DNA from: Pyxicephalus adspersus
Lineage: Eukaryota; Chordata; Amphibia; Anura; Pyxicephalidae
Assembly (NCBI RefSeq): GCF_032062135.1
Contig: NC_092866.1
Coordinates: forward strand, 22,770,874-22,834,873
Reading direction: 5' to 3'
DNA length: 64,000 nucleotides
The position numbers were made by a program, and so were the translations under genes. Below are positions 1 through 64,000 of this stretch, one piece after another (the first letter of the stretch is position 1; each line of letters begins with the position of its first letter). The notes under the pieces are model-generated. The model saw only the letters and a program-made list of their open reading frames with translations, did not search any database and was not told the origin of the DNA.

Positions 1-160
1 CTCGCCAGTGTCAAGCTGCCGGAGATGCGCGGCTCCGGCCGTGAGCTTTTTCAGTTGCTGAATAGCGCGACGGCGTACGATTTCGGATCGCGAATACGAA
101 TGCGCGAGCGATCATCCGATTCTGCTTGATGAATCAGGGGCAGTGTATCATGCCTCTAGA
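1..160. repeat. CpG-rich repeat end, cut by window edge
   Basis: This stretch is strikingly GC- and CpG-rich (many CG dinucleotides, e.g. around gcgcgacggcgtacgatttc) compared with the AT-rich DNA that follows. The composition change after about position 160 is abrupt. It looks like one end of an interspersed DNA-transposon-type repeat whose other end lies outside the window. I do not recognise the family with confidence and see no second copy here. No coding potential is evident. Confidence 0.4.
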
Positions 161-1811
161 GGTATCATACACTTTGCATGTGTTCTTGTCCCATATGTTA
201 TATGTATTCAAGTGATAAGATGATGATGTTACCTATATGGATAGAATCATCACATTTTCTTGTGTTTTGCCAGAACAATCAATCCCAGTGCTAAGGAAAG
301 ATCAGAAATATAAAATAAAAGAGACCTTTGATAAACCAAAAAAATTTTGTCTATCGCCAGTCTCAGACATATACTACAATGTAAATATATATTCAATTTT
401 AGATTTTAGCTCTAGTTACAGTTTAATTGAAGGTACATTATAGTAACATAATTTAACCCAGGGGTAACAACTGCTAATATTTAAGCAATTAAACTTTTTT
501 AACAGCACTAAAAATACACGTGTGACAACCCTAAAATTGCAAGTTACCGTAACAGTTCAATAGGCCGACTTGACTTAACCTACTAATGGGGAATACTTAA
601 CTGGCAAAAAGCCATATATACAGTATCTCATTCATGAATGAGTTTTCTACAAATGTATCTTTGTTCATCGAGATCAGTTATGGTTCACAAGTAAAACAGT
701 GATAAAAACCTCTTTTGTGTAGGCAGTTGACAGGCCTGAGGCGTTGACGAGGACTCTTCATTGGGAAATGGAGATAAAACTTCTGAAAGTTTTGTTGAGG
801 TAATATAAATACATACAATGCCTGCAGACGTTACCAATGCCAACGAAAGCTATAAAATGCATCAGAATAAAATATTTCACAAGTATTCAAAGAAGTGCAG
901 GAATACAAATCCTAAGGAGTCATCACCAGAGCAGACAGGAAAAAAACAGATCATTGGAGTCATGAAGGGTCAAATGCACCTTTAAAGTTGTCTTTTGTTA
1001 CATTTTCCTATGTTTATTCCTATTTATTCTTCAGAAGGATAGACATTTCAGATAGCAATTTGTATTAATAGTGAAAAAAAAAGTTTGGGGGGAAGAAATT
1101 GATTGTGTGAAAAAATGTTCTTTGGAGTTTAAAAGGCCTTTGGCGACTGCAGGGAGGCCGAATCTGTTCGATAACATTGAGAAAATAGGCAAGACTCTCT
1201 TTTGATAATGCAACTCCAGCTGAACCGTAGTAAATTATATCAAGCAACATTCAGAGTGTGGATAGATCTATTAAGTAACAAATGTTTTCCCCCCTGCTGT
1301 TTGTAGACTTACACTTTGAATAGCCATATTTAACCAACTTCATGCCAGAAAAAAATAAATACAAATAGAAATTCTTTTTGTTTACTAATCTAAGAAGGAT
1401 TTGTTACAAAAGCTATGTCTGACACTCAGTAAGAATTTTACATAAAGAGTACTTGCTTCCATTCTAAAGTAATACACCCTGAATGTTTCTATTTTAGAGT
1501 CAACCTGATATATAGTCTTTACTATTATTAAGGATTGTATAAAATACAAATTAATTTATTCTGTATTTGAACTTACATGGTTTTGTTCATTTCTAAAAAT
1601 GAACTGTTTTCCCTTATTGTGTATTCATTAACATCAACCACAGTTGGGAAAAAGAAATGGACACAATTTAGAGTTTATATTTTTTGTACAGTTCTAAAAA
1701 GGGACTGTATGTATTTGATGTGTCACTGGTTGTGAAAACCATTTGTGCCACTGTTACAAAAAAAAATGTAAAAGGGCACAAGGACTTGCCATTTTGGTAT
1801 TGGGACTTTGG
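161..1811. other. AT-rich non-coding DNA
   Basis: No gene, RNA or element is recognised. Open frames here are short (60-72 codons), have no known motif and are what AT-rich vertebrate DNA gives by chance. Confidence 0.6.
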
Positions 1812-2216
1812 TTATGTGGAACTAAACTTAAAATTGATTGCATTGGAGAAGGCCTTGATTGGGTCCCGCGTCGTCCTTGAATTTTATTTTGTCCCGGAGT
1901 GAAGGAAGCGTCAGGTGCTGCCTTCTTCTTTCTTCTTCTGGCTACTTGACCCGTTCACACACTGCACAGGCATGAAATCGGGTAATGTAGCCCGCTGTAA
2001 AAGGGAAAAAAAGAGTGTCAGTCCCACTGCACATACATGAAATCAGCATCTCTTTCCCCTCAGTGTAGAAAAATGCCCCTTCTGTGCATGCCCGAAATCC
2101 AGCAGCCATGAGCCATGCAGGATGCATGACGTAGGGATCCCAGGAGGCTCTGCACTCCCATTCTGTCTTGACAATCAAGACTGAATGCCTCCCGGGATAC
2201 CTACATCATGTTTTTT

Positions 2217-2237
2217 AAAAAAAGGGTTTTGCAGAAA
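2217..2237 (+). repeat. Target-site duplication, left copy
   Basis: 21-bp direct repeat (seven A, then gggttttgcagaaa) matching 3297-3317 exactly. It brackets the truncated L1, as expected for target-primed reverse transcription at an A/T-rich nick site. Confidence 0.85.
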
Positions 2238-3184
2238 GATTTCGGTATTCAAGATATTTATGATAAAGTGGTGCAAGGATATATTATGGTCCCTAGAAAA
2301 AAAAAACAAAAAATTGGAGAGAGACCCAGTTTAAAATACTTCATAGAGCTTATAAGGTAGTTCGGCCAATAAATGTTATTCAATCTATGGACTCAATTAG
2401 AAGTAAAAAATGTTTAAAATGAGAGTATGAAAGAGTTACACTTAAACAAAGTTTATGGGAATGTAACAAGATCCAGCAATTATGGAAGAATGTACCAGCT
2501 TATATTACAAGAAAAAAAAAAAATTGGTTCTGGAACTGTTACTGTGTGTATTTGGGAACTGGAACTCACAAGAAAGAAGTATAAAGAAAGGACCTAAACT
2601 TTGGATACTACTGTGTTTATTAGCAACACGCAGCGCAATAATGTTGCAATGGATCCATAAAGATCCACCCTAAATAGAAAATGATTGAATCTACAATGCA
2701 GATGTTATACTATAGGGATCTATAGGAGGTAGAGGAATTAAAAGGAGATAACGATGCAACTATGTTCTTTGATAAATGGTACTCCTATATGAAATACACT
2801 CTAGATCCAGAAGATCTGGGTCGAGCTTTACAACGGCATAGTCACTCCACGTGGTATAATGCTAAATTTTCATAAAGGTTCTGTTAAATGGTTCTGTTTA
2901 AACCTGGGGACAATAAAACTGTAACATAGAGAAAGAAAATTAGTTAGAATTTGGCGAAGAAAGGCATTAGGACCAGAGAGAAATAATTAAGTTTATTTTT
3001 TTGTTTGTTTTTAGAGGGAAAATGTAGAAAAAGAAGGCAACAGTTGAATATAAAATCAAATATTTCACAGTAGTGTCTTTAAAAACTTGAATGCACTGTA
3101 AATTAGAAAATATTAATTTATTTGGGATAACATCTAGTATGAAATGATAACAAGTATGAAATGAGCAATAATCTGCCCAAAGTT

Positions 3185-3228
<44 letters not shown>

Positions 3229-3296
3229 ACACAGTATATGAATCTGTATAAATAACACTATTTTAATATTATTTTATTTTTAACACGATTTTATAA
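2238..3296 (+). mobile_element. 5'-truncated L1-like LINE, 3' end only
   Basis: The translated plus strand, with several frameshifts and stops, shows the C-terminal part of an L1 ORF2 protein. The cysteine-rich segment ends with LWECNKIQQLWK, and further on LLATRSAIMLQWIHKDPP and FFDKWYSYMKYTL resemble the usual last ORF2 residues. The reverse-transcriptase and endonuclease domains are absent, so this is a typical 5'-truncated, dead insertion. About 0.4 kb of AT-rich 3' untranslated sequence follows, including a (TA)n tract, and the insert is bounded by the 21-bp duplication at 2217-2237 and 3297-3317. The stops and frameshifts show it is not recent. Assignment to L1 (rather than Tx1-like) rests on these short motifs. 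Confidence 0.75.
3187..3223. repeat. (TA)n microsatellite
   Basis: Uninterrupted TA dinucleotides inside the 3' part of the L1 insertion. Confidence 0.95.
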
Positions 3297-3317
3297 AAAA
3301 AAAGGGTTTTGCAGAAA
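3297..3317 (+). repeat. Target-site duplication, right copy
   Basis: Exact 21-bp match to 2217-2237; marks the 3' junction of the L1 insertion, after which the host MITE resumes. Confidence 0.85.
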
Positions 3318-3400
3318 AAAAAGAATATTTATTACCTTTATATAAAAGGGTTGTCTACCCTTTTATGGAAAGTAAACATTTTAGTTTAGGTCCACTTTAA

Positions 3401-4350
3401 GAATATGTAGACAGTGCACATGTGTACTTGAAGTTGAATGTGTACTTTGAATGTAAACTTTCTCAATAAAGCAATGCAAAGTCCATAAATGCAGAAATTT
3501 TAACAAAAAAAAAAACTTTCCCACATATTTACTGTTTTATTAGAAAAAAAAATAAATAAATATTAGGACCTTGTGGCTGTGGATGATTCCACACTATTGC
3601 TGAACTCATCTTGGCAGTCATGTTTACCTGCTCACCTACTGACCCAGAACAAGTTATGTTCATAATTATTCTAGGCAATTGGCTTGTATTTCTCCAATGA
3701 CAAAAATAGCTTTGCAGCTTTCTTTCCTTGCATTTCCTACATTTTCATTAAAATAAAAGATAAATCTGGTGAAATATCATGATTTTTAACAGTAAACCGA
3801 TGTGCAATGTTCAAGCAATTATTTTAGCATGTCTTTTCCCACGAAACTGTTAAATTGAAAAAGGTACTTTGTGTTTTAACAAGTAATACTTTAACACTAA
3901 TTTTAATTTTAGGCAGCAGTGGGAAGTGCTGAATTAATTATGGGCCAACTTTGATGAAATGTAATTTGCGAATTCCTTTTTCTAATTTCAGCAGGAAAAA
4001 TTTAATAAACTGACAGCCTGAGGTACAGTGAAAAATCTACTATCAGCTTCTTAACCACAATATTGATGTATTCTTGTGGTACCATATTTCTGTATTACAT
4101 TACTGATAAATTTGTTTTTAACTAATTTAAATTAATTCTAAATCCATTAATTACTTTATATGATGCCAACAAATCCCTTAGTGCTTTACATAAACACTTC
4201 ACATTTTTCCTACCTGTCATATGGACATGCACACACTTTTGTGCACCTAGACAATTACAAACACACATGCGCACATAGATACACAAATAATTTACATTGA
4301 TCCCCTTTTTTTTACTTTTTCTAATCTTACATTTCAGCTTAATTGTCAGA
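3401..4350. other. AT-rich non-coding DNA
   Basis: No gene recognised. The segment around 3900-4020 contains TAATTA-type homeodomain-like words and looks less degenerate than its surroundings, but nothing beyond that can be said without an alignment. Confidence 0.5.
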
Positions 4351-4415
4351 ATTCACATATCCATGGACTTCTGAGCTTCAATTCTAGAAGCTCGGAAGTC
4401 TATGGATATGTGAAT
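4351..4415. repeat. Near-perfect palindrome, 29-bp arms
   Basis: Left arm 4351-4379 and right arm 4387-4415 pair at 27 of 29 positions around a 7-nt loop (aattcta). The arms begin attcacatatccat and end atggatatgtgaat. Either strand could fold into a long hairpin. It is probably the core of a small foldback element; no clear target duplication is seen outside the arms. Confidence 0.85.
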
Positions 4416-4998
4416 CATGTCTTTTTTTCCCCTAATTGTTAAACACAGTGAATGTGGAACTTCCCTTTAAAAAGTACTATTAATTTACAACTCTTTGTAA
4501 CCTCAGATTATTTTTTTCGACTTACTTGTGGATCTGGTGTATCCATCACACTTTATTCTATCAAAAAGCAGTGATGTATTTATTTTGATCAGCTGTCTAC
4601 TGTTCCAAATACAATTCTGTCATAAATCATTTAATCAATAGAAGTCTCTGACTGATAGTTTCAAGAATGTCAGAAAAGGTGCAATTGGTTAACTTACACA
4701 TTGCAATTTATTGTAGAATTTGAAAAGACTGGGTTATATACCCTCTTCCTCTTTTGTAATTGGAAAACAAGTGATTCATTATTTAGACATATATACATAT
4801 TTTTCTCTTTAACCTATCAGAAAAATTAATGTTTTTATAAAGTACTTTTTAATATTCAATAGACATGGTATGAGTGTTGATGCTCATAGGTAAGGCTTGC
4901 AAAGTACTGGGAGATGCAGGACAGGAACCTGATCTTGAGATTCCTTTGTACTATAAAGTCTGATTTGGATGCTATGTAAACCTTTTATTTTGGGTTAT
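4416..4998. other. AT-rich non-coding DNA
   Basis: Nothing recognised beyond low-complexity AT-rich sequence. Confidence 0.5.
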
Positions 4999-5305
4999 AG
5001 CATGGTGGCTCAGTGGTTAGGTTTGAATCTCGGCCAGGACATTATCTGCATGGAGTTTGCAGGTTCTCCCCGTGTTAGTGTGGGCTTCCTCTGGGTGATC
5101 CGGTTTCCTTCAACATTCCAAAAATATGCAGTTGGGTTAATTAGATACCCCCCAAAATTAACCTTAGACTGTGTTAATAACATATGACTATATTAGGGAC
5201 ATTAGATTGTGAGCCCCTGTAAGGGACAGCTAGTGACATGACTTTGGACTTAGCATAGCACTGTTTAATTTGTTGGAGCTTTATAAATACTGTGCAATAA
5301 TAGAA
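4999..5305 (+). mobile_element. tRNA-derived SINE, copy 1, deleted between A and B boxes
   Basis: Begins catggtggctcagtggtta (pol III A-box-like) followed almost directly by a B-box-like gtttgaatctc. Compared with the copy at 48.8 kb it lacks the bases between the two boxes. The body (gccaggacattatctgcatg, attccaaaaatatgcagtt, ttagattgtgagcccctg) matches the copies at 48771-49108 and 56036-56394. It ends in a tail (ataaatactgtgcaataata) shared by the family. With the box spacing collapsed it is probably not transcribable. Confidence 0.85.
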
Positions 5306-8300
5306 CCTATTATCCACAAAAGCAGACAGATAGATCTGCAAAACACATCCTCCCTGCTATTTGCAAAGTTCTAGATGGGATTATACAGAATACAATGGTC
5401 CTTCTCTGCAGCCTTCTGACCAGGGAAAGGTTGGTCTACGGAGGCTGTGGAAGCATTCTGAAGACATTAAAAACTTTAATAATAACTAGCTTTTGTTCCA
5501 ATGCACGTAAAATGTATGTAGCCAGTTCTAAGTGACTGTTCAATTGGGCATTAGGATTGTACACATACTCTTTATGGTACTAAATATTAATACTGCACTA
5601 TGTTAGACACCCAGGTACAGAGCCAGCCCACAAAGTTCCAAAAAATGTTACTGCTATGGGTAATGAAAACTTCAGCAGAGGTCATTGGGTCTGATTATTT
5701 GTAAACCTTTGCACATATTATTACCCCCAAAATATATTAAAGTAGGAAAAAGCGGAAAAGTTTTACTGCTCTAGAACTTAACTGACTTCAGAAAGAAACT
5801 AAAATGCAAATTTCTCTAGAAAAGAAAAGTTTTACTGTATTGCATACGAGAGCTTTTTTATTGGAGAAGATAGCACCTTTGCATAATTATAAACGGAAGG
5901 CATAACTAAACAGCTTAACAGACTTTGATGCCTTTTGATAGTGCCTCGTTGTTGTATTAAAGGGTCTCCCAGTCACTAATTTTAAAGGGCACCTATATCT
6001 ACAGTTTCTTATTTGGCACTATGATAAGATATGCATATCTTAAAAGTTAAAACTGTCTATCAAAGAAAATGTAACCTTTAACAGGTTTTACTGCTTGGTT
6101 GTTGCTTAAGAGCATGGAGACTCTTAAATGTTTTAACAAAGAGAGGTCAGAAGTAGTGCTGAAATGTGATTTATCCTAAAAACACCTTTAATTCATGTGG
6201 TCCTTGAGAAATGACAAATATGTCTTTTCTCCTCCCTTATGCTTTTGCTTCCAAAAAATATACATAAAGTTCAAGACACAGGCCATTCTTCACATCATGG
6301 AGAGTAAACGTTAGATGAAAGCATAATAATGGATTTAATAAATGAAATGCAATTATGAAGTCTCTTTTGTTCTTGCTTATAGGACAACTTGTTGTTAATC
6401 TACGTCCTGCCACACAGATGTATGTGTATTAATCATTGGCAAGAAAATGCTTTTAACTATGACCAAAAATGACACAAAGCATAAAAAAATGACTGCTTTG
6501 ATGAAAGGTCACTACTGTGCTTCTGTATGAGCTGGTATATTAATGTTATATTATTCAAGTAAGTATATTTTACCTACTACATTTAACCTTGGGTTAGGTT
6601 TAATTATTAACTAAAATAAACTTGTGTCCTACATGAAAAGCTAGATCATACTATCATACTCTGCTAGATCTTTTCATAACAGGGTGTTCTATAAACCACA
6701 AAGACTTCCACTTATTTTCCTGACAGATTAATATATATATTACTATATAATACTGTTCCAAAACTGCAAATTATTATTTTAGATGTTAATACATTTGCAA
6801 GCTAGGCTAGACCCTAATAGTAATAATGAAGAATATAAAAAACAATCAAACATATTTTGCATCATCTGCACCAGCAATTCATTGGATTTCCTACTCTATT
6901 TTAATTCTTCCTCTATTAAGCAGATACATATTTTTCAGTGAATGAGTTCATATCCACTTGGTGCAAATCAACCCGATCTAGGGTGGGTGATGTGCCCATA
7001 TATTTAATCTACTTTGTTAGCATGCATCTACTGAAATTAGGCTGCAAAGGTGTGTTAAGTGTGAGAAAGATCTACTAGGCTAATAATGGGTTGGTAACTT
7101 TTCTAAAAGCTAACATTCATTGAATTAAATGTTTACAAAAATGTCCATCCTTGCAACTGCATGTATTTTACACCTCCTTTTTTCATGTTCACTTACATCA
7201 GTGTCTGTGTACAATTTAGTAAATATTTGTAAAGTTTTCAGCAAGCTTTAAGTAGATTTGCTGAAGACTTTAAAACAACATTCAATTTCAGTTTGAAGAT
7301 GCTAAACTTAGATCTTGATGACAACTCAGGCGGCTACTTTAAGAAAAGCTTTTCGAAGGCTTTAGTAAGTTTCAGCTGTACCTAAAGCTTGATTGAAATG
7401 TGTAATCACCATGTGGTATATTATGAATGAAATTCAAAATTTTCAAATAAACCTTGAATTTGGAAATCCAAAAAAGACAACATGCAATGTAAAATTGCTA
7501 GGTTATTGTACTTGACACACCTCTATTGAACTCTTTATGTTTTACTAAATCAAATTCATTGTTTAAAAGTCAGTAAAAAATGCTTAGATATTTATCAAAA
7601 CCCACAACAACCTTATTTCAGATAAATTGACTTTCCCTTTAGCCATTGGATATTATACTGCAGGCCTTTTTAAAAAGTTGTCAATTCATATCTGCTGTAG
7701 CTTTTAGCAGCCAGACCTAATTATTAATGCACTGGTATTAGAAAATAGTAAATTTTATTGTTTTTACTTAATGTAGCACTAAAGTTTAATAAATAAATAT
7801 AGTTTTATAGTTAACAGCATAATATTAATTCAATTTTCATTTTTCACAATTTATTCAATACATGTACACTGGCAAAAACATACCTTAAAATACGCTCCAG
7901 GACCCTGCTCAGATCCTTTAATATGGAGGCAACGCTAACTAAATTGCATGGTGTCAAAGTTTGAGTTCTTCAAGTCTTCTGAAATGCGATGATGTAATGC
8001 AGTCACATGGTAACCTCAACACATTCAGTGCGCTTATAATATGAAAGAAAGCGCCCTTACCCCCAGCATTTCTTTGGGTATATATTCTGTTTCCATTAGG
8101 GTGATTGTTTGCTTGGTTTACACAGAAATAAGCAGACACATCTAGGGTGCTGTGAATGCATTCTTTTAGAATATACTTGTCAATGAGAGAGAGAAGGAAG
8201 AGTGGGTCACCAGTTACTTACTAGGCTTCTGGATAGTAGGGAAACACTGACTAATCCACTTATCATATCCCTACATTCCCAAGACAGAAGGGCAGATTGG

Positions 8301-9461
8301 AACTTCATAATAAAACCTACTTTAATGAACATTATAATGGTAAGAAATATTTACATCATGTTTTTGAATTACTATAAACAATCCTGAGCTGTTGCATATT
8401 ATATTTTATATTTAGACATTGAGCCTTTAAGTCTACTTTAAGGATTAGGAACATTATAAATAAAACAGGATTCAGTGTGGTCTGATGCTAACCTGAGAGT
8501 TCTGTTGATGATATCAAACTAAAATAATTTCTGACAAATATAACAAATCCAACAAAAGCTAATATATCACCTTTAAGGGGACCTAAAGTTAATAAAATTT
8601 GTAGTGGATAATTCTACTAACCTTCACTGGAAGAAGCCAACACCTATTTGCTATCAGTTCCATAGAAGGTCCTGTGTATCATTCCTGCTTTGGATTAGTA
8701 ACAGGCTTGATTGGTTTGTTTCAATGGCAGTATTATTGTCACCTGAACCTTTTAGGAGGTAAAATATGAAACATTTGTGTACTGTCAACGGCAGTTACCT
8801 AATACCCAGGGTATAACGGGAAGATCCTAGGGGTGAAGAACTCAAATATGTCCAAAGGCCTAGTTGGCATTTGTTTGCAGCCAGAAGCCTGATGAGAAAA
8901 CACTTAATAAAACTAACTGCTGATAGAAGTTGATTTTAAATACAGAGTCACACATGTTGTTGCTAAATGTCTAAAATGAGATCTTTGATATCATCTATGC
9001 AAATGCGAAATCCATTTCAACATCTTTCATCACACTAACATTCACAGATTTGTTAAACTGTTAATTATCATATTTGCGAAGTTGTTGTATCTCTAGTGCG
9101 GGTGTTTTTGTTTAACAGTATTTCTACCAATGAGTCATGTCACAGAAGTGTTTTAACAATAACTTATGACTTCTCCAACATATCTTACAATTCAGCAGAA
9201 ATACTTGGAAACAACACTTTGAACTTCACTTCAATATCTAATGTCCTCTCCAAAAAGTCTCGGTATTACAAGCCTGACTTCTGGCACATACTTTACCCTT
9301 TCATTTTAAGAGTTTACTTAATATTGCTTATATTGTGTTGTATATTTAAAGAAAACAATAATATCATATAGATGTGAAGTGCCACTGAATGAAAGGGAAT
9401 CCTAATGAAATACAGTTATTTTACAATAAACTGTAGAAAAAGACAAAAAGTGTGAACAAGT
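5306..9461. other. Long AT-rich single-copy stretch
   Basis: Over 4 kb with no recognised gene or repeat copy. Open frames (for example 9096-9371 plus, 91 codons) have no known motif. Low GC and absence of repeats fit intergenic or intronic vertebrate DNA. Confidence 0.5.
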
Positions 9462-9798
9462 TTAAAGTGGAACTAAAGTTCCATTTTAACAAAATTAAAG
9501 ATCAGTCAGGTGGTTATTGCAGAAAGTGACAGTTTGCTGATTGGGCTGGTGAAATGCGAAAAAGCTTAGCTGCACGTGTGCTGACTTCCTAAGCAACGAC
9601 TGGTCTTCATCACATAGATACCTTTCGCTGAACTCAGGCGAAACTTTTTTGTGGCTTTGTAAAGTAGGGGGAACAAAATCTGTCATCATTTTATTTTGGT
9701 TTCTTCTTGCCCTTAGGACACCCATGCACTTTTTTCTTAGTGTTTTCAGGACAAACAGTGGTAAAACTTGATAGAGGTTTTGGCTTTTACTCAACTTA
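9462..9798. mobile_element. MITE-like element with TTAA-type ends
   Basis: Begins with TTAA then AGTGGAACTAAAGTTCC, the same kind of terminus as the elements at 1.8 and 63.4 kb. The right side near 9775-9798 (ggttttggcttttactcaac) is a degenerate inverted counterpart. The inside is richer in GC than the flanks. A 99-codon minus-strand open frame crosses it and is not a plausible protein. Its core does not obviously match the other TTAA elements, so it is a different subfamily or family. Confidence 0.45.
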
Positions 9799-10019
9799 CA
9801 AAAAACTTTACCAAAATGTATTGAATGGAGTTGAAATTAGAAAGAATGAAAATTGAGGGATTTGGCTTCAATAAATTATTGGCGAAATATCAGGATATTT
9901 CAGCAAAATTTATGATAATGGTCAAAATCATTGATATCAACAGGATAAACAAAACAAAGGCACTTTTTGCAAACTTGTGGGTTTAAATGACTCTGCTGAT
10001 GGAACAGGAATCTACTTTA

Positions 10020-10350
10020 ATGCAGAAATAAACATTAAAAAATTGCAAGCAGACAGGTTGTTTTTTGCAGAAGGGACAGGATATGTCCTTGTGTAAAACA
10101 TCATTTTTTAAGTTTACTCATCTCTCTTTGCTCCAGCCTGCTGCAGCCATCTTTATCTGGCCTTCTTCCGTGTTGAGGTCTTCAGCCAACCTGATAGGCC
10201 AGGCGGGAATTACATAACTCCAGTACATGTGCATGGAAGTTAATTCATTCCCAGCAGCCAGGGTATGCCAGGACACCTGCCAATGTTTTAAGCTAATCGC
10301 AAAGACCACAGCATAATATTATCACCAAGATTGTTGGGGGGAAAGGAAAA
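10020..10350. repeat. GC-richer repeat-like segment
   Basis: A locally GC-rich block (10125-10300, e.g. ctccagcctgctgcagccat) lies in AT-rich DNA and has the look of a frog interspersed element, but no clear termini or second copy are visible in the window. Family not named. Confidence 0.3.
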
Positions 10351-13036
10351 AGTTAGTCAGGTCACATGTTCCTAGTGAAAAAAAAAATAGTAAAAAGCGT
10401 GTGATTTTTTTAATTAATGAAAGTTTAATTTTAGGAAATAGAATGAAATTAGAAAGTCAGCTGGGGGTTATTTGCAACATCATTGAGCTAATTAGCATCT
10501 TGATGTTACTATCTACAATAGGTTTTTGTCCCAAGTCAATTGTCACTATCCATGGCTGTGAACTTTTATCTGAAAACTTTCTATCCACAATTTTGTCTCA
10601 TGAAAACCTTAATATAATACACTGAGACACGTTACTATAAAAATGGCACTAATGAAAAAGGAATTTCAGGTATTCATTATCTACACCGATTTAATATGAG
10701 ATCTATGGATTTCTCACCCAGTTACTGTATATTAGTCTAAAGTTCAGTTAGCTGCCTGAAGTACCCTAAGTCTAAAGCTGACTTTATCACAATATTCACC
10801 TTCTGAAAATAGAGTCAGGTGGCAGCCTTGCAAATCGTTGAAACATTTGGTTGATGCTGGAATGTCCAGGAGGCACTAACAGACCTTTAGAATGTGCTTT
10901 AACATGAAAGAGTCAAGCCCAGTCCTTGGGACCAAAAGTTTAATGATGGCCTGTCTTATCCAGATAGAGATGGTGGAATGATAGGCCAAAGTACCCTTAC
11001 AAGGTTCATTCTGCCTGTAAAAAGGAAATCGGTAAGAAAATGAAGGGCTATCATTCTAGTGAACTCCAGCCAGAGGTCTGCCAGAACCAGCCAGACTCCA
11101 GCCAGAACCAATGTCCTAGTTAACAAAAACTAACGTGTATAAAGAGAAAGTACTTGGCCTAAACACAACCATGTCCCTATGCAAAATCAAAAGGATTTGG
11201 CAACAGGCCTAACATTTGCATAAGTCCATCTGACATTAATAATAAATTGTTATTAGGTAACATTGCCAACCGAGCAGTTGGCAGGAGTATTCATGGCAAG
11301 TCATCAGTCACCACTCTTTGAAATTGTGGCGTGGGGATCAACATCACTAAATGACATGAATGACATTGTATTACTTTTTAGGTTAACTTTATTTTCTGAA
11401 AATAATGATAAGAATGTGTTATTATTTTAATAAATCACCTTTTCTGTGGTGTGTGTACTGTTTTTATCTACAATAAACTTTTTGAGGATGGATAAGGGAT
11501 ACTAATAAACTCGTCAACGTATTCCCCTGAAGGGGTTATAGACTAAAAGTACCCTTACTAAAGAAGACTTTCAGATTCTTGGATAACCCTGCTTTAAAAC
11601 CCCCCATATATTATGTGGGGGAATGGATTTAGGGAAATTTGTGTGATGTGAGCTGATTATGGCTGAATGCCTTGTTTACCTGTGAGACCCTGATCATGAA
11701 TTTTAAAGGCATATGTGATGTTTTTTAATTTGGGGAACCCATTATGGAAAACTTCTTAGTAAGCTACTGACAAAAGATGAATTATCAGGAGCAGGGGCTC
11801 ATGAGATCCATACACAATATATAACATTTAGGGTTAACTAGGTAAATAGGTATATAACAATGTTATGAGCATATCTCTTACATGAAGAAAACCTTTGCAT
11901 TACTCAGATCATGACTAAGTCTGGAGGGAGAAAAGCAGTAGAGGAAGGGAGTGAGATAGGAAGGGACATAGGCTTAGAATATTGATGTGGAGATTGGAGA
12001 TTTTGGTGGCAATTAAAATATAATTGAAAGTTCACCAATTACCTTACTCTTGATAATTTTTATCACTCATCTCTTGTGCAATATCGGAACCAATGAGTCA
12101 GCCCACTCTGCAGTACAAAACATATGTGGTAATGTTCTTTTATGTTTTATTAAGAGATGATAACTTTTTATTTATAGCGATCTTTCAAACAAACAAACTC
12201 ATTACAAGGGCATACTCATTGTAATTAGCAGTTGCTTGGTTATTTTGCAAAGATACATGCACTATATTTTTGTTCTTTCATGTTTGTCAGTTAGTCAAAC
12301 ATTCTGAATACAGTTTGCAAGGCATATAATTATATGAAGCAAAATGAGTTTATGAAGGCAAAGTGGTTAATCTCCTCTTCTGCAGATTGTTATACAATCG
12401 TAAAATAACATGCATATGTGCAGATTATTGCCTGAAAGCATAATATTGTTTTATACATGTAATAACATTTTAAATGCATGGATCCTCATATGAAATTAAA
12501 AGAACATGTATTGCTCATTTCATCTAATGTAAAAAGTGTTTGTTTCTCTCCAAAAGACATTATGCAAATGTAGAATTTTACTTAATATTTACCAAGCAGC
12601 TACTGTTTAGATCTGTTGCCAAACGCTCCTATAAAGTTGCAAATGATATCTCTCTTGAAAATATGCTTAAAGTGATATTATAAAGTCAAGCTGTGAGTAT
12701 GGCTGTTGAATGCTTTTCTGGGACAGCTAAGTAGTTGTGTACGTATCATTAGTTTAAAGCAGAGTGGCAGCATAAATTGCAGCAACAAGCAGTTATGTTT
12801 TGGTTACATAAGGCACATCTGGAGAATACAATCTGTTTACAGGATTTATTTAACATGGAAAGATAGTGAAAAAAGGGATTCCCTTTAAAATGCATAATAT
12901 AGTGATGGCAGTGATGAAAATCTTGGAATACAAATTTTTAAAAATGTAGAGTTTAAAAAAGTGTAAATGCTTTTTAACACATCATATTTCATTGTAAAAC
13001 ACTTTATTAATATTACCATTATTTTAATAATAATGT
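10351..13036. other. AT-rich non-coding DNA
   Basis: No gene recognised. 11040-11110 contains a short run of near-duplicated words (cagccagaggt, cagccagactc, cagccagaacc). All open frames are under 80 codons. Confidence 0.5.
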
Positions 13037-13870
13037 TTAATTAAAACATATTACACATCACTGTACGGTAAATAATAAACCTGCATAATAGAAGTACAAC
13101 AATGGCACAGGGGGAGGAGAGGACCTTGCCCTATAGAGTTTACAATCTAAGAGGTGCGGGAGAATAGTACACAATTTGAGGGGGATATGGTGATGGCTAG
13201 GTGACAGATGAATATGGTGAGTTGGTGACAGATAGTTATGCCACAGCAAAAAGGAGGGTTTAAGAACTTTTTTTAATTTGGGGAAAGTAGAGGAAGAGGA
13301 AGGTAAGAGTGGGGGCAACTTTAGTGGGGGTAAGGTTTGGAGCCATGCATGGGAAGAGGTTATGAGTGATGAAGTCATTAGTAGGTCATTGGAGGAGTGG
13401 AGGGGGTTGCCAGGGCTGTATTTGTGTTTCAGTTTAGAAATGTAGATGGAGCAAGATGTGCAAGTGATTTACAAGTAAAGCTTGATAGCTTGAATTTGAC
13501 TTTTGTAAGTCTAGCTGCTAAACTCATGATAGATTGAAGAAGTGAGTCTGGTTAGTGAAATGTCAGAGAAGAGGATGTTACAGGTGAGAGATGATAAAAG
13601 CACAATAGGTCTGGTGGTCTCTGGGGACAGGTGGGGGCATATTTTGGAGATGTTGTACAGATTGAAGTGCCAGGACTTGTTCTGAATGTGGAGAGTGGAG
13701 GAAAGTGCAAATTTAAATGTGACACAAAAGCAAAGTCCCAGTGGCGTGTGCCATATTATTTTGTTAGTAAGAATTAGAAAAATGTCAGGGAGGGCAGAGA
13801 TTTTAAAAGTGAGTGGGAAAGATAATGAATTCTGTTTTATTAAGGTTGAGTTTTAGAAACCTGTCAACCA
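13037..13870 (-). mobile_element. CR1/L2-like LINE remnant, 3' part of ORF2 and tail
   Basis: Minus-strand translation of about 13580-13720 gives STLHIQNKSWHFNLYNISKI followed by CPHLSPETTRPIVLL, a clear relative of the reverse-transcriptase C-terminal segment of CR1/L2-type LINEs. The later conserved residues (the usual RLDYCN-type motif) are decayed. Further 3' (13260-13300) STFPKLKKVLK matches the usual near-C-terminal FKSALKTHL-type segment. The 3' region (13075-13160) carries the tail word agattgtaaactctatag and ends gtacagtgatgtgtaatatg. Stops and indels break the frame, so it is a dead fragment. The 106-codon open frame at 13058-13378 lies inside it. Confidence 0.75.
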
Positions 13871-14157
13871 TCCATGGTAAGAGGACCATGAAGTAGTTTA
13901 AAATACTTTGAGAATAAATACATTAAGCGTCATATTCTGAGGTACAAGACCATTCCATAGGTGTGCAACAAGTCATAGCAAACAATAAGAAATGAAAGCT
14001 GACATTAATTACTTTGCACTCTGCAAATGTTAGATATCTTTCTAGCATTCTAAGTCTGCTGTTTAAATACTTTGAGTCCCTAACTCAAAATAAGTATGCT
14101 AATAAGGACTTCAGACTATGATCTGATTTTATAGGTGTGTACTTTGTTTAAATCAGT

Positions 14158-14362
14158 GGGCCTGATTTATAAAATATCTACAAGCCTAAAGGGGATACAC
14201 TTTCATCAATAAAGCTGGGTGATCCAGGATTCAAAGAATTTGCTAGTAGATAGCAAATAACTTTTATTGAAATGCATTCCAGGTTTGCTGGGTCACCCAG
14301 ATTTATTGGTGAAAGTGTATTCTCTTCTGCCTTGGAGAGCTTTAATAAAATAAATCAGACCC
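14158..14362. mobile_element. Palindromic MITE, copy 1 (3-bp duplication AGT)
   Basis: Starts GGGCCTGATTTAT and ends aaataaatcagaccc; the two halves are inverted copies of each other (ctgggtgatccag versus ctgggtcacccag). AGT lies on both sides (14155-14157 and 14363-14365). Six further copies are in the window. Three-bp duplications and GGG/CCC ends fit a PIF/Harbinger-type mechanism, which is inference; no transposase is present. Confidence 0.9.
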
Positions 14363-14365
14363 AGT

Positions 14366-14938
14366 GAGTAAATCAATGTGAATTACTATTAGTAACAGTG
14401 ATTTGCCAGAACATTTCTAATTTATATTGAATTATATGACACATCAGCCCAATGTGTTAACGTCACAGATGGAAGTCTGTGGAAGTCCGGCTGATGGAAG
14501 TTCAAAGTGTGGTTGCTAGGATGTCATTTTGGAAACTATATTACACACTTTTCTTGCTTGAAGCTTGTTAGTTAGTTGATCAGGGAACCTATGGATTGCT
14601 GGAAGACATCTTTACAGCTTCCAAGGTCACACACAGACCAAAGACCAACTGGCTATTCTCTCAGAAACAGCAAACACCCCATTAAAGTTAGCAGCTCTGT
14701 ATCATTTCTAGACACTAGCTGCTGCCTATTCATATGCCAGACTCTACTTAATCTATTAGCTCCATGAGTCAATTTCCTGCATGCTCAGGGAATCCACTCC
14801 AATAACAGGTATCCAAATTATCAGGTATATTTAACAGGGGAACTGACATCCATTTAGGTTTGACCTACTGTGACCTTTAAGCATATTTGGGACATATTAC
14901 AATAATGTGATTTTATTTTCATCAGCCCCTTAAACAGA
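14366..14938. other. AT-rich non-coding DNA
   Basis: No gene recognised; 14466-14505 has small direct repeats of gatggaagt / gtggaagtc. Confidence 0.5.
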
Positions 14939-14942
14939 TTAA

Positions 14943-15403
14943 CCTCCGTAGCGGTCTAATTCCCTCAAAATTTCCATGCAAAAAGCGGTAAATTTTTTTG
15001 CATGGAAATGTTTCATTAGAAATTGGAAACTGTTGGATTTTTTCATTGTAGGCTGTAATTCTTAAGCATAACTCACTGATATTTAATAAAGTTAATAAAT
15101 TAATATTAAACTTTAAAAAACAAAACACAAAAATATGTGTATTGAATCTAATACAAAATTATTTGAATTTCCTGCTGCTCTTCCCACCCGCACCAACGCA
15201 TGTACTGACGTCATGGCTGCAGATCGTCGGAGGAGGACGTGTCCCCAGGACCTGCGGGGACCAGGAGGACACCAGGGGACAGTGGCAGAACAAGGTAAAT
15301 GTTTTTCTTTTCAGTTAAAAGTGACCCGGAGTGTGATTTAGGATTACCGCTATTTGCAAGTAAAATCTACGCCGAGTCACACTCAGGATTACCGCTAGGA
15401 GGG
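14943..15403. mobile_element. piggyBac-like MITE, copy 1
   Basis: Flanked by TTAA at 14939-14942 and 15404-15407. Ends are inverted: CCTCCGTAGCGGT on the left and accgctaggaggg on the right. A subterminal hairpin (tttccatgcaaaaa / tttttttgcatggaaa) lies at about 14969-15008. The interior shares words with the element at 42694-43354 (tgtattgaa..aatacaaaat, tttgaatttcctgc, gcaccaacg / gcaccgacg). No transposase is encoded. TTAA target duplication and CCTCC ends are typical of non-autonomous piggyBac derivatives. Short open frames on both strands are not genes. Confidence 0.85.
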
Positions 15404-15572
15404 TTAAGTTCCCAATATAAAGTTTTTTATAGTGTTATGTCTTCATCAAAGTCAGACTACAACAATGCCTTTGAGTATGCTTTTGAATCCTTATTGAAAT
15501 TAATATGAGTTAATAACCTGCTTAGTTCAATATTTCAATAATTGCCTGCCATATCCCCGCAGTATTGTAACA

Positions 15573-16003
15573 ATTTAAAATATGCAGAAAAGAGGGGACT
15601 TAATTGGCACATATAGAAAAAAAAGAATCACAATCTGAACATCAATGTTGCTCATAGATCGGACCATAGTATATCAAATGATTTAACAGCTAACAGTATA
15701 GCATCTCACAATATTAGAGGGTGTCTCGACGCGTTTCACGGTCAATGCCGCTTCATCAGTATAATAACGTTGAGAGATCTAGAATTTAATAATACAATAT
15801 AATATACAATAGCTGTTAAAGCATTTGATATACTATAGTCTGATCTATGAGCAATATTGATGTTCAGATTGTGCTGTCTTGGATGTTAAGAAAAATGGCA
15901 TAATCTTTTATTGGTGTTTTAATATTTTCTAAATAAAAAGTTTTTGTTACTTGATTCTTTATATGTGCTAATTAGGTCCCCTTTTTCTGCATATTTTGAA
16001 ATG
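15573..16003. mobile_element. Long inverted repeat around a hammerhead-like core
   Basis: The left arm (about 15573-15692) and right arm (about 15812-16003) are reverse complements with high similarity, for example aaaatatgcagaaaagaggg against its reverse complement near 15980, and gaacatcaatgttgctcata against its reverse complement near 15865. The right arm carries about 85 extra bases, or the left has lost them. The spacer holds the ribozyme-like motif at 15728-15759. Penelope-like retroelements are known to carry inverted terminal repeats and minimal hammerheads, so this may be a solo terminal structure of such an element. No reverse transcriptase is seen nearby, so that assignment is inference. 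Confidence 0.6.
15728..15759 (-). ncRNA. Hammerhead-ribozyme-like core (minimal type)
   Basis: On the minus strand the order is CTGATGA (15759-15753), a short stem-loop with GCGG and CCGT able to pair (one G-U), then GAAA (15737-15734), then CGCGTC (15733-15728). This is the order of the hammerhead catalytic boxes, with the very short self-complementary helix III (ACGCGT) and GUC cleavage triplet known from minimal hammerheads of Penelope-like and small non-autonomous retroelements. There is one extra A between CTGATGA and helix II. The bases next to the core on the helix I side do not pair well, although pairing reappears further out (atctctca with tgtgagat). It could be an inactive relic, or a conserved motif with another role. 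Activity is not shown. Confidence 0.55.
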
Positions 16004-18092
16004 CTTTTTAATCGAGCAAGGAAACAACAGCATTCATATATAAATCACTGAAATAACAATGTGAATATGATTTTCACCAAACATTCACATTTTAAAGTGC
16101 ACCAGGAAGATGACTTACACTGAATTTTTGTTAAACATCAGAATAACTGCTTTATGGATTCTCCAAAATGTGTTTCTGAACTCGAAAATAAAATAAAGTT
16201 ACTAGTCCTTTGATGTGCCAGTAATATACATTTCTTTTTCAGGTCTTTCACCCTGCTTCCTGTCCTGGGCTGCTCTCCTAATTCTGTCTACAACCCTCTT
16301 ATGTAGTTCACATAATATAGTTAAAAAAAGCAGATTACCCTGTTTAAGTTTTCACTGCGGCCTACAAGAAGTTACAAGGATACCTGATTTCTAGAAAATA
16401 ATTTTTTTATCTCAAATTCATATCTGGAACATGTTGATAATCCTGTTGGAGGTTGCAGCAGGTTTACAGTTCTGAGAAAGATCAAGTATTTTGTTCATTT
16501 ATTTTTGTTAAAACCCATACTGCATACACATGCAAAACTTGTTCTGTATAAGCATATTGAGCCTTGGAAGCTGCAAACAACCCATTAGCAATGAATTATT
16601 ACAAGATCTCTTCTAAACTGTCTAATAATAAAAGTGGAAATCTTGACCTAAACATCATTGCAATTAAATAAAAGTTAAAATAATACATCTTGGTAATATT
16701 GGACAATTGCTAATATTACTACTACTAAATATTCTAATTGTACTAAATTATAATACTCATAATGTACGGAAAAAAAACATTTTGCAAAGGACTGAATGGT
16801 ACACAAATACAAACAATATAAAAGTATTTCATAATTTTATCTTATTTAAAAATTGTATTTGTTATTTTCTTCTGCATTTTTCACAGTCTAGAATATAATC
16901 CGTTTTGACATGCTATCTGAAAAGAAGGTTATCAGGAACAAGGAGTAACTCACCCTTAAGTCATTTCTTTTATATACCTTTAGTGGTGTGGATAGGAACA
17001 GATTTATTTTGGCACTAAAGTACCGAATAGTAATGGTAAGTAATATTGAGAGTTAAGAGTTACACATTCAACTTGCATATCAAATCCTGTTAGGGTGAGC
17101 TCACTTCTATCAGCTGTCAAATTTCATTAAATATATGCCTCAGCCATAGTGCCCAGCTGACTGCAAAGAAAAAACTATACACCCACAATTAGCATTATAA
17201 AATGTGAAATCAACTGGAAGGGATGGCCTGGAGAAAAGCAAAACCCATTGCTAAAAAAAAAATCAGAAGTGCCTTGTGTTTTTCAAAACAATACAGAGAA
17301 AGCAGAGACCAAGAAAATCTATTTTTTTCACTCTCTAAGCTATAATGATCTTGTTTTTAATACCTTTTTTCTTCATAACAAATTTGCATAATGCTTCATG
17401 TGGTTTCAACAGCATCTGTGCTGTTTTCTCATATAACGCAGTGTTGATTTGAAATTAGAGAAGTTCATTCTATTATAAGGTTTGGGTTGTTAAAATATTT
17501 CAAGCAAAAAAGAAAAGTAGCTGACTCTCACCAATTATTTGTATGTTTTGACTGTTTTCAATTTTGTTAAGAAGGAAACGATTTATGCTATATTTTATGG
17601 CAAAAAAATTATATTAAAAAATGGTTTGTTGCAATTATGCATTGTTTATGTATATGTAGTTTCATTTGCAAACTATTTCAAGAAATTGATTCTTTAGCAT
17701 ATATCCTTTAGATGTCTTGAGAGGTCTGTTTCCAATTTGTGTAAAAAAGAAAAATTTATGTCGCAATTTATAGTAACAATTTTTGATGATGACATTTTAT
17801 TTGCAAAGTTAACAATTATGTGCTTTTTAAACCTTAAGCATACAGTCTTTGTTAAGTTTTAGCTAGTGAATGCTAGTGTAAGGAACATCATCTTCAACAA
17901 AGAATTACAAATTTTTTACCCGACTTGAAGCTGCTTTCGTGCATTAATTAAGGTTTCTCCCAGATCCTGTCTGAAAGTTGAATATGAATTTCAATGCGAG
18001 TGCATATCTTTTTTCATCAGGCTAATAGAATATTTCACTTTAGATGGGGGTTATAAAAGGGCCCCAATTGCTAGCATGCTTTTAAAACACTA
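16004..18092. other. AT-rich non-coding DNA
   Basis: No gene recognised. 17280-17960 is AT-rich with octamer-like words (atttgcataatgc) and could hold conserved non-coding sequence, but this is only an impression. Confidence 0.45.
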
Positions 18093-18134
18093 GGGGCTCT
18101 ATTTATAAAGGAGGAAGTCAGACATTCCCTAAAA
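18093..18134. repeat. Partial palindromic MITE (same family as 48.7 kb)
   Basis: ctctatttataaaggaggaa followed by gtcagacattccctaaa matches the left terminus of the element at 48673-49163. Only about 40 bp remain before the hAT-like sequence begins. Confidence 0.55.
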
Positions 18135-18430
18135 CAGTGGTTCCCATCCTATTGAAGCTCATGGACCACTAAATCTACGGACTCCTGTACTGCGCATTCA
18201 CGGGGAGCTGTGTGTAACTCAAAGGGGAAGAAACTTCCCCTTGAGTGACCCTATATTGCCAGAACCTGCCCACCATCCAGGGATACAACCTGCCCACCGC
18301 CCTGAGCCTGCGATCCCTACGGGGGCATGGTCCGCGGCTCTAGCTGGTGCACCCCCCAAGCAGGGTCCTTCTTCTGACCTTGTTGAGGGGTGCACCGGCC
18401 AAAGCCGCAGACCACCACTGGTCTCTGTGC
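18135..18430. mobile_element. hAT-like MITE remnant, family of 51.5 kb
   Basis: Begins cagtggttcccatcc, a hAT-type terminus. Interior words (cactaaatctacggactcc, cccaccgccctgagcctg, cgggggcatggtc, gccgcagaccacc) match the copy at 51465-51807 in the same order. The right terminal repeat is missing here. Open frames on both strands follow from its high GC content and are not genes. Confidence 0.75.
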
Positions 18431-19803
18431 TCACGCAGCCCAGCTTCAAAAAGACGAAGCACCAATAGAAACCTATATGTTTTTCCTATCACTGGCATAT
18501 TCTTAACTTCCCAACCTTCCTACCATCCCTTATAAATCACCATCAAAAACAAAAAAAAAGAAAACCCCAACTTAATTCAGCTAAAGTCATGATCATTTGA
18601 TGTTCCAACTCCGATATTCCGTCTTCTGTTTTCATCCTTCACCATGCAGGTAGTGATGTGTACACTCCCTATAGGCTGTCCACAGTCAGTCTTTTCCTGA
18701 AGACCAGATAACCTAATTATTATTTATGTCAGTAAAAGAGGACAGACAGTTACGACTGAGAACACCTAAACAGTGGATATGTGGTCCTCCAGGAAAGAGG
18801 AAGTGCTGCCAAAAGACTTGAATGAAAGATTTAGGTATATCTTTTTTCATGGGTTAAATAATAGTTCATTTATGCTAAATTTGTTAAAGGGGGGTAGAAG
18901 GTAGGGTTGAGAAAATTTTGATTGTGGTCTTGATTTGTAATGGGTGCAGAAGCTAATGTCAGAGTTTACAAGAATTACAGACTGAGCAAATCATTATCAG
19001 GGCATATTTAAGAATTATAGAAAACATGTTTATATTTAGCATGGGTGGTACAGTATTTTTGTGTCCAGTAATTCTTTTGACAAAGGCTGTTAGCAATTAC
19101 TTATTCAGGATGATTAAAGTAGTAAATCAGGAGTAAAGAATATTTGCTTTAAAATTTGTATGAACATATACATCAGTTATCCAATCATGTGGAAATCAAA
19201 TTTATGTTCGCCTGAAATACCTGACTATTGTAGAAATTCACATTTGTAATAATTATTCTAATAATAAATTTGTAATAAAATTCTTGATTATTTTTTTTTT
19301 GAAAGTTGAATTTGCTCTTCTTGTCCCCTGTTACTATAGGCTTCCATTGCCATGATACTTTTACCCCAAAATCTCTTCTCCAAGCTCCTCTATCAGTCAC
19401 AAGCTTCAATGTAATCAACTACAATGTTGGACCAGTAGCCAGGAGCCTATCCACAACCCAGAGTGTGTTGGAGGGGAGAGGAAAGTATAATCTACAAGGA
19501 CGCATATGATAAGGTACGTAAAAATGATCTTTACTGGTACCCCAGGCAAATAGGATTTCATCTGCAGTGCAATGCACAAAAAGATCTTCTGCAAGGGTAA
19601 TTTTTCATGTTCTCTGGTTCAACTTTAACTACTTTATTAAATAACCCCAAAAGATTATGTAACCTAAAATATTGTACTGTTCAATAGACCAGTTTTAGTA
19701 TAGTATAGTATAGTAATAATGTTGATTAAAACAAGAAAAAATCTGTTGATCATGTGGGTCTTACATGTGCACTTTGCATTGTCACCTTAAACAGTCTTAT
19801 TAG
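18431..19803. other. AT-rich non-coding DNA
   Basis: No gene recognised; a short (AGTAT)n tract lies at about 19696-19714. Confidence 0.5.
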
Positions 19804-19893
19804 TAGGGGTGTAGTGAGGCAGGCATGGGTGGGAATGCCGTGCCCGAACACTTTTCAGGAATGGGCATGCGTTTTTTTTTTACGACTACACCC
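19804..19893. repeat. Small foldback element, about 90 bp
   Basis: Starts aggggtgtagtgag and ends cgactacaccc, which are inverted copies at most positions. The interior has cgtgcccgaacac and aatgggcatgcg. Probably a very short MITE; family not recognised. Confidence 0.45.
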
Positions 19894-20594
19894 TTGCTTA
19901 TTAGCATTTTAAAGGTAACTTCTGTGGATTGCAGAACACATTCCCCCAATGTTATGAAGAAGAAGAAACAAGTATATATTCTTTATTCTTAGCACAGTTT
20001 CTTTCTCGGATGGCAACACAGTCCCTCCCATAGATACAGTGGAATCAGCTTTATCCCCTTACAATAGAATGTGTGTTACCAGCAGGTAACCAAGTGAAAA
20101 AAAACCCCTTCAAACTAGAAAGCTGGTGCAGCCACCACATCTAAAGACCAGTACGCTGCAGTATAATACATTTTCATTCTTTGGTTTAGATACACTTTAT
20201 TAGTTAAATATGACAATTTGATTAAAAAAATGCAGACATCTTTCTGATATTACCATTGGCTGGATGTAATAGCAGTATTGTAGAGACTAAGGTTATAGAA
20301 GTTACAACTGTGATTATGATCCTGATCCAGGGTGAGACATGCCTGGCACCACCCTAACCTACCACTCCTCCACCACTACCAGCATAACCACAACATTGCT
20401 GGCCTGCATTTGTAAATTAGGATAATTTACTGTTCTGCAGGGGTACTACATTGCTAATAAATTGTGATGTGTGATGCCAAAGCCTGAGCACAAAGAATGC
20501 ATAGAATAAGCAATACTGGACTGGTCACTAAAACTTTGTGCAAATGTCTAATATATGTTGCTGGAAAAAAATCGTTCAAAATCAACATTAGAAA
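19894..20594. other. Non-coding DNA
   Basis: No gene or repeat family recognised. Confidence 0.45.
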
Positions 20595-20932
20595 AACAGT
20601 ACACAAAGCTCTGTTCAGTTCTATAGAAAGAGTGGAAGACTGTTAGTTTCCCTGCTGTGTCCTTTCCCATATGACATACAGCAGTCTTCCCAATCAGCTA
20701 TTTAGTGATCTTCCATTAACTAATGTTCCTTTACCTACATGACTGACCAGGATGACTGCCATTTTCAATGACTCTGGAATGAATGAGTGCTGTACACACA
20801 GCATTGTTCAGTTCTTTGGAGAAGGGAATGGGGAAGAGGAATGGGCACTGTGCTAGGTCCTCCCCTATAGGAAATGACAGTTGTCATCCCGGTGGACACT
20901 TAGTGTTCTCCCAATGAGGGAGCACTAAAGGA
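20595..20932 (+). repeat. Diverged tandem duplication, about 200-bp period
   Basis: Two blocks repeat in the same order: acacaaagctctgttcagtt with acacacagcattgttcagtt, and a later pair of segments starting gtcctttcccatatgacat and gtcctcccctataggaaatg, each followed by a cagtcttcc/cagttgtca-like stretch. Divergence is large. It may belong to an interspersed element. Confidence 0.4.
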
Positions 20933-22142
20933 TGTTGAAGGACTGCTGTATGGTTGGTAGATTTTTCCCTGAGGCTTTCCTGATCATTCACATTGACTGA
21001 CAATTTTCTTGAGTGTGACTGTATGTATCCTAATATTTTACCTTTAATGACCTTCGATAAGCACTATGGTTTATGTATTCTAAATAAATGTAATTTTGAC
21101 ATCAGTCAAGTAGTGTGAGGGCATTAAAGGGATGTGAAGGATGATTTTTGAATAAAAAGAAGCCTGTACATTTGGTTTTTACAGCACATGCACTGTAAAA
21201 TCTTTGTTCCAGGAAGAAATGGGAACATACAAAAATCAGTTGTGAAAAGATTTTGAGAAAGCCTCTTTGCGTGATAATGTTTATTTTTTATGACTGGAAG
21301 CATTTGTTACTGCAAAGCCCTTGCGAATGACTGGTCACTAGATAAGAACAAAATTGTTAACATGACTTTCTTTTATTATCAGCCTTATTTTTATTTCTGC
21401 ATTGTTAAAGCCCACTTTTAAAATTTCTGTAGATGCCAGAAGCCCGGTCTTCTGGAACTCCCTGTTCCTGATCCTGTGGTTTGGAAGCATGGACAACCTT
21501 CCAATCCACCTTCACAATAGTTATTATTCTGCAGCAAATATTTTTCACACCTTTTTTTAAACGGGACAATTTGATATTTGCATGCTACTTGCTGAAAGAT
21601 GTTGTTGGATGAAGGTTGGTATATAACAGAACAACTGGCAGGAGGAATCAACCTTGACTTGAAGCAGTCTGAAAAATCTGCCCGCAGTTGCTGCAAAGGA
21701 TCCTTTAACAGTACATAAAACCAGAATAATCTTGGGGCTTTCAGACAAGATAGTGATAATGTTTCATAGAGTTGGCAGTTCACCAAACAATTTTACTTGT
21801 TAAACACACTTCCTGTTAATTATATGGCATTTACTTTAAACATATTAAAACTTCTGGACTTCTAACATCTTCAGAATGTTGGATTCATATGGAAAGCTTT
21901 AAGGTAAAGGTAAAAAATCTATTATAAGGCTTGTAATTTTAAACAAAAGTAAGCCTAGAACAGGAATAAAAAAAAAATCATTTTTATGTAAAGTGGATTT
22001 AATACATATTAATTATATATAATACCATCTTCAAATGTAAAGCTTGCTTGGAGGTATTTATAGACAAAAGCGCATTTAATGGCTTTCTGCCAAACTTAAA
22101 TTATCACGTTTTGCTCAAAAAGTAATAGATCCAATCCAGGTG
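20933..22142. other. Non-coding DNA with an unexplained minus-strand open frame
   Basis: The minus strand is open for 122 codons at 21418-21786, with another open frame inside it at 21557-21748. The sequence has no motif I recognise, and I see no splice or promoter context, so I do not call a gene. No repeat family is identified. Confidence 0.35.
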
Positions 22143-22147
22143 TGAGA

Positions 22148-22183
<36 letters not shown>
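22143..22183 (+). repeat. (AG)n microsatellite
   Basis: AG dinucleotide run with one interruption (gagtgag) near its start. Confidence 0.95.
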
Positions 22184-22187
<4 letters not shown>

Positions 22188-24218
22188 TTAAAGTACTCCA
22201 CCATTATTTTAGGAACCCCACTGCCAGCAATCATTGTGAAAATTGTGAAAACCGGCCAGTGGTTAGTTAGGGCATTGAAGTGCTAGTTAGGTATTTTAGT
22301 CAGTTAATCTTTCTCTCTCCAGTTTGAAAAAGATTAATAAAATTGATCTAGCTGATTGCTGTTCAATATGGCTTTGCAGCATTGTTTTTTTTTCTTTGCC
22401 CAGTGTGTTTGAGGTCAGGCCACTCAACAGGTAAAAAGAGAGTGGATACCCATCTTTATCCCCTGATTTTGTCAATTAAATATGCCACTAGGTGCCGGTT
22501 CCCTACCATTTGAATTTGGGTGCTGTTTTTGTATTTCTGTAAAAGATATTCAATAAAATCATGTGAAAAAGATATGGATTTATTTTGCCTATTCTATTGC
22601 AAATCATTGTTTCAAAAAAGAACAGTTATAGTTATTTGTATGGTGCTGTTTGTTGGGCCCTGGGACAAACCAGCAGTTTCTGCAGGGGTCATTATACACA
22701 AAAACTCAACACCTTTAAAAAGTTTACCATGAATTTAGTGTTAAGTCTGTAAATATGTAAAATAAGTAAATAAAAGGATCAGTAAAATCAGTGAATAAAA
22801 AATAAGCATCCCAAGCAATAAATGATTTGCATAGTTTGCAGACAAAACTGTAGTTAGGTTTTTTTAGATCACTTAGGATTGTTTAGCTGGTTGTCTTGGA
22901 AACTAAATATCTTCTTTGAACTTTCACACAAAAGCATATTGGCATTTTCTATAACACTACACCACGTGTTTCTACACAAAGGAAGGGCCATGTTAAAGAG
23001 AGTCTCTTGTCCTTTTATTGTGTTTTAAGTTCAGTAATTGTTGCTTAGTATCCACATATTTGCAGTTCAGTGCTTGTCTTAGATGAACATACTGTAGGGA
23101 GAAAGGATATTTTAGTGCAAATGTATAAAATAGAACTTGCACAATTTGAAACCTAGGCAATTGGGTTAAATCTGGTTACTTTATATATATATATATATAT
23201 ATTTATATACTTTTGTATAGAAATGGCCTGTAGATTTGCCAACTGATGGTTGCATAATATTTTTTTCTATTCATATTTTTCTCCTTTTTTTCTTTTGGCT
23301 TATTGATTGCTATAGACAGCAGTGTTTTTATTTCTGCTTATTTAGACCTATGTTTTTACATGAGGGCTGCAATTAGTTTGGAACTTTCTCCACACCTTGT
23401 CAACCAGTGTAGGATATCTGCTCTACACTTTAATGTCAGGTCTGCACCATTATTGTGTGTTTTTATTTCATAGAAAGTATTATTGTACAAAATACAGTGT
23501 GTTTAAAAGATGCAAAAGGAGTTTAGCGACATCATTATTTCTATAATGACTGTTATGTTCATGTTTTTTGGTGATAATCCTGTCTTTCTGTCAGCAATAT
23601 TATTTTGTAAAAACCTGCAATTTCTGTGTAATCTAAAGACAAAAAGCTGTACATAAATGGTAGAAAAGTTTTTTCTTTTTTGACCAGAATTAAGGTAAAA
23701 ATTGCAATCTAAAATTTGTTCAATTTAAAATGATACTAAAACTACATTGTTGTTACAAAGACTAGCAAAGTTAATTGTTCAATAATTAATTTTGTTTTCA
23801 TTTTCTTGTTAAGCTACCCAAAAATGTTGCATAGAAAAACAATAAAAATAAAAAACTAAATGAATATAGTAGAGAAACAAATATAAAAAATAGCTAAGGG
23901 TAGAAGGAAATATTATAATGGGACTGGTTAGGGTTACATAGGAATACATCCCTTCAGGTGCAAAAAAGTCTGCACTAGTAAAAAGTTTCAGTAAATTATC
24001 ATTGTAAGTACAAGAAGAGTTACTAGCTGTTCGGCATGCACATGTGCAGGAGTTATCTCTCATACGTGTGCTTTGCCCATTCATTCCCAATAAACATGAA
24101 TATACCATGCTGAAAAGCTAGAGGACTAATACTTATTTTATTATTTTCATACCAAAAATTTCAGACTAGAAAGACAGCAGCCATGTAGAGCAGTCATGGC
24201 CGCCAATTATGTTAATAT
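22184..24218. other. AT-rich non-coding DNA
   Basis: No gene recognised. A (TA)n tract lies at 23182-23202. The open frame at 23809-24108 (minus) has no recognisable motif. Confidence 0.5.
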
Positions 24219-24835
24219 ACACTGCCTGGCAAAAAAAAAAAAGTTACACACTTAAATATTTTTATTATATCTCTGGACCACTTTAGCTTCATTTCAGCAT
24301 GGTAGTTTTTCAAAAAGCTTATACAGTGGGCCTTATTTAAAAAAGCTCTCTAAGGCTGGAGAGGATACACTTTGACAGTAAAGCTGGGTGATCCAGCGTA
24401 CCTGGAATGGATCTGGCCCAGGATTCGGAACATTTGCTAGCAAATAGCAAATGACTGAAGAAATCAATTGCAGATTTTCTAGATCTCTACTGTATCCTCT
24501 CCAGCTTTGGAGAGCTTTAAAAAATCAGGCCTAATGACATAACATTTCTTTCCATCAATAGTTGCATTTTTTTTTTCAATATGATCTTGTATTCATGGTG
24601 GGAGAGTTGGATTGCTGTGTAAAATCTTCTTCAAAGATTCTCAGTGGGGTTAAGGTGTGCACCTTGTGGTGACTAATCCATGTGTGAAAGTTATGTCTCA
24701 TGCTCTCTGAACCACTCTATACACAAACTGAGCCCGATGGATGGCATTGTCATCATGGAATATGCCCGTGTCATTAGGGAAGAAAAAAGTCCAATAACCT
24801 GGTCATTCAGCAAATTCAGGCAGTCAGCTTTGTTT
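24219..24835 (-). pseudogene. Tc1-like transposase remnant, interrupted by a MITE
   Basis: The plus-strand left end, tacactgcctggcaaaa, matches a Tc1/mariner-type terminus. The minus strand from about 24780 to 24590 translates, with stops and a frameshift, to pieces of the transposase catalytic region: TGIFHDDNA and IHRAQFV (around the second acidic residue of the DDE triad), then THGLV and NPTLPP. The part with the third catalytic residue is damaged by a stop, and the N-terminal DNA-binding region is absent. A palindromic MITE (24328-24532) splits it: removing it joins aagcttatac to gacataacattt, as in intact relatives. A dead fragment. Confidence 0.8.
24328..24532. mobile_element. Palindromic MITE, copy 2, nested in Tc1
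   Basis: Left end gggccttattt, right end aaatcaggcct, with the family's ctgggtgatccag on the left; the right-hand counterpart is partly decayed. Flanks are AGT (24325-24327) and AAT (24533-24535), one mismatch from a 3-bp duplication. It sits inside the Tc1-like remnant and is therefore the younger insertion. Confidence 0.85.
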
Positions 24836-25285
24836 GTGTCTTTTATATATTATTTAAAGAGGGAGGAGATCAGGAAAATCAAAAGTCCTATATATATAAT
24901 TCTTTTATAACAACTGTGACAATATATGACTTTTCCCCACCAGAAAAAAAAAAACTTTTATACTGCTGTGAGCAATGGGGGACAGAGGACCACATTTATT
25001 TTTTTTAATTTTTTAGAAACCGTGCAGGAATCCTCTTTATACCACATACAGCTCAATCTATAATATTGAGTATTACCTTCATCCTAAGCATTATTTTCTT
25101 AATTTTAAATGTGCATGGTAGAAGTGTCTTATTTAGTTTGAGTGTGCCTGACTTGTATTAGATAAATGACACTTCTCTTCCTCTCCCATCAATAATATCA
25201 ACTTTTTGACAAATGAAATAACCATCTCAGGGGTATTACCTCTAAGCATCGCCACTAATCTTCATCTTTTGAAGTGTCCAAAGGA
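24836..25285. other. AT-rich non-coding DNA
   Basis: Nothing recognised. Confidence 0.45.
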
Positions 25286-25831
25286 TTATGTCAATAACAC
25301 TGACCTTTCACCTTCAGAAAGAAAGCAGCAATATGTTTCAATAGCTGAGTCTTTAAAGAATCTAAAAGCGTAGGAGGGATTTAAATCCACACAAGTAATC
25401 AACGTAGGTCTGGAACAAATAGGATCTGATAACCATTTTAATGATTTCATAGGAATTTTCTGTCCTCTCTGCTTGGAAACTTCTTTGAAATTGCATAATA
25501 TACCCAATAAATATCCAATGCCAACTGAGATACAGTAATAAGTGATGCAGTGCTTTGCAATATATGTTTTTTCTTCTGATAATGGCAAAAGGGGCAAACA
25601 TAGTGTACAGTTGTGTTTGCATGCTTTGAATTTATAGAAAAAATCATATTTAATTGACATCAAGAAAAAATATTTTGTTAGCAATATTAGCTGAGGTTTT
25701 GAGTTCTTTGGGTCACAAGGAAGCGTGTAGAAACCCTGTGCATGTCCTTTCTCCAGCAACATTTGTAATGTCTCCTTCACTCCAATTCTGGTTTGTTTAG
25801 CTTCTTGGAGCAAAGAAAGGAGGCTATGCAT
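25286..25831 (-). other. Unrecognised 181-codon open frame
   Basis: This is the longest open frame in the window outside the minisatellite. From its first ATG it begins MHSLLSLLQEAKQTRIGVKE and ends FLSEGERSVLLT. The first third has a plausible amphipathic composition (KETLQMLLEKGHAQGFYTL). The middle is AT-driven, with hydrophobic and cysteine-containing stretches. A run this long is uncommon by chance at this base composition but not impossible in 64 kb. I recognise no domain and see no supported exon, promoter or polyadenylation context. It may be a decayed fragment of a transposon or retroposed gene, or chance. I do not assign a function. Confidence 0.2.
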
Positions 25832-26735
25832 AGGCGAAAAGTCACAAGTTTAACAAGCAACAAATTTAACACAGGACCTCGTGACATCTCTGAGCCTTCA
25901 CCAAGCATGGGTGTCATGATATAAGATGAAGAGAAGGGCTAAGTGGAGCTGTGGGGAGACACTAGGTGAGTATGTTCTGCTGCTCAGAGAGGCAACATGT
26001 TTATTGCTCTGTACCAAGCATCGTTGTTTTTTAAGGATAGAAAAGTCTCCTACAGTCATGGATTCTGTCAATAATGGGCCCCTGTGTAAAGCTGACTAGT
26101 GCCCCTCTCCCATGATGCCCCACTGTGTAGCAGAGCATAAGCCCTCAAATTGGAGACGTCCTATGAGGAAGAACTTTCACGGACAGGAATTTCTGGAAGA
26201 ATAAATTCACCTGCCACAGAAAGGGGGTGCACACATTGCTTCCTTAGCGCAGTGCCAAGCTTAAACAAGGTTCTGAGAGCACACCAGGGGAAGATGGGTG
26301 GGTGTGATGACCGAAATAGGACAATGCAGTGGCACAATTTGTCTACCCTGGTTTCTATTCCATTCTAAAGCCCACCCTAGGGAAAATATTTTTTTGCAGT
26401 TCTTCAATACCTTAAAATAGGTAACTACAATATTAAACTTGATTCTACCTATCACTGTAATTTTTACTAACTTCATTATTTTTGTTTAGTGTATATACCT
26501 GCATAGACACAAAACAGGATGCATCTTGGGAAGAAATAGAAATTTCATGCAATAAACCTGATTCTTTCATGAAGCACAAGCAGCATCAATATCTATACTG
26601 ATATATCATGAATTGTTCCATTTGGCCAAAAACCTTGGCATGTATGTACCCTCCATTATTTTAGTATGAGCGCCCATTTAATTTTTGCACTATGCAAGTT
26701 TGCATGAAATAAAGTGTAGAATTCTAAGGAATTGT
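25832..26735. other. Non-coding DNA
   Basis: No gene recognised. Confidence 0.4.
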
Positions 26736-27305
26736 AAGGCCCCGGTCAATACTGGTATTCCCCAGACATCATCCCCCCAAATACTGAGTACAGAATGTCA
26801 GGAAATGCAAAAACAAGCCAAGGTCAAAACACAGGTGATAAGTCCACCAAGCGAAGTACAAAAGGAAAGGCACAACCAGAGTCGGGGTAGGAAAGGCACA
26901 AAGCAGAGGTTGGTCCAGGCAGAGTTCAACGGACAGTCAAGAACAGACACAGGTCAGTAACAGAATAGTCAAAAATAACTCCAACACAGGTAGGCCCAGC
27001 AGACGCTATAACAGGCACAGAAGATCGGAAGCAGAGTGGCTATAAAGCTCCAGCAGCCAATGACAATGCAGGACAGAGTCAGGAGCTGATCAGCCTCTAG
27101 AATTCCCTTGAGCGGTGCACAGGCTACCGATAGATGCTGGGTATGCCATAAATCCATCAGGCTGCACGGCTAAAGAGAAGCAGGGGCTGCTGCTATCTTA
27201 GTTCTCCTGGTTGTTGCAAATGACATCTCTGGACAGAACAAACAGTGTTTTATATTGCGATAACACACTGCACGGAGTCGTCGGACAGATGAGCATTTCC
27301 TAACA
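26736..27305. repeat. GC-richer interspersed-repeat-like block
   Basis: A purine-rich, CAGG-rich stretch (aagccaaggtcaaaacacag, aggcacaaagcagaggttgg, ggtccaggcagagttcaacg) is unlike its AT-rich flanks and resembles untranslated parts of frog LTR-type elements by style. No terminal repeats or coding domains are visible, so the family is not named. Open frames inside (26685-26960 plus, 26969-27157 minus) are probably not genes. Confidence 0.35.
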
Positions 27306-28207
27306 GGTATAGTGAGAAAGTCTTTAATGCCTGTAAAGTATAGTGTTAAAATATTTTTAAAAGTAAAAAGTATGTTTATTTATATTTTGTCTATGCCATA
27401 GCACCCAAACAAAATGTTTCTGCACTAAGGATTTAAAAAGTACATCATGTCTTTGTTTTGTATTGCACAGCTGCACTGGATATATGTATCCTAATCTCTT
27501 GTGTTTAATCTGTGTAAATTATATCTTCTTATAAACCTGGTGCATTTTTACCCATCCCTCAGCAAATGAGCCTTTAGTAAATCGTTAGTATTGTGTGGCG
27601 TTCATTTGGCCAGTTTGATGATCTGGCAGCAAAGATATATGATCATGTGGTGAAATTAAATAGAATCCCTCCAGGGTATAATGTGATTAAACTAATTAAT
27701 GGTTCTGTTTACATTATCCATTTTTATTAAGTTGTGTGGTATCATTATTTCCAATATGAGAAAGAAATTACTCTAGCCACAGTACAATAAGTATGTGAAA
27801 TGGAAGTATCCAAATATTTCCACTGCTTTAATCAAAAGAGTTCCTAAACCACAAAGGACCAAATAAGAAGACATCATGCTGCTTCCATACATTATGGAAA
27901 ATGGTTTAATAAAAAAAGATGCAACTAAGAAGAACAATAATGTGACTGGGAATATATGACATCCTGAGTTGTTTTTTGAATTTTGTAGTAGTCTAAATTT
28001 CCAAACTATATGCTGTAAGTAAAAAGTGCAGGAGGATGGAATGAACATAAAAACAACAAAAAATTTATATATATATACACATGGGCTCTAAGGGTCTATG
28101 GTTGAAACCAGGACAGGAAGGTTAAGGATGATCAGCACCAGCTGGCTGTGTGGTACCTTGTCAGGGAAGGCAAAATACTGGTGGAGCCAAACCCAAACAA
28201 TGTGAAT
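27306..28207. other. AT-rich non-coding DNA
   Basis: No gene recognised; open frame 27773-28048 (minus) has no motif. Confidence 0.45.
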
Positions 28208-28432
28208 GAGTCTGATATTTTAAAGCTCTCAAAGACTGGAGAGGATACACTTTAATCAGTGAAGCAGGGTGATCCAGAAAACCTGGAATGGATCTAGTCC
28301 AGAATTGAAAACATTTGCTAACAAAAAAACAATAACTTTTAAGAAATCCATTCTAGCTTTGCTGGATCACCCAGCTTCACTGATAAAAAAAAGTATCCTC
28401 TCCAGCTTTGGAGTGCTTTAATTATTCACACA
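28208..28432. mobile_element. Palindromic MITE, copy 3
   Basis: Contains the family's inverted halves (ggagaggatacactttaatc, aacctggaatggatct and gctggatcacccagcttcac, tatcctctccagctttgg). The outer ends are worn (gagtctgatatttt, tttaattattcac), so no duplication can be read. Confidence 0.85.
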
Positions 28433-28563
28433 ATAAATAGCTGTCCCTAAGAGATGTTTGTCTTTGTGAAGAACTTGTGAAAAAAGAAACTGGTGTGTTT
28501 AAGATTCCCACCAAAGCTTGCTAATATAAAGGAATGCTTGGTGGTGCCCCTTCAGGTGGACAA

Positions 28564-28746
28564 GACTAGAGAAGATACACTTTTATCAGTAAACCTTGAT
28601 GATCCAAAAAACCTGGAATGGATCTGGTCCAGGATTGAAAACCTTTGCTAACAAACAGCAAATCAATGCCAGGCTTGCTAGATCACCCAAGTTCACTGAT
28701 GAAAGTGTATCCTCTCCAGCCTTGGAGAGCTTTAATAAACAGGCCC
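28564..28746. mobile_element. Palindromic MITE, copy 4, left end missing
   Basis: Enters the family consensus at gactagagaagatacac; the first bases of the left terminus are replaced by unrelated sequence. The right end is complete (gagctttaataaacaggccc) and is followed by AAT. Lies only about 130 bp from copy 3 in the same orientation. Confidence 0.85.
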
Positions 28747-28749
28747 AAT

Positions 28750-31540
28750 GTCTGAGCTCCTAAAGAGGAAGATGCCATCCTGTGGACATGATAAAAGTGC
28801 AGTACAGATGGACCCAACAGAGGAACCAAAAGAGCAAGGGTACCATTGATGTGCACTAAGTAAATTCTATGAATAAGGAGAAAACTGCATCCATGGAATA
28901 GAACAGGAAAGACGGAGAAAATATGTGGAAAATCCTTAGTCTGTCTGGATGAGAGCCCAGCAGGGTAATCTGACATTGTCCATAGGCTAAAATACCAAAC
29001 AATTTCATAAAAAGGGGTATTACATAGTCCTAAAAATTCAACACTTTTACACTTTAATCCAATTGTATGCCACACAAGCAGGCCAAAAATATTCAACAAT
29101 AAGCCAAATGACCAACAAGAATAACTTACTATGATAATTATGCTTTATTCTTGGTTGTCATGTAATGTAAAATATGATTGTCATCCCATAATATTTTGGA
29201 CTTTTTATTATTATTTTAACCACATTCACCCTACTTTTCCTTGTTATTTTATTATGTCAGCTAGGCGTAATTACTTCTAAAGTACCATGTAAGTACATTT
29301 TTATCCATTTTTTCTGCAAGGGTAAAAACTAAATAAAGAAGGGAACATGTTGCAGTATAATGTGGCAAAAATCAGTGTGTCCAGCATTAATACTGTGCTC
29401 ATTTTCTTTTTGGCTTGATAGTTGAAGGACTTCTTACACAGGGAATCTGATGTCTCAAAAGTTAGCCTTTGCTGTCTCAAAACCCATTCTCTCTGTCTAA
29501 AAACCATATTGCAAAAAGTTCCCTGAGGAACTAGATTGCAGTGATAGTTGTTAATATCCTTGATGATAACTGCAAAGTGATGGATGTGATTCCCAATGTA
29601 CCATTAGGGAAATTGCACAGTGTTGTTTTGTATCCTGGATTTATTACTCAGGATCTATTTTTTTTCGGTAGTTATGGACTAGGGATGTGCAAATTCAACA
29701 AGTATTTTTTTTTTCAATAAATTTTGAATAAATCATTGAAGTCCAGGAAGGAGGAAGAATTAAGGTCATGTTGGGAGTATGATGCGCTTAAATGGCTCCT
29801 GAGGTTTACAGAATAATCTACTATTTATCTCAGTCAAGTGTATGTGCCTATCATTATTTTATCTTTATTTTTTCCCTAAGCAGCTATAGTAAATTAGCAA
29901 ACTCCACCTATGGAAAATCTGTGATTTGCAGGAAAATCAGCTTCCCCCAATTCATATACTACATGGTATTGCGATTTGCAATATTTTTTCTTATTTTATA
30001 TGAAAGAAGGCTTCACAGTACCTCTTTTTCTCTGTATTCTGAGCATAATTTTCAGTGCCTGTTCCTACTCTCTATGTATGGACTCAGCAAAGTCACTTTT
30101 CCTATTTTCTCTATCGTAGACCTACTTTCCAACATCTGCCATATTGTTTGCACAGACATTAAGATGTATAACTTCCTTTTTTGAAATTCTAGAAAAAAAA
30201 ATGTTGGCATCTGTCCTCATTTATTTTAGCATACTGTACAAATTCTCTTGTTTTAACAGCATCATTATCAGTATCTTAGTCACCATTCAAAATCTGTATG
30301 TAGAGGAATATGTAAGTCATTTTCTTGGTATGTATCTTTGATGTTGGTATCAAGATTAGTTTTTACTATGCCACCTACTTTACATGAGTAAATGTAAATT
30401 TACTCAATAGTTGTCCACTGTTTTTACTGACAATATAGGAGCAACTGTTGGTGTCACTTAAATATAGGGGAAGCTCTACATCTGTTCTTTATCATATGTT
30501 TGATAGCATTCTCAATATTTTTTTTCAATACAAGCAGTGGTATATGTACTGAACAAGATCTTTAAAATTATCATTTTGTTTGAATATAATGATATTGAGC
30601 ATGTATTGCTCACACTGTTTTTTTGTGTGGACTCTTGTGCTTTTCTGTACCGTGTGTATGTATATTAAGATCCTGCTCTAGGAAATGCAAGATTGTGCCC
30701 CAAAACATTGGGTAATTCTGGCCTCCTGTCGCTAACCCACTAACATGTTTTTTAGTATAATTTTTTTGCATGTCACTGCATTACTTCTGCCAACCTCATG
30801 TCAAATGCACCTTGTGACTGAATGGCATACATCTGGGTAAATCATACTGTTTCTGTAGTTGACTAAAATACCTAAATAGGTCTCTAGTCTTTGTTACAGT
30901 ATTTGGACCAGCAGATGGTATTTTGCAGTTTGGGCAATTCAGGGCAATAATTGCACCAAATAGGGATTTTTTGTAAAATGTCTACCATATATCTTTTGAA
31001 GTTTCCTAACCTTTCACTAGATATATTTAAAAAAGATGGCAGGTAGGTAGCATCATATATTTTTGCTTCCAGAGCACAAAAACATTTTAGTAGGGCTTCT
31101 GCGAGGTCTCAGTAATAGTTTGGATGCACTCAATTCCATCAAGCATAATGCTAAAGCTGGGATAACAAATAATAAAACCAGTGGTTTTGCAAAGGCTATA
31201 TCACCTTTATTTTTTTTTGGAAAATGTAGTTAAAAAAAGCCAATATATAATTGATCTCACGGCTTGTTATTGTACTGCCATTTTTTGTATTACTAATGTG
31301 TTGGTAACATTGCTCTATTACAACTCCTTGAAAATCAATAAAAAAAGAAAGCTAATATGTGTGTATTTATTACTTCAAAGAACCTCTCCAACATAGCATT
31401 AAGTACCTTAAACATTAATGGTGGTAAACATACCATTTCAGCTAGGTTGGCTCTGGTGATCACTGACAAGGGTAACTTTAGCCAGGTTTTGACTTTTTTA
31501 ATTAAATCACCTTAAAAGAAGGGTAATGCTGAGATTTTTG
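28750..31540. other. AT-rich non-coding DNA
   Basis: No gene recognised. A 130-codon plus-strand open frame at 29792-30184 is AT-driven (rich in F, I, L, S, Y) and has no motif. Confidence 0.45.
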
Positions 31541-31544
31541 TAGT

Positions 31545-31752
31545 CAGTAACCAAGGCTGGATAGGATACACATTTTTTGATGAAGCTGGGTAATCCAGTA
31601 AGCCTGAAATGGATTTCCCTAAGTCATTTGTTATTTGTTAGCAAATGTTTTTAACCCTGGACCAAATCCATTCCAGGTTTTTTTGGATCACCTAGGTTCA
31701 CTGATGAAAGTGTATAATTTCCAGTCTTGGAGAGCTTTAATAAATCAGGCCC
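31545..31752. mobile_element. Palindromic MITE, copy 5
   Basis: Left part degraded (accaaggctggataggatac), right end intact (gagctttaataaatcaggcc, then c and AAT). Central atttgttagcaaatg and aatccattccagg words identify the family. Confidence 0.8.
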
Positions 31753-33662
31753 AATGTATTTTTTTCCTAAAATGTGTCTCTTGCCAGAGCTGGATAGCAA
31801 TTGTAGGCCCAAAAAGTTCTGTAAAGACCGGATCCTTGCTTTCCCTAATGCTCCTTTACTTTCTGTTTGCAGACTTCTGTATATCTAACCTATTTCCTAG
31901 CTGGTTATTTTCTCTTCTACCTTCTGCTTTACTCCCCTATACAATAAAAAGTTTTCTTTCCTATTTGCTATTGCTTTGTTACATTGACTGTAAGTTGTTC
32001 CAGCTTCTGGAGCCCCCTCCCTCCCTTTTACCTTAAAAACCGTAAAATATCCAAATGCTGTATTGCTGTTCTAGGATATACAAAACTGTAGTATGTACCA
32101 AACCATTGAAATGTGTCCCTTGCATATTTCTAAGATTACATATGTCAACTGAAGTCAGTTCCCCTGCTAGCTTTAGGGTCTCAGATCCCCTATATCATTG
32201 TGATAACCCCATGCTTTATTCAAACTTTGCTTTTCAAATATTTTTTTAATTTAGAATTAAAAAGGTGTTATAAATGTACATAAATATTCTAGAAACTTCA
32301 ATTATTCCATACACCCTAAAGATGTCCACAGTTTTTGTTTTTAACTAACATATATGATCAGACTTAAATCTAGGCCCAGACTGGAACTCAAATAAAGCAC
32401 TGCCACATAAAGACTATACATACAAGACAGAACCTATTTTTTGGCACAAGAGCTCATCCATACTATAACACTACCTAGCCCCCTTGGCAAATTCAAATTT
32501 AGAATCTAGACCTGGTTATGTCACAAAATCCAAGGATAAAGTATGCTCTGTGTTCTAACAAAGCCTGTCTTTTTAGTTCTAGTTGTACCAACTCTTTACT
32601 CCAAAGCCCCAAATTATTCTTTCTTTCAATTTGTCTCTCACATGTGAGCTTTCCACTTCACAATTCAATTATAGGTAGATTGTTTAAACACAACATCCTC
32701 TGAAGGGTATGCAGTTACTTCCTTACCTACAAAAGACAGATTGTGCCGTCGTAACCCGAATTGAAACTCTCCCAGACCTGTGAGCAATTGAGAAGTTCTA
32801 TCCCTGAATGAGCAAGGATATTATAACCTGTTTTACCAATGTATCATTTTCAGTTTGCTTGCAAATGTCATTCCCCAAATAGAAGAAAAAGGTATTGTCT
32901 GCATAGGTTATACATCCACAATAATCACAAGTCAGATAATGTGGCACTACAAACATGATATATTTGTCTCCGGCACTGCTGGCTTAGTTTACTAATTTGC
33001 CTGACAGCGTTTTCTTTGTTCCCTACCAACTGTGATCATGACACTTTTGTTATTGTGACAGCAGAAATATTCAGTAACAGACACCCTAAATACATCATAA
33101 GCACCAATGTACTAATCATTAAAAATTGGTGTGCTCTCAAACACGTGCTTACTATCATTGTCAAAAGCATTCATGTTCCCAAAGGCATTTTGAGCTGACA
33201 AAGCATTGTGTGGATCTGTTTTCACACACACAAATCCATCATTTCATCATGTATTGAATTAAAGCTTATAAAACAGGTACTACTGTAAGGTCAGCATTTC
33301 AGTAAGTAACTACCCTGTGAAAAATATAAAAATGTTGACAACATAGTAAAAAGTAAAATAAAATGCTGAATCTATCGAAGTCTTTTTTTGGAGGAATTAG
33401 TTTCTTGAATTTGTGTTTCCAATTTACCAATCAATTGAAATGTGAATAAAGTTAGGGTTAGGTAAACTGTTATAATGCCCTAGGAAAAAATAAGCCATAT
33501 TCCCGTACTTTGGACTTCCAAGTCTCATCATCTTCAGCTTATGCTACTTGAGGCTAGTTGTCAGTCTATGATATATTTGTCTACAACTGGAGAGAACGAG
33601 TTAGAAATTAAAGAAAGCTGGAACTCCTGTTTAACCTATTTAGACCTATCCAAGATCTAGAG
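31753..33662. other. AT-rich non-coding DNA
   Basis: No gene recognised. The 133-codon open frame 31635-32036 starts inside the MITE and runs out into flanking DNA, so it is unlikely to be coding. Confidence 0.45.
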
Positions 33663-33939
33663 CAGGGTTTCTCAACTAGGGTTCCTCCAGAGGTTGCTAG
33701 GGGTTCCCTTGAGCAATGAGAAATGTGTGCCTCTCCATTGAGTTTAAGTGACACCAATGATCTTTTTGGCTAGCTGTAAGGATTACATTTTTCTGAATGG
33801 CAAGCAATGTAAGAGGTATCCTTCCCACCGACCACTACACTAATGTACTGTGAGCTGTGGGTATTGGCAGGGATACTCTGAAGACCTGAAAGTTATTTGA
33901 AGGGTTTCCACATTTTAAATAGGTTGAAAAAGACTACTC
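33663..33939. mobile_element. hAT-like MITE, cagtgtttctcaa family, copy 1
   Basis: Left end cagggtttctcaactagggt, right end aataggttgaaaaagactac (inverted). Interior words (gacaccaatgatctttttgg, ctaatgtactgtgagctgtg) match the copy at 39458-39728. The flank atctagag carries the TCTA core favoured by hAT elements, but an exact 8-bp duplication is not visible. No transposase is encoded. Confidence 0.8.
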
Positions 33940-34309
33940 TATCCAAACAAATGACCAAATTTATACCTTGACCCAACAGGTAGCATCAAAGGTGCTTTAA
34001 AGCTCAAAGCCCCAGAAACTCTTTAATTATCATAGCCAGATCCTTCAGATTAGAGATGTAAGTATTTGAACCTATATCTCTGTGTACCATCTTACAAGGA
34101 AGACTCTGCAGCTAGTTTTTCATAACCATTGGTGGAGCAATGCAAGATAGCATCAACTAAGCTCAATGCAATCACTCCCTAAAGGCTTTCAAAAAACCCC
34201 TTAAGATAGCATTGCTGGGTAACACTGCATTGCTGAGTATTAATGCCTATGAGTCTAAAATCTAACACCAAGCATCTAAAGACAGAATACAGTAAGGGTG
34301 ACAAAACAC
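33940..34309. other. Non-coding DNA
   Basis: Nothing recognised. Confidence 0.4.
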
Positions 34310-34312
34310 AAT

Positions 34313-34536
34313 GGCCATGATTTATTAAAGCTCTCCTAGGCTGGAGAGAATACACTTTCATCAGTGAAGCTGGGTGATCTAGCAAACCTGGAATGGATTT
34401 CCTAAAAGTTATTATCTGTCTATTAGCAAATGTTTTTAATTCTGGACCAGATCCATTACAGATTTGCTGGATCACCCAGCTTCACGGAGGAAAATGTATT
34501 CTCCTCAGCCTAGGAGAGCTTAAATAAATCAGGGCC
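34313..34536. mobile_element. Palindromic MITE, copy 6 (3-bp duplication AAT)
   Basis: Begins ggccatgatttattaaagct and ends ttaaataaatcagggcc; AAT on each side (34310-34312, 34537-34539). Both halves are well preserved (gaagctgggtgatctagc / gctggatcacccagcttcac). Confidence 0.9.
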
Positions 34537-34539
34537 AAT

Positions 34540-36865
34540 AGGTTTACTTTAAACTATATTGCACCAATTGGATAGAATAGGAAGTGCATAAAACACTCTT
34601 AAGCACAGCAAAAAAGAAGAGAATCTCTTTTAAAAGTAAGGAACTTACATCTTAAACATTTTTCTATTGGAAGATTTACAGTTCCAGTGACCAATAAAAA
34701 TGTTTGTATTTTCCTTCTACAAATACAAAAATTTGAATTTGTATGGAATGCCTCAATGAGCATGGTAAAAATGGTCACCACAAGTGAGTGAATCTCCTCA
34801 GTAGGGACATAGATACCAATAAAAACTTGAAGGGTTCTTACCTTTCTACACTCTATCCTAAATTACACTATGATCGAACATTTTTTTCAATACTGAAAGG
34901 TATTACATTTGTCAATTTATAGAGGTTTGGAATATTTTTGATTTATAATCTTAAAACTAGACTATGTAAAGTATGATTTAAATGTATTACCCATACCAAA
35001 TAAAAATAGCCCTCTTTTGTTTCCTGCATCAAATTTGTTGCATTTCTAATTTTGAGAGTGCCCATGTATGTCATTCTCATGCTTTAACGCATCTTTATGT
35101 CAGTATTATGTGTAAAGGAAGATTAGAGGTTCATTGCAGATAATCCATATGTGTTCTCTTCAAAACAAATGTCTGGGTTCTTTCCAAGATTTGACTCATC
35201 AGCATTCCACACAAACAAAAACACCCATTAAAAAGGGAATAAAAACACCAACAAAAGATACATGAGTGGAGTAAATGGAGGCAGCAACGTGACACCAATA
35301 GGGGAGACATGCTGTTCCTGAATTGCACTGCAGGCTTTATCACCGGCTCTGTCCCTACAAAACCAAAGCCAGCTCCCTTCCTGGGCAGTGTAATCCAGAT
35401 GGATGAATGCTGGCATGTGTGCAGCTGTGGTACATAGAGCACACAGGTGTTACAAGCAAAATGGTTTGCTTGGCAAACTAGTATTTCTTTTTGTTATCAG
35501 AGTTTTACTAGATGATTCTTTTCTGCAGCTGCCACTCTCTATTGTCCCAGTCTCAAAGTTTTATTTTAAATGGCGCTGGAAATATAATACAGGCTTACAT
35601 ACTCTGACAGCAGGTACATACAATATGGACCACCCAATCTACTTATATTATACATATCAGAAAAGCTTTAATAGCTACCTAATCTGTGGTTTTCTACTAC
35701 AAGGGACATTAAATTATATTTAGATTAACCAGGTTCAAAAGGAACTTAATTCAGTTGGAAAAAAAAGGAAAGCATAATTATGTTTATAATAAAGCACATT
35801 TTGTGTATAGTCAGGGCATGTGATTTATTACAATCTGCCACAGAGCGTTCAAGCAGTTGGTGTTGCTTATTATTTGACAGCATGCAGATTAATGTCAAGC
35901 AGCTATGGTTGACTGTAACATAATGTTTACATACAGGCTGTCTTACACTGCACCCAAACAGACAGCCGGAATGAAATACTGTTTAGTTCCAACAGTCTAG
36001 CTGACATAAACTGTTCGATGTTAAAGAAGAGCAAACAGCAAGCTGTGCGGTGTCAGAACAGAAGACGTCCCCAGTCTATAACAAAAGCTATTTACTTTTC
36101 ACAGCAAACTACAAATACATTCTCACAAGGTGTATTTTAGATGGGTCAGGCTGACCCTGTGGTACGGTAATACAATGCAGGAAACATCTGATAATGTTTC
36201 AAGACTAAAGAACTGATTAGACTCCTAGAAAATTTTTACGTATGTAAAGTTGTAAGTTGTAAATGTAAATTATTTACACATTTTTGAGGTATAATAAATC
36301 CTAAATTTGGGGATTAGATGGTTGCCTAATGAAGTCACAAGAAGCAATAACATAGCGATAAAGTGATCAATGCAATGATTTTGGCTTAGCTCATGCCTAA
36401 CACCTGTGTGCACCAGACCATAGGCTAACATATTAAATGGCACAATTCAAGGAATGAAAAGGGGCCAATTTATAAAAAAAAATGGGGAATAGAAATTGTT
36501 CTCCAATTTTTTTGGTATACACCTTTGGAAACCATTTTTAGAACACCATATGGATGAGAATAGACACACATTTCCAACAGTGAAGAGTTGAGGAATTTAT
36601 TATTCATATACAGCCTTACAGTCTGAAACAATTTTGGTTATTAAAAACAAAAAAAGTTTTCTTTAGCATAGAGGACAATCAAACTTTGCTTTTATTGAGC
36701 AGTATTGTAACAGAAAACACAAGATTCAGGCGAGAAACTGGTAAAAGTAATTCACAACTATAATTCTAAACTAATGGTTTGTAGCTGCAAGCATGCTTTT
36801 CTCTGTGGTCTCAGAGTCTGTGGCTGGTTACTACACCTGAGCATTCACATCCACTCAGGTTACAC
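34540..36865. other. Mostly single-copy DNA with a candidate conserved element
   Basis: No gene recognised. The 106-codon plus-strand open frame 35403-35723 overlaps in opposite orientation with one at 35131-35442; neither shows a known domain. About 35820-36075 has balanced composition and dense transcription-factor-like words (tgtttacata, attaatgtcaa, gcagctatgg) and could be a conserved non-coding element; this needs an alignment. Confidence 0.35.
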
Positions 36866-37397
36866 CGGCCTCCCCTCAGGCCTTTCTTCTCAGGTGTCTC
36901 TCCTCAGTCCTCCTTTCTCAGGCATCTCACCTCAGTCCTCCTTTCTCAGGCCTCTCTCCTCAGACATCTTTCCTTAGGCCTCTCTCTTCAGGTGTCTCTC
37001 ATCAGGCATCCTCAGACCTGTCTTCTAAGGCCTCCCTTCTCAGACATCTCTCCTCGGGCCTCTCTCTTCAGGTGTCTCTCCTCAGGTATCTTTCCTCAGA
37101 CCCGTCTCTTCAGATCTGTCTCCTCAGGCCTCTCTCCTCAGTCCTCCCTTCCCAGGCTTCTCTCCTTAGGCCTCTCTCTTCAGGTGTCTCTCCTCAGGCT
37201 TCTCTGTTCAGGTGTCTCACCTCAGGGCTCTTTCCTCAGCCCTGTCTTCTCAGGCCTCTTTCCTGAGACCTGTCTCATCGGGCCTCTCTCCCTAGGCCTC
37301 TCTCCTCAGGCCTCTCTCCTCAGACCTCCCTTCTCAGGCATCTCTCCTCAGGCCTCTCTCCCCAGGCATCTCTCCTCAGTCGTCTCTCCTCAGACCG
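36866..37397 (+). repeat. Minisatellite array 1, 14-bp unit
   Basis: Tandem copies of a 14-bp pyrimidine-rich unit, consensus GGCCTCTCTCCTCA with a common variant GGTGTCTCTCCTCA. The unit has no stop codon in any plus-strand frame, so three plus-strand frames stay open through it; the predicted peptides repeat with a 14-residue period (for example SLFRCLSSGLSLQV). The minus strand contains TGA once per unit. It is not a protein-coding gene. The strong strand asymmetry could allow triplex or slipped structures. Confidence 0.9.
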
Positions 37398-37673
37398 CTA
37401 AATCTTACCTCGCTTACCTCACATAAATGTTTGTGTGTGTAGAGATCACACACAACAGTCACTTGAACAAAATACTGATCACCACTTTTTCCATCCACTG
37501 AGGGCTACTTTTAAAAGTAATATTACCCAGCCATAGGCCTAAATTATGGCCACTTATCAACACTCTTAAAAACAGCAAAAGTTAAAAAAGCACTAGGTAC
37601 CTGAAAAAACACCACTGTAGGCACCATTGTGTCTGTTGATAATAATAGTGTTGATTGCGTTAGAAATATTTTA
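37398..37673 (+). repeat. Flank unit, copy 1
   Basis: About 275 bp between the two arrays, repeated with about 90% identity at 38129-38390. Shared segments include tttttccatccactgagggc, gtaatattacccagccatag and tctgttgataataatagtgt. Confidence 0.85.
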
Positions 37674-38128
37674 CCTCAGACCTGTCTCCTCACGCCTCTC
37701 TCCTCAGGCCTCTCTCTTCAGGTGTCTCTCCTCAGGCCTCTCTCTTCAGGTGTCTCTCCTCAGGCCTCTTTCCTCAGACCTGTCTCTTCAGGCCTCTCTC
37801 CTCAGACCTGTCTCCTCAGGCCTCTTTTCTCAGTTGTCTCCCCTCAGTCCTCTCTCTTCAGGTGTCTCTCCTGAGGCCTCTCTCTTCAGGTGTCTCTCCT
37901 CAGGCCTCTCTCTTCAGGTGTCTCTCTTCAGGTGTCTCTCCTCAGGCCTCTCTCTTCAGGTGTCTCTTCTCAGGCCTCTCTCTTCAGGTGTCTCTCCTCA
38001 GGCCTCTCTCTTCAGGTGTCCCCTCAGGCCCCTTTCCTCAGACCTGTCTCCTAAGGCCTATCACCCTAGGCCTCTCTCCTCAGGCCTCTCTTCTCAGGCA
38101 TCTCCCCTCAGTCGTCTCTCCTCAGACT
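37674..38128 (+). repeat. Minisatellite array 2, 14-bp unit
   Basis: Same 14-bp unit as array 1, here with a clearer 28-bp higher-order dimer (ggcctctctcttca followed by ggtgtctctcctca) repeated several times around 37866-38030. Open in three plus-strand frames for the same reason (open frames at 37627-38133, 37629-37874 and 37862-38158). Confidence 0.9.
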
Positions 38129-38390
38129 GCTAAATCTGACCTCACATACCTCACATAAATGTTTGATCAACCACAACATTCACTTGAACGAAATACTGAT
38201 CACCAGTTTTTCCATCCACTGAAGGCTACTTTTAAAAGTAATATTACCCAGCCATAGGCTTAAATTATGGCCACTTATCAACACGCATCAAAAGTTAAAA
38301 AAGCTCTAGGTGCCTGAAAAAACACCATTGTAGCCATCTTTGTGTCTGTTGATAATAATAGTGTGGACTGCATTAGAAATATGGCAAACA
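38129..38390 (+). repeat. Flank unit, copy 2
   Basis: Second copy of the 37398-37673 flank, offset about 732 bp, with small deletions (for example the missing ctcttaaaaacag segment near 38285). Together with array 2 it forms the second unit of a tandem segmental duplication. Confidence 0.85.
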
Positions 38391-39457
38391 GCATAGAAAA
38401 TGTGAAATGAGGCGGTCACTGTAAAAGTGGTGAGCATGCTGAAAAATTGCAAATTTCTAAAAAGATAAAAAGTAAGCCAGTTTGTTGGAGAACAAAAATG
38501 CCTCAAGATGATCAGTTATTGTACCATTCCTAGCATGACCCTAATTGTCCATAACATGTACCTATGAGAAGGTTTTTTTTTTCTCGTCTGTGTTTCTGTG
38601 GGCAGATTTCACTCACTATGTTTAAAAAAAGATATTTTTTTATATTCAGAATTCCTTAGTTAATGATTCTTTTTCTTTCTGAGAACCAGACGTTGTCATC
38701 ATAGAGCTCCAGGTGCAAAGAGCTATATGATACCCTAAAGCCCCCAAATCTCAAATGACTTTCCCTGAATTCCCAACCTTTACACAAACCTCCTCTGTAA
38801 CCATAACTCTAACACTTACCTTACTGAGAATATAAGCTTTTCACTATCCATCCCTGTAACCCTAGGGGCAGGTTCACAGCCTCTTTATTGCACCAGCCAC
38901 TTGAGCACTTACACAGCATCAGCGGCTCATAAAGAATTAACATCTATACATGTGACAGCTATAAACCAGTACACCTAACTCCCCCCCATAGACCTTATAC
39001 TAACCATCAAATTAACTTTACCTGTAACCCAGAAACCCTTAACTGCCTTTTAGCCCTAACACCATTCTACCCTAGTAGTAATTAATTCTAACACTAGACA
39101 TAACACTATATTCACTGTAACACCAACCGTCCTGATTGTCCCTGATTTAGAGGAACTCTTTTAGGTCCAAGTCTCTTTCTTTCTCTTTCCTCATTCAGTT
39201 GTTGCTCTTCTTGGGTATATATACACTTCTATAAAAAATATTGCATTATTAACTATTAAAAATGTTATTTTGCATTAAATCTTTCATCCAACCTATAAGT
39301 TGTTGCACTTTTTGCACTTTTTTTTAAAGCAAATATAACGGCAATATGGTTTAAAAATATACACTTGTTAGTTTAGCCAATCATTTTTGGCATATTAATT
39401 TTATAAAGTCTACAGCATGGCAAGGGTAGGGTGCCATTTAGTAGATGTGCGTTACAT
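38391..39457. other. Non-coding DNA with degenerate CCTAA-rich tract
   Basis: 38800-39150 is unusually rich in taaccc/ccctaa/ctaacac words on the plus strand but without a regular period. No gene recognised. Confidence 0.4.
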
Positions 39458-39728
39458 CAGTGTTTCTCAATTAGGGTTTCATGTTCCTCAAAAGTTTACT
39501 AGGATTTCCCTGAGCAAATAGCAATTTATGACTCTCAGGTCAATTTAACTGAGACCATTGATCTCTTTGGCTTCCCACTTGCCACCAAAGTAAGAGGCAT
39601 TCTTCCTACTGACCATCACACTAATGTACTGTGAGCTGTGTATATAGTTATTATAGAAGGGATTCCCTGAAGGTCTGAGGGTTTTTTTCTCACTGGGTTC
39701 CCCATGTTAAAAAGGTTTGAGAATGCTG
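39458..39728. mobile_element. hAT-like MITE, cagtgtttctcaa family, copy 2
   Basis: Left end cagtgtttctcaattagggt; right end gttaaaaaggtttgagaatg followed by ctg, the inverted counterpart. Interior matches copy 1 (gagaccattgatctctttgg, ctaatgtactgtgagctgtg). No exact 8-bp duplication is readable. Confidence 0.8.
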
Positions 39729-41382
39729 CTCTATATACTAGAGCTAAACATTATCCCCTAAAATTTGGCAATATAATGTACTAATTTGCTACAACTGCAA
39801 AGGGACTACTTTAAAGATGCATAACAAATATTAAAAGTGAAAGCCAGCACACTCAGTACAAAAAAAACATTTTATAATTATTCAAATGTTTATAGTCTGA
39901 CAAATGATTATGAATGATTTATTGTGGCTTGTTTTTTGGACATGTACCCTCTATCAAGATTTCTATATTACAAATGAAAGAAAATTAACCCATTTAAAGA
40001 CGTGTTGTAAATTCCCTGTAGCCCTAGGTAGGTCTGTACCTTTCAATTACAGTTGCTTCTAAGATTACAAGGAATATTTAATACACTGCAATTCTCTTGG
40101 TCTCTGAAGGCTTAAGAATGTCAAGCTCCATAACACAAGAGCTAGTTTTCTTTGCTTGTAATTTAAAACATACAGTACAAATGTTGCCACTTTATCAAGC
40201 TGCGGCACTAAACATTATTGTTACAACCTGCATGTTTTATAGTTCTCTCAATAGAGCTTTATTAAAATTGTCTTTAGAGCAGCTTAGCTGATTATACTCT
40301 GTCTCAGAAATGAACATGTAAATTTATTATAACTAGTTAACTTTTTTTGCTGAAAGAAAATATTTTAAAGTTTCAGTGTGATCCTATTTGATTTTTATTG
40401 TGTTGTTTTATTAGAGTTTGGCTAAAGAAAACTTTAGCTCCCGCGTTCTTTTTATAATTTACTTTGGATAAATCAAATGTCAAAGCATAATCTTAGATGT
40501 ATTTATAAGGAATGCAAATGAGGCAAGTACTCTTAAGGATTATTTTATTTTGTAACATGAAGAGTGATAACATAGGAAAAGCTTTGCAAGTTTACTAAAA
40601 TGAAAGCACAGAAATAATAAAAGCGAAAAAGCCAAACTGGACCTAACATAAGATACATGTTTCTCTAGTAAGGCAGCATGCCTAGTAATGTATCGCTGTA
40701 AAACTTTTAGATAATTAGCAAAGGTTAGTGATTAGCAAATGTGCCTGGATTGGGTTTATAGTAGGTTTAGTGCAACCTGAATTTCTACCTAAATTTAAAG
40801 GCATACCCCAAGAAAGTTAAAAAGGGGTCAAATCTGGCTACTAAATTTTAGGCATTTTAAAGGTTAAGGTCAAGGATTAATAATTAACTATTACTATGAT
40901 TTTAAAAAATGCTAATAGGGAGCAGGGAACTGCCACTGGGGACAAATTACATAAAGTGAAGAGAGGGTCCTGCTCCTAGTACATAAAAGACAACAAAAAA
41001 TCTTTTTTAACTTTCACATTTAGCTTTTCTTAAATAAAGCAACACCTTCAATATCTGATTTATTTTGGAAATAATTTTTTTTAGGTAGTTTTGGCTATAT
41101 TGATTTTTCATCAAGCAGTAAGCAGCCACAACAGATTTAAAATCCAAAACATGGAGTTAATGCATTCAACTGCATACAAACTTGTCAGTGGCACAACAGT
41201 TTAATGGTATAGTTATAGAACTATAACTTATACTTCTTTTTTTCTGATAATATGCTGCATTATCTTATAAGTTAATTAAAATGGTAAAACAAAGCCCACA
41301 AAAAAGTTTAACAACCTAAACCCTCCATTTCTGAAACTCCTGCCATTCCCAAATACTCCCAAGCCATTCCAAATATAGACTC
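39729..41382. other. AT-rich non-coding DNA
   Basis: No gene recognised. Confidence 0.45.
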
Positions 41383-41385
41383 AAG

Positions 41386-41609
41386 GGGCCTGATTCATTA
41401 AAGTGCTCCAGGACTGGAGAGGATACACTTTTATAAGTGAAGCTGGGTGATCCAACAAACATGTAATGTGGCTGGTCCAGGATTCAAAACATTTGCTAGC
41501 AAATATCAAATGACTTTAAAGAAATCCATTCTAGGTTTGTTGGATCACCCAGATTCACTGATGAAAGTGTATCCACTCCAGCCTTGAGGAGCCTAAACAA
41601 TTCAGGCCC
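41386..41609. mobile_element. Palindromic MITE, copy 7 (3-bp duplication AAG)
   Basis: Begins gggcctgattcattaaagtg, ends aaacaattcaggccc, with AAG on both sides (41383-41385, 41610-41612). Both halves are clear (gaagctgggtgatccaac / gttggatcacccagattcac). Confidence 0.9.
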
Positions 41610-41612
41610 AAG

Positions 41613-42689
41613 GTGTCCGTTTGGTAGAAACCAAGATGGAAACAGGTCAGGCTTTAGGTTAAAATAAACATTAGGGTATATTATTTGAGAGATAATAGTC
41701 ACAAATATTTTGAGCTTTGATGCACACGAATAGGTTAAAAACTATAGGATATGAAGTAAAACAAAAAAACAATTGAAAATTAGGAACTAAGCTCTAGCTG
41801 CAGATACATGGGCACTTTTACAGTAGTGCAGTACAGAAATAGGCTGCACGCTATGACATACACAGTCAGAATATTCTGCAGAAAACACATATCCGTTGCA
41901 CCTGATGAAGCACCTCATTGAAGACAGAGTACCTTAGGATGAACTTTTTACCATCAGTTTGAGAAAATGTAAAAGGAACTGTACAAATTTTCCCTGGCAA
42001 GGTGGGGGGGGGGGGGGCAGTAGGTTAGTGCTGTTGTCAAACATAATCTTGCCCAGTAGAAGATAGCAAAACTTCTCCCAACTTTTGTTTGAAGGACTGC
42101 CAAAAGCTATTCCATTATATGGGCCATATCACCTAGTCATATGAGTTGTAACAAAGTATGACAGACTTTAGTCTGGGATATTGTATAGTTTCTGGGATGC
42201 TTGGAAGGAGCTTTTGGACGCCAATGCTTGGAAGGCAAGTGGAGAAGAGACTCAGCACTCACCATGGTTCAATGGAGACTGAGCTGTCACCATACAAGAT
42301 ATCTGTAGGCACCACCAGCTACGACAGTTCCTGCATTTCCTGCATTCTTCTCAGCCAACAAAAGATTGACTAAGTGTTTTGTAAAGGCTATGTAGCATTT
42401 TACTCATGCTGATTGGATCACATGATCATTGTCATTAGTACCCTGCGGTTGACAGCATGGTCACAGTCACAGACTTATTACTTTCCACATGCTGGTGAAA
42501 TCCAGAGATGGCCTTCTCAGAAAATAATAGTCTCTGGGTATTTGCCACTGTGGCAGGCCATGAAAAGGGGCCTTAAACTTAAAATAATTGAAGGAGCTGC
42601 AAAGCATACATTTTTGCCAAGATGTCTTCATGTGGAACCCAAACATATTGTATTTGTATCACAGATAAAATGCTACAGCAACAGCTACA
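41613..42689. other. Non-coding DNA with a G14 homopolymer
   Basis: No gene recognised. A run of 14 G lies at 42004-42017. Plus-strand open frames at 42158-42373 and 42413-42838 have no known motif; the second runs into the piggyBac-like element. Confidence 0.4.
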
Positions 42690-42693
42690 TTAA

Positions 42694-43354
42694 CCTCCTG
42701 GGCGATTCACTGGAGTCTGGATTTCTGTACCAAAAGCATTACACTGTTTTTCATGATTTTTTTTTTTTATATTGTAGACCTGTAATTTACCGAAATATGT
42801 CCAAACAAGGGTCTAGTAGATATCCTGAATATAATTAAGTTTGAAACACACGATCATGTGAAAAAAATGATTATATTTATTAATAAATTAAAATAAAAAA
42901 CACAAAAATCATCTTAAACAAGAATAAATAAATAACAAAATGCTGAAAATACCGAAAATGACAATAATTCTGTATACTGTATACTTTGTGTTTACTTTGT
43001 ATTGGATTGTATACAGGAGTTTGTATTGAACCCAATACAAAATATGAATTTGAATTTCCTGCCACTTGATGGGCGCACGCACCGACGTAATCAGGAATCG
43101 CAGAGGGACGCGTACGCTAGCGCTGAGGCCAGGAAAGGACGGGGGTCCAAACAAGAAGACGGGCATCTTATGCTGGAGATGGGCATCGATGCTGTAGAAT
43201 TCTGCCGGAGGACGGGATCCAATGACAGCACACCAGAGGATGCCAGTGGCACCAGCTAAGCAACATTTGATTCTATTTTTAGCTACCCCGAGCCTACTTC
43301 GCTTTCAGCAAAATTTTTTACCCTGAACTAGGCTTAAGGTAACCGTCCAGGAGG
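42694..43354. mobile_element. piggyBac-like MITE, copy 2
   Basis: TTAA at 42690-42693 and 43355-43358; ends CCTCCTGGGCGAT and accgtccaggagg are inverted. Interior shared with 14943-15403: gtattgaacccaatacaaaa, tttgaatttcctgccac, cgcaccgacg, cggaggacggga. CpG-rich in the middle. No transposase; open frames on both strands are incidental. Confidence 0.85.
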
Positions 43355-43358
43355 TTAA

Positions 43359-45245
43359 TAAAGGCAGAGCCTTGAGGAACCCTTGAGATAGCAGTGGCCT
43401 ACTCCCTTGGGGGATTACTGCCAAATAGCTTACAGCTACTTATTTCTAGCCTCTACAAGTTGTCCCTGCCCCTGAACGAAATTCTCTCACACTGCTCTTT
43501 TGCCTGTTCTGCAAAAAGTTTCTGCTTCCTAATGGTAGCACTCACAAATGGTCAGTAAGCTCCAACTGCTAAAGCATCACTGCTTTTTGCTCCTCCCTAC
43601 CGGATGTCTTGCAACTGCTGCATGGCTAAACTCTCCTGTCATTTCTTTCCCTCTCTGCCTATGTCATAGTCCTGGTGTTATCTTTCCCATCTTTAGTATC
43701 TCATAGAAGGGATGCTAATAACCAAGAACATCCTCCTGCACCAAGTTAGTGATCATGTGATCAAATGTTTTAACTTCATTGTTAGTATGCAGGGATTTGT
43801 CCTTTTAGTAAAATTAGCAGAAGAGGAAAACGAGCAGAAGAGGGAGCATTAGTTGCAGTTGCAGGCAACTGACTTCCCTTTGCCTCAAGGGAGAAATCAG
43901 AGTCAGACCTATAACTGACTCCTGCTCGTACTTTGGTTGTATAGCACTTTTCAAAAGAAAACTCCAGATAGTGAAGCCCAACCATTGATTTGTTTTGCAG
44001 ATCCTGCTCTGCTACCACTTCCTCCATGAAAAGAATCTTTGCCGCTCACTTTTGGTTTGTCTTTTTTTCTTTTTATTTAATGAATACTTTATGTAATGGA
44101 AGATTGAAAAAAAAGCAGAGGGATGAATATGTGGTGCTTGGGCGCGGGAAAGAAAAGAGCCCAATATAATATTAAAAAAAAATAAATTTAAAATTTAAAT
44201 AAAAACCAAAACAAGTAAGTAGCCCTAAAAAAAAGTGTTGGTCTCTGAAACTGCTGTTGGGAGCCAATTCTTTTATAATGAAAGGGTTGTCACATACAAA
44301 TTTCCAATTATTTAGCCTTTTTAGGTCAACTGACCTAAGTTCAAATCTTAGGCAAAGCATTATTAAAATAAAGTTAGTCCATACCTTGAACATACATGCC
44401 TTGCATCCAAGCCAGCACTGAACCTCATCTCTAATAGAGATCACACAACCTCCTTCACAACATAGTAAAGAGAGGTGAATTTAGATAAAAATTGCAAACA
44501 GGCAGGGAAAATTGTTTTATTGAAGAAACATAGTCAGATTCTTGTGCAATAGAACATGTCTGCTCACAGTTTTCCAAAAGTGAGTCTTTAGCAAGGGTCT
44601 GTGCAGGGTAATATGGCTCAGAGGTACAATTTGTGGACTAAATTTTTCTGATGAATTTGCTTACAATTGAATTTGAATCCTGGAAATTTAGGTTCTTAAT
44701 TTGATTTAGATTTGATTTGGGTTAATGTCAACATCTACTTGCTAGACCTGGTAATCCAAGTACTAGGCTCCTATATCAGCCCTCTAGAGTGCATAAAATT
44801 GCTAATATGCTGCAGCATCCATCTTCCCAGGGCTGATCACCACATGTCTTATGGATCTCAGATCTTTAGCTCAATTCTAGTGCCATATAGACCTAAATAT
44901 GACCCTTACCATGATAAATAAACTGTTTAGGGATAAGCATGTTAACAGTGATGATGTGCATGGTGGGTAGGGTTACATGGGTTTTCTAACTTCTGTATCC
45001 GATGAAAGATTTTTTTCCATGTTTCCATATAAAAAAAAAACAAAAAAAACCTACATGTACCTGAAAACTACAATGACGTGAGTGTAAACCCATGGCACAA
45101 AATGCAGCTGTCACTGCTAACATTCAAAAGAGTAATTACAGAGAAATGATAACATTTATGTAAAAAAATACAACCATGATGTGTTAATTTTAAACATTTA
45201 TTTAAAAGGGAAAACAAAAAATCACATGGGCTCAGTCTGTTTATA
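43359..45245. other. Non-coding DNA
   Basis: No gene recognised; open frames 43782-44027 and 44172-44444 (minus) have no motif. Confidence 0.45.
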
Positions 45246-45260
45246 CCCCCCCCCCCCCCC
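45246..45260. repeat. C15 homopolymer
   Basis: Fifteen consecutive C on the plus strand. Confidence 0.95.
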
Positions 45261-45296
45261 TTTATAAATTATCTTTTGTGCATTATTGTTGGGTAT

Positions 45297-45393
45297 CAGT
45301 AGATGGTGCTGTGTTCTCAGGTAAAGTGTGTAACAAACTCTGAGATGGCAAGAGTGTTATACACTTTACATAAGGACACATCTCCATCTACTG
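45297..45393. repeat. Palindromic element, 39-bp arms
   Basis: Left arm 45297-45335 starts cagtagatggtgctgtg and ends aaagtgtgtaaca; right arm 45355-45393 is its reverse complement with about eight mismatches (tgttatacacttta ... catctactg). Loop about 19 nt. Looks like a small foldback transposon derivative. Confidence 0.75.
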
Positions 45394-47281
45394 GTGTGAC
45401 CTGAGTATAAACTGAGATTCTTTTTTAATGGCAGAATGTTACGTTTCAAAAAATATTTGGTGCATGACAAAGTGAATCTTAACTTTACATATAACACATA
45501 ATGTTATAGTGAATATTAACTTGGCTAAGATAACCACAACTAATGCTTCAGTAAATCAATTCCAGTGACTGAGGCAGATCTCTTCATGTCTAATGCTGGC
45601 TATATACAGAGTGTAGAAGTTGACTTATTGGATAATGTTTCAAGTTTTCAGAAACTATACTCGAGGTACCTCAATACAAAAAACTCTCTGTAATTAGTGT
45701 GCACCATAACCAGTAAAAAGTTTACCTATGGAGTTTGACTCTAAAAATTTAAGGAGCACTTACAGATTCTTTATGAAAAAAGATGTAAAAAGTTTTAGAC
45801 TGCATTAGAATACAGTTATAATGCTTCTTGTAGATTTATTATTAAAGCAGCTCTACAATTCTAGCAGGATTTTAAAAAATGTAATATTTTATTAAGGCAA
45901 CTAATAACCTAATAATGAATTTCTCCACTCTCTCCACTTATTTCTCCACTCTTTTTTTTATTTATTTGTTTGTAAGTTTTTATATTTTTTACCTGTTTTA
46001 AGCACGCTTTTAGAACTTTCATTACCTTTATTAGTACATTTTTAAGTTACGCATATAAAAAAAATGACCAATAATACAACAAAACCTTTTAACCCAGAAT
46101 CATAATTTTTACTGTCATTATAAAAGGCAGATTGCAGTAAAAAAAAGTAAAAAATTTCAGCATTAATGTTGCTTTAAAACTGGTATTGATTAAACAGGAG
46201 AAATTGTATGTTTGTTCTTCTTTTTTATTTCGTCTTTAAAATATATATATAAAATAACTTTATCTCTCTGTGGAATATATAGCCAAAATACAATTTTTAA
46301 TACAATTGCACCAAATCAAATTGTAAAATTCAATTGCCCAATATATATATTTGTGATACATATATATTTTAAAAAATGTAGTCACTTACTAGGTCAGATT
46401 TTTTTGTATATAAGGTACTACCGGCAGATGTTGTTATGTGCTTATGTTCTGTGCCCAACTGGCATCCTAATGTAGCACTGATTTCTATAAATTAGTCTTT
46501 GGTCACTTACAAAAAGTCAGGTTATGGGGAAGTCATAACCAGTCAAGTTATGGGGGAGTGTCAGAATGAACCAGTGCTTCCTAAAGTCTAAATGAGCTTT
46601 TTAAATCAGATAAATACTTGGTTATTCCAGGTGCATTGAACAAAAGGTGTTTGAAGTCTTACATTTTTAAAAAGCATAAAAGTGTAAAAGTCTGTTCTCT
46701 GCCAGCATGCTGCAGACTAGAACCTTTGCTCTCTGTGCTGAAGAATTGTTTCCTCTACAGAAAGGTCTGATTTGCTAGAGCAATATGTTAAGCCTTGTTT
46801 ATTGAAGAGCCTCTGTATTTGTTAAAATTTACATTAATTTTCTTTTTTTTTTCTAAGTATAGAATCCTCTTGACTTTTTTTGCACTTAACTGAAAGCTCA
46901 AATATTTTTTTTAAGATTCTCCTGTAAACTTTGAACTTTTTTAATGTAATTTAATGCTTGTAGTCTAAATTGGAACAGAAACCCTCTGCACATATATAAA
47001 ATGTCTGAGCACTCTTACCCAGGACCTATAAGTTATACTAGCACGATCAAATGCAAAAAAAAGTATTAAAAAAAATGAAAACGAATGAAGTACCAATCAG
47101 TGGACTTTTTCTGCTTTGCTCTGAAAGTGAGGTAAAAATCCACTAGATTACTATCAATGGCCTATTGGAATTATGTTCTTGCTTGATAAATCTGATCCCC
47201 TACTACAGCAATACAAATCTTGGTGACCAGTCTCTTCAACACCTACTCTAATTTTAGTTTTGGATCGAGTTTGAATGATTG
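45394..47281. other. AT-rich non-coding DNA
   Basis: No gene recognised. A short direct repeat (gtcaggttatggggaagt / gtcaagttatgggggagt) lies at about 46516-46561. Confidence 0.45.
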
Positions 47282-47289
47282 TTCTAAAT

Positions 47290-47486
47290 CAGGGGTGCCT
47301 AACAGGTGGATTGTGACCTACCGGTAGATCGCAAAGGCAATGCGAATAGATCGCGGAGCCCTGCCTTTCAAAAAAAAGGCTACCGCGTACAGGAATTATT
47401 AGGTCCAAGTTTTTATTGTTGGTGAATCATTTTGACTTGGTCTTTTTAAAAGTAGCTCACAAGCCAAAAAAGTGTGGGCACCTCTG
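47290..47486. mobile_element. hAT MITE with 8-bp target duplication
   Basis: Left terminus caggggtgcctaac, right terminus gtgtgggcacctctg (inverted). Exact duplication TTCTAAAT at 47282-47289 and 47487-47494, matching the hAT preference for an 8-bp site with a central TCTA-like core. 197 bp, no coding capacity. Interior caggtggattgtgacctacc and gtagatcgcaaagg are typical of vertebrate Charlie-type derivatives. Confidence 0.9.
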
Positions 47487-47494
47487 TTCTAAAT

Positions 47495-48672
47495 GAATCT
47501 CCCTCCGAATGCACATTTTTAGTTCTTGATAATTTCACTTCATTTATGATTTACACATTAGATAAGAATAGAGATTTTACTTTCTGAGAGATGATGTAGA
47601 GGAGCAAACAATGGTTTGGAGGGGATTGGTTAGGTTTATGAGCCTGGAGATGAGCTTTAAGGGAAGAAAAGAAAGAAAAGAGGGACACCAAGGTAAGAAA
47701 GAGAAACTAAGAATTCTCAGATAACATAAACCATTACAAAATGTTTCAGATCATTGACTCCGGATTACTGCAATTTGCACATTGTCCTTTGCATTGGTTA
47801 TAAACACACACACATACAGTCCATTGAGCTTCTAGTTTAAGCCAGAAACTGGCACTGTTTGATTGCTGTAATTTTTGTTGAGCTTGATATCTATGGTATC
47901 CTTACATGTTTCTTAATCTTTGCTCTATATATTCATGAAGAGGGTCCAAGATCATTGTTCCATACAACTGTTATGCACATGACTTGCTGCCAATATTCAT
48001 ACAGCCCTGGTAATTATACCTTCGTCATTTTCCAATTAGTTTCAAGCACGTTTCTGAAAATTGGTCATGAAAGGGTCAGAGAGGTGATAACAAGTTGTTT
48101 AATGACCTTACTGCTGCCTGTTCAGGCATAGATAATGCTTTGCAAATGCCCCACAGCCAAAACTGCCAATTTAAAGTTGATTGTAATGAATCAGTTTCTT
48201 CTATAGAAAATAATGTGATCAATTTCTCATTTCGCTGAATAAATAAGTTTAAGGATAGGAAACCGTCTGTGACCCCATGTTAACCTTTTAGCCTCATTAT
48301 TCATATCAAACAGATGATATGCAAGGAACTGCTGCTGGTTCAATCCTAGTTAATTATTTGTTAGGAGTGAAGGCTCTGGGAAGTGTTTCTGAGTGTACAT
48401 GCATCAAGGGACATCAAGGAATCTAATGAAAATAATCCTATGAAAGGCAGTCGTGTGCTTAATGTATGACAATAATTATAACAAGAGGTAGGTCAGATTA
48501 GTTTAATAACACAGCATGGGACATCCTGGGAGAAGCAGTTCGAACAACCACATCTCCACAACAAGGATAACAAAACAAAAATGAGAAGTTGTTCCTTTTT
48601 TGGCCACTTTGTTTCAAAGACATTATAAGAAAATTACTATGTACTTCTATATACATAAACAAACACTATGTG
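47495..48672. other. Mostly single-copy DNA with a candidate conserved element
   Basis: No gene recognised; the 90-codon plus-strand open frame 47859-48131 has no known motif. About 48130-48360 carries octamer-like and homeodomain-like words (gatatgcaagg, agttaattatttg, cattattcatatc) in an otherwise repeat-free block. Confidence 0.35.
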
Positions 48673-49163
48673 GTCTATTTATAAAGAAGTGAATCAGACA
48701 TATACTAAAAACATTCCCTGGTGGAGAATCAATTACCGTCATTGAAACACATGGACATGGAAGTTTCATGGCAGCATGGTGGCTCAGAGGTTAGCACTCT
48801 TAGCCCTTTGCAGTGCTAGGTCCCACGTTCAAATCTCAACCAGGACACTATCTGCATGGAGTTTGCAAGTTCTTCCCGTGTTTGCGTTGGTTTCTTCCAA
48901 ACATTTCATGTTCCAAAAACATGCAGTTAGGTAATTGGCTTCCCCCCAAAATTGACTTAAGACTGTATTAATGACCTATGACTATGGCAGGGACACTAGA
49001 TTGTGAGCCCCTTTGAGGAACACTTAGTGATATGACTATGGACTTTGTACAGCGCTGTGTAATATATTGGCGCTTAATAAATACTGTGTAGTAATAATGA
49101 TATTAATAATTCTCCACCAGAAAATGTTTCAGTGAATGTTTGACTCACTGTTTTATAAACAGA
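48673..49163. mobile_element. Palindromic MITE split by a SINE
   Basis: Left half (48673-48770) reads gtctatttataaagaagtga ... acattccctggtggagaat; right half (49109-49163) reads attctccaccagaaaatgtt ... gttttataaacaga, its reverse complement. The SINE at 48771-49108 sits in the middle. A truncated relative lies at 18093-18134. Confidence 0.75.
48771..49108 (+). mobile_element. tRNA-derived SINE, copy 2 (most complete)
   Basis: A box tggctcagaggttagcac, B-box-like gttcaaatctc, then the family body (aggacactatctgcatggag, gttccaaaaacatgcagtta, ctagattgtgagcccctttg) and the tail acagcgctgtgtaatatatt followed by ggcgcttaataaatactg. The order and spacing are those of a pol III-driven tRNA-derived SINE. 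The tail end is shared with the LINE remnant at 13.04 kb. The B box departs from the consensus (CAAATC for CGAATC), so transcription may be weak. Confidence 0.9.
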
Positions 49164-51464
49164 CTTCCATGTGTACATGGGATAAGTATTTAAAAGTAAT
49201 TTTCTTAATTTAGGACACATACTAATTTTTTAAATTACAATTTTATACTCTATACATAATTTAGGAATTTGCAAAGTTGAAGGACTGCCCCTAGAGTATT
49301 TGTGTGGGCTACTATACTTATAGGTACGACAATGCTGAGAGCATTCTTGTCCCATTCTGAAAAATATTCCATCAATATCACTAGTTAAAAAAGTGGAATT
49401 CAATAAACTACTGTTCTTTTACTGTTCAGACCCACGGAGGCTATTACCATGATGCAAACAGGGCATGATTAAGTACATGGCTATTAATGAGTTATTTTGC
49501 ATTCCTGGAAAGTTTGATCCCATCCATAATTCAGACTTTTTTATTTTACAAATGTAAAACATATGGTCATTTTGTTGTTTCCATTGCAGTTTATTGTATG
49601 CCATATTACTCATATTTCCTGCAAGCTGAAGTCACTTTTCAGCTTTCTTCAAATTAATATTTGTAAAACAGACAGTAAATTGTAGTCTCCTCTTGTAATC
49701 AGACAGGATGGTGTCTATACAGTCAGTCCTATGGCTGACGATCTGCAATCAGGGGAGCATTAAAATTGTGGTTTGAAAGGTGGAGTAAATACACAATTTA
49801 CTGCATTATTTGACGTTCAGCAATCATATATTTATGGAGACAGAATATCTTATTTACTGACTACTAAAGAGTCCGGAAGAAAGCCAGACTATTTCATATA
49901 GGCTTAAATAATGGGAACATTTATTTTAAATAGCTTCAATGTTAAATAATGCTTTGTATTTGTTATTTTTATGTTTCACAGTTATTACTCTGAAGCATCA
50001 TGCTTTTAGCAATAACTTTGATTGGGAGGTATATCCTTCTGTCTTGTATTAACAAGTGTGCGTGTAACTTTTACTTTTGATCAAGTTACCTTTTTTTAGA
50101 TATATTTTGGTTCCATATGGTTTCAAATTACATACAGCTTCTCATATCTAGAATCTGCAATTTCATTTAAAGGGAGGAAAATAAATATATAGGAAGGCTG
50201 TGTATAAACATATATATATAAATATATATATATATATTTATATTTATATGAAATAGACTGTTTACATCCCTTCACAGATATGTTATTTTTAAGTATCCTC
50301 TAGTTAAAGAGAATTTGCCACCTTACCCATTTATAGCTTTTAGGAGGGTCGGCCACCTTAGAGCAAGTTCTAGCAACATTCTCATGTCTGTTTTTCTATT
50401 TAGAACCAGAACACTGCCCTACTCTAAACCTAAGATAATGTTTCTTAAACAAGGAGGGCTTGTGTACATCAGCATTTCTAGTAAAGGCTGGCTATTTTTG
50501 TATACAACCACTTTGAAAGAAATGGAGCATGTGAGGACATGACCACCACTAATGTAGCAATTGTAATTCATAGTTGTACATAATTTTGTATTGCACAAAT
50601 AACTATATGCTGTATAGTTTTTTAAGTAAATTTAAGTAAGTTGTGATACTCAATTAAAAATGGTTTGTAAATGTACAATTTAGTCAATTGATGCAAGACT
50701 TTCCAGAGAATTGCAGAGTATTAAAATGTGACTGTATTTTTTTCCATGAACTTATCAGCGACAGATAGAAGAACAATTGTTTTTTTCTTGGATTGGCTGA
50801 ATTAGTCATAGAAATACAGGGAAAAATCAACTCCACCAAGTAAGGAAGTAGGAAAAGTTATTTTAGTATCATTACATCATAGATGTCTGCCATGTTCCTG
50901 CTAGACTTGTAATTACTGTAAACTACTGCACACAGTTAGATAGGAACATTTGTCTTTCTTGTTGAAAAAATGATTTTATAAAATATACACACATACTGTA
51001 TTAGTAAATAATCAATCTGATGGGATACGTTTAAAATTTTAGTAACGTTACCCTGATCTGTACAACTTTTGTTGTGTCTGCTGTGGCCCTCTAAACCATC
51101 TTCATGAGCACATTATTTCAAAAAAGCAAAAGAGTTGCCTGCTGTTTAGCTCATGGTTTAGTCTTTTAAGGGAAGATATACTATATAGTGGAGAAAAAAG
51201 GAGAGTCACTAGAAGGTTCAGGCATCTGAATGAACACAAGTAATACATATTTATTATGAGGGGCTCCATAGAAGGAATAGATTTTCACTAAAACAGCTTA
51301 TTTGTTTAAGGGCTGTGGCACTGGGTTAACTTTATTGCCGCTGGTAACATCAAAGTAATGTTAATATTTTCATGATGCAATGAATTGTTTAGCTGAACTT
51401 AGCAAGGGTTTTAGGAAGCAATCCGAAAATCTCACCTACAACTACAACATACTATAAAACAATG
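49164..51464. other. AT-rich non-coding DNA
   Basis: No gene recognised; an (AT)-rich tract lies at about 50208-50250. Confidence 0.45.
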
Positions 51465-51807
51465 AATGGTCCTCAACCTTTTGGACATCACGAATCACTA
51501 AATTTACGGACTCCGCTTGTCACTCATAGGGCAAGAAACGTACCCCAGAGTGACGTTATGATGCCAGAACCCACCCACTTTCCCATCACAGGTCTGAGCC
51601 TGCGACAGGAGAGTGGGTGGGTTTTGTCCAGAGACGCGAAAAGCCCACCGCCCTGAGTCTGAGATACATACGGGGGACATGGTCTGCTACTCTGGCCACT
51701 GCACCCCTCCAAGCGGGGTCCTGACCCTGCTGGGGGGAGCACCGGCCAGAGCCGCAGACCACCGAAATTTTCTCATGAACTGGATCACAGGTTGGGGACC
51801 GCTGCTA
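51465..51807. mobile_element. hAT-like MITE, ggtcctcaacc family
   Basis: Left end gaatggtcctcaacctttt, right end ggttggggaccgctg (inverted). Interior GC-rich, shared with 18135-18430 (cactaaatttacggactcc, cccaccgccctgagtctg, gccgcagaccacc). Contains an extra internal block (acaggagagtgggtgggttt). Overlapping open frames on both strands come from its composition. No exact flanking duplication. Confidence 0.8.
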
Positions 51808-53879
51808 TAGAAGCCTCTTGGAGAAAATCTTGAAGGACTTTGGCTGGTTGGCACCATGTAAAGCTGGATTGTGCACATTTGGAGTTGTTTTTCTACTGGC
51901 AATCTCTCTTCAACCCCTACACCATATTAAATCCACTGAAATCGAGAAAAGTCTATGTAAAGTGTCTTTTTCAACAATGTGTCAGAAGAGCACGGATGAG
52001 TGACAGTAACACACAGTCCTTGTCTTCACCTCCCCAGCTGAAGTTTTATATACTATATTTTTCTGTTCTTTACCTACTGCTATCGTTCAGATGCTTTATG
52101 CTGGTGATTTTCATATTTATAAGCTACACATACATTTAATTTACCCATGTATCATTTTTTTATGTTTAACCAAAGCATAATATGAATTAAGATTCTTGCT
52201 CTACAGTTTCACTGCAATTTCCATCTCTCTGTTGCAATTTTATGATATTACTGTCGGAAGTCTTAAACAATAAATCTATCACATTTATCTTTTCTGGAAA
52301 CTTTTCAGGTATACTTATTATACATTGCTGTTTTGCTACATAATTTACAATACAATACAACAAGAGGGATGCATTAAGCTTAAGCACAACATTGCAACAA
52401 TCTAAGCACATCAGTCAGCTATCCACTGGACAGAACATCCTCATACCGGGGTGTACAATGGATAATCAGAAGAGAACAGCAAAAAGCCCTAAGGCTACAA
52501 ACACATACTAGATAATTTGTCATCTGTCATGAACCATCCTGATCTTCTCCTTAAAAATCTAGAATGTGTACCACAGTCCCCCAACAGTCCTTGCAGATCA
52601 ATAAATGACCAACCAGGGATGACAATGTTATTTCCTATGGCAGAGACGCAGTGGTATGCCCCTTGCTTGTCCTCCCATTGCTCATTCATTTTACAGTCAC
52701 TGAAAACGATCACACCAGCATCTATTTTTCTAAAACTAAAATCGCAACTAAATTGCGTTATTCGTGCATTTTAGGTAATTTATGCTATATTTATGTTTTT
52801 AAATTACCAATTTTGGCCGCACAAACACTCTTTGGTTTTCTGGAAGCTAGAGTCACTGTTTTCAGCTATCAGTATCAACATTAACACCGACTAATAGTGG
52901 AATCTGGTATTGCAAACCTGTTATTGCATCCAATCCAACCTTACCGTACATTCTGCAAATATGTTAAGTCCTGCTAAACCAAGCAGAAGTAGCAGCTAAC
53001 GTTTTAAAATGTCATTTATAGTTATTCACAGTTATCGTTTCTTTTTATTTCTCTCTATGTGACTGTTCTAATTTCTCTAAAACAGAGCTAGATTTTCAAT
53101 GGATGTAACCATATGTGGACATTATGTCACTTCTAAGAAACATTTCAGAATTGTATCTGAAGAACGAATCTTAATTTTTGTTCTTGGTCTGTTCCCTAGT
53201 TCAAAAATGTTCTTTTTTGTGTTCAGCAGGATTTTGTCTGGAAGTAATATTTAGGTAGTCTTGTGTTAGCGTCAGGGTTTGATATACATAATTCTGCATG
53301 GAAAAGATAAGCCTTACCCTTGCCAAACGTGGTGGAAAAATGTATACCGCATGCTTGGCAGCAGTTGCCCAGCTAACGTTCGACAGGTGAAGACCTCACT
53401 CCTTAACCACCTATTTATGCATTCTAGATTTGATTTTTCTATGGGTTTAACTGTTTACTTCATAAAAGCTGAACCATTTATTTTAAGTCCTATTTATTTT
53501 ATAATTGCCACCATTTTACTCTGTGCCGTTTTATACTATGGCCTACACAAATCCAACCCCAAATGTTTCTTCCATAAATAGGAGTTTTTAACTCACAGCT
53601 GTTTTTTCTTACAATAAAGGGCATTTCTAAAAGGCCATTCAAACTGGACACAGGCAATGGCATACAACAGCAGTAATAGAGTTAAGTTTTGTATTGTACT
53701 GGGCCTACAGAGCTAACTATAAATGACTGAGTATGTACAAAATCCTGCTGCTGGTAGGGAAACCACTTTGGCCTCATTGTTCAGCCCAGACAACTATGAA
53801 CTCTTTCACCCTCTTGGGCTTGTCAACCCCATTGTTTACACTAGACCTTAGGCAGGTTCCCTTTATGATGTAAATGGAC
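51808..53879. other. Non-coding DNA
   Basis: No gene recognised. Open frames up to 100 codons (53279-53581 plus) lack known motifs. Confidence 0.4.
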
Positions 53880-53882
53880 TAA

Positions 53883-54205
53883 GGCTACTTACACACTTGC
53901 AATGCTTCTCGTCCGATAATCGGCTCAGTGCCGATATCAGACGAGAATCTGGCGTGTGTACAGCGCCCGTCGTCCATCGCCTAAACAACCATCCTGGCAG
54001 ATCTATGGATGATGGACGACGAACGTAATAGAAGTGAAGGGGGAGAGCGCGCAATGGGGTGCCGCTCCATCTTTCTCCCCCTCCCCATTGAGCAGAATGG
54101 TGCTGTATGTACAGCACTCGTTCATGCATCGTGCAGTCCATAGTCATTGGAAAGGATCATGAAAGATCCTTTCCAACAACAATTATTGCACATGTGTATT
54201 CTGCT
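53883..54205. mobile_element. 323-bp MITE with internal hairpins (duplication TAA)
   Basis: Ends GGCTACTTACACACTTGCAAT and attgcacatgtgtattctgct are inverted; TAA flanks both sides (53880-53882, 54206-54208), as in PIF/Harbinger-type insertions. Inside are three hairpins: tctcgtccgataatcgg / ccgatatcagacgaga (53906-53945), cgtcgtccatc / gatggacgacg (about 53969-54022) and ggaaaggatc / gatcctttcc (about 54149-54174). GC-rich; the minus-strand open frame 53863-54147 is incidental. Confidence 0.8.
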
Positions 54206-54208
54206 TAA

Positions 54209-56035
54209 GTATAGTTTGCTCAATTAAATTTTTAAACTCTTGTTACTTGAAAGACCCCAGCGATGTATCTAATGACAATGATACATGTATTGTTGTTGGC
54301 TGTTTACTCCATTGTGAGGTCCAGAAAACTTATTTTTTATTTTAACTCATTACCTTGGACCTCACAGCTTGTGGAGTTGTAAAGGTGACAGCACTTACTG
54401 TAGGTACTAATTAGGGACTAAGTAAGGACTAATTATGCCTTGCTCCTGCAAGCTAGGGGACATCATACTGCATCATTGTGACTTCCAACCAACTTCACCC
54501 CTAGTCCCACTCTACTTGTAACATATTTATATAAAGATTTTGTTAAAATTGGTTGAGATTGCTTGTTTTTCTTGGAATAATCTGCCATGTTCCCTGTGAG
54601 GAAGGATTTTGCAAAGTGATAAATCCAGACCTGAATAGTTAGACCTGACCTTCTGCTTACCGCACATACTACATTTTCTTTCTTTTTCCTTTCGTACCAC
54701 ATAGAAGTATGTAAAGGAAGTATTCTCTATATGATCAGGTAAATCCCACCATAACATTAATACAATCTATATATACTATGGTTATACTACCTATGTAATT
54801 GAGTACAGCAATTTATAAAGATATCATAATTTAAACTTGACACATAAACTTTTTTAATATAGTAAATTCCTGATAGGTAACCAGAACACACTTTTTATGT
54901 TTCAGTATAATTTTACAATAATGCAAAGAAATTCAGAAATCTAGCTAAAAATACCTGGTGACTTTTGTTTTAGGGTTAACCATGAACTGACTAAATTTAT
55001 CTCAATATTGGCAATTGTATTTAGGGACAGAACGAAGGAAAAAAACAAGGGTTTACTTGTAAACCAGAAACATTCATTCCATGCATTTAATAAGTGAGCT
55101 ACCATTTGAGCCAAAAAACTGTAGACTTCTACTTTCCAGAATTCTCATTCACTATTCACTAGTTCTATTTCTTTAATGTCAGCTGTCGATTCTGCAAAAG
55201 AGCAAAAGTTCATCAAAACATGGTATCTATTTAACACTGAAAATTTTAATTGGTATTTGAAATATATTCACCCCTTGTGATATGAAAACGAGTTAATTGA
55301 TCTAATAAATCTTAATTATTTAACGTGGTTTTGTGTTACCTTGAGATCCCAAGCAATCAATGCAATTACACGTTTCTAAATATAGATGTTTGTATGAGCA
55401 AGTTGGCAAAATTGAGGGGGCCGGTCAGGATTTGGTTTGACTTTAAAAGCAGTCAAGTCCCGAATATTAAACAAAAAACAGCTGTTTCTCTGAAAAGCTG
55501 ATGTTGATAGTCATAATGATAGCTATTTTTCATAAGGATTGGGCCAAATTCTGCAAAGAATGAGCCTGACTGTTCTGAAAAGCTAACATGATCGGGCTTT
55601 TGTGAAAGAAAATATTTAAAAAAGGGTTACCCTGCTGGACCTCTAAGTGTGTGTCTATGTTTATAATCTGTACTGTGTATAATTAGAAAAATGTTATATT
55701 TACTGTTATACCCATCTGATTATTATTAATTATAGGTGTCAATTAGCAATGTTTTAATCTAAACTAATGCAGTCAATAGCTCCTTGTGCAATGTGAAAGG
55801 TTGCTATTTACTTACAGGACAAAGATCTAAAGAAATACACCGTAAAATCAAGTGCCATGTTTTAAAAGTAACATTAGAAGGATATGGGGGGTATAATGTT
55901 TGACTGGATTTTAAAAATGCATGTTTGGAGACTGCTGTGGGTATTCCAATTCTCATAATATGGAGTAATTACATTGGAAAAAACAGAGCACAACTCTATT
56001 AAAAGTGCAATTCTTGGACTTAAGATATTTTACAG
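54209..56035. other. AT-rich non-coding DNA
   Basis: No gene recognised. Confidence 0.45.
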
Positions 56036-56394
56036 AACGGTGATGTAGAGGTTAGCAATCTGGCCTTTGTAGCGCTGGATCCCTGGTTGGAATCTCGGCC
56101 AGGACACTATCTGCATGAATTTGCAGGTTCTCCTTGTGTTTGCATGGGTTTCCTCTGGATACAACGGTTTCCTCCCACATTCCAAAAATATGCAGTTAGG
56201 TCAAATGGCTTCTCCCTAAATTGACCTTAGACTGTATTAATGACATATGACTATGGTAGGCACATTAGATTGTGAGCTCCTATGAGAAACAGCTTCTGAC
56301 ATGAATATGGACATGGTAAAGAGCTGTGTAATATATTGGCGATATATAACTACTTAATATTAATATTAATAATGATAATAATAATAATAATAAT
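56036..56394 (+). mobile_element. tRNA-derived SINE, copy 3
   Basis: Starts gaacggtgatgtagaggtta (A box eroded), B-box-like ggttggaatctcggcc, then aggacactatctgcatgaat, ttccaaaaatatgcagttag, attagattgtgagctcctat and gagctgtgtaatatattggc. Ends in an (AAT)n-like tail. No clear target duplication read. Confidence 0.85.
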
Positions 56395-58342
56395 ACACAC
56401 CATAAGACAATTAGGATAATGTCACATCTTCATTGTGGTTATACCACTTGCCATCAAGGTTTTATAACCGATTATTTAAACAGTTAAACAGTAAAGACTC
56501 GGATTTTAAAACTTACACTTCAAAATAAATGGGCTTGTTATGACCTTAGTAATACCATTCAGGGTAATGAAGTGAATTGGCAAAAAAGAAATTACACAGA
56601 CAGAAAATGCAAAACCTTGGTAGCTGTGGCAAATCACAAAATATACAGAATTTTCTTGATACATTGCATTGGGAAGATCAAATTTTCCCATTGGAAATTA
56701 GGAGAAATTTTAACATGGAGCCCCAGTCAAAATTAAACCTAATAAAAGGTTCCAATCCTTACTCATTTTACTAAAAAAAGGTTGTTTTACACCCAATATT
56801 TACATGGGTAGTGAGGGTATATCCCTTCAACTGGAACACATCACAACAAAAATAAAAGTTGCCAGATGTTGGAATTGATGGTAAGGAGGCTGGTAACCAG
56901 GAACATAGGCCTTGTCCACACTAACAATTGCCATAGCATTTGCAGATGATAATTCAGCAATGACAGCCCCTATGTAAATGTTAGGAAATTTTTCTTTTAA
57001 AAGATATCTAAACCCAGAAACAAAGATGTAATATGTAATAAATGTTTTCTTTAGACCAAGTAAGTTTTCTGCAACCACAGAAAAAAAGTATTTATCCTCT
57101 GTTGCCCTTGAAAATTCCTGTGAACTGATTTTAGGAAGAAAAATGTGCCACACACCAGTGACATCATGTTAATACTTTATTGCTTCTAGAAATTTAAGCC
57201 ATTTTTGGTTGAAATATTTCTGATGGGAGAATCTGGTAAACAATAAAGTTTGTACATGATGTCATCATTGTGTGGTAAAGGGACAAACTTTGGGACACAG
57301 AAGGCACCTGAAAGGAGTTACTGGTGCCACTTCCCTATATTTGGAGGGGTGAGCGCTTTTCACAGTTTGATTGTTATCAGCTTCCCCAGCCATCTGCACG
57401 ACATCTCCTTCCTTTGTAACAGAGATGAAGATAGGAGTTGGGTTTTGTAGTCCAAATCAGGAGCCCAGACACTGTAAATGAGTATTGTCATTCTGGCAGA
57501 GAGTGTGTTACTTCCAAAAAAACAAATCCATCCACCTCATCTAAGAATCCAAAAAAGCTGCAACATATTACATTTTGATTTTGAGTTCAGATATGCTTTA
57601 AAGTAGTTAGGCAATTCACTGAAGTAGTTTATCTACTTTGCTTCTAGTGGCTAATCTACAAATCTCTACATTTAATACAATGTCAAAAACATGAAAGAGC
57701 AAGCATGGAAAAATGTGAAAAACACATAAAAAAGTAAACACAGCAATTTTAAGTCAGAATATGTTTTGGTAAAACACACTTTACTTTCTCTTTAAGATGT
57801 TATTGCCTGTTCCGCTTTCTGCATGGGTCCAATTAACAAATATCATTAAACATTATCTCTTCGCTTAACATTTTATTGCTAGACATTTAATCTTTTCTTT
57901 GCCTTTGATCAGCGTCTTTACAATTTAAATTGTTAAAAGATGAACATTTTCAGTTTTGTGCTTGGGAGAACTAAGGACAGCTCTGAGCACCTGTAAGTAA
58001 TTCCCATGAGTTCTACATATACATTATGTAACATGTTGTACCAATTCATGGTTTTCATAAAAGATTAGGAAAGACTGCATGACAAAACAATGAATGGCTA
58101 AGAAGTGTTTTCATTCAAACAGTCTTACTTTTTATTTAATAAATCCACCAAATATTTTATGACTTTAAACTCCTATGTAAGTGATGTTATGGTATACAAA
58201 CATTACATTTTCTATGGATGGTTTTTATTTAAAGCATGTGTAGGATGGTCATTTTTTCTAAATGCAATATAGCACCTAAACATTTGCACGTCTTTAAACA
58301 TTAGATTTTTGGAAAAGGATGTTTTCAGTACACTATTCTTCC
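56395..58342. other. AT-rich non-coding DNA
   Basis: No gene recognised. The minus-strand open frame 56827-57153 (108 codons) has no motif I know. Confidence 0.4.
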
Positions 58343-58378
58343 TATTATTATTATTATTATTGTTATTATTATTATTAT
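58343..58378. repeat. (ATT)n microsatellite, SINE tail
   Basis: ATT trinucleotides with one TGTT interruption; probably the expanded tail of the adjacent minus-strand SINE. Confidence 0.9.
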
Positions 58379-58578
58379 CAATATTAAATTATTATATTAC
58401 ATATAGCACAGGCATAGTACACAAAATCCACAGTCACGTCACAAACCGTCCCTTACTGGAGGTTACAATCTAATGCCCCTACCATAGTCTAAATACAGTT
58501 TTTAGGGGAAGAAAATAAACCTACGTCTGTGCTGCAAGATAAAAGTTCTCACCACTAAGCCACTATGCTATAACATAT
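58379..58578 (-). mobile_element. tRNA-derived SINE, copy 4, internally deleted
   Basis: Read on the minus strand: gttatagcatagtggcttag (A box), then a shortened and diverged middle, then gactatggtaggggcattag, attgtaacctccagtaaggg and gtgacgtgactgtggatttt. Much of the family body, including the usual ttccaaaaacatgcagtt segment, is missing. Confidence 0.75.
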
Positions 58579-61360
58579 GACTTTATCACTGCTTGCCAGA
58601 AGTTGGTGCTCAGCAACTTTTCACATTATAGAACCTTTACCTGCCAAATCGACCCCTCCAGAACTGTGATGGCTTTGATGTCCCTCTTCACTCCATCGTG
58701 TCCCATGGCAGTGGCTTCAAAGTTTTAAACCCTGTGTGGGCTTCACACATCAGTGTACAGCATACACATGGGTTTCTTACCTCATTTCCAATAGTCAAAT
58801 AGAGAATCGCTACCAAAAAAAAAATGTAAGTACTTAATGTTGGGTGAGGGAAAAGTCAAATAACCCTTTTACTTTGTTTTATAAAAGTAACCCTAAAAAT
58901 CTCACCACCATAACATTTTGAGATTGGCAACGTCTAGGCACTGAGAAACTGTCAGTGCTGCTAATGAAAAATGCAAAACTTTAGGTTGTCCCTAAAACTG
59001 GAGCAGAGGGTAATTTTCCAATGTAAGAACCTGCTCTGGTGACTCTGTCTATGAAATGGGAATGATGCTTAGTGAGGCATGGATATCCATATTGTTGGCA
59101 ATATTGCTCAACATTTTAACTATTGGAGTGAGATTTTCAGAGATCACAGGATTTATCTGTTTGCTTTTTGTTCAGCCAGGAATATGTCTGTCTGATTTCT
59201 ACAAAAATTGTCGTAGGATGACTATGCTTTATAGATTCTAGCAGCACATTGACCATGCTGGGTGCTCCGCATATATACCATTACTGTTAAAGAACTATAG
59301 GCTTAACAGAAGGGATATTTTAGTTCCCCTTGGTCATTTACAAGAACCAGTTGCAGTTCGAAATATCTGTAGTTTTTTTTTTATCTCACCTTCTCCAGTT
59401 TTTACTGAGTATCCAGAAAATATCAAAGGATGTGGAGTTTAAACTGCTTAATGTCTATCAGACACCCTTTTTGTATCTGTATGAATGTTCTTTCACATAA
59501 ATATTTTCTTATGACTTACAGGTATATGTTTTGTCTTTGCTTGTAGAGATAAGTCTATTTGAAAGTCACAGAGAATTCTGTACTTCTTACATAAGCTTCT
59601 GGGACCATCCAGTGATCTGCAGGTCAATATGTTGTCACTTTGTCTTTGTTGGGTCTGAAAACTAGTAAAAGGTTTCTCTTATTCACTGATATAGGGAAAT
59701 TACCAATGTTTGGATTTCAACAGCAGTCTGCCCTGTTCACTTTTGGATTACAGCTGGTTATGCCTCTTTGAATTTTATGTTTTTATATCTAGGGCAATAT
59801 TACCTTTGTTTAAAAGAGTTTGGGATTAGTAGATGCATTTACTCCTTTTTTATTGTCTTACTCAATGAAGTATATGTCGAGTGTACAATTTTTCAATAGT
59901 TTTAGATTTTTTTTTCTATAGTCCTTTTTTTATTCATTTTGTGTTGTTTTATACCTTCTATGTTCTAGTTGAATATGTTTTGAACATTTCCAAAAAAAAT
60001 ATTCAAAATAAATAAGCACCAGAAAGCACAACTTTACAAAACAAAGTTTTGATACAGTAAATTAACTGCACACAGACATTACTTTACAGACAGTAATCAA
60101 AAATATGAAGGTCCAGTAATGCTAAAATGTAAAATACACCTCAAAACATTTCACAATTAAAAAAAGAATTCACTTCAGTTTATTATATATAAAACCAAAC
60201 CACTTGTAGCACACATAATTTTAGTGTTTATCCCCCCTAAAAAGTCCTGATTTAATATTCTGAAAGTAGATTAATGTGCAATCTTTAAGTGAGTTAAAGT
60301 GCATACTTTAAAGTACACCTATTCCTAGAATATTTATATATATTAACTGACTTACATATTGGATAGAGACAGAAAAAATGCATTGAAATTAGTTATACCT
60401 CAACTCTCCAGCCATGTATTCCTTAATTTCGGGGCAAAAACCAGTTTTCTTCACTATATTTCATAATATGCAATTCTATTTTCATGAAGAAAATAAAAAA
60501 GACAAGTTAGAAGCTTTCTCTCATTTTCCTTTTCTTTTATATAAGAAAAGGATCACTTGGGATAGAATGATAGAGTTTAGAACCGATTTAAGTTTTTTTC
60601 TGACTGAGAAATTCACTTTCTCCAATCATCCTTATCATCAATGTCCATGAAAACATGGTATTTCCAAAATTTTGAGTTGCTATCAAAACAAGAATAAAGA
60701 GAAATACTACAAAAGGGGGTATTGTTTCTATGAAAAAATAAAGAGGATTTCTCTAGCATTGGAAAGACATCCTTTCACTTCCTATTAAATCTACAGGACA
60801 TGGAGTAAAGGAAATTCTCCCTAATGGGACAGAAATGGAAAATATGTACAGTAGTTTTAATCCTTTTCTTCCCTATCCAAAATGTACTGTAAACTATATT
60901 TTGCATATCTGCTTACATATGTTTTTTTAATAAGATATATAACTCCTAACTTCTCCTGTTCTCTTACTGAGTGAAATCCAAAAATATTGAGTAGTTGCTT
61001 GGTTTTAAAGAATAAACATTTTCATAATGCATACCTGACCTTATTTTCTTAATTATTCTCCCCAAATAATTTGAGATCCAACTCAATCACAGCATTCCCT
61101 GAAAAGCAAAATGTATTTTTGCCACTGGCTTACCTGAATTTGATTTTTATCTTTACCCTTTTTTTTATACAACAAAATTTTTGTGTTGTCATCAAGAGGT
61201 AAAAAAAATCTTCCAACGCAGATGGCTACTCTGTTGACAACTATAAAAGAATTCTCCTTACTTTGTGGTGATATCCTGTTGTATAGAATTTTCTTGAATA
61301 GGATCCAAGCAGCAAAACATAACTTAAAAGGAATTTTTATACCTTCCCTACCCCTAAACC
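58579..61360. other. AT-rich non-coding DNA
   Basis: No gene recognised. Two opposing open frames at 61083-61466 (minus) and 61183-61572 (plus) overlap each other and enter the MITE at 61361, so neither is a convincing gene. Confidence 0.4.
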
Positions 61361-61811
61361 TAAAGCATACCAAAATAACAATTCTCACATTACATAAAAG
61401 GGTAGAGAACCGTTTTATGCAAGGTAAAAAAAACAGTTTTTTTTTTTGTTTTTTTAGGTGCAACATCTCCTGCGATACCTACGTCAGGCATCCTGGGGGC
61501 TCTTGGGTGCTCCTTCTGTGCATGCCTGAGCATCTTGGAAGCCTTTTTTGCTCAAAGAGAAAAATTTGCTGATCTCACACATGCGCAGTGAGATCACCAA
61601 TTTTTTTTTTCATTCTACTTCACTTGATCTCGCGTCTGGGTTGGGGGAATGTAGTATAAAAAACCGGAAACAGAAGACAAGGATGCCGGCTCTGGGATGG
61701 ATGGCGAGTCTATGTGGGACCCCATGCCGGACACCCTCGGAGTGATCAGACTGCCCTGCGGGATTGAAGGTGTGTTTTTGTTTTTTTTTTGGTTTTTTGA
61801 GTATAGCTTCA
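61361..61811 (+). mobile_element. TTAA MITE family, decayed copy
   Basis: Same order as the 63.4-kb copy: cctaaagcatacc near the left end, cattacataaaagggtagag, gcgatacctacgtcaggcat, ctgatctcacacatgcgcag and a right end near ttttttgagtatagcttcat. The terminal TTAA sites are no longer exact. Confidence 0.7.
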
Positions 61812-62012
61812 TTAGAGCACAAGCAATGGTCTTCCACTACCACAGCAAAAAAAAAAAAAAAACAACAACAAAAAATTTGTACATAGGTAATGATGTATTT
61901 GCCATGACATTAAAATTGTGATTTTGTCATTGGAATTGTAACTAATAATTTGTGTAAATGTTTATTAATACAGTAACACTTTTTTTGCTTGACAGTGTAA
62001 ATACATAATATA

Positions 62013-62044
<32 letters not shown>

Positions 62045-63094
62045 ATTGTTAAAGGCAAAAAAAGCAAATATAAGCACAAAATCTTAAGACTACATTTAGG
62101 AGTCACGCTTTAACATAACAGTTTATTCTGTGTGGTTCCACCATTACTTAAGATCTCAGAACAAGGCACAACATCCATACCAGCGACCGCCCTTTCCTTT
62201 TTAACAGTAAATTATTGCAGCTATTATCATGACTGCGGGACTACAATTATTAAGTGCCCTTTGTTCAAAGGTTTTGACAATAAAGAGCCTGGGCTGAAAT
62301 TACGATGATAAACACTGGTAATATATGTCCAGTTAAGACAAAGAAATGGTCTAAATATGCTTCCCAACCATGCATCTCCGACATCTGCAGAGCAGAGTGG
62401 CTTTTAAACATTTCAGTTAGCCCTGACACCGCACAGGATAGCCTACAGATTATCTCAGCACATTGCTGTTAAGTTTTATTAGCCTTCCTCTACAAATAAT
62501 ATATTTGTGTAGCTATCTATAAATCCCCAGTGTGGAACAGCTAAATAATTGTTATAGATAATGTCACTTGCTCATTTTTCTTCTTTTTTGTGTTTGTTTT
62601 CTATAAATCCATTGAATGTTTTTTTTTCTATTTTCCTTTTAAATAGGTTAATGTATTCTCTTCATCTAATACCGTCTTACAGTATTTCAGCATGTCATGA
62701 GTAGCTGCATGCAAAATTCATAAAGTGTCATTGTGTTCTCATACAACTGTGCTTCTGAATACATTGTAGCTACAACATAGAAATAATTATATTTTTGAAA
62801 AGGATTTTTATAATCGGCAAGTTTCTATGATTGTTATGTGCTTGGTTTTGTGAACTTTTTCAGCAGCTTTTGTTATACATTCTTTTCTTATGAATGCCTT
62901 CAGCTCCTTGTGCCCACCTACTAACTTATTACCAGAGGGTGCTGGGTGATTGGGTGATTATGTTGCCAGGTTTTTTAGAGGTGTCATGTGACTTAAAAGG
63001 TCACGTTAATAAATTATTAGGTTGGGTTCCTCCTTTCTGCCCTTAATAACATGATCACATAAAACCTGTGTTTATATGATATCTTCTTTTGGAT
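61812..63094. other. AT-rich DNA with (TA)n and a candidate conserved element
   Basis: No gene recognised; (TA)n at 62012-62033. About 62320-62530 is repeat-free with less skewed composition and could be conserved non-coding sequence; not testable here. Confidence 0.35.
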
Positions 63095-63300
63095 CAGTGT
63101 TTCTCAACCAAGGTTCTATTAATCCCTAGGGTTTCTCCAGGAGTTACTAGGGGTTCCCTGAGCATTGGACAATGTGCACTTCTTAGGTCAGTTTAACAGA
63201 CACCAATGACTTTTTGGTGTTCTTGTGAGGTTCTTTCCATGTATTGTTAATGTTAATGTGTTTTGATGGGTGAAAGGTATTCAGGGTAAGTGGGCATTCC
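63095..63300. mobile_element. hAT-like MITE, cagtgtttctcaa family, copy 3, truncated
   Basis: Left end tcagtgtttctcaaccaagg, then aggggttccctgagcattgg and gacaccaatgactttttggt, matching copies 1 and 2. The right terminal repeat is not found. Confidence 0.7.
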
Positions 63301-63383
63301 TAAGCAGGCTGCATTTGCATGCAGACCATTTTACTTCCAAAATTTAAAGAACTAAAATCTACTTAAAGCATACCTAAGCTCAG

Positions 63384-63435
63384 AATTTTTACTTTACATA
63401 AACAGGTAGACAATCCTTTATGTAAAGTAAAAATT
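63384..63435. repeat. Perfect 19-bp-arm hairpin in MITE
   Basis: Arms aatttttactttacataaa (63384-63402) and tttatgtaaagtaaaaatt (63417-63435), loop 14 nt. Confidence 0.95.
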
Positions 63436-63610
63436 TTGTTTGTTTGTATTTTATTAATTGCTGCTTCCTTAAGCAGCACCACTTAGGCGATCAATAATGA
63501 TTGGGAGCACAGAGCCTCTCGAGATACCTACGTCACACATCCTAGGAGGCTCTTGGCTGCTGCTTCTGCTCATGCCCGAGATGTGAGGAGCCTTTTCATC
63601 AATAGGGAAC

Positions 63611-63653
63611 AAAATTGCCGATCTCACGCATGCACGGTGAGATCGGCAATTTT
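63611..63653. repeat. Perfect 17-bp-arm hairpin in MITE
   Basis: Arms aaaattgccgatctcac (63611-63627) and gtgagatcggcaatttt (63637-63653), loop gcatgcacg. Confidence 0.95.
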
Positions 63654-64000
63654 TTTCCCAAACTATGTCACCCAATCTCGCGCCTTTGAGTGCAAGATCA
63701 GGTGACGTGGGAAGAAGAACACGGAAGAAGAGAGAAGAAGATATTGGCTCCTGGCGCTCCCTCTGTGCCAGGCCAAAGACAGGTACCGGGACGATGCGGG
63801 AAGCCATGGAAAAAAACCCTAGGCGGATAGACTGCTGTGCGGAATTAAAGGTAAGCGTGATTTTTTTTGGGGGGGGTTAGTTTTGGGTTTACTTCCACTT
63901 TAATGAAAGTTGTGAGCCAGGGACAATTTGGCTGGGAGAAAAAGGCTTTCTGATACTAGGTCTCAAAGTCCAAATAGCCCAAGTGACATTATGTCTGTAC

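Follow-up and report, generated by a model that had tools for sequence, protein, structure and literature searches.

The minus strand of the window (the whole 64-kb stretch of Pyxicephalus adspersus DNA analysed here) carries what is very probably a minimal type I hammerhead ribozyme in a worn state, situated in the pseudo-LTR, close to the 3' end, of a frog Penelope-like retrotransposon family. The motif belongs to a genome-wide class with covarying helices. The members of its family are insertions bearing inverted arms, and some of them are flanked by clear target duplications that vary in length. A sequence-only reading of this DNA had noticed hammerhead boxes in order on the minus strand, including the palindromic ACGCGT, and had taken them for a minimal hammerhead of the Penelope-like kind. 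The observation is confirmed by the sequence and by pattern controls. The interpretation is supported by covariation, by a class model, by the anatomy of the host family and by a protein frame in one family copy (L006).

The motif and the state of its copy in the window

On the minus strand, positions 15759-15728 read CTGATGA-A-GCGG-CATTGA-CCGT-GAAACGCGTC, a 32-nt motif in which the core letters CUGANGA ... GAAA ... GUH are present in order (Table 1). The corresponding pattern, with two open positions and up to three mismatches, matched once in the 64-kb window and in none of 100 shuffles. By analogy with known hammerheads, cleavage would take place between 15728 and 15727, after the GUC. Helix II is intact in this copy, with the pairs G-U, C-G, G-C and G-C and a 6-nt loop. 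The palindrome ACGCGT in other copies gives no independent support, because it was fixed by the search pattern. A candidate second hammerhead at 17990-18028 of the window was rejected; it reached 15.6 bits and lacked GAAACGCGTC.

Table 1. Features of the hammerhead motif and of the surrounding predicted insertion (window coordinates)
Feature	Position	Strand	Basis
Predicted insertion, 5'-truncated fold-back copy of the Penelope-like family, 511 bp	15490..16000	-	inverted repeats, family comparison, duplications
Left target-site duplication ATGCTTTTGAATC, 13 bp	15477..15489		12 of 13 match the right copy
Right target-site duplication ATGCTTTTTAATC	16001..16013		duplication search
Forward arm D, following the predicted cleavage site and reaching the 'long' outer end	15490..15727	-	D reference 2-110 and 175-324
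Inverted second arm D', 'short' outer end	15810..16000	+	D reference 12-243
Hammerhead core CTGATGA ... GAAACGCGTC	15728..15759	-	sequence, pattern search, covariance model
Helix II (15751-15748 with 15741-15738) and CATTGA loop	15738..15751	-	sequence; pairing across copies
Extra A between CTGATGA and helix II	15752..15752	-	seen in all 100 matches listed out of 518
Palindrome ACGCGT, putative minimal helix III	15729..15734	-	sequence; intermolecular pairing by analogy (excerpts of PMC7761336 and PMC6466107)
Distal helix I, 5' strand	15765..15778	-	fold
Distal helix I, 3' strand	15703..15716	-	fold; 15712 is A in the window copy, G in the family majority
Helix I closing position, A in the window copy	15760..15760	-	family alignment

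The motif sits in the turn of an inverted repeat of about 500 bp, a point absent from the sequence-only reading. Its arms at 15629-15692 and 15810-15873 are 94% complementary over 64 nt, with weaker outer arms beyond. As RNA, a stretch of 481 nt folds far more stably than its shuffles (z -14.4). Folding around the motif had been suggested as a check, and at this scale the outcome was negative, the 111 nt around the motif being no more stable than shuffles (z 0.24). In the window copy and the family majority alike, opening the core and forming helix II costs 3.1 kcal/mol relative to the best fold. This counts against the preferred explanation; a gap of this size is also in line with a weak monomer.

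Helix I is in poorer condition near the core, where three of five model pairs are non-standard in the window copy. The sequence-only reading had pointed to this weakness, which is partly that of the family, since two of the five core-adjacent pairs are also non-standard in the family majority, and partly the copy's own, as seen in the A beside the core. This A occurs in the window copy only, with C in the 19 others of the 20 aligned family copies; the closing pair is C-G in 15 of them, C with A in four and A with G in the window copy alone. One further copy, L007, was left out of the alignment because of its altered core, which starts CCGATGA, and has T with G at the closing pair.

The exact core pattern is kept in ten of the 20 aligned copies, the window's included. 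Of these ten, the window copy scores lowest with the model, at 30.6 bits versus 37.2-42.5 bits for the others; across all family matches, scores run from 15.0 to 44.3 bits. The covariance model behind these scores, R1, was built from 69 dissimilar copies with the window's excluded, and it finds the window motif with an E value of 5.7e-07. A model of sequence alone performs about equally on this copy (28 bits, E 8.2e-08), so structure adds little here (2.6 bits). Structure supports the hammerhead class, and helix I of the window copy is damaged. The copy is worn, yet it keeps core letters that other copies have lost. It probably cleaves poorly or not at all. Our confidence in the preferred explanation is slightly lower because four other aligned copies have likewise lost the closing pair and because the sequence-only model scores the window copy equally.

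The genome-wide class and the covariation of its helices

The genome searched comprised 1.44 Gb. We found 471 exact matches to the pattern CTGATGAAGN{8,20}GAAACGCGTC, and 518 when the AAG requirement was dropped, versus none for the reversed pattern in either case; a chance match was rejected on these grounds. From each search, 100 matches were listed, namely the first on contigs C1 and C2, which do not form a random sample. From the 100 listed of the 471 we fetched 91 places (30 loci, and 61 places in 60 further loci, L052 holding two), and L009 covers one more of the 100.

In the canonical hammerhead, helix II begins directly after CUGANGA, with no extra base. Among the 518 matches, an A directly follows CTGATGA in all 100 that were listed, and AAG in 94 of these 100. 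The extra A is a departure from the canonical Rfam-type hammerhead. The sequence-only reading had counted it as a weak point, but every match listed has it; within that scope it is therefore a fixed feature of the class, not a flaw of the window copy.

The Rfam hammerhead covariance models, to which the same reading had referred for confirmation, gave no hammerhead match at gathering score in the whole window. At E<=10, no hammerhead was reported in 15500-16050, nor in 20 other core loci. Matches to microRNAs and other weak Rfam matches in the window region and at other core loci were rejected, since all of them were below gathering scores. A scan of viral contigs gave no matches. A core start codon driving a long frame was likewise rejected: in 101 cores, the longest frame ending in a stop had 46 aa, with a median of 11. 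In L089, whose locus measures 341 bp, the core frame is still open after 61 codons, where the locus ends.

Compensatory changes in helices I and II, which the sequence-only reading had proposed to look for among genomic copies, are present. From the 101 cores, 31 that were at least 80% alike to a kept one were removed, leaving 70 dissimilar copies (alignment A1), in which the core letters are invariant by construction, being fixed by the search pattern. Over ten pairs, 77.2% of the cells were paired, versus 34-47.2% when the 3' side was slid. The covariation score was 0.519, versus at most 0.228 for slid and 0.227 for shuffled alignments, and cells changed on both sides numbered 165, versus a shuffled mean of 74.8; neither value was reached in any of 500 shuffles. 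Two of the five covariation measures barely exceed the shuffles and count against the preferred explanation. These are the pairs with a change on both sides (9 versus 8.2 shuffled, reached in 146 of 500) and the further pair types (36 versus 31.7 shuffled, reached in 14 of 500).

Position by position, we compared pairing with a partner-swapped control. In helix I, positions 2-5 were paired in 84, 73, 69 and 59% of the copies versus 46, 45, 46 and 39% in the control, position 1 in 77% versus 64%, and positions 6-8 in 29, 40 and 50% versus 38, 39 and 40%. In helix II, position 3 was paired in 83% versus 41%, and positions 4 and 5 in 71 and 77% versus 57 and 58%; positions 1 and 2 equal the control (93 versus 93%, 87 versus 85%), and their letters hardly vary. 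Helices I and II of the class sit at hammerhead positions and covary. RNAalifold did not recover the hammerhead from A1 and predicted a different helix between invariant core letters. This outcome also counts against the preferred explanation, although the letters of that helix cannot discriminate, as they were fixed by the search pattern.

It is conceivable that the hammerhead letters reflect chance or shared ancestry alone, with no selection for RNA structure. The poor helix I near the core of the window copy and the small gain in bits from structure would agree with this idea, which nevertheless strikes us as extremely unlikely in view of the 518 matches versus none in the control and of an excess of both-sides-changed cells that no shuffle reached.

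Anatomy of the insertions

With 15690-15800 as query, we found at least 42 matches in the genome (40 of 152 candidates were scored). In oriented copies of the resulting family, a variable upstream part U is followed by the core and then by a downstream arm D of at most about 330 nt. An inverted arm D' is often present upstream, and its inner end differs between copies. The arm D of the window copy lacks an internal stretch that other copies have.

Placed on the D arm of L019, the outer ends fall into two groups, at 223-248 and at 324-327 (344 in L035). Both arms are present in 10 of 21 family loci, and in each of these ten one outer end is longer than the other; in none of them are both ends long or both short. 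Nine of the ten have one end per group, while the tenth, L016, has one long end and the other at 201. The arms differ in length by 79-126 nt, values that are approximate because the ends are those of local BLAST alignments against a single copy (L019).

For the duplication test, copy ends were set by hand from the family comparison and the sequence. The 13-bp duplication around the window copy, with one mismatch, scores 9, a value reached or exceeded by 5% of 380 swapped-flank controls, and is for this reason marginal on its own. The duplications of L003 and L008 are at the same level. Those of L005 (17 bp), L010 (14 bp) and L016 (11 bp) score above all 380 controls, whose maximum was 10. Fourteen of the 20 copies show no outstanding target duplication in the swapped-flank test; L006 among them shows one over a longer stretch, and the 13 further copies show none.

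About 80 bp to the left of the insertion, the window contains a TTAA-flanked element at 14939-15407 with the inverted ends TTAACCTCCGTAGCGGT ... ACCGCTAGGAGGGTTAA, which we take to resemble a piggyBac-type MITE. A strong local GC skew (0.28) was observed in a G-rich stretch at 12001-14000.

Inverted repeats straddling the core within 1 kb were found at 9 of 30 core loci (one of them, L035, from the window's own family), versus 3 of 108 random window points. Direct repeats straddled the core within the same distance at 1 of 30 loci, versus 5 of 108 random points; the flanks were short. In L052 a second, identical core lies about 600 bp from the first and faces the opposite way, giving a two-headed fold-back version. 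At L037, L043 and L044, which belong to other core families, the flanks are near-continuous palindromes through the core, and helix I could span tens to hundreds of bp.

These inverted repeats, together with the long inverted arms in the window, would also be expected if the element were a fold-back DNA transposon (MITE) whose ends, long terminal inverted repeats, include the hammerhead-like letters. We hold this to be very unlikely, since the clear duplications vary from 11 to 17 bp, inner and outer ends differ between copies, helices I and II covary across families, and one copy encloses a GIY-YIG-like frame. For the same variation in ends and duplications, a DNA transposon with terminal inverted repeats was rejected.

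Searching the genome for the Pfam GIY-YIG domain yielded three matches. The L111/L113 frame is a clear GIY-YIG domain (1.5e-10, Pfam); at L113:3452-3988 (plus strand, contig C3) it forms an uninterrupted frame of 179 aa, which we read as being of Penelope style. The 5.2 kb fetched for L113 showed no visible reverse transcriptase and no AAACGCGT hammerhead core. In tblastn, the L111/L113 frame matched the start of the family copy L006 (E 1.4e-05). When L006 was extended upstream, we found a degraded GIY-YIG-like frame on the same strand, which ends about 1.2 kb before the hammerhead, and the inverted D' arm lies further out than this frame. An exact duplication of 16 bp (shuffle maximum 11 in 200 shuffles) brackets the whole stretch, which begins with the D' arm and finishes where D ends. 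Hammerhead and GIY-YIG-like frame therefore appear to lie in one insertion, unless the frame came by a later nested insertion.

The L006 fragment has one stop and frame changes. Pfam recognized no GIY-YIG domain in two pieces of it (one weak match below the cut-off to an unrelated family for one piece, none for the other), and a homologue search with one piece found no relatives. Against the L113 frame, one piece gave a weak match (31% over 55 residues, E 2e-04) and the other none. L004 shares 1187 bp with L006 at 83%, upstream of and through the hammerhead, the frame not being included. No reverse transcriptase was seen, and Pfam found nothing in two frames of the window. By protein, a weak match in one copy, L006, suggests the link to PLEs, and the anatomy of the family points to carriage by a Penelope-like element.

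These data also bear on another possible origin, a metazoan non-LTR retrozyme. In this case a small tandem repeat, non-autonomous and equipped with a type I hammerhead, would spread as circular RNA with PLE enzymes supplied in trans; a circular junction would be expected at GAGACACC. Apart from a partial tandem in L013, no tandem units were seen at family copies, and retrozyme-type units of about 150-300 bp with hammerheads were not found there. The family does have a type I hammerhead and is short and apparently non-coding, and retrozymes are known in amphibians (excerpts of PMC7229834). We nonetheless consider this origin very unlikely. Direct repeats straddle the core no more often than they do the control points, and of the two copies that share 1187 bp from upstream through the hammerhead, one reaches the GIY-YIG-like frame. 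The retrozyme hammerheads of the axolotl are described, in the same excerpts, with tertiary contacts between loops 1 and 2 (PMC7229834).

Relation to known elements and a possible replication cycle

We compared the frog family with published systems, each paper being represented by excerpts. Metazoan genomes contain thousands of minimal type I hammerheads without helix III, some of them located in the pLTRs of PLEs, and the role of Penelope hammerheads has been called a mystery (PMC7761336). Such minimal hammerheads may cleave via dimers (PMC7761336, PMC6466107). For those of PLEs, Cervera and de la Pena 2014 and Luense et al. 2017 are cited in PMC7761336, PMC6466107 and PMC10085705. Compared via these citing papers alone, the frog motif agrees with them in the core, the near-absent helix III with its palindrome, the large dispersed numbers and the Penelope-like anatomy, and differs by the extra A in all frog matches listed.

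In Anolis, the PAc enzyme of a Poseidon element cleaves the two target strands and extends each of them; its copying begins at an internal site of the RNA, and in vitro it does not depend on hammerhead cleavage (PMC11167929). Common features are a hammerhead at the pLTR/ORF boundary, insertions that start downstream and, in the mechanism that we propose below for the frog family, cutting and extension of both target strands. The PAc frame starts within the ribozyme (PMC11167929), whereas in the frog those frames that open at the core ATG and end in a stop have at most the 46 aa given above.

Penelope elements of Adineta vaga have target duplications and inverted pLTRs, one of which may carry a 'tail' (PMC3846280). 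All of these features, as well as 5' truncation, are shared with the frog family. The tail there measures 31 bp (PMC3846280), in contrast to the 79-126 nt between the frog arms, and the word hammerhead is absent from the excerpted text. Amphibian satellites and retrozymes contain type I hammerheads (PMC7229834) that resemble the frog motif in their weak helix III and amphibian hosts and are described as active as dimers. They differ in being located in tandem repeats and having loop-loop contacts, whereas the frog's are dispersed and have the extra A.

If the family replicates in the way of a Penelope-like element, two motifs in the element RNA would pair through ACGCGU, and a cut after the GUC would free an RNA starting with GAGACACC. 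The element's enzymes would copy this RNA into a new site, beginning from its 3' region, and an early stop of copying would result in 5' truncation. The second, inverted arm could be made by extension of the other target strand or by snap-back priming; the unequal outer ends lead us to lean towards the second target strand as the origin of D'. Copying and the addition of the second arm would together give the hairpin of the window. The window copy would then be an insertion that began downstream of the ribozyme, was truncated at its 5' end and received a second inverted arm.

A further idea is put forward only tentatively, and we are more inclined to doubt it than to accept it. The frog Penelope hammerheads may be a distinct core variant with an obligatory A between the catalytic A9 and helix II, with cores CUGAUGAA. 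This core, mostly AUGAAG, may once have served as the start codon of the element, and the class would be missed by Rfam. The combination of one long and one short arm may reflect priming at two sites of the same RNA, spaced by roughly 80-120 nt and each used for a different target strand; extension of both strands by the PAc enzyme would predict such a pattern.

Literature searches on hammerheads with Xenopus tropicalis, on Penelope and frogs, or on Pyxicephalus adspersus found no title or abstract on this family; Cervera 2014 and Luense 2017 fall outside that scope. The Penelope-associated minimal hammerhead is a known kind of ribozyme, the window copy is a member of it, and the novelty is modest. 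Taken alone, the window copy is of little weight. The points for the specialist are the extra A and the blindness of Rfam to the class, with none of the 20 other core loci recognized as a hammerhead. With hundreds of matches, covarying stems in those compared and some clear insertion ends, the frog class provides a natural data set for examining whether ribozyme, tail and inverted arm are parts of a single replication cycle.
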